Part shown: one piece after another, positions 1-22,770 of the stretch
Position numbering within the stretch: the first letter of the stretch is position 1
Layout: the number at the start of each line of letters is the position of its first letter
Origin: a virus
Reading direction: 5' to 3' (one strand)
DNA: 22,770 nucleotides
IMG/VR virus record: IMGVR_UViG_3300036403_000009
Coordinates: 1 to 22,770 of that record
The notes under the pieces: model-generated
The model's input: only the letters and a program-made list of their open reading frames with translations
Told to the model about the DNA's origin: nothing
Database searches by the model: none
Made by a program: the position numbers and the translations under genes

Positions 1-2
1 CG

Positions 3-1355
3 CGGGCGTGCTGCTGCGTCGCTTCGCCGTGCTCATGTGATCCGGTCACTTCGAGCTACAACCCTGTCGGCGGTTCGCAGTTCATCTATGAGATCGCCTT
101 CCCCGGCAGTACGGGGAAGGTGCAGGTCAGTTCGCGATGCAACGATGTGCAGGTAGTCGTCGGCGATGTTGTAGGCGGAATCGGGCCAGACGGCGAGATC
201 AATGGCCTCTATTGCGCTCGGAAAGCGTTTCAGCAATCCTCGAAGCCGTGCACGAGCGGCGGTGTCGGTGAATGTGTTACGGGAGTCCCATACTTCTTTT
301 GCGAGGAGGACACGCTCACCACCCTCACAGCAGCGAGTGCGTATATCCAAGACATCGGAGTCGAGCAGGAGACTACGACCTGTGGTTTTGATTTGACCAA
401 TCAGACCGCGCTCCTGATCCACGCAACCCTCGTTCCTTATCCGAACTACTGCAAGTATCCGACCGAGCACGCTTGTTCGCCCGGCAACACATTCCCTTGC
501 ATCGCAACCACGGACACGGCGAAGTGTCGAATCCTCGTGGGCGATGGTGGCGGTGTGCAGTTCTACGGCGGGCCATCATGTCATCCGTGGCAGATTCAGG
601 GCGTGAATGTACAAGGCGGTCTATCGGTAGGAGATACTTACTCGACGGCCGGGACGCTGCGGTTCACCTGGGTGGGTGGCGCAGGTTCGGGATGGGTCGC
701 CTCGCTCACTTCGAGCAGCAACGGCCCGACCGGAAGTCCGACGATCAACACGGCGCAATGCGTGTACCGCCATCGCACGCGCGCGTCGAACGCCTGCGCT
801 TCGGCGGATGCGACCGAAGGAGGATGCACCGGAAGTCTCATGTTCGCGCAGGCCGGATGCGGAGCGTGTGGCACCTCCTGCTGCTGTCAGACCGAGGTAC
901 AGATACAGTTCACCGTCTGGGCGCAGTTCTACACCCGAGGATGGACTGACCAGAACACGCTGGGCAACCTCGGCGGGCCGTTCAACATCTCGAACACGAT
1001 CACCGCGTACTACCGAGGATGCCACGATCCGAGGCTGTACTCGACCTCGACGAACGAGGGAGCATCGCGAGTGCTGACGCTCGATCGAGCTACGATCACG
1101 ATGTCGAGTTCCACGCTCATCTCGGCCATTCAATACCGCAAGGCTCCAGGTACTGCCCCGGAGGATGGCCTTGATTGCATCGGTTGGAATCTGTATACAG
1201 AGACCAACCCGTCTAGCGTCTACTCACTCTCTACCGTGGTCGATACCACGGAGTGCACTTGCACGACTGGAGGCGGGTGCAGCGCGATCACCGCCGAGGC
1301 CGCTATTGCGCGCGGAGTGCCGGCAAATATCACGATCACGAGGATCACACCATGA
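3..1355 (+). CDS. Cysteine-rich probable virion protein, 5' truncated by window edge
   Basis: The reading frame is open from the left edge (frame starting at base 3) to the TGA at 1353-1355, so the true start lies outside the window and at least 450 codons are visible. I do not recognise a family. About 29 cysteines occur in the visible part, including a run of three near the left edge and another triple at about residue 295 (GTSCCCQT), plus CTC and GCGAC clusters. The rest is rich in Ser, Thr, Gly and aromatic residues with few charges, which suggests a beta-rich, disulfide- or metal-stabilised extracellular protein. Its place just before the early operon, if the genome is circular with heads at the right end of the window, would suit a tail-tip, fibre or receptor-binding protein. 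That role is inference from position and composition only. Confidence 0.75.
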   Translation, partial: RACCCVASPCSCDPVTSSYNPVGGSQFIYEIAFPGSTGKVQVSSRCNDVQVVVGDVVGGIGPDGEINGLYCARKAFQQSSKPCTSGGVGECVTGVPYFFCEEDTLTTLTAASAYIQDIGVEQETTTCGFDLTNQTALLIHATLVPYPNYCKYPTEHACSPGNTFPCIATTDTAKCRILVGDGGGVQFYGGPSCHPWQIQGVNVQGGLSVGDTYSTAGTLRFTWVGGAGSGWVASLTSSSNGPTGSPTINTAQCVYRHRTRASNACASADATEGGCTGSLMFAQAGCGACGTSCCCQTEVQIQFTVWAQFYTRGWTDQNTLGNLGGPFNISNTITAYYRGCHDPRLYSTSTNEGASRVLTLDRATITMSSSTLISAIQYRKAPGTAPEDGLDCIGWNLYTETNPSSVYSLSTVVDTTECTCTTGGGCSAITAEAAIARGVPANITITRITP

Positions 1356-1681
1356 GCCAGACCTATCGATGGAAGCGCGGCGACGAAGACCAGAGTCCCT
1401 CGATCGCCGACCTCGCGCGCGGGGCCGTCGGCGTGGCAAAGGCCGCGCTCGGGCGCGACCGCGCTCCCGAGGACGCGATCACCGCGCGATGGGACTCGTG
1501 CCTCGCGTGCGAGCGGCACGATCGCGGCGTATGTCTGGCCTGCGGCTGCTTCGTCGGCGCGAAGATCCGGCTCGCGTCGAGCGCGTGCCCCGAGGCGCGA
1601 TGGGTGGCCGTGACGGTCGCCGGCGCGGAGCCGACCGACCCGCCGAAGCGGCGCGGATGCTGCGGCAAGCGCGGCGCATAA
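1352..1681 (+). CDS. Small Cys-cluster phage protein (DUF6171-like)
   Basis: 109 residues. The ATG at 1352 overlaps the TGA of the upstream gene (ATGA), with GAGG at 1340-1343 as ribosome binding site. The N-terminal half is basic and variable. The second half holds a CxxC at SCLAC, a CLACGC cluster, the segment GAKIRLASSACPEARW and a final CC. This spacing resembles small phage zinc-binding proteins in which a CxxCGCF..K..L....CP..KW pattern is conserved, often found near tail genes. I assign it to that type from memory of the pattern; function is unknown. The likely role is structural (metal-stabilised mini-domain) and it is probably co-translated with the Cys-rich gene before it. Confidence 0.75.
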   Translation: MSQTYRWKRGDEDQSPSIADLARGAVGVAKAALGRDRAPEDAITARWDSCLACERHDRGVCLACGCFVGAKIRLASSACPEARWVAVTVAGAEPTDPPKRRGCCGKRGA

Positions 1682-1693
1682 CCTTGTGGATAA

Positions 1694-1710
1694 GTGGCAA
1701 CGGTTGCCAC
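1694..1710. promoter_or_regulatory. 17-bp perfect palindrome, candidate operator/parS-like site (copy 1)
   Basis: GTGGCAACGGTTGCCAC: two 8-bp arms around a central G, in the gap between the last structural gene and the early operon. The same 17 bases recur at 8648-8664 inside the ParB-like gene. With one central base it cannot form a normal RNA terminator loop, and no T tract follows, so a dimeric DNA-binding protein is the more natural reader. The best candidate in this window is the ParB-like protein (8191-9063). That pairing is inference. Confidence 0.6.
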
Positions 1711-1786
1711 CTCCGATAACTCCGTGCGCGTAAGTGCCGCTCCAGTCGATACTTGCGCGAGCCGATAGAATATCTCGGATATCCTA

Positions 1787-1815
1787 TTGACTCACGGCGA
1801 TTCTGGCCGATGATG
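1787..1815 (+). promoter_or_regulatory. Candidate early promoter (weak)
   Basis: TTGACT at 1787-1792 is a good -35-like hexamer. A 17-base spacer leads to ATGATG at 1810-1815, a poor -10. The region also contains the AT-rich stretch 1764-1787, which stands out from its surroundings. A promoter is expected here because the long early operon starts at 1856 and the preceding gene ends at 1681, but the exact hexamers are uncertain. Confidence 0.3.
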
Positions 1816-1820
1816 TGTGG

Positions 1821-1846
1821 GTCGGGAATGGATCCCGACGAAAGGA
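1821..1846 (+). promoter_or_regulatory. Leader hairpin with AUGGA loop plus Shine-Dalgarno GGA (candidate CsrA-type site)
   Basis: GTCGGGA (1821-1827) and TCCCGAC (1833-1839) are a perfect 7-bp inverted repeat enclosing the five-base loop ATGGA. Two bases on comes AAAGGA (1841-1846), the ribosome binding site of the gene starting at 1856. The loop is an exact ANGGA motif and the ribosome binding site is a second one (AAGGA), with the GGAs 14 nt apart. CsrA dimers are known to bridge a hairpin-loop GGA and a second GGA at the ribosome binding site. A CsrA-like gene lies in the same operon (5228-5440). Confidence 0.5.
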
Positions 1847-1855
1847 ACCGCAACG

Positions 1856-2080
1856 ATGAGCAATCAAATCCGCATCCAGTCTGACCTTTACGCGCACGCT
1901 CGCGCGCTCGGAATCAAGATCACTACCTGCTGCGATCGCCTCGGCTTCGGTGCGCCATGCATTCGCGCCGACCAGTTGCCGGCCGTGCTTGCCCGGAAGG
2001 CCGAATCGATCGCTGCCGGGACTCGCAAGGTCGAACTCCGCCGACTCCGCAAGTCGATCCGGAACGGAGGCCGCGCGTGA
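1856..2080 (+). CDS. Small protein of unknown function, first gene of early operon
   Basis: 74 residues, starting at the ATG at 1856 behind AAAGGA (1841-1846). An in-frame ATG at 1817 would put the leader hairpin in coding sequence and has no clear ribosome binding site, so I reject it. The sequence has a CC pair and a further Cys in its middle (TTCCDRLGFGAPCIRADQLPAVL) and a basic C-terminus. The segment 'ARALGIKITTCCDRLGFGAPCIRADQLPAVLARK' reads like a small helical fold, possibly DNA-binding. No family is recognised. Its last codons carry the GGAGG ribosome binding site of the next gene, and its stop overlaps the next GTG. Expression is likely governed by the leader hairpin upstream. Confidence 0.7.
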   Translation: MSNQIRIQSDLYAHARALGIKITTCCDRLGFGAPCIRADQLPAVLARKAESIAAGTRKVELRRLRKSIRNGGRA

Positions 2081-2268
2081 GCCAGACTTTCACCTACCAC
2101 GATGCCGTGGATCGTCTGACCGATCTCGATCTGCCGATTCACCTCGCCGACATGGACGGGTGCAACGAGCAAGAGCACTACGAGTGGATCTGCAACGCTA
2201 GCAGCGATGAGATTCTTGACTGGGCATCGTGGATGAATGTCTTCACATCGAAGGGAGGCCGCGCGTGA
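2077..2268 (+). CDS. Small acidic protein of unknown function
   Basis: 63 residues. The GTG start at 2077 overlaps the previous TGA, with GGAGG at 2066-2070. The protein is acidic and rich in Asp, Glu and Trp (HYEWICNASSDEILDWASW). No motif is recognised. It ends in GGRA, as does the preceding protein, because the DNA encoding that tail (GGAGGCCGCGCGTGA) doubles as the ribosome binding site and start of the next gene. Confidence 0.65.
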   Translation: MSQTFTYHDAVDRLTDLDLPIHLADMDGCNEQEHYEWICNASSDEILDWASWMNVFTSKGGRA

Positions 2269-2516
2269 ACGAAACGATCGAAACCGACCGCATGATCTCC
2301 CTGCGCGCGCAACTGGTTCGCTTCGAGATCGAGGCACTCGGCGGGAGCCGCGAGGACATGGCGACCGCCGGCGAGGCCGCGAGCGAGGCCGAGCGCGCTC
2401 GCCTCGTGAGCCTGACCGCTACGGGCGACGAAGAGCGCGCCGCCCTCGCCGAGTGGCGACGCGGGATCCGCGTGGTGACCTCGATCATCGCGCGCCTCGA
2501 AGGGAGCCGGGCGTGA
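2265..2516 (+). CDS. Small helical protein of unknown function
   Basis: 83 residues, GTG start at 2265 overlapping the previous TGA, with GGAGG at 2254-2258. Composition is Ala/Glu/Arg-rich with heptad-like spacing (LRAQLVRFEIEAL..., AERARLVSL, AALAEWRRGIRVVTSIIARLEG), so it is probably an alpha-helical or coiled-coil protein. It ends GSRA, a variant of the coupling tail seen in the two preceding genes. Function unknown. Confidence 0.65.
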   Translation: MNETIETDRMISLRAQLVRFEIEALGGSREDMATAGEAASEAERARLVSLTATGDEERAALAEWRRGIRVVTSIIARLEGSRA

Positions 2517-2776
2517 GTTACCTCCCGCACGAAGCCGAGGCCGAAGCCTCCCGCACGATCCTCGCGCACATCGACCCCGAGCACATCGACGCGCAGTCCG
2601 ATGCGTTCGACGATGCCCTCGCGCATATGTTCTCCTCGTGCCGCTCGTCGGCTGATGTGTACGGGATCGTCGAGGAGACCGGGATGATCGAGGTGCGCGC
2701 GGCGTACTCGATCACTGGTCAACCGATGATCGTCGATCTCACCGACCTCGTCATCCTTGAGGAGGTGGACGAATGA
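2513..2776 (+). CDS. Small acidic protein of unknown function
   Basis: 87 residues, GTG start at 2513 overlapping the previous TGA, behind GGGAG (about 2502-2506). Strongly acidic with many Asp, Glu and His; the C-terminal half (IEVRAAYSITGQPMIVDLTDLVILEEVDE) looks like a short beta-sheet. No family recognised. The sequence GAGGAGGTGG before its stop supplies the ribosome binding site for the lysozyme-like gene downstream, which starts in its last codon. Confidence 0.65.
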   Translation: MSYLPHEAEAEASRTILAHIDPEHIDAQSDAFDDALAHMFSSCRSSADVYGIVEETGMIEVRAAYSITGQPMIVDLTDLVILEEVDE

Positions 2777-3201
2777 TCGCCGCCATCCTCGCCGCCGCGC
2801 TCGTCGTGCCGCCTCCCGCCGGCACGGACACCCGACGAATCCTCGACGCGCTCCGCCAGGTTGAAACGGGCGGCTCGCGCGATCCAGACCGCGCCGTCGG
2901 CGACGATGGCCGCGCGCTCGGTGCGTACCAGATCCACCGCGTCTACTGGATCGATGCCGTCGAGCACGAGCCGAGCCTCAAGGCACGCGGCTACGAGGCT
3001 GTGACCGACCGGGCCTACGCCGAGCGCGTCGTGCTCGCGTACCTTTCGCGCTACGCGAAGGACTGGTCGATCGACACCATCGCACGAACCCACAACGGCG
3101 GGCCGAAGGGAATCGCCAAGCGAGCCACGGATGGCTACGCCGTGAAGGCGCGTCGAGCGTTCGACGCGATCGAGGCAACGAAGCACAGGAGCACCACATG
3201 A
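2773..3201 (+). CDS. Secreted lysozyme-like transglycosylase, probable endolysin
   Basis: 142 residues, ATG at 2773 overlapping the previous TGA, with a strong ribosome binding site at about 2760-2765. The first 15 residues (MIAAILAAALVVPPP) form a signal-peptide-like hydrophobic stretch. The mature part has the hallmarks of a goose-lysozyme/SLT-type fold: Glu31 in QVETGGS as the likely catalytic acid, GAYQI at 50-54, and a late HNGGPKG (107-113). Members cleave the peptidoglycan glycan strand. A Sec-type signal would let the enzyme reach the periplasm or cell wall without relying on a large holin pore. Although it sits in the early-looking operon, it is most likely the phage lysis enzyme; a virion-entry role is the alternative. 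Confidence 0.75.
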   Translation: MIAAILAAALVVPPPAGTDTRRILDALRQVETGGSRDPDRAVGDDGRALGAYQIHRVYWIDAVEHEPSLKARGYEAVTDRAYAERVVLAYLSRYAKDWSIDTIARTHNGGPKGIAKRATDGYAVKARRAFDAIEATKHRSTT

Positions 3202-3440
3202 GCTACGAGCAGCGCGAGAACACCGGAGCACTCTTCCGCAACGACAAGAAGCAACCCGGCGAGCGCACGCCGGACTATCGCGGCGACGCGATGGTGAACG
3301 GCGTGAAGGTCGAGATCGCCGCATGGGTGAAGGAATCCGCGAGCGGGAAGAAGTTCATGAGCCTCAAGTTCCAAGAGCCGCGCGATGCCGCACCGAAGGC
3401 CGCGCCTGCGCCGATCCCCGAGGCCGACTTCCCATTCTGA
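3198..3440 (+). CDS. Small SSB-like/DUF736-like protein with acidic C-terminal tip
   Basis: 80 residues, ATG at 3198 in ATGA overlap, AGGAG at 3187-3191. Residues 8-58 (NTGALFRNDKK... GVKVEIAAWVKESASGKKFMSLKF) match the look of short phage OB-like proteins annotated as DUF736 or single-strand-binding. The Pro/Ala-rich linker leads to the terminus PEADFPF, which mimics the acidic protein-interaction tip of bacterial SSB (DDDIPF). The genome also has an exonuclease, an annealing protein, a resolvase and a helicase, which such a tip could recruit. The SSB role is inference; the tail is directly visible. Confidence 0.65.
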   Translation: MSYEQRENTGALFRNDKKQPGERTPDYRGDAMVNGVKVEIAAWVKESASGKKFMSLKFQEPRDAAPKAAPAPIPEADFPF

Positions 3441-3453
3441 CGAGGAGCGCACG

Positions 3454-3846
3454 ATGAACAAGGCAGAACTACTCCGCCAAGCCCTCCGCATCGTCGAGGA
3501 GCGCGGCGACTCGTACGGCCCTCCGGCGCGGCACTTCGCGCGCACGGTCGGCGCGATCAACGCCGTGCTCGGCCACAAGCTCGCCGCGCCTCTCACGCCG
3601 GCGGACTGGGCCACGATGATGATCCTCGACAAGTTGGCGCGCGAGCAGCACACGCCGAAGGCCGACAACCCGCTCGACATCGCCGGCTACGCGGCGTGCC
3701 TCGCCGAGTGCCGCGAGGAGGCCGAGCCGATCGGCGGCGAGGTCGGCGACGAGTGGACGGAGCGCGCGTTCACTCTGCTCTCCTCGATGGAGTCCCTCGT
3801 GCGCGAGGCCAGGTCGATCCCGTGCGAAGTGGAGGCGAGGCGATGA
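3454..3846 (+). CDS. DUF6378-like phage protein
   Basis: 130 residues, ATG at 3454 with GAGGAG at 3442-3447 and a 13-base gap after the SSB-like gene. The first 90 residues have the pattern I know from the phage DUF6378 domain: ALRIVEERGDSYGPPARHFARTVGAINAVLG, then LTPADWATMMILDKLARE and DNPLDIAGYAA. These are helical proteins of unknown function common in phage early regions. The remaining 40 residues are acidic and helical and look phage-specific. The family call is from memory. Confidence 0.7.
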   Translation: MNKAELLRQALRIVEERGDSYGPPARHFARTVGAINAVLGHKLAAPLTPADWATMMILDKLAREQHTPKADNPLDIAGYAACLAECREEAEPIGGEVGDEWTERAFTLLSSMESLVREARSIPCEVEARR

Positions 3847-4076
3847 GCGAGGACATCATCGAGACGCTGCGTCGGTTCGCACGCGGAGCGCAGGAGCAGA
3901 ACGCGACGGATGCCGTCTCTGGACTGCTCGCCGCCGCCGAAGAGATCGAACGGCTCCGCGCCGAGCGAGACGAGGCCCGGCGCGAGGTGTGCCAGAAGCA
4001 CGATCACGGCTACTTCTTCCATGAGGACTACGCCGAGATAAGGGGTTGGGACTGCTTCAAAGAGGTCTCACGATGA
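3843..4076 (+). CDS. Small coiled-coil protein with RGWDCFKE tail (paralogue 1)
   Basis: 77 residues, ATG at 3843 in ATGA overlap, GGAGG at 3831-3835. The middle is a predicted coiled coil (EEIERLRAERDEARREV). The C-terminus RGWDCFKEVSR is almost the same as that of the next gene (RGWDCFKEDKPCQ), and both share an ERDEARR block, so the two are probably paralogues. The codons of the FKE tail form the AAAGAGG ribosome binding site for the next gene. Function unknown. Confidence 0.65.
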   Translation: MSEDIIETLRRFARGAQEQNATDAVSGLLAAAEEIERLRAERDEARREVCQKHDHGYFFHEDYAEIRGWDCFKEVSR

Positions 4077-4375
4077 GCAGCAGCGAACTCCAAGCCGCAC
4101 TCCTCGCGCTCGACGAGATCACGGCGCAGCGCGACGATGCCCGTCGGCAACTAGAGGTGATGACGCACGAGCATCGTCTCGCGTGCGTAGATCGAGACGC
4201 GATGCAGCGCGAGCGCGACGAGGCGAGGCGTTCTTGTTGTGGCTTCGCAGCGATGGTTGATTCAGCCGATACCGTCGTGATGTATGTTGACAGAAATCGG
4301 TTCCATGAGATCGCCATGAGGTACATGAAATCCCGTGGCTGGGACTGCTTCAAGGAGGACAAGCCATGCCAGTAG
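4073..4375 (+). CDS. Small coiled-coil protein with RGWDCFKE tail (paralogue 2)
   Basis: 100 residues, ATG at 4073 in ATGA overlap behind AAAGAGG (4059-4065). The N-terminal 50 residues form a coiled coil (LQAALLALDEITAQRDDARRQL, ERDEARR). Residues 56-90 (CGFAAMVDSADTVVMYVDRNRFHEIAMRYM) are encoded by visibly AT-richer DNA than the flanks. The end RGWDCFKE matches the preceding protein. The C-terminal codons contain AAGGAGG (4352-4358) for the next gene. Function unknown; duplication of a small scaffold-like gene is likely. Confidence 0.65.
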   Translation: MSSSELQAALLALDEITAQRDDARRQLEVMTHEHRLACVDRDAMQRERDEARRSCCGFAAMVDSADTVVMYVDRNRFHEIAMRYMKSRGWDCFKEDKPCQ

Positions 4376-4551
4376 GCGGCAGATACAAGAACACGAAGTA
4401 CGGACACAACGCATCGGGCGACGATGTGTTCTTCATCCTCATCCCGATCTTCGCGGTCGTCCTGCTCATTGCAATGATCGGGGAGGCTCGGAGAGTCAAG
4501 AGCAGCACGAACCACAACACCACACAGAAGGAGCCTCGCCATGTTCAGTAA
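4366..4551 (+). CDS. Small single-span membrane protein
   Basis: 61 residues, ATG at 4366 with AAGGAGG at 4352-4358, overlapping the previous gene by 10 bases. A polar N-terminus of about 20 residues is followed by one clear transmembrane segment (VFFILIPIFAVVLLIAMI, about residues 21-38) and a basic, Thr/Asn/Gln-rich tail. Small one-span proteins like this include holins, antiholins and spanin subunits, and a lysozyme-like gene lies 1.2 kb upstream. There is no lipobox or other specific mark, so a lysis role is only a possibility. Confidence 0.65.
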   Translation: MPVGGRYKNTKYGHNASGDDVFFILIPIFAVVLLIAMIGEARRVKSSTNHNTTQKEPRHVQ

Positions 4552-4717
4552 CACTTGCGCGATGACACTTGCACAGAAGTCCGACCGCATTCTCGCCCAG
4601 ACGCGGGGCTTGAGCGGAGCGACACCGAACGCCACGCAACTCATCGAAGAACTGCGGTCGGCGTTGGAGGAAAACATGAAGGAAGTGCAGCAGCTACGGA
4701 AGGAGGACGGCAAGTGA
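4541..4717 (+). CDS. 58-residue protein of unknown function
   Basis: ATG at 4541 behind AAGGAG (4528-4533), overlapping the membrane-protein gene by 11 bases and ending at TGA 4715-4717. Translation begins MFSNTCAMTLAQKSDRILAQ and ends in a charged helix (LIEELRSALEENMKEVQQL) and EDGK. It is short, but its ribosome binding site, overlap spacing and supply of GGAGG for the next gene all fit the operon. Function unknown; the helix suggests oligomerisation or partner binding. Confidence 0.55.
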   Translation: MFSNTCAMTLAQKSDRILAQTRGLSGATPNATQLIEELRSALEENMKEVQQLRKEDGK

Positions 4718-5043
4718 GCGACAACAGACTGGACTTTTTCTCCTATACCCCGCCATACGGCTCCGAGGACATGCAGCGCGAAATCGACATACTCCGCGCC
4801 GCCCTAGCAAAGTCAAACGCCGAGCGAGACGGTGCAAGGAGCATGGTCATCGTTGACGACTGGTGCAAGGATCCGACCGCGAAGCACGCCGACCTCTGGG
4901 CCGCTCGCGGGTGGCCCGTGCCGGGGCCGGAGACCACGACGCTCACCTGCCCGTACTGCGACTACCGCGAGGTGGTGCACGCGAAGCCGTCGCCGAGCGA
5001 CCATTCCATGTGCGCCTCGTGCGCGATGGAGCACTCCGAATGA
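4714..5043 (+). CDS. Zinc-ribbon protein with N-terminal coiled coil
   Basis: 109 residues, GTG at 4714 overlapping the previous TGA, with AAGGAGG at about 4699-4705. Residues 20-45 are a coiled coil (MQREIDILRAALAKSNAERDGARS), related in flavour to the ERDEARR stretches of the genes at 3843 and 4073. The C-terminal 40 residues contain two CxxC knuckles, CPYCDYRE and CASCAMEH, that together would bind one zinc as a zinc ribbon. The middle (ADLWAARGWPVPGPET) is linker-like. A nucleic-acid- or protein-binding adaptor is plausible; no specific function is recognised. Confidence 0.65.
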   Translation: MSDNRLDFFSYTPPYGSEDMQREIDILRAALAKSNAERDGARSMVIVDDWCKDPTAKHADLWAARGWPVPGPETTTLTCPYCDYREVVHAKPSPSDHSMCASCAMEHSE

Positions 5044-5240
5044 CCGACCTACTCACGACCCGCCAGGTCGCCGAGCGGCTCGGCGTGACTCCAGGTCGCG
5101 TGCTCCAGTTGGCGCGCGAGCGCGTGATCCTTCCGCAGCATCGAGCCGTAACGCTGCTCTGGCGCGAGGAGGACTTCCCGCGATTCGCTCGTCGGCCACG
5201 CGGCCGGCCACCGAAAGGCGGTCACGCTTGCCGCTCGTGA
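5040..5240 (+). CDS. Helix-turn-helix (MerR/excisionase-like) protein with C-terminal AT-hook
   Basis: 66 residues, ATG at 5040 in ATGA overlap with the zinc-ribbon gene. Residues 4-50 (LLTTRQVAERLGVTPGRVLQLARERVILPQ...WREEDFPRFA) match the HTH_17/MerR-like fold used by phage excisionases and small regulators. The tail RRPRGRPPKGG carries the GRP core of an AT-hook, which inserts in the minor groove of AT-rich DNA. The combination would recognise a major-groove site plus adjacent AT-rich DNA. No integrase is in view, so a transcription-regulator role is at least as likely as excision. Confidence 0.7.
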   Translation: MTDLLTTRQVAERLGVTPGRVLQLARERVILPQHRAVTLLWREEDFPRFARRPRGRPPKGGHACRS

Positions 5241-5440
5241 TCGTTCGGCGCGAGGGGGAGGGTATCCGCGTGTCGTGCGGCGGGGAATCGATCGACATCG
5301 TGATCGGCAGGATCACGGAGACACGGTGCACGCTCGACTGCACCGGGCCTCGTTCACTCAAGGTCGAGCGCATTGAGACAGGAGACCGTAATGATTACGG
5401 ACAAGCAGCGCGAGGCAAGGACTCGCGGACTCGGAAGTAG
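5228..5440 (+). CDS. CsrA-like RNA-binding translational regulator
   Basis: 70 residues from a TTG at 5228 (AAAGGCGG at 5214-5221, spacing 6). A GTG at 5237 is possible but would remove the first beta strand. The fold reads as CsrA/RsmA: MPLVIVRREGEGIRV aligns with MLILTRRVGETLMI of E. coli CsrA, then IDIVIGRITETRCTLDC with VTVTVLGVKGNQVRIGV, and GPRSLKVERIE with APKEVAVHREEI. Arg7-Arg8 and Arg48 correspond to CsrA Arg6-Arg7 and Arg44, the RNA-contacting residues, and Gly10-Glu11, Gly27, Pro41 and Val46 also match. CsrA dimers bind GGA motifs in mRNA leaders and block or alter translation. The C-terminal 18 residues are an extension that overlaps the exonuclease gene by 50 bases. Family recognition is by eye. 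Confidence 0.75.
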   Translation: MPLVIVRREGEGIRVSCGGESIDIVIGRITETRCTLDCTGPRSLKVERIETGDRNDYGQAARGKDSRTRK

Positions 5441-6296
5441 CGACATGGCCGCGATCTTCGGCGTGTCGCGTTGGAAGTCGGCCGTCGATGTGTGGGCCGA
5501 GAAGACTGGTCGCGTGGAGCTTGAAGCGGGATACCCGAGCGAGGCCGCGAAGATCGGCTCGGTCGTGGAGCCTGCGCTCCTCGCGATGGCGAGCGAGCAA
5601 CTCGGCCGCAAGGTCGTGGCTCCCTCGAGCACCTTCGTTCGCGGCGTGTTGCGCGCGAATGTGGACGGGATGCTCGATCGCTTCGAGCGCGGCTCGGACA
5701 TCGTGGAGTGCAAGTGCCACGGCTCGCCCATCGGATACGGTGCGCCGGGATCGTCGGCCGTGCCCGAGGCCGTCATGCTCCAGGTTCAGCACCAGATGTT
5801 GTGCGCCGAGTCGCAGCGCGCCTATGTGGCCGTGCTCGACGGGAGCCATCTCTCGTTCTCGCTGTACGAAGTTCCGCGCGACGAGGGGTACTGCCACGAG
5901 ATCGAGGCCCGAGCGGCCGAGTGGTGGGAGAAGCACATCGTCGGCGACACGCAACCCGAGGGGGCGTTCACGCTCGACACGGCGGCGCGCGTGACCCGGC
6001 AGTCGGGCGCGGCGACGCACATCCCGAGCGAGATCATGGAGGCGTACATCGTGGCGCGCGAGTCGGCGACGGCGGCAGACCGCGCGCTCGACAACGCGAA
6101 GGCGATGCTCCTGACCGCTCTGGGGCAGGCCGAGATGGGAGCCGGCGGCGGGTGGCGCGTCTCCTACCGCGAGCGGTCGCGGTCGGGCGTGGACACCAAG
6201 CGACTGCTCGCCGACAACCCGGAACTCGCCGAGCGATACGCGACGCGAACGACCTTCCGGGTGCTCGACGCTCGACCGGAAGGAGGCCGCGAGTGA
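5391..6296 (+). CDS. YqaJ-family (lambda Exo-like) recombination exonuclease
   Basis: 301 residues, ATG at 5391 with AGGAG around 5378-5384; an in-frame TTG at 5373 is less likely. The protein has the PD-(D/E)xK nuclease order of YqaJ/lambda exonuclease: GLGSSDMAAIFGVSRW near the N-terminus (13-28), GSVVEP with Glu60, NVDGML with Asp92, VECKC with Glu106 and Lys108, and LQVQHQM after that. Such enzymes resect double-stranded DNA 5' to 3' to expose single strands for annealing. The ERF-type annealing protein two genes downstream is the expected partner, together making a two-component phage recombination system. The C-terminal 60 residues (YRERSRSGVDTKRLLADNPELAERY) are the usual YqaJ tail. 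All catalytic residues appear present. Confidence 0.88.
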   Translation: MITDKQREARTRGLGSSDMAAIFGVSRWKSAVDVWAEKTGRVELEAGYPSEAAKIGSVVEPALLAMASEQLGRKVVAPSSTFVRGVLRANVDGMLDRFERGSDIVECKCHGSPIGYGAPGSSAVPEAVMLQVQHQMLCAESQRAYVAVLDGSHLSFSLYEVPRDEGYCHEIEARAAEWWEKHIVGDTQPEGAFTLDTAARVTRQSGAATHIPSEIMEAYIVARESATAADRALDNAKAMLLTALGQAEMGAGGGWRVSYRERSRSGVDTKRLLADNPELAERYATRTTFRVLDARPEGGRE

Positions 6297-7042
6297 AGTA
6301 CGCGATCATCTGGATGGAGGTCGTGGGCGAGAGCCTGCACCAAGAGCAGATCCCAGGCTACGCGGAGTGGTTCGAGCGAGTCTGTGAGGATGCGGCCATT
6401 TTGAGCGATCAGCGTTATTTTGAGTTGCATGGTCACCGCAGGCATCCCTTTGGTTGCTCAACTGAAGGAAATAACCTTCGTCCAATCAGCGAATACATGG
6501 TCGAGCAAAAGCACGAGACTTCCTTCATCTACCGTGCTTCGCAAACGGTTACGAAAACCGATCTCCCGTGGGTGAAGATGAAGGAACTCATGGCGCGGTG
6601 CGTCGTGGTCAACGACCCGCCGGAGCTTGAAGTCCTCAACGAGCCGGAGGTCTGGAATCCGGCCGGCCTGATCTGGAAGTACCCGGACGCGAGCACGAGG
6701 TCGGGGTACGAGTGGCGACCCGTGCTCGAGGTGATCGGGATCGACGAGCGCGAGGGCATGGCCTGCTTCGACCGCATCCGCGAGCGGCTCCTCTACTGGG
6801 CCAACGGCCCGGTCGATGATTGGGACGATGACGAGTTCGTCGATGCTCATCGCTTGTGGATGATCTCGTGGCTTCGGTTCGGGGCGTGGTTCCGGGCGAT
6901 CTACCCGACCATCGAGCCGCCGCCCTGCTCGGGTGACATCGAGGAACTCGTCGCGATCATGGATGAGCCGGATCTCGCGATGCCGGCCATGAGCGCGATG
7001 ATCGAGACGCTCCGCGCCAACAAGAAGGAGGTGGCCTCGTGA
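6293..7042 (+). CDS. Protein of unknown function between the recombination genes
   Basis: 249 residues, GTG at 6293 overlapping the exonuclease stop, with AGGAGG at about 6281-6286. I recognise no domain. It is rich in Trp, Asp and Glu (YWANGPVDDWDDDEFVDAHRLWMISWLRFGAWFRAIYP near 185-215) and likely helical at the C-terminus. The DNA coding for about residues 35-90 (6400-6560) is clearly AT-richer than the rest, hinting at a recently acquired or faster evolving segment. Position between exonuclease and annealing protein suggests a recombination accessory, but this is only contextual. Confidence 0.7.
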   Translation: MKYAIIWMEVVGESLHQEQIPGYAEWFERVCEDAAILSDQRYFELHGHRRHPFGCSTEGNNLRPISEYMVEQKHETSFIYRASQTVTKTDLPWVKMKELMARCVVVNDPPELEVLNEPEVWNPAGLIWKYPDASTRSGYEWRPVLEVIGIDEREGMACFDRIRERLLYWANGPVDDWDDDEFVDAHRLWMISWLRFGAWFRAIYPTIEPPPCSGDIEELVAIMDEPDLAMPAMSAMIETLRANKKEVAS

Positions 7043-7671
7043 CGAAGCCCACCAAGCCCACGACCGACGGCGCGCCCGTCGGCCTGCGCCGCGCGCTCAT
7101 CGCCGCCCAGAGGGATCTCAAGGCGGTGCACAAGGGCAGCGAGAACGCCTTCCACCGCTACCGCTACGCCTCTGCCGAGGACATGATGTCGGCGTGCCGG
7201 CAGGCACTCCACGCGAACGGCCTCTCGGCACGGCGCACCCGGTGGAGCACGGAGTCGAGCGAGACTCACACTTGGCTCGTGTGCTCGTACGAGCTCGCGC
7301 ACGAGTCCGGGGAGGTCGAGCACTACCCGATGGCGACGAAGTGGCCGTTCGCCGAGGAGAAGGGGCGACCGCTCGACAAGGCTCTCGCCGGCGCGCTCAC
7401 CTCGTCGCTCGGGTACTGGCTCCGCGATCTCCTCCTCGTGCCTCGTGACGATGAGGAGATGGACAAGCGCGACGATCGGGCGCACGATCCCGAGGTGCTC
7501 GGCATCGCGCGAGCGGGCCGGCTCCGCGCGCAGGCGACCAAGGCCGGCGTGACGATCGCGCAACTCCGCGAGAGACTTGCCGCTACCGGGTTGACGCTCG
7601 GCGAGGATCCTGTATCGTGGCCCGCAGCAGCAGCGGCACGCATCGCCGCCGCGCTCACGACGAGCGCGTGA
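7039..7671 (+). CDS. erf: ERF-family single-strand annealing protein
   Basis: 210 residues, GTG at 7039 overlapping the previous TGA, behind AAGGAGG (about 7024-7030). Residues 15-130 show the ERF pattern: RRALIAAQRDLKAVHKGSENAFHRYRYASAEDMMSACRQALHANGL, then THTWLVCSYELAHESGE and GRPLDKALAGALTSSLGYWLRDLLLVPR. ERF proteins (P22 Erf type) form rings that anneal complementary single strands during phage recombination and genome circularisation. The C-terminal 60 residues are Ala-rich and helical. Partner exonuclease: 5391-6296. This is the last gene of the early operon before a 519-base gap. Confidence 0.85.
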   Translation: MTKPTKPTTDGAPVGLRRALIAAQRDLKAVHKGSENAFHRYRYASAEDMMSACRQALHANGLSARRTRWSTESSETHTWLVCSYELAHESGEVEHYPMATKWPFAEEKGRPLDKALAGALTSSLGYWLRDLLLVPRDDEEMDKRDDRAHDPEVLGIARAGRLRAQATKAGVTIAQLRERLAATGLTLGEDPVSWPAAAAARIAAALTTSA

Positions 7672-7694
7672 TTCGGTTCCTGTTTCTCTCCCGT

Positions 7695-7724
7695 GCTTCG
7701 CGTCGGTGACAATCGGCGCGAAGC
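7695..7724 (+). other. Stem-loop after the annealing-protein gene
   Basis: An 8-bp perfect stem GCTTCGCG/CGCGAAGC with a 14-base loop sits 24 bases after the ERF stop. No T tract follows, so it does not meet the intrinsic-terminator pattern. It could protect the mRNA 3' end or act as a Rho-type or processing signal. Confidence 0.4.
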
Positions 7725-8150
7725 CTTCAAAGACTAGACCGCGCTCGGCGGTGCGCCTCCGCGAACGAGGCCCGAGCAAAGCAGCACGGGCGGCTCTGTA
7801 GGCCCGAGGAGATACGAGGATCGGTTCGCCTTCCGCACTTGTGCGGGGCAGTCCGTGCGACCAAGCGCGCCCGGATCGAGAAGCGAGTCGAGAGTCTTCC
7901 GCGCTGACCACGCGGGAGCCAGGTGCACTCGATGCACTTGGGGAGAGGCCAAGTCCTACCCGCGCCGATGTCCCGGCCAGACAGGATGAGAGACTTGGCA
8001 CGCGCAAAGGCGACGGCGACGGCGACGAACAGCAGTCCCCAACCACGCGCGACTTGAGGAGACTTGGGTCGCGTGGCTCCGGCTCTGGCTCTGAACAGCA
8101 GTAGTAGTAGGAGACACATCGGGAGCAGTCGTGTAGAGTAGGGATCGCGT

Positions 8151-8187
8151 CGTGCAGGATGCACGAGGCATAGCACCACAAGGAGAG
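8151..8187 (+). promoter_or_regulatory. GGA-loop hairpin and ribosome binding site of the parB-like gene
   Basis: CGTGCA GGA TGCACG (8151-8165) is a 6-bp stem whose loop is GGA. It is followed by ACAAGGAG (8178-8185), the ribosome binding site of the gene starting at 8191. ACAAGGA fits the ACARGGA core of the CsrA consensus, and the two GGAs are 25 nt apart. The same 15 bases are a DNA palindrome, so an operator reading is the alternative. Confidence 0.4.
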
Positions 8188-8190
8188 ACC

Positions 8191-9063
8191 ATGCCGGAAC
8201 GGATCGCACTATCGAAGATCGTGTTGGACGCAGGAACGCAGATGCGCGAGCGGATCGATGAGTCCGTGGTCGCCGAGTACGCCGAAGTGCTCGACCAGTT
8301 GCCGGCGGTTGCCGTGTACGCGGTCGGCCGTCGGTTCGTGCTCGTCGATGGATTCCATCGGTACTACGCGCACTCGCGCGCGGAGGCTCGAGACATCCTC
8401 GCGACGGTGATCGGCACGGGCACGATCGAGGAGGCGCAATGGATCGCGTGTGCGGCGAACGCCACGCACGGCCTGCGGCGGTCGAACGAGTCCAAGCGAC
8501 TGGCGGTCGAGGCCGCGCTCCTGCTCCGACCTGGCGCGAGCGACCGCGAGGTCGCCGCCCATGTCGGCGTGAGCCACACGATGGTCGCCAAGATGCGCCG
8601 CTCGATCGACGATGCCGCGAGCGGTAAACCTATCGAAGCCGATAGGAGTGGCAACGGTTGCCACTCTTACGGGGTCGAGGAGGATTTCCACGCCGACGAG
8701 GTCGATGACACCGAGCCGCTAGGAGGCGATCTGGAGCCTTCCGAGTCCGAGGCTCCCGTAGGGCCACCCGTCACGCTCGACGAGCGCATCGCGCACGCAC
8801 GCGCCCGGATCGGGGTGCTGCTGAAGGGACTGGAGCGGTGGCGCGCCGAGGCCGACCGCATCGCCGCCGAGGAGGCCGGATCCGGCATCCACATCGGGAC
8901 GATGGATCAGTACTGGCGCGACCTCCGGCTCTCGATCGACCGCGCCCGGCCGGCGGGGCCGTGCCCCAAGTGCAAGGGCGGCGGATGTCCCGCCTGCGGC
9001 GACCTCGGATGGATCTCGAAGATGCGCGCCCAGGTGCTGCGCGGGATCGGAGGCGACCAATGA
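8191..9063 (+). CDS. ParB/Srx-domain DNA-binding protein with C-terminal zinc knuckle
   Basis: 290 residues, ATG at 8191 behind AAGGAGAG. Residues 1-75 are a ParB N-terminal (ParB/sulfiredoxin) domain, with IALSKIVLDAGTQMRER and the phosphate-binding-like signature DGFHRYYA (53-60). Residues 100-140 hold the helix-turn-helix (SDREVAAHVGVSHTMVAKMRR). An acidic linker and a helical segment (about 196-225) follow, then CPKCKGGGCPACGDLGW, a DnaJ-like pair of CxxC knuckles likely binding zinc. No ParA ATPase is in the window, so this is more likely a phage ParB-like transcription or DNA-organising factor than part of a standard partition pair. A 17-bp palindrome lies within its own linker codons (8648-8664) and again ahead of the early operon, making it the prime candidate to bind both. 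Confidence 0.82.
   Translation: MPERIALSKIVLDAGTQMRERIDESVVAEYAEVLDQLPAVAVYAVGRRFVLVDGFHRYYAHSRAEARDILATVIGTGTIEEAQWIACAANATHGLRRSNESKRLAVEAALLLRPGASDREVAAHVGVSHTMVAKMRRSIDDAASGKPIEADRSGNGCHSYGVEEDFHADEVDDTEPLGGDLEPSESEAPVGPPVTLDERIAHARARIGVLLKGLERWRAEADRIAAEEAGSGIHIGTMDQYWRDLRLSIDRARPAGPCPKCKGGGCPACGDLGWISKMRAQVLRGIGGDQ
8646..8666. promoter_or_regulatory. Palindrome copy 2, inside the parB-like gene
   Basis: The 17-base core GTGGCAACGGTTGCCAC at 8648-8664 is identical to 1694-1710. Here the symmetry extends two more bases on each side, giving 21 symmetric positions around G8656. It falls in codons 152-159 (peptide SGNGCHS) of the ParB-like protein, in the linker after the helix-turn-helix, where sequence constraint on the protein should be low. 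Confidence 0.6.
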
Positions 9064-9488
9064 TCGACCTCAAGACAGGCGAGATGACATTCAACCTGCG
9101 ATGGGTTGCATGGTTCGTCGGATCTCCGCATTACTTGATCCAGCGGTGGGTTCTGCGCGGTTGGCTGACCTGCACGGGCGGCGGTGTGGCTGGCGAAGCC
9201 CGGTACTTCAACCTGCGACAGGTGCGGCAGGCGTATGTCTTGGGGCTATTGCTGCGCGGCAACAGCGCGACAAATGCCAGCGGCTGGATGACGGGAACGC
9301 AGCTACGCGGGATACTCAAGTCGATGCCCAACCCGCCGGCAAACGAACCGATGTGGCTACTGGTGATCCGCAAGAACGGCACTTGTTTTGCTCGTTGGTT
9401 GACGGAGTCGGAACTTGAAGATGTGCATGGCGTCGGCCTGTCTGGCGGTAGTTCCCTGCTCGGCATTCCCTCGGTTTACGGAGTTTGA
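9060..9488 (+). CDS. Small putative helix-turn-helix protein
   Basis: 142 residues, ATG at 9060 in ATGA overlap, GGAGG at 9049-9053. Residues 14-62 (RWVAWFVGSPHYLIQRWVLRGWLTCTGG...RYFNLRQVRQAYVLGLLLR) look like a MerR-type winged helix-turn-helix, with the wing ending in ARYF. The remainder is of mixed composition with no motif I know. Its DNA uses more A/T-ending codons than its neighbours. It may work with the ParB-like protein just upstream as a regulator; this is inference. Confidence 0.6.
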   Translation: MIDLKTGEMTFNLRWVAWFVGSPHYLIQRWVLRGWLTCTGGGVAGEARYFNLRQVRQAYVLGLLLRGNSATNASGWMTGTQLRGILKSMPNPPANEPMWLLVIRKNGTCFARWLTESELEDVHGVGLSGGSSLLGIPSVYGV

Positions 9489-9491
9489 CAC

Positions 9492-11132
9492 ATGGAACTC
9501 CGCCCATACCAGAGCGAGGCGATCGCCTCGGCAATGTCGGCATGGCATCGCCATAGGTCGGTGCTGATGGTCATGGCGACGGGACTCGGCAAGACCGTGA
9601 CCTTCGCCCACATCGCGCGAGCCGTGATCGAGCGCAAGCGTCGAGTCCTCGTGGTAGCTCACACGCAGGAACTCGTGAAGCAGGCGGTTCGCGCGCTCGA
9701 GCGCGTGTGCGCGTGCGAGGTCGGTGTCGAGATGGCCGAGGAGGCCAGTCCCGAGCACTCGCTCGTGACGCTCCCGCCTCCGATCGTGGTCGGCACGGTG
9801 CAGACGCTCACGGCCAAGCGCGGCAAGGGACTCCGCGTCCACAAGTTCAAGCCGGAGGACTTCGGCCTCGTGATCTTCGACGAGGCGCACCATTCCGTCG
9901 CCGCCTCGTGGCGCAAGGTCGCGGCATGGTTCGACCAGAGCGACCGCGTGAAGCGGCTCGGCGTGACGGCCACGCCCGACCGCACGGACGGGAGCGCGCT
10001 CGGCGCGCTGTATGACGAGTGCGTGTTCGACTATGGGATCCGCGAGGGCGTGCTCGACGGGTGGCTCTGCCCGGTTCGACAGTCGGTCGTGTGGGTCGAG
10101 GATCTCGACCTATCGACGATCCGCACGACTGGGGGAGACCTGAACGCCGGCGACCTCGCGGCCGTGCTCGAGCGCGAGGCCGTGCTGCACGGCATGGTGT
10201 CGGCCACGATCCAGATCGCGAAGGGCCGACGCACGCTCTGCTTCTGCGCCACGGTCGAGACGGCCCGCCACGCGGCCGAGATCCTCGATCGCCACGAGCC
10301 GGGTAGCGCGGCGATCGTGTCGGGCGAGACTCCGCCGGAGCAGCGGCGCGAGATCCTCGACGGCTTCAAGGCCGGGAGGTTCCGCTACCTCTGCAACTGC
10401 GCCGTCCTGACCGAGGGATTCGACGATCCCGGAATCGAGGTGATCTCGATGATGAGGCCAACGAAGTCGCGCTCGCTCTACACCCAGATCGTCGGGCGCG
10501 GGACTCGCACGCTTCCGGGCGTGATCGATGGCCTCGCCACGCCGGCGGAGCGGACTGCGGCGATCGCCCGTAGCTCGAAGCCGTCGATGCTCGTCATCGA
10601 CTTCTGCGGCAACGCGGGACGGCACAAACTCGTGCACGCGGGCGATGTCCTCGGCGGCGACGAGAACGCATCGACCGACCGCCTCGAAGCGATCGAGGCG
10701 ATGCGTCGGGACGGCGAGCGTGACGCGAAGGCGGGCGAGTTCGTCGAGCGCGATGTCATGGCCGAGATTGACGAGGCCGAGCGCGAGATCGAGCGCAAGC
10801 GCGAAGCCGAGAAGCATCGCGCGCTCCGCGCTCTGGCCCGGTTCACGGTGCAGGACGAGGATCCCTACGGCTACGGCTCGGGTGCGATCGCTACCGAGCG
10901 TCGCGCCGTCACGCTCGCGGATCCGCCGTCAGAGAAACAAGTGAGTTTTGCTTACAAGTTGGGCATCAAGAACGCCGATCGCTACGGCCGTCGGCAACTG
11001 GCCGCGATCATCGACAAGACCGTCGTGCCGGCGTGGCTCCGCCGGCGCGTCGCGCAGGATGGAATCTCGCTCCCAGACACGGCGACGATGCGCGACCTTG
11101 GCAAGGCGAAGCGAGAGCGCGGAATGCGATGA
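9492..11132 (+). CDS. Superfamily 2 DEAH-box helicase
   Basis: 546 residues, ATG at 9492 three bases after the previous stop, with GGAG near 9479. Motifs appear in order: Q-like RPYQSEAI (4-11), Walker A ATGLGKT (29-35), DEAH (130-133), GVTATPDR (motif III, about 157-164), then in the second RecA domain LTEGFDDPGIEVI (motif V) and QIVGRGTRT (motif VI). Residues 400-440 are a charged coiled coil, and the end (SEKQVSFAYKLGIKNADRYGRRQLAAIID) is a small helical module often found at the C-terminus of phage helicases and primases. The enzyme likely unwinds or remodels DNA in phage replication or recombination. No DNA polymerase is in the window. Length and motifs look complete. Confidence 0.88.
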   Translation: MELRPYQSEAIASAMSAWHRHRSVLMVMATGLGKTVTFAHIARAVIERKRRVLVVAHTQELVKQAVRALERVCACEVGVEMAEEASPEHSLVTLPPPIVVGTVQTLTAKRGKGLRVHKFKPEDFGLVIFDEAHHSVAASWRKVAAWFDQSDRVKRLGVTATPDRTDGSALGALYDECVFDYGIREGVLDGWLCPVRQSVVWVEDLDLSTIRTTGGDLNAGDLAAVLEREAVLHGMVSATIQIAKGRRTLCFCATVETARHAAEILDRHEPGSAAIVSGETPPEQRREILDGFKAGRFRYLCNCAVLTEGFDDPGIEVISMMRPTKSRSLYTQIVGRGTRTLPGVIDGLATPAERTAAIARSSKPSMLVIDFCGNAGRHKLVHAGDVLGGDENASTDRLEAIEAMRRDGERDAKAGEFVERDVMAEIDEAEREIERKREAEKHRALRALARFTVQDEDPYGYGSGAIATERRAVTLADPPSEKQVSFAYKLGIKNADRYGRRQLAAIIDKTVVPAWLRRRVAQDGISLPDTATMRDLGKAKRERGMR

Positions 11133-11192
11133 GCGATCGCGAGGCGCATCGGGTGCGGCGTACCATGCCGCTATCTGGTGTGGTGCTCGGGG

Positions 11193-11231
11193 CGGCAGGG
11201 GGCAACCCCTGTCGGCCTCGAGCACGAGGAG
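11193..11231 (+). promoter_or_regulatory. Tandem leader hairpins before the gene at 11241
   Basis: The first hairpin has stem CGGCAGGGG/CCCCTGTCG (11193-11201, 11206-11214, one G-T pair) closed by the stable GNRA tetraloop GCAA. The second directly follows: CCTCG AGCA CGAGG (11216-11229). The 3' arm of the second overlaps GAGGAG (11226-11231), the ribosome binding site of the gene at 11241, and would hide part of it. Only 108 bases separate the helicase stop from this gene, so this is the only leader-sized gap in this part of the map. Confidence 0.4.
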
Positions 11232-11240
11232 CGCGGCGTG

Positions 11241-11516
11241 ATGAGTGACGAGTCCAGGTTGAAGATCGCAGGATGGGCCGAGCACGAGGAGGCTCGGCTC
11301 TTCGCCGACTTCGAGCGGCTCGGGACTGACCGCATGGCCTCGATGGTCTCGGGACTCCGGCTCTCGATCGCCGTCGAGTCCGACCCGCTCAAGCGCGCAA
11401 TCCTACGGGGTGCTTACCTGTCGGCCGTTCGGTACATCGCGGACTACTGGGGGCGACCCCAGATCGGAGGCATCGATGGATCGGAAGACGCGGCTCCTGC
11501 TCGTGAGCCAACTTGA
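11241..11516 (+). CDS. Small helical protein of unknown function
   Basis: 91 residues, ATG at 11241 behind GAGGAG (11226-11231); an in-frame GTG at 11238 is an alternative. The sequence is helical and mixed in charge (GWAEHEEARLFADFERLGTDRMASMVSGLRLSIAVESDPLKRAILRGAYLSAVRYI). No family is recognised. The tandem hairpins just upstream could control its translation. The last 41 bases overlap the next gene. Confidence 0.6.
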   Translation: MSDESRLKIAGWAEHEEARLFADFERLGTDRMASMVSGLRLSIAVESDPLKRAILRGAYLSAVRYIADYWGRPQIGGIDGSEDAAPAREPT

Positions 11517-11766
11517 CCAGAGGCGCGCCGAGGTACGGGACTACTGGACATGGATCTCCGAGCAGCCTCGGGGGGCCAAGATTCTCCAAAGTATCTCCGA
11601 CACAATCGACGATATGATCGAGGACGAAACGAGATCGGCGCAGGCACGGATGCTTGCGCTACTGGCCGACTGCGGCCTACTGGAGCACATGATTAGAACG
11701 AGGCGAACGGATGAGCCAGACCGGAGCGCAGACGCAGGCGGAACCGCCGACGATCAAAGTCGGTGA
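11476..11766 (+). CDS. Small helical protein of unknown function
   Basis: 96 residues, ATG at 11476 behind GGAGG (11466-11470), overlapping the preceding gene by 41 bases in another frame. It has a helical body (LLLVSQLDQRRAEVRDYWTWISEQPRGAKILQSISDTIDDMIEDE) and a polar C-terminus. Both ends overlap neighbours unusually far (the end by 56 bases), so either this or one neighbour may start later than assigned. Function unknown. Confidence 0.55.
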   Translation: MDRKTRLLLVSQLDQRRAEVRDYWTWISEQPRGAKILQSISDTIDDMIEDETRSAQARMLALLADCGLLEHMIRTRRTDEPDRSADAGGTADDQSR

Positions 11767-11998
11767 CCTCGTGTATATCCGGGCGCGCGTCGAGGCTCGC
11801 GTGGTCGATGTGCATCGGCTCGAATACCTCCGCGAGGGCATCGAACCCGGCGAGCGGATCATCGAGGTGCCCTCGTACTACATCACGACGGTCGATCGGG
11901 ACGGGCGTGTCACGCACGGCTCCGACTTCCTTGCCGTGCACAAGGATCACATGGTGACGGCCGACCAGATCCGCCGAGCGTCGAGGGGCGAGGCGTGA
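11711..11998 (+). CDS. Small beta-rich protein of unknown function
   Basis: 95 residues, ATG at 11711, overlapping the previous gene by 56 bases. After a polar N-terminus, residues 15-80 (IKVGDLVYIRARVEARVVDVHRL...IIEVPSYYITTVDRDGRVTHGSDFLAVHKDHMV) read like a short SH3/KOW-type beta barrel. I know no specific family. It ends at TGA overlapping the next GTG. Confidence 0.6.
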   Translation: MSQTGAQTQAEPPTIKVGDLVYIRARVEARVVDVHRLEYLREGIEPGERIIEVPSYYITTVDRDGRVTHGSDFLAVHKDHMVTADQIRRASRGEA

Positions 11999-12261
11999 AG
12001 CGGAGCGCGTGCGAGTTGGAACTCCGACGCACGCGAGATGCTCTGGCCGTCACGACGGCGAAACTCGAGCAGGCCACGAGACAGCGCGACATCGCCGAGA
12101 GTCGCGGATGGCGTTGGTTGAACCATGCGATCCAAGTGGACGATGCCGTCGATGCAATGATCGAGCACATCGAGAGCGAGATCGGGCGGGGCCGTGGCGC
12201 GGCGGCGCACCACAGAATCCTCGATCGGCTCCACGAGCTCAAGGAGAGTTTCCCGGCATGA
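11995..12261 (+). CDS. Small coiled-coil protein of unknown function
   Basis: 88 residues, GTG at 11995 overlapping the previous TGA, with GAGGCG just upstream. Residues 6-36 (CELELRRTRDALAVTTAKLEQATRQRDIAES) form a coiled coil, followed by RGWRWLNHAI, reminiscent of the RGWDCF end of the genes at 3843 and 4073. The C-terminus supplies AAGGAG for the resolvase gene. Function unknown. Confidence 0.6.
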   Translation: MKRSACELELRRTRDALAVTTAKLEQATRQRDIAESRGWRWLNHAIQVDDAVDAMIEHIESEIGRGRGAAAHHRILDRLHELKESFPA

Positions 12262-12701
12262 CGCGCTACGACTTCTTCGTTCCGGGCAAGCCGCAGACCG
12301 CCGGCTCGAAGCGTGCCTTCCCGCACCGCACGACGGGCCGGATCATCGTCGTGGATGACTGCAAGGGCGGCAAGGTCTGGCGCAAGGCCGTCCAGTACCA
12401 CGCCGGCGTTGTGTGCAAGGCGATGCTGACGGGGCCGCTCGCGGTCTCGGTCGTGTTCGTGATGCCGAGGCCGCTCTCGCACCGCAAGAAGGACGGCACG
12501 ACGGCCCCAGGTGCGCCGCGATACCACATCGTGAAGCCGGACACGACCAAGATGCTCCGAGCCATCGAGGACGCGCTCACGGGCATCGCATGGATCGACG
12601 ATGCCCAAGTGATCGTCCAGACGGCGGCGAAGCGGTACGCGCGGTACGGAGAGGAACCCGGCGCGCGGGTGACGATCGAACCCTACACGGAGGAGCCATG
12701 A
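12258..12701 (+). CDS. rusA: RusA-like Holliday junction resolvase
   Basis: 147 residues, ATG at 12258 in ATGA overlap, AAGGAGAG upstream. The RusA fold is visible: FFVPGKPQTAGSKRAF at the N-terminus, then KPDTTKMLRAIEDALTGIAWIDDAQV (93-118), the active-site segment. Asp95 and Asp115 correspond to two catalytic aspartates of E. coli RusA (Asp70, Asp91); the position of Asp72 is Thr97. RusA resolves four-way junctions, here probably before packaging. Some phage relatives also carry KPDTT, so activity may be kept by another residue. It is part of the recombination set with the exonuclease, annealing protein and helicase. Confidence 0.82.
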   Translation: MTRYDFFVPGKPQTAGSKRAFPHRTTGRIIVVDDCKGGKVWRKAVQYHAGVVCKAMLTGPLAVSVVFVMPRPLSHRKKDGTTAPGAPRYHIVKPDTTKMLRAIEDALTGIAWIDDAQVIVQTAAKRYARYGEEPGARVTIEPYTEEP

Positions 12702-13630
12702 GCGACCCCAAGCACGAAGTGATCGAGCACTCTCGGAACATCCACCAAGTGCTCCTCGAAGCCGATCACCCAGAGACTTGGGAGCATTGGGTGCTGCTCG
12801 CGAGCGACCGCCACCACGACAACCCGAAAGCCGACTGGGATCTCGAACGGAAGCACCTCGACCAAGTGGTCGCGCGCGGCGCATCGTGGATCGATGTCGG
12901 CGACCTGTTCGACGCGATGGGCGGCAAGTGGGATCCCAGGCACTCGAAGGGCGAGGTACGCGAGGAGTACGCGATGGCCCCGGACTACCTCGATGCCATC
13001 GTCCGCGATGCGGCCAAGTTCTACGCGCCGTACTCGAAGCACCTCGTCGCGATCGGGCGCGGGAATCACGAGCAGTCGATCCTAAAGCGTCACGAGGTCG
13101 ATCTCATCGAGCGACTGGCGGCGCACATGAGCCAGATCAGCGGGCATCGGGTCTATGCCGGCGGCTACGGCGGCTTCGTGCGGTTCTCCGTGAAGTTCCA
13201 CTCGACCGAGATCTCGGCACTCACGCTCCGCTACTTCCACGGCTCGGGCGGCGGCGGGATGATGTCCCACGGCACGCTCGCCACGCGGCGCATGGCCTCG
13301 TGGACGGACGCGGATGTGATCGTGTGCGGCCACACCCACGACCAATGGGCACTCCGGCTACAGCGCGAGACGCTTGAGGCGACGAAGGGTCGCTTTCATG
13401 TCCGGCTACGCGACCAATGGCACATCCGAACGCCGACCTACAAGCAGGAATGGAACGACGGACACTCTGGATGGCACATCGAGACGGGCAAGCCGCCCAA
13501 GCCCACGGGGGCGACTTGGATGCGGCTCTCGCTCGTGCGCGTCGAGGCTCCCGAGCGCATCGAGGCCGACAAGCCGAACAAGACCCGCGCTCGATGGCGC
13601 GTCGCGGCCCAGTTCATGGAGGCGATGTGA
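12698..13630 (+). CDS. Calcineurin-like metallophosphoesterase
   Basis: 310 residues, ATG at 12698 in ATGA overlap, with GGAGGAG at 12689-12695. The metal-binding motifs occur in order: a D-x-H motif in ASDRHHDN (about 35-42), GDLFD (68-72), GNHE (126-129), then FHG and GHTHD (about 211-215) at the C-terminal end of the core. Such enzymes hydrolyse phosphodiester or phosphomonoester bonds. Phage members placed in recombination modules are often nuclease-like (SbcD/Mre11 relatives), but no SbcC-type ATPase accompanies this one. The substrate is not evident. The protein is complete. Confidence 0.82.
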   Translation: MSDPKHEVIEHSRNIHQVLLEADHPETWEHWVLLASDRHHDNPKADWDLERKHLDQVVARGASWIDVGDLFDAMGGKWDPRHSKGEVREEYAMAPDYLDAIVRDAAKFYAPYSKHLVAIGRGNHEQSILKRHEVDLIERLAAHMSQISGHRVYAGGYGGFVRFSVKFHSTEISALTLRYFHGSGGGGMMSHGTLATRRMASWTDADVIVCGHTHDQWALRLQRETLEATKGRFHVRLRDQWHIRTPTYKQEWNDGHSGWHIETGKPPKPTGATWMRLSLVRVEAPERIEADKPNKTRARWRVAAQFMEAM

Positions 13631-13920
13631 AGCCGTTTGCCTCGTTCTGGGCCACGCTCGCCGGAGTCCGCTACCGGATCCGGTTCGTGCGCTCGAGCGA
13701 GATCCCGTTCGATCGGTTCGCCGACTGCTCGTCGCCCGAGTCGAGCAAGCGCGAGATCCGGGTGCGCCAGGTTCTCCGGGGCAAGGCGCGCATGGAGACC
13801 GTGATCCATGAGGCTTTGCACGCGCAGACATGGACGCGCTCGGAGGCCGATGTAGCTCGCAGCGCGCGCGAACTCGCCGCGCTACTCTGGCGGTGCGGCT
13901 ATCGCGAGGTCGAGCCGTGA
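13627..13920 (+). CDS. Small protein with HExxH zinc-protease motif
   Basis: 97 residues, GTG at 13627 overlapping the previous TGA, GGAGG at 13618-13622. Residues 61-65 are HEALH in the helix METVIHEALHAQTW, the zinc-ligand motif of gluzincin/SprT-like peptidases. The N-terminal 50 residues (FVRSSEIPFDRFADCSSPESSKREIRV) form the short beta region usual before such a helix. A third ligand may be Glu73 (SEADVAR) or lie in the C-terminal CGYREVEP. At 97 residues it is among the smallest proteins with this motif. Phage proteins of this type are common next to replication genes, but their substrates are unknown. Confidence 0.65.
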   Translation: MKPFASFWATLAGVRYRIRFVRSSEIPFDRFADCSSPESSKREIRVRQVLRGKARMETVIHEALHAQTWTRSEADVARSARELAALLWRCGYREVEP

Positions 13921-14117
13921 ATGGAGCGAATATGCCACACTTGACACGATGTGTAGTGAGATCGATCCCCGGAGCCGCGATCGGCATCGTGCTCGCGTGC
14001 GTGATGCTGCTCGTCGCCTATCTCGGCGCAGGGGCCGCCGGACTCCTCGCGGCCGCGTGTGGCCTGATCTCGACGGCATCGCTGATCGGACTCGTCTTTA
14101 TGATCGACCGCCCATGA
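13917..14117 (+). CDS. Two-helix membrane protein, holin candidate
   Basis: 66 residues from a GTG at 13917 that overlaps the previous TGA; an ATG at 13932 behind GGAG (13923-13926) would give 61 residues and has the better ribosome binding site. Two hydrophobic stretches, AAIGIVLACVMLLVAYLGAG and GLLAAACGLISTASLIGLVF, are joined by a short Gly/Ala turn, with a basic N-terminus (RCVVRS). Small proteins with two spans and few charges fit class II holins, and no better holin is in the window. The distance to the lysozyme-like gene (2773) argues for caution. Confidence 0.6.
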   Translation: MNGANMPHLTRCVVRSIPGAAIGIVLACVMLLVAYLGAGAAGLLAAACGLISTASLIGLVFMIDRP

Positions 14118-14320
14118 GCACGACCGAAGAAGAGGCGCGCTCGATCGATGCCGTGCGGCGGTTCTGCTATGACCTCATCGACCCCAAGGCCACGCCGCGC
14201 GTACCGCGTGCCGTGCGCCTGCGGGCGCGCGCCGTGTGCAAGCATCTCCCGGTCGATCTCGGCCTCTTCGCTACTCGCTACCTGAAGGAGGAGCGATGCC
14301 GCGCAAGCCGCCCACGGTGA
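14114..14320 (+). CDS. Small BPSL0761-like protein
   Basis: 68 residues, ATG at 14114 in ATGA overlap. No clear ribosome binding site precedes it, so translation is probably coupled to the upstream gene. The pattern ARSIDAVRRFCYDLI...PRVPRAVRLRARAVCKHLPVD resembles the small BPSL0761 family (A..TR.F...L.....P..VR..A..LL.H.P), a group of unknown function. The similarity is weak. The last 25 bases overlap the HNH gene. Confidence 0.5.
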   Translation: MSTTEEEARSIDAVRRFCYDLIDPKATPRVPRAVRLRARAVCKHLPVDLGLFATRYLKEERCRASRPR

Positions 14321-15009
14321 AGCACCAGACGCAGGCTTGGACGCTCCAGTCCATCGCCGAGCGCGACCGCGAGCCTCTATGCCGGATGTGCAAGGCGGCG
14401 GGACGGCTCACGCCGGCGGTGTGCATCGACCACAAGATCCCGCTCGCCGAGGGCGGATCGATGCATGACCCCGAGAACCTTCAGCCGCTATGCGCCTCGT
14501 GCCATCGCAAGAAGACCGCGATTGAGGGACGCGAGCGGCAGGCAGAGCGTGGCCGATTCCCGAGCGAGGGTACGGTCGTGCTCGGCGCGCCGGCATCGGG
14601 CAAGACCACGCTGGTGAACGCGCACAAGGCCGAGGGAGACTTCGTGTGGGATCACGACCGGGTGCTCGCGGCGATGCGAGGCCGGGACTTCAGCGGCGAG
14701 CCAGACGGCGACGCTAGCGCGCTCGCGTTCATGGGGCGACTGCGGCGAAGCGTGCTCGAAGCGTGGCGCGACGGATGGATACCGGGCCGGCTCTGGTGGA
14801 TCACGACGAACGCCGACGAGGCGCGCGCGTTGCGTGACGAGTTCCCGCGCGTGCGGCTCATCGTCGTGCGCGCAAGCCTCGACGATCTCGCTCGTCGCAT
14901 CGAGGCGCGCCGGCTACCGCGCGAGCGCATGATCGAGATGCTGTCCGCCGCGCGAAACATCGCCGCGAGCATCGATGCGAGCGGGTTATCGGTGGAGAAT
15001 CCGTTATGA
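14296..15009 (+). CDS. HNH endonuclease fused to a P-loop kinase/ATPase domain
   Basis: 237 residues, ATG at 14296 with AAGGAGGAG upstream. Residues 20-75 are an HNH nuclease: CRMC (29-32), DHKIPLAEGG (45-54, with the catalytic His46), ENLQPLCASCHRKKT (60-74). Two CxxC pairs hold the structural zinc. After a short linker, residues 93-237 begin with the Walker A motif GAPASGKTT (97-105), followed by WDHD (about 119-122) and a basic lid-like stretch ARRIEARRLPRERMIEM, as in AAA_33/zeta-toxin-like or polynucleotide-kinase-type NTPases. HNH proteins next to terminase genes are known to aid cos cleavage in HK97-like phages. The fused kinase-like half suggests end-processing, but its substrate is unknown. 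Confidence 0.8.
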   Translation: MPRKPPTVKHQTQAWTLQSIAERDREPLCRMCKAAGRLTPAVCIDHKIPLAEGGSMHDPENLQPLCASCHRKKTAIEGRERQAERGRFPSEGTVVLGAPASGKTTLVNAHKAEGDFVWDHDRVLAAMRGRDFSGEPDGDASALAFMGRLRRSVLEAWRDGWIPGRLWWITTNADEARALRDEFPRVRLIVVRASLDDLARRIEARRLPRERMIEMLSAARNIAASIDASGLSVENPL

Positions 15010-15018
15010 GGACGCGCG

Positions 15019-15249
15019 ATGAGGCCGATACAGCGGGTCGCGGCGCGTCGATCGCCACCGATGCCGCGAACATCTCGGGAGATCGATGCGGATCCGCGCG
15101 AGATCGCGTACGATCGTGCGCGATGGGGGTATGGGGTTATAAACTTTCAGAGGCTATGGACGGATATCCCCTCGCGCCTGCGCGTGCGCGATTTGAACGG
15201 TTTTCTAGGATTTTGGATTGACAATGGGACTCCGCGGCCCTGCGCCTAA
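15019..15249 (+). CDS. Possible small gene before the small terminase
   Basis: 76 residues if started at the ATG at 15019; it overlaps the small terminase start by 26 bases. The second half (EIDADPREIAYDRARWGYGVINFQRLWTDIPSRLR) looks protein-like. A different frame starting at 15006 (ATGA overlap with the HNH gene, ending 15221) has a better codon pattern in the first half, so neither is certain, and a frameshift between them is possible. The same stretch has an AT-rich TATAAA (15138-15143) that could be a -10 element, so it may be a non-coding leader instead. Confidence 0.35.
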   Translation: MRPIQRVAARRSPPMPRTSREIDADPREIAYDRARWGYGVINFQRLWTDIPSRLRVRDLNGFLGFWIDNGTPRPCA

Positions 15250-15709
15250 ACCTGCAAAGGCATTGCGACTCGCCGGGAGCGTGCTCGCGGCCGCTCGCGA
15301 GAGTGCCGAGCCACCGAGCGACGAGATTCTCCCCGAGTGTCCCGCGTGGCTCGACGATGTCGGCCGTGCTGCGTGGGCCGACTGGCTCCCGCGCATCGCC
15401 GCGATGCAGATCATGTCGAGCGGCGACCGTGACGCGCTCGCGCTCATGTGCGACACATGGTCGCGGTACCTGGAGGCGCGCAAGCGTCTCGCCGAGGAGG
15501 GCGAAGTGATCCGCGTCGAGGGCGGCGACGGTCGCGTCACGGTGAAGCGAAACCCGTGGAGCGCGGTGCTCGCCGAGCACGGCGACCGACTGCGGCGCAT
15601 GATGAGCGAGTTCGGCCTCACCCCAGTCGGTCGCGCTCGAATCGGCGCGGCGAAGGAGCAAGCGAAGGATGCCCCGAAGGAAGACATCTTTACCAAGCGT
15701 CGCGCGTAA
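15224..15709 (+). CDS. terS: Terminase small subunit, P27 type
   Basis: 161 residues, ATG at 15224 with a weak AGGA near 15207-15210; an in-frame TTG at 15218 is less likely. The N-terminus MGLRGPAPKPAKALRLAGS is the classic basic start of P27-family small terminases. Helical blocks follow (CPAWLDDVGRAAWADWLPRIA, DRDALALMCDTWSRYLEARKRLAEEG) and then NPWSAVLAEHGDRLRRMMSEFGLTPVGRARIG. This subunit recognises packaging DNA and regulates the large subunit, whose gene overlaps its end by 41 bases. Confidence 0.88.
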   Translation: MGLRGPAPKPAKALRLAGSVLAAARESAEPPSDEILPECPAWLDDVGRAAWADWLPRIAAMQIMSSGDRDALALMCDTWSRYLEARKRLAEEGEVIRVEGGDGRVTVKRNPWSAVLAEHGDRLRRMMSEFGLTPVGRARIGAAKEQAKDAPKEDIFTKRRA

Positions 15710-17333
15710 GCCGAAGAAGTCGGCCGAGCACCCGGCCGCGAAGTGGAACACGATCCCCGGCTATGACGCGATCGCGACCGCCGGCAACTGCACCTTCGAC
15801 GAGCAAGCCGCGCTCCATGTGATCCGGTTCATCGAGACCGCGTGCAAGCTCACGACGAGCACTTGGGCCGGGATGCCCTTCGTGCTGCTCCCGTGGCAGA
15901 AGGCCGTCATCGCGAACGCGTACGGGTGGATGCGCCCGGACGGCACGAGGCGGTATCGGCGCGTACACATCTTGATCCCGCGCAAGTGCGGCAAGACCGA
16001 GTTGGGCGCGGCCCTCGCGCTGTATCACCTCCTCGCGGACGATGAGCCTACGCCCGAGGTGATCTCGATCGCGGCCGACCGCGCGCAGGCGGGGCGATGC
16101 CTCGAGGCGGCGAAGCGCATGGTGCGCGCCGAGCCGATGCTTGAGAGCCGCACCGAGGTGTATCAACATCGCGTGATCGTGCCGAGCACGGCCGGCGTGT
16201 ACAAGGTGATGTCGAGCGAGGCTCCGAGCGCGCACGGTCTGAACACGAGCGCGTGCATCGCGGACGAGGTGCACGCGATGGAGAATCGGCGAGAACTCTG
16301 GGAGGCGATCGAGACGAGCGTCGGCGCGCGCCGGCAACCGATGCTCGTGACGATCACGACCGCCGGCACGCTCCGCGAGAGTCTCGAGTTCGAGATGTAC
16401 GACTATGCGATGAAGGTGCGCGACCGCGTGATCGACAACCCGTACTTCCTGCCCGTGGTCTACTCGGCCGGGGACGGCGACGATTGGACGAGTCCGGAGA
16501 CCTGGCGCAAGTGCGCGCCGAGTCTCGGGCACACGGTGCACGAGGGGTACTACGCCGAGAAGTGCAAGGAGGCGCAGGAGCAACCCTCGATGGAGACCCC
16601 GTTCCGCACCTACTACCTCTGCCAACATGTCTCCGCCTCGAACCGATGGCTCCGCATGGCCGACTGGGACAAGTGCAAACTCGACTTCGACGAGTCCCGG
16701 CTCGCCGGCCTGCCGTGCTACCTCGGGATCGACTTGGGCGAGACGAGCGACCTCACCGCGCTCACGGCGGTCTGGCTCGACAAGGATGAGGCGTGGGTGC
16801 GCTCGTGGGCCTTCGCGCCCGAGGAAGGCGCGCAGCGGCGGCAGAAGCGGGACAAAGTGCCCTACCTCGACTGGAGCCGGCAGGGGCACATGAGGCTCAC
16901 GCCGGGCGACGCGACCGACTACGAGTTCGTGCGGCGGGAGATCCTGCGGATCGTCGGCGAGCACAAGGTGCAGGCGGTCGGGTACGACCCGTACAACGCG
17001 AGCGGCCTCGCGCAGCAACTCGAAGCCGACGGCCTGCGGCTCAAGCGCGTGCCCCAGAGTTACTACTACATGGCCGAGCCGACCAAGCGATGGGAGGCCA
17101 TGGTGACGAATCATCGTCTCCGGCACGACGGGAACCCGGTGCTCACTTGGGCCATGTCTAACTGCGTGGTCGAACTCGACGCGAACTCGAACCCGCGCCC
17201 GAGCAAGCGACGCTCGACGGAGAAGATCGACCCCGTGGTCGCGGGAATCGTGGCACTCGCGGTAGCACTCGATGCCGCGCCGACGGTATCACAAGCGACA
17301 CCGTACGCCGAGAGAGGAATCCTATGGCTCTGA
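15669..17333 (+). CDS. terL: Terminase large subunit
   Basis: 554 residues, ATG at 15669 with AAGGAG at 15654-15659. The N-terminal ATPase has a Walker A variant PRKCGKTE (104-111) and Walker B CIADEVHA (Asp199, Glu200). The C-terminal RNase H-like nuclease has Asp355 in YLGIDLGETSDL, Asp440 in VGYDPYNASG and Asp521 in EKIDPVVAG. This is the Terminase_1 type found with P27 small subunits and HK97 portals, usually in phages with cos ends. It pumps and cuts DNA at the portal. The protein is of normal length, and the next gene starts 10 bases before its stop. Confidence 0.93.
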   Translation: MPRRKTSLPSVARKPKKSAEHPAAKWNTIPGYDAIATAGNCTFDEQAALHVIRFIETACKLTTSTWAGMPFVLLPWQKAVIANAYGWMRPDGTRRYRRVHILIPRKCGKTELGAALALYHLLADDEPTPEVISIAADRAQAGRCLEAAKRMVRAEPMLESRTEVYQHRVIVPSTAGVYKVMSSEAPSAHGLNTSACIADEVHAMENRRELWEAIETSVGARRQPMLVTITTAGTLRESLEFEMYDYAMKVRDRVIDNPYFLPVVYSAGDGDDWTSPETWRKCAPSLGHTVHEGYYAEKCKEAQEQPSMETPFRTYYLCQHVSASNRWLRMADWDKCKLDFDESRLAGLPCYLGIDLGETSDLTALTAVWLDKDEAWVRSWAFAPEEGAQRRQKRDKVPYLDWSRQGHMRLTPGDATDYEFVRREILRIVGEHKVQAVGYDPYNASGLAQQLEADGLRLKRVPQSYYYMAEPTKRWEAMVTNHRLRHDGNPVLTWAMSNCVVELDANSNPRPSKRRSTEKIDPVVAGIVALAVALDAAPTVSQATPYAERGILWL

Positions 17334-18802
17334 TCGACTGGTTCCGCCGACCCGCACCGACTCCCGAGCCGACGCTCGAAGAGCGCGCGGTGATCGACCG
17401 CTCTCCGATCGGACAGCCTCCGGGCGGCGCGCAGGCGTACATCTCGACCTACGCCGACACGGGCCGCTCGATCACGCCGGAGGCCGCGAGGGAGGCTCCG
17501 ACGGTCTACGCCTGCACGCGGCTCATCTCCCAGAGCGTCGCGCGGATGGAGTGGCGAGTGATGCGCCGGGAGGGAGGGATCCCGGTTCCCGCTCGCGAGC
17601 ATCCGCTCTATCGGCTCCTGAACATCGAGCCGAACCCGTACATGGGGGCGATGGTCTGGCGCGAGTCGATGCTCCTCGACTGCCTCCTCTACGGGAACGC
17701 CTACGCCGTGATCGAGCGCGACGCGGTCGGCCGCGTGGTCGGCCTGCACAAGTTGCGCGCGGACTCGGTCGAGGTCTCGCGTGGCCCGGATGGGATGCCC
17801 GTCTACTCGTACACCTCGTCGCGGTGGGGCATCTCGAAGAGCACCGAGCAGGTGTGGCAGGCGTACGACATATTCCACCTCCGCGCGCCTAGCCTCGACG
17901 GTCTGCTCGGCGAGACTCCGATCTACCTCGTGCGGAACATCATCGGCGTGGAACTCGAGGCGGAGAAGTTCGTCGCCTCGTTCTTCCGCAACGGCGCACG
18001 GCCGGCGGGCCTCATCAAGGTGACGGGCACGCTCACCGAAGAGGCACTCAAGCGGCTCCGCCAGTCGTGGCAATCGATCACGGGAGGCGCGGAGAACGCC
18101 GGCCGCGTGGCGATCCTGGAAAGCGGCTACTCGTGGGAAAAGGTCTCGGTCGATCCCGAGGAAGCAAAACTCGTCGAGTTGCGCTCGTTCTGTCGGTCGC
18201 AGATTGCGGCCGCGTTCAATGTCCCGGTGCACATGGTCGGCGACGCGACGAAGACCTCGTACGCGAGTGCCGAGCAGGCCGATGCCGAGTTCGTGAAGCA
18301 TTGCCTCGCGAACTGGGCCTCGCGTTTCGAGGAGGAGTGCGCGCGCAAGCTCGTGCGCGAAGGCGAGCCGATCGAGACGCATATCTCGTTCGACGCGCTG
18401 CTACGAGGCGATCTTGCGTCGCGATTCGCGGCGTACTCGACCGCGCTCAACAATGGCTTCCTCACGATCAACGAGGTGCGCGAGCGCGAGAACTACGCGC
18501 CGATCGACGGCGGCGATGTGGCCCGCGCGCCCGTGAACCTGGCGATCGTCGATCCGAACGCCGGCAAGGCGGGCGACCAGTCGCCGCTCACGGCACCGGC
18601 TCCCGTGCCGGCAACGGCTCCGACCGCTCGGGACTCGAAGGGCCGCTACGCCAAGCGCAAGTCGAAGCGGCTCGCCGACCTCTCGCCCGAGGTGCAGGAG
18701 TGCGTGAGCGGCAAGATCGGGAAACTGATCGACGAGGGCTACGATCAGGATCAGGCGGTCGCGATCGCTATCTCGATGTGCACGGAGGCCGAGGGTGGCT
18801 GA
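17324..18802 (+). CDS. HK97-type portal protein
   Basis: 492 residues, ATG at 17324 with GAGAGGA upstream, overlapping the large terminase. The HK97 portal pattern is clear: ITPEAAREAPTVYACTRLISQSVARMEW (50-77), HPLYRLLNIEPNPYMGAMVWRESMLLDCLLYGNAYAVIERD, FHLRAPSLDGLLGETPIYLVRNIIG, FFRNGARPAGLIK, FNVPVHMVGDATKTSYASAEQ, and ALNNGFLTINEVRERENY near the end of the core. Twelve copies form the channel for DNA entry at one capsid vertex. The last 40 residues, after a Pro/Ala linker, form a separate small helical module (LSPEVQECVSGKIGKLIDEGY.QDQAVAIAISMC), seen in some phage head proteins. Confidence 0.93.
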   Translation: MALIDWFRRPAPTPEPTLEERAVIDRSPIGQPPGGAQAYISTYADTGRSITPEAAREAPTVYACTRLISQSVARMEWRVMRREGGIPVPAREHPLYRLLNIEPNPYMGAMVWRESMLLDCLLYGNAYAVIERDAVGRVVGLHKLRADSVEVSRGPDGMPVYSYTSSRWGISKSTEQVWQAYDIFHLRAPSLDGLLGETPIYLVRNIIGVELEAEKFVASFFRNGARPAGLIKVTGTLTEEALKRLRQSWQSITGGAENAGRVAILESGYSWEKVSVDPEEAKLVELRSFCRSQIAAAFNVPVHMVGDATKTSYASAEQADAEFVKHCLANWASRFEEECARKLVREGEPIETHISFDALLRGDLASRFAAYSTALNNGFLTINEVRERENYAPIDGGDVARAPVNLAIVDPNAGKAGDQSPLTAPAPVPATAPTARDSKGRYAKRKSKRLADLSPEVQECVSGKIGKLIDEGYDQDQAVAIAISMCTEAEGG

Positions 18803-19682
18803 CTCCTTCGAGCCGACCGCCGGGATGCGCGAGGAGGCCGAGCGTGGCCTCGCGTGGCGGCGCGAGCACGGGCGCGGCGGGACGGAGGTCGGGGTCGCTC
18901 GAGCGCGTGACATCGCGAACGGGCGCGCGCTCTCGATCGACACGGTGCAGCGCATGGCCTCGTACTTCGCGCGACACGAGGTGGACAAGCAGGGCCAAGG
19001 GTGGGGGCCGGGTGAGGAAGGCTTCCCGTCGGCCGGCCGGATCGCGTGGGCACTCTGGGGAGGCGACGCGGGCCGCTCGTGGGCCACGAACATTCTCGAG
19101 CGCGTAGACCGCGCAGGAGGCGACATCATGGAGCGACGCTACGGGCAAGCGATGGAAGTGCGTGCGGACGATGGCCGGGAGATCCTCCGGGGCTACGCGA
19201 GCGTGACCGAGACCGCGTATCCCATCGGATACGCCCACGAGATCATCGTGCGCGGCGCGTTCGAGCGGACGCTCCGGGAGAGGCCGGATGTGGTCGCGCT
19301 CTGGAACCACGACGCATCGATGCCGATCGCTCGCACGACGGCCGGGAGCCTGCGGCTCGCCGAGGACGAGCACGGACTCATGGTCGAGATGGAACCGATC
19401 GACACCCAGGTCGGCCGGGACGCTCGCGTCGCGGTGCGCTCGGGCGTGGTCTCGGCGATGTCCTTCGGCTTCATCGTGCGCTCGGATCGCTTCGAGGAGC
19501 GGGACGGCAAGGTGCACCGGATGATCGAGGATCTCGAACTCCACGAGGTCTCGGCCGTGACCTTCCCGGCGAACCCGGCTACCGACCTCGTGGTCGATCG
19601 CCGCTCGTTCGACCTCTGGACGGCGAGCGCGCCCGTGCCGGCGACGGTTCGCCGGCGGATCTGGCTTGGCCCCAAGCGTTGA
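18795..19682 (+). CDS. HK97-type prohead protease with N-terminal extension
   Basis: 295 residues from the GTG at 18795 that overlaps the portal stop. Residues 112-270 are the serine protease (family U35): ILRGYASVTET, AHEIIVRGAFERTL, His172 in LWNHD, Ser223 in VSAMSFGF and HEVSAVTFPANP. It cleaves the capsid scaffold domain and itself during head maturation. Residues 1-105 (EPTAGMREEAERGLAWRREHGRGGTEVGVARARDIANG... GPGEEGFPSAGRIAWALWGG) form a separate module I have seen as an independent domain in phage proteins, of unknown function. The ATG at 19128 (codon 112) has an AGGAGG seven bases ahead, so a 184-residue protease alone is probably also made. Confidence 0.88.
   Translation: MADSFEPTAGMREEAERGLAWRREHGRGGTEVGVARARDIANGRALSIDTVQRMASYFARHEVDKQGQGWGPGEEGFPSAGRIAWALWGGDAGRSWATNILERVDRAGGDIMERRYGQAMEVRADDGREILRGYASVTETAYPIGYAHEIIVRGAFERTLRERPDVVALWNHDASMPIARTTAGSLRLAEDEHGLMVEMEPIDTQVGRDARVAVRSGVVSAMSFGFIVRSDRFEERDGKVHRMIEDLELHEVSAVTFPANPATDLVVDRRSFDLWTASAPVPATVRRRIWLGPKR
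19115..19130 (+). promoter_or_regulatory. Internal ribosome binding site and ATG within the protease gene
   Basis: AGGAGG (19115-19120) and ATG (19128-19130) are separated by seven bases and lie in the protease frame, at the exact junction of the N-terminal module and the protease domain (MERRYGQAMEV...). This is a stronger initiation site than that of the full gene (GTG at 18795). Confidence 0.6.
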
Positions 19683-19714
19683 CCTTCGACACCCAAAGAT
19701 GCGAGGATAAGGAT

Positions 19715-20794
19715 ATGAGCGAGACTCGACACCGCGAAGCGTTCCTTCGCTACCTCTCACGCGGCCCCGCCGCGATCAGCAGCGAAGACGCGCGCACGCT
19801 CCACGAACAGCGTGGCGTGCAGACCGCGAGCCTCACGCCCGAGGCGTGGGCCTCGTTCTTCACCGAGTCGATGCAGACCTCGTGGGTGCTCGGTCGCGTT
19901 CGCAAGGTCGATGTGACCTCGAACAAGTTGACCGTCACGCACTACAACGAGAACATCGAGACGCAGGATCGGATCTCGTACGATCAGGAAGGCGCACGCG
20001 CGGACATCAACGGCACCTTCGAGTTGCCGCGATGGAAGAAGTCGGGCGGATCCGTGCCGACGAACTACGACCTCGAGTACGAGAGCCGAGCGATCACGCT
20101 GCACGATGTCGGTGTGAACATGATCGTCTCGAAGGAACTGATCGAGGAATCGATCGGGAGCGTGAGCGCGGAGACCGTGCTTCGCGACTTCCTGATCCGG
20201 AAGCTCCAGACCGAGATCGAGCGGCAGATCCTCGTCGGCGATCCGTCGATCAACACGAACTCGCGCAAGGAGATGCAGGGCATTTGGAACTACCCGCTCT
20301 ACAAGGCTCCTTCAAGCGTCTACGCCGAAGGGAATCAGGTAGTCGATGATGCGAGCGGCGCGTCTGGCGGCGTGATCTCTGGGCTTCCTCGCCTTGAGAT
20401 CGTGAGCCGGATCATCCGTCCGTCCTCGTACGGTAATGCCGTGTGGGTCGTGGCGCGCGCCGCGTCGATCTCCGAGGTGTTCATCACGAGCGGAGTCGGA
20501 AGTAATCACTCGATGCAGACCGGAGCATCGGACTCGTACGGCTCGCTCTTCAATCGACCGATCTACGGGATGCCGTACACGAACTACCAAGGCGACGCAG
20601 ACGCTACGGGCGACCGTCTCGCGCTGCTCGTCGATCTCTCCAAGTATGTGCTAGCGATGCACACGAGCGGTCTCCAGGTGGAGCGGCTCAACGAAGTGCG
20701 CGCAGCGACCGGACAAGTCGTGCTTCGGGCATCCGTCCGCGTGGGCGGGAACATGATCGACCCCAAGTCGCTCATCTGCCTGAAGGCCAACTAA
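19715..20794 (+). CDS. HK97-fold major capsid-like protein 1 (no long scaffold domain)
   Basis: 359 residues, ATG at 19715 behind GAGGATAAGGA. The order of segments fits the HK97 capsid fold: a short N-terminus (AFLRYLSRGP...EDARTLHEQRGVQTASLTPEAW), the E-loop/spine region (FELPRWKKSGGSVPTNYDLEYESRAITLHDVGVNMIVSKELIEES), the long helix (ETVLRDFLIRKLQTEIERQILVGD), the A-domain (AVWVVARAASISEVFI) and the terminal RVGGNMIDPKSLICLKAN. The delta domain usually preceding the fold is reduced to about 50 residues without coiled coil. A second, full-length capsid gene lies 24 bases downstream. It could be a minor (pentamer) capsomer, an alternative capsid protein or a partner in mixed capsomers. Confidence 0.8.
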   Translation: MSETRHREAFLRYLSRGPAAISSEDARTLHEQRGVQTASLTPEAWASFFTESMQTSWVLGRVRKVDVTSNKLTVTHYNENIETQDRISYDQEGARADINGTFELPRWKKSGGSVPTNYDLEYESRAITLHDVGVNMIVSKELIEESIGSVSAETVLRDFLIRKLQTEIERQILVGDPSINTNSRKEMQGIWNYPLYKAPSSVYAEGNQVVDDASGASGGVISGLPRLEIVSRIIRPSSYGNAVWVVARAASISEVFITSGVGSNHSMQTGASDSYGSLFNRPIYGMPYTNYQGDADATGDRLALLVDLSKYVLAMHTSGLQVERLNEVRAATGQVVLRASVRVGGNMIDPKSLICLKAN

Positions 20795-20818
20795 TCACCA
20801 ACGCCACAAGGAGGCAAC

Positions 20819-22081
20819 ATGAACGGTGATACTTACAAGGGACTCGTCGAGAAGATGGGTGCCCTCTACGCGGAGATGCAGGAGATGGTGGCAGGCATGG
20901 AGGGCGCGACCGAAGAGGCCGCCGCCGAGATGCAGGCCAAGTACGAGGAGAAGAGCAAGCAGTACGACGCGCTCGCCAAGCGTCGCGACATGATCGCCGA
21001 CCTGAACGCGCGCGCCGCCAAGGGTTCGCACGGCGTGGTCGTGGTCGAGCGTGAGGCTCCGGCCCGCGTCGAGACTCGCTCGTTCGCTCCGCAGATCGGC
21101 GAGCAGTACGAGATGCGGTTCGCCGACTACCTGAAGAACGGCCACCGCCGTGACTTCGACACTCGCGCGATCGCCGCAGGCTCGGGCGACGGCCAGTACC
21201 TCCCGTCGGCCGGCTTCTACGCGCAGTTGCAGAAGAGCGTGGAGTTCGAGACCGCGATCTACAACCTCTGCCGAAAGATCGATGTCGGCAACTTCACGAC
21301 CAACTTCACGCTCGAGGGCGACTTCATCTCCGACCAGATCGACGGCGAGGGATGGCAGGGCGAAGCGGGTGCGGTCGATGAATACACGCCGACCTTCACC
21401 AACACGACCTTCACGGGCAACTCGCTGCGCCGCGTGGTCAAGGTCTCGCGCGAACTCGTGCAGGACGCTCCGGCTCGCGGTGCTGACTTCAGCGTCGAGA
21501 GCATGGTCGCGCAGCGCATGGGTCGCCTCTTCGGCCAGTCGATCGAGTACCAGTTGTGGCACGGCAACGGCACGAACAAGCCGCAAGGTCTGAAGAACGC
21601 CTCGCTCACCGCTACCGAGCTCGCGACCGACGGCACGCTCACCTCTGACGAACTCATCAACTGGGTCTACAGCCTGCCGATGAAGTACCTGAAGAGTCCG
21701 TCGTGCGCGATCGTGACGAGCCAGTCGTTCCTCACCGCCGTCCGCAAGTTGACCGAGAAGGTCGTCGGCACGGGCGGTCACTTCAGCACGCCGTACCTCT
21801 GGGAGCCGTCCTTCCAGGCGGGCACGCCCGACCGTCTGCTGGGAATCCCGGTCTATGTCACGCCGTGGGCACCCGCGCTCGGCAATGTCAACGACCAGAT
21901 CCACGCGGTGATCGGCGACTTCCAGCACATGGTTGTCGCGCAGCGCACGGGCATGAGCGTGCAGGTTCTCAACGAACTGTACGCCGGCAACGGCCAGATC
22001 GGCTACCTCGGCGAGATGCGCCTCGACGCGAAGGTCGTTCGCAGCGATGCCTTCCGCGCTCTCAAGGATGACAACACTTGA
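20819..22081 (+). CDS. HK97-fold major capsid protein 2 (with delta domain)
   Basis: 420 residues, ATG at 20819 with a strong AAGGAGG (about 20809-20815). Residues 1-70 form the acidic coiled-coil delta domain (VEKMGALYAEMQEMVAGMEGATEEAAAEMQ...), the built-in scaffold that prohead protease removes. The fold follows: YLPSAGFYAQLQKSVEFETAIYNLCRKID, EGWQGEAGAVDEYTPTFTNTTFTGNSLRRVVKVSRELVQDA, MGRLFGQSIEYQLWHGNGTNKPQGL, a P-domain and RLDAKVVRSDAFRALK at the end. It is more typical of HK97 than the gene before it. A strong intrinsic terminator follows, suggesting high expression of this gene as the main shell protein. Confidence 0.92.
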   Translation: MNGDTYKGLVEKMGALYAEMQEMVAGMEGATEEAAAEMQAKYEEKSKQYDALAKRRDMIADLNARAAKGSHGVVVVEREAPARVETRSFAPQIGEQYEMRFADYLKNGHRRDFDTRAIAAGSGDGQYLPSAGFYAQLQKSVEFETAIYNLCRKIDVGNFTTNFTLEGDFISDQIDGEGWQGEAGAVDEYTPTFTNTTFTGNSLRRVVKVSRELVQDAPARGADFSVESMVAQRMGRLFGQSIEYQLWHGNGTNKPQGLKNASLTATELATDGTLTSDELINWVYSLPMKYLKSPSCAIVTSQSFLTAVRKLTEKVVGTGGHFSTPYLWEPSFQAGTPDRLLGIPVYVTPWAPALGNVNDQIHAVIGDFQHMVVAQRTGMSVQVLNELYAGNGQIGYLGEMRLDAKVVRSDAFRALKDDNT

Positions 22082-22108
22082 GGGGGCAAGGGCTGAACTA
22101 GCCTCACA

Positions 22109-22142
22109 AGAGGGCGGGCCGCAAGGCTCGCCCTCTTTCTTT
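22109..22142 (+). terminator. Intrinsic (Rho-independent) terminator after the capsid genes
   Basis: AGAGGGCGGGCC (22109-22120) pairs with GGCTCGCCCTCT (22125-22136), 12 pairs with one G-T, around a GCAA tetraloop, and TTCTTT follows at 22137-22142. It lies 28 bases after the capsid stop and before the small gene at 22153, so it may reduce read-through to the connector genes or stabilise the capsid mRNA. Confidence 0.88.
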
Positions 22143-22152
22143 CGGAGCACAC

Positions 22153-22356
22153 ATGAGAGTCCACATCCTGAAGACCTTCTCGACGAGCGCGGCGGCGTAC
22201 TCCGCAGGGATGCGCTGCGAGATTCCAGATTCCGACGCGGCGCGATACATTGCGTCCGGCTTGGTCGAGCGCGACGAGCCGAAGATCGAGACTCCCGAGC
22301 GTGGCCGCGTGCGGCTCCGCAAGGTGACGAAGGAGGCTAGCGATGCTGGCGATTGA
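22153..22356 (+). CDS. Small protein between capsid and connector genes
   Basis: 67 residues, ATG at 22153 with GGAG at 22144-22147. A short beta-like N-terminus (MRVHILKTFSTSAAAYSAGMRCEIPDSDAARYIASGLVERDEP) ends in a basic tail. Short genes of this look (MRV.IL..F......Y..G....L....A...I..G.A...) are commonly found between capsid and head-tail connector genes; their function is unknown, possibly head completion. The gene overlaps the connector by 14 bases. Confidence 0.65.
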   Translation: MRVHILKTFSTSAAAYSAGMRCEIPDSDAARYIASGLVERDEPKIETPERGRVRLRKVTKEASDAGD

Positions 22357-22770
22357 TGGTGCGACCTACCTCTCGAATGTCGAGGCCACCTCGCCGGCGG
22401 TCGAGCCTGTCACGCTTGCCGAGGCGAAGGCGCACTTGCGCGTGACGCACACGGACGAAGACACGCTCATCACCTCGCTCATCGTGGCGGCTCGGAACTA
22501 TGTCGAGGGACTGGCGAATCGGCCGCTCGTCAATCGCACCTACACGCTGAAACTCGATCGCTTCCCCGGCGGCTACGAGATCCTGCTCCCGGCCGGCAAG
22601 GTCTCGGCGGTGTCCTCGATCACCTATGTGGACACGGCCGGCACGACGCAGACCTTGAGCGCGAGCGCGTACACGCTCGAAGGGCAACGGCTACCCGGCT
22701 CGATCGTCATCAACCCGAGCACGATCTCGGCGTGGCCGAGCACGCGGTTCTACGCGGGCATCTCAAGCGT
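22343..22770 (+). CDS. Head-tail connector (gp6/phiE125 gp8-like), 3' truncated by window edge
   Basis: ATG at 22343 behind AAGGAGG (22330-22336); the frame stays open to the window end, giving 142 visible codons without a stop. The segment PVTLAEAKAHLRVTHTDEDTLITSLIVAARNYVEGLANRPLVNRTYTLKLDRFP (about 22-75) is the signature of phage head-tail connectors of the HK97 gp6/phiE125 gp8 type, which form a ring beneath the portal. The gene order portal, protease, capsid, connector is normal for HK97-like phages. The rest of the gene and the tail module should follow to the right. Confidence 0.85.
   Translation, partial: MLAIDGATYLSNVEATSPAVEPVTLAEAKAHLRVTHTDEDTLITSLIVAARNYVEGLANRPLVNRTYTLKLDRFPGGYEILLPAGKVSAVSSITYVDTAGTTQTLSASAYTLEGQRLPGSIVINPSTISAWPSTRFYAGISS

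Follow-up and report, generated by a model that had tools for sequence, protein, structure and literature searches.

A 17-bp palindrome, GTGGCAACGGTTGCCAC, is present twice in the 22,770-nt stretch of viral DNA analyzed here (IMG/VR record IMGVR_UViG_3300036403_000009, positions 1 to 22,770; hereafter the window), once between genes and once within the gene for a ParB-like protein. This raises the question of whether the encoded protein reads both sites, and what such binding would be for.

Two palindrome copies in the window

As the initial annotation had claimed, both copies are exact (1694-1710 and 8648-8664) and symmetric, one lies ahead of the early operon and the other inside the ParB-like gene, and there is no third. 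None was found in the window at up to 3 mismatches, and about 0.08 matches are expected in shuffled sequences, which bears out the view that the repeat is not expected by chance. Both copies are perfect dyads, and the second extends to 21 bp. Four perfect dyads with arms of at least 8 are present in the whole window, two of them being the identical sites 1 and 2. The features referred to below are as follows.

1685..1693, minus strand: DnaA-box consensus TTATCCACA, abutting site 1 (1 match versus 0.02 expected)
1694..1710, no strand assigned: site 1, GTGGCAACGGTTGCCAC, between genes and 5' of the early operon; a predicted second target for the ParB-like protein
1787..1814, plus strand: weak sigma-70-like promoter match (TTGACT, 16 nt, GATGAT), a consensus match only, downstream of site 1 and ahead of the first early gene
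1856..2080, plus strand: first early ORF downstream of site 1
8191..9063, plus strand: ParB-like gene, 290 aa, with a ParB/Srx-type N-domain, helix-turn-helix (HTH), disordered linker and helical C-terminal part with a CxxC..CxxC motif
8572..8598, plus strand: codons for residues 128-136, the recognition helix SHTMVAKMR, which covaries with the palindrome across the family
8646..8666, no strand assigned: site 2, GAGTGGCAACGGTTGCCACTC (17-bp core 8648-8664), predicted cognate site, embedded in the codons of the linker that follows the HTH and translated as ..SGNGCHS..

Site 1 is located 12 bp past the stop codon of the preceding gene (1352-1681) and 145 bp ahead of the ATG at 1856. Site 2 covers the codons of residues 153-159, on the margin of the disordered linker, and lies some 50 nt past the last recognition-helix codon. 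The same two sites recur exactly in each of three close relatives (G003, G004, and G005), with an inter-site distance of 6.6 kb in G003 and 6.1 kb in G004 compared to 7.0 kb in the window. All 17 bp were invariant at every column in 11 site-1 and 6 site-2 haplotypes, and the flanks varied at 7-15 of each 60 columns; the count for site 1 is biased because its haplotype set was partly recruited by the motif, and the site-2 set is recruitable by the protein alone.

The DnaA box next to site 1 is perfect and the only one in the window; its version in L012 reads TTATCAACA. Its position beside a ParB-like site makes a replication origin possible there. A near-dyad, GTCGGGAATGGATCCCGAC, is found at 1821-1839, just 5' of the ribosome-binding site of the first early gene, and its counterpart in relative G002 (L468 near 2082) is perfect, GTCGGGAATGATTCCCGAC; it may represent a second, different operator or a leader element.

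Elsewhere in the window, the ERF gene and the ParB-like gene are separated by a 519-bp gap (7672-8190) that contains diverged direct repeats; the region is otherwise densely packed with genes. The HK97-type major head family phrog_10 is matched by two successive ORFs (19715-20794, E 1.6e-8; 20819-22081, E 1.4e-54), possibly reflecting a second capsid or head-decoration gene beside the main one. The ParB-like gene is followed by one small gene and then a ResIII helicase; in phage MW202545 (L532) a type I R-M-like gene lies directly 3' of the ParB-like gene, a gene order possibly shared with the window.

The ParB-like protein

The AF2 model of the window protein has high pLDDT over residues 1-144 (N-domain and HTH), disorder at 154-187 and a helical C-terminal part. 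Profile and fold searches grouped it with ParB, Noc, PadC, and KorB, with Foldseek matches to Noc (7nfu, 2e-7), ParB (6sdk), and KorB (8qa8), VIA Z values of 12.2 for ParB and 11.9 for KorB (8qa9, over 147 residues), and a match of 4e-14 to PHROG 1033, "ParB-like partition protein"; in a Pfam scan no family reached E 0.01. By the model and these searches, a ParB/Srx-type N-terminal fold is followed by an HTH, as in ParB-CTPase-fold proteins. Distant plasmid homologues are annotated as "streptomycin biosynthesis regulator"; pathway regulators of the StrR type activate antibiotic genes via a long, spaced inverted repeat.

The ParA-binding motif LG-K/R-GL is absent from the 290-aa protein. No ParA-type ATPase (PF13614) was detected in the window, G003, G004, and G005, which may be fragments, or in the complete MW202545 genome, and the control genomes were positive in 14 of 14 cases. 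Orphan phage proteins with the ParB-CTPase fold, encoded outside parAB operons and carrying varied fusions, have been surveyed (PMC12704722); they belong to the same protein class as that of the window, but the main text of the survey contains neither "palindrom" nor "operator."

Palindromes embedded across the family

IMG/VR, whose contigs are mostly fragments, was scanned for the exact 17-bp motif and for its 15-bp core. Most exact matches came from close relatives of the window or were chance-like, and they were not taken as evidence; several lay in structural genes rich in Ala/Val/Thr (VATVAT). The core was also found in unrelated ParB-like genes just after the HTH (L042, L197, L233, and L161), between the N-domain and the HTH (L011 and, twice, L030) and upstream of the ParB-like gene (L021). 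It is read in different frames, as VATVA in L042 and L197 and as GNGC in L233 and L161 (VATVAT or SGNxCHS peptides), so the constraint is on the DNA and not on the peptide. Among 84,980 bacterial and archaeal genomes the exact motif occurred at 92 loci, and with five family seeds no ParB-like gene was found near any of the loci searched; the motif is therefore not a general chromosomal operator.

A family set of 146 non-redundant IMG/VR relatives was recruited by the N-domain plus HTH protein only, with the motif left out. In a linker window of 148 nt (-18 to +130 nt relative to the HTH end), a perfect dyad with arms of at least 8 (at least 16 bp) was present in the codons of 66 of the 146 genes, compared to a mean of 2.7 and a maximum of 7 in 30 synonymous-codon shuffles. 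These linker dyads numbered 73, of which 66 were odd (one-base center) and 7 even, and the remainder of the family genes held 10 such dyads in 117 kb. The rate of odd dyads was 3.1 per kb in the linker versus 0.04 per kb outside the family genes on the same contigs (1.34 Mb). The best dyads (arm of at least 7) were distributed over the three reading frames as 37, 23, and 12. Near-dyads (10 pairs, up to 2 mismatches) were present in 26 of the 74 genes without a perfect arm-7 dyad versus 10 of 146 in a control stretch. Altogether, a dyad, perfect or near, follows the HTH in about two thirds of the 146 genes, and 48 genes, including the closest distinct relative L244, have neither kind in the linker.

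The dyad sequence varies from gene to gene, e.g., TCACTGCGGAAATTCCGCAGTGA, CTCACTTGTAACGGTTACAAGTGAG, and TATCTTGCAAAGTTTGCAAGATA. When dyads were selected solely on their outer arms, the pairs at 1, 2, and 3 from the center were complementary in 78, 88, and 97%. Such complementarity up to the center would fit a dimer on duplex DNA, unlike the loop of a hairpin. Some family genes carry two dyad copies 33-99 bp apart. In L304 (near 3484) the ParB-like gene contains a 41-bp perfect palindrome, GTATCAGACTGCCCTGCAACCGTTGCAGGGCAGTCTGATAC, and a second, shorter dyad 45 bp further.

Embedded dyads, often even, were also found in a more distant QLGRRN-type ParB-like subfamily, some members of which are methyltransferase fusions, and are rarer there (10 of 39 ORFs at arms of at least 7, chance ones included). 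Long dyads between the N-domain and the HTH, several of them even and up to 32 bp, were seen in L477, L478, L498, L503, and L504 of this type. Several plasmid homologues, from Acaryochloris and Gloeothece, showed no perfect dyad.

Covariation of the recognition helix and the site

Half-sites were compared with the aligned protein in 64 genes with an odd dyad. The Mantel correlation was 0.436 between site and helix, 0.03 between site and N-domain, and 0.436 in the partial test (permutation P about 5e-4, the minimum that 2000 permutations allow; largest permuted r 0.15). Single helix columns were associated with single bases, column 132 with base -1 (z 19) and column 130 with base -5 (z 16). T132 occurred with A at base -1 in 31 of 32 genes (Fisher P 1.7e-12) and F132 with C at base -1 in 19 of 20. 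T132 combined with an acidic column 130 gave CGGAA in 14 of 17 genes, with [DN]H GGGAA in 4 of 4 and with HH GCGGA in 3 of 3; N-domain identities within the CGGAA group go down to 33%. In leave-one-out prediction with neighbors restricted to less than 60% N-domain identity, 4.4 of the 6 half-site bases were right via the nearest helix compared to 2.7 via the N-domain (P 3e-9). Relatedness was thus handled by both the partial Mantel test and the identity-limited prediction.

The rule was obeyed by named records outside the set in which it was found: Candidatus Chlorohelix plasmids (THTFV with ..AAC and NEITV with CGACA), Rhodovastum atsumiense (DEGTV with CGGAA), and phage MW202545 (SQSFV with AGTC). 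The window helix SHTM goes with CAAC, like most SHTF genes and the SHEF gene. An exception is the divergent L246, which has the helix core SHTM of the window but TTGCAAA and not TGGCAAC.

A search of relatives for the motif had been suggested as a check on the binding of both copies. The close relatives G003 to G005 carry it, but it is absent from L244 and L245, whose N-domain is 60% identical to that of the window protein and whose helix is different. Presence of the same motif in relatives is the wrong refutation test, since a change of helix should bring a change of motif.

Copies outside the gene

The complete 57-kb genome of phage MW202545 has eight exact copies of the dyad TACTAGTCWGACTAGTA: two within the ParB-like gene (10.2 kb), one each at 0.07, 27.6, 34.0, and 43.6 kb, and two at 49.1 kb. 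These dyads lie both between and inside genes, some of them in a tail fiber gene or between late genes and not at promoters, so not every site can be explained as a simple operator. Contig G006 has five copies of its dyad, and G010 three exact copies and one with a mismatch. A dyad with the core GTGTAGTCGGACTACAC is located 221 bp upstream of the gene start in L329; in the related L252, whose helix is similar, this core lies inside the gene. In the stretches examined, a second copy beyond the own gene was found in 3 of 72 members and most had the embedded copy only; the embedded copy is therefore the common state and extra copies are optional.

Interpretation and alternative explanations

Very likely, the encoded HTH has its cognate site in the embedded dyad and, in the window, a second target in site 1, because of the covariation of helix and site, the named relatives that follow the rule and the copies in MW202545. 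The proposal of the initial annotation that a ParB-like protein binds both palindromes is thus strongly supported at the level of base-by-residue covariation with the recognition helix; the role it gave to this binding, control of the early operon or organization of the phage genome, stays a suggestion. The covariation suggests that a dimer would bind with each half-site read by a recognition helix. By analogy with ParB, Noc, and KorB, the protein would most likely load at its sites as an NTP-gated clamp, which is proposed because the N-domain and HTH fold is common to all three. From the loaded sites it may silence early transcription and replication or set their timing, or it may organize phage DNA. 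With a DnaA box at its side and the first early gene downstream, site 1 fits the control of early transcription or replication, and genome organization is the better fit for the scattered sites of MW202545. Taken as a whole, we consider it probable that the palindrome is the parS- or operator-like cognate site of the ParB-like protein, with clamp loading and a function in silencing, timing, or DNA organization.

A purely autoregulatory operator or roadblock in the gene, with site 1 as an ordinary repressor operator and neither clamp nor genome organization, is a possible but doubtful reading. It agrees with the single copy that most members have in their own gene, with the position of site 1 before the early operon and with the upstream dyads of L329 and L021, but the dyad occupies a fixed spot deep in the gene, away from the promoter, the MW202545 sites extend to late and tail fiber genes, and the protein has a ParB clamp-type fold. 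That fold, together with the multiple dispersed sites of some phages and the parS known inside the ParB-type gene of ParT (PMC12260392), would also suit a canonical ParABS system, in which the sites are parS and a plasmid-like prophage is partitioned with a ParA. We regard this as unlikely, given a protein that lacks the ParA-binding motif and the lack of a ParA-type ATPase in the window, its three relatives, and the complete MW202545.

Two further readings are less probable still. Palindromes can be perfected by template switching, and such repair or a mobile palindromic element could have left the paired copies seen in some genes, but neither would explain why bases -1 and -5 track two particular helix residues or why a different sequence sits at the same place in each gene, and we give this little credence. 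Long perfect dyads in transcripts are able to form hairpins, yet an RNA element in the mRNA of the ParB-like gene (hairpin, attenuator, or terminator-like) is highly improbable: the hairpin was rejected on the complementarity of the center pairs, as pairing reaches the innermost positions of odd dyads with a 1-nt center, and both the covariation of the dyad with the HTH helix and the copies outside the gene speak against it. The cognate site of the ParB-like protein remains the preferred reading.

Comparison with known systems

Chromosomal parS is nearly invariant across bacteria. The chromosomal ParB/Spo0J-parS and Noc-NBS systems resemble the phage family in the N-domain and HTH fold and in their palindromic, dispersed sites, but here the site varies from gene to gene and no ParA was found. 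Mycobacteriophage repressors have dispersed stoperators, many short operator copies around the phage genome, which are alike in number and spread but go with another protein fold and are not by rule embedded in the repressor gene. KorB of plasmid RK2 is a CTPase clamp with the ParB fold and an HTH; it loads at short operators (OB) and silences near and far promoters (PMC11790492). It is the best structural match to the window protein over the N-domain and HTH (8qa9), but it has one operator type upstream of its target promoters. In the phages, site 1 of the window lies before the early operon, and sites in MW202545 are partly in late genes.

An experimental precedent for the location of the site is ParT of Streptomyces plasmid SCP2, a ParB-like protein that has its parS, an inverted repeat of 18 bp, within its own coding sequence and binds it in ChIP-seq and BLI (PMC12260392). 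Site 2 and the dyads of the 66 family genes likewise lie within coding sequence. ParT is a single case in a ParABS-like partition system, and the sections of that report drawn on here do not describe a family-wide position, diversification, or a helix-site code (PMC12260392). No report of a family-wide, diversifying self-encoded site was found in targeted searches of open-access journal papers.

Significance

In this family the predicted target usually lies within the gene of its reader. DNA-binding specificity and target would thus be passed on and swapped as one, and they could diversify together. We lean towards the view that a widespread class of ParB-like genes in phages and plasmids forms self-contained specificity cassettes, in which helix codons and site lie about 10-130 bp apart, move together, and are linked by a residue-to-base code, sometimes with copies throughout the genome. 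By analogy, specificity and target would move as one unit, like immunity or incompatibility groups.

ParB-like genes are common in phages and mostly have no known target. Should the embedded dyad prove to be that target, a large share of these genes would reveal their binding site directly in their own sequence, and regulons or centromeres would be found by a simple search, as with the eight sites of MW202545. The natural diversity of the dyads would provide a directly testable HTH recognition code, and a DNA site carried in all three frames of a coding sequence would mean two overlapping functions in the same bases.
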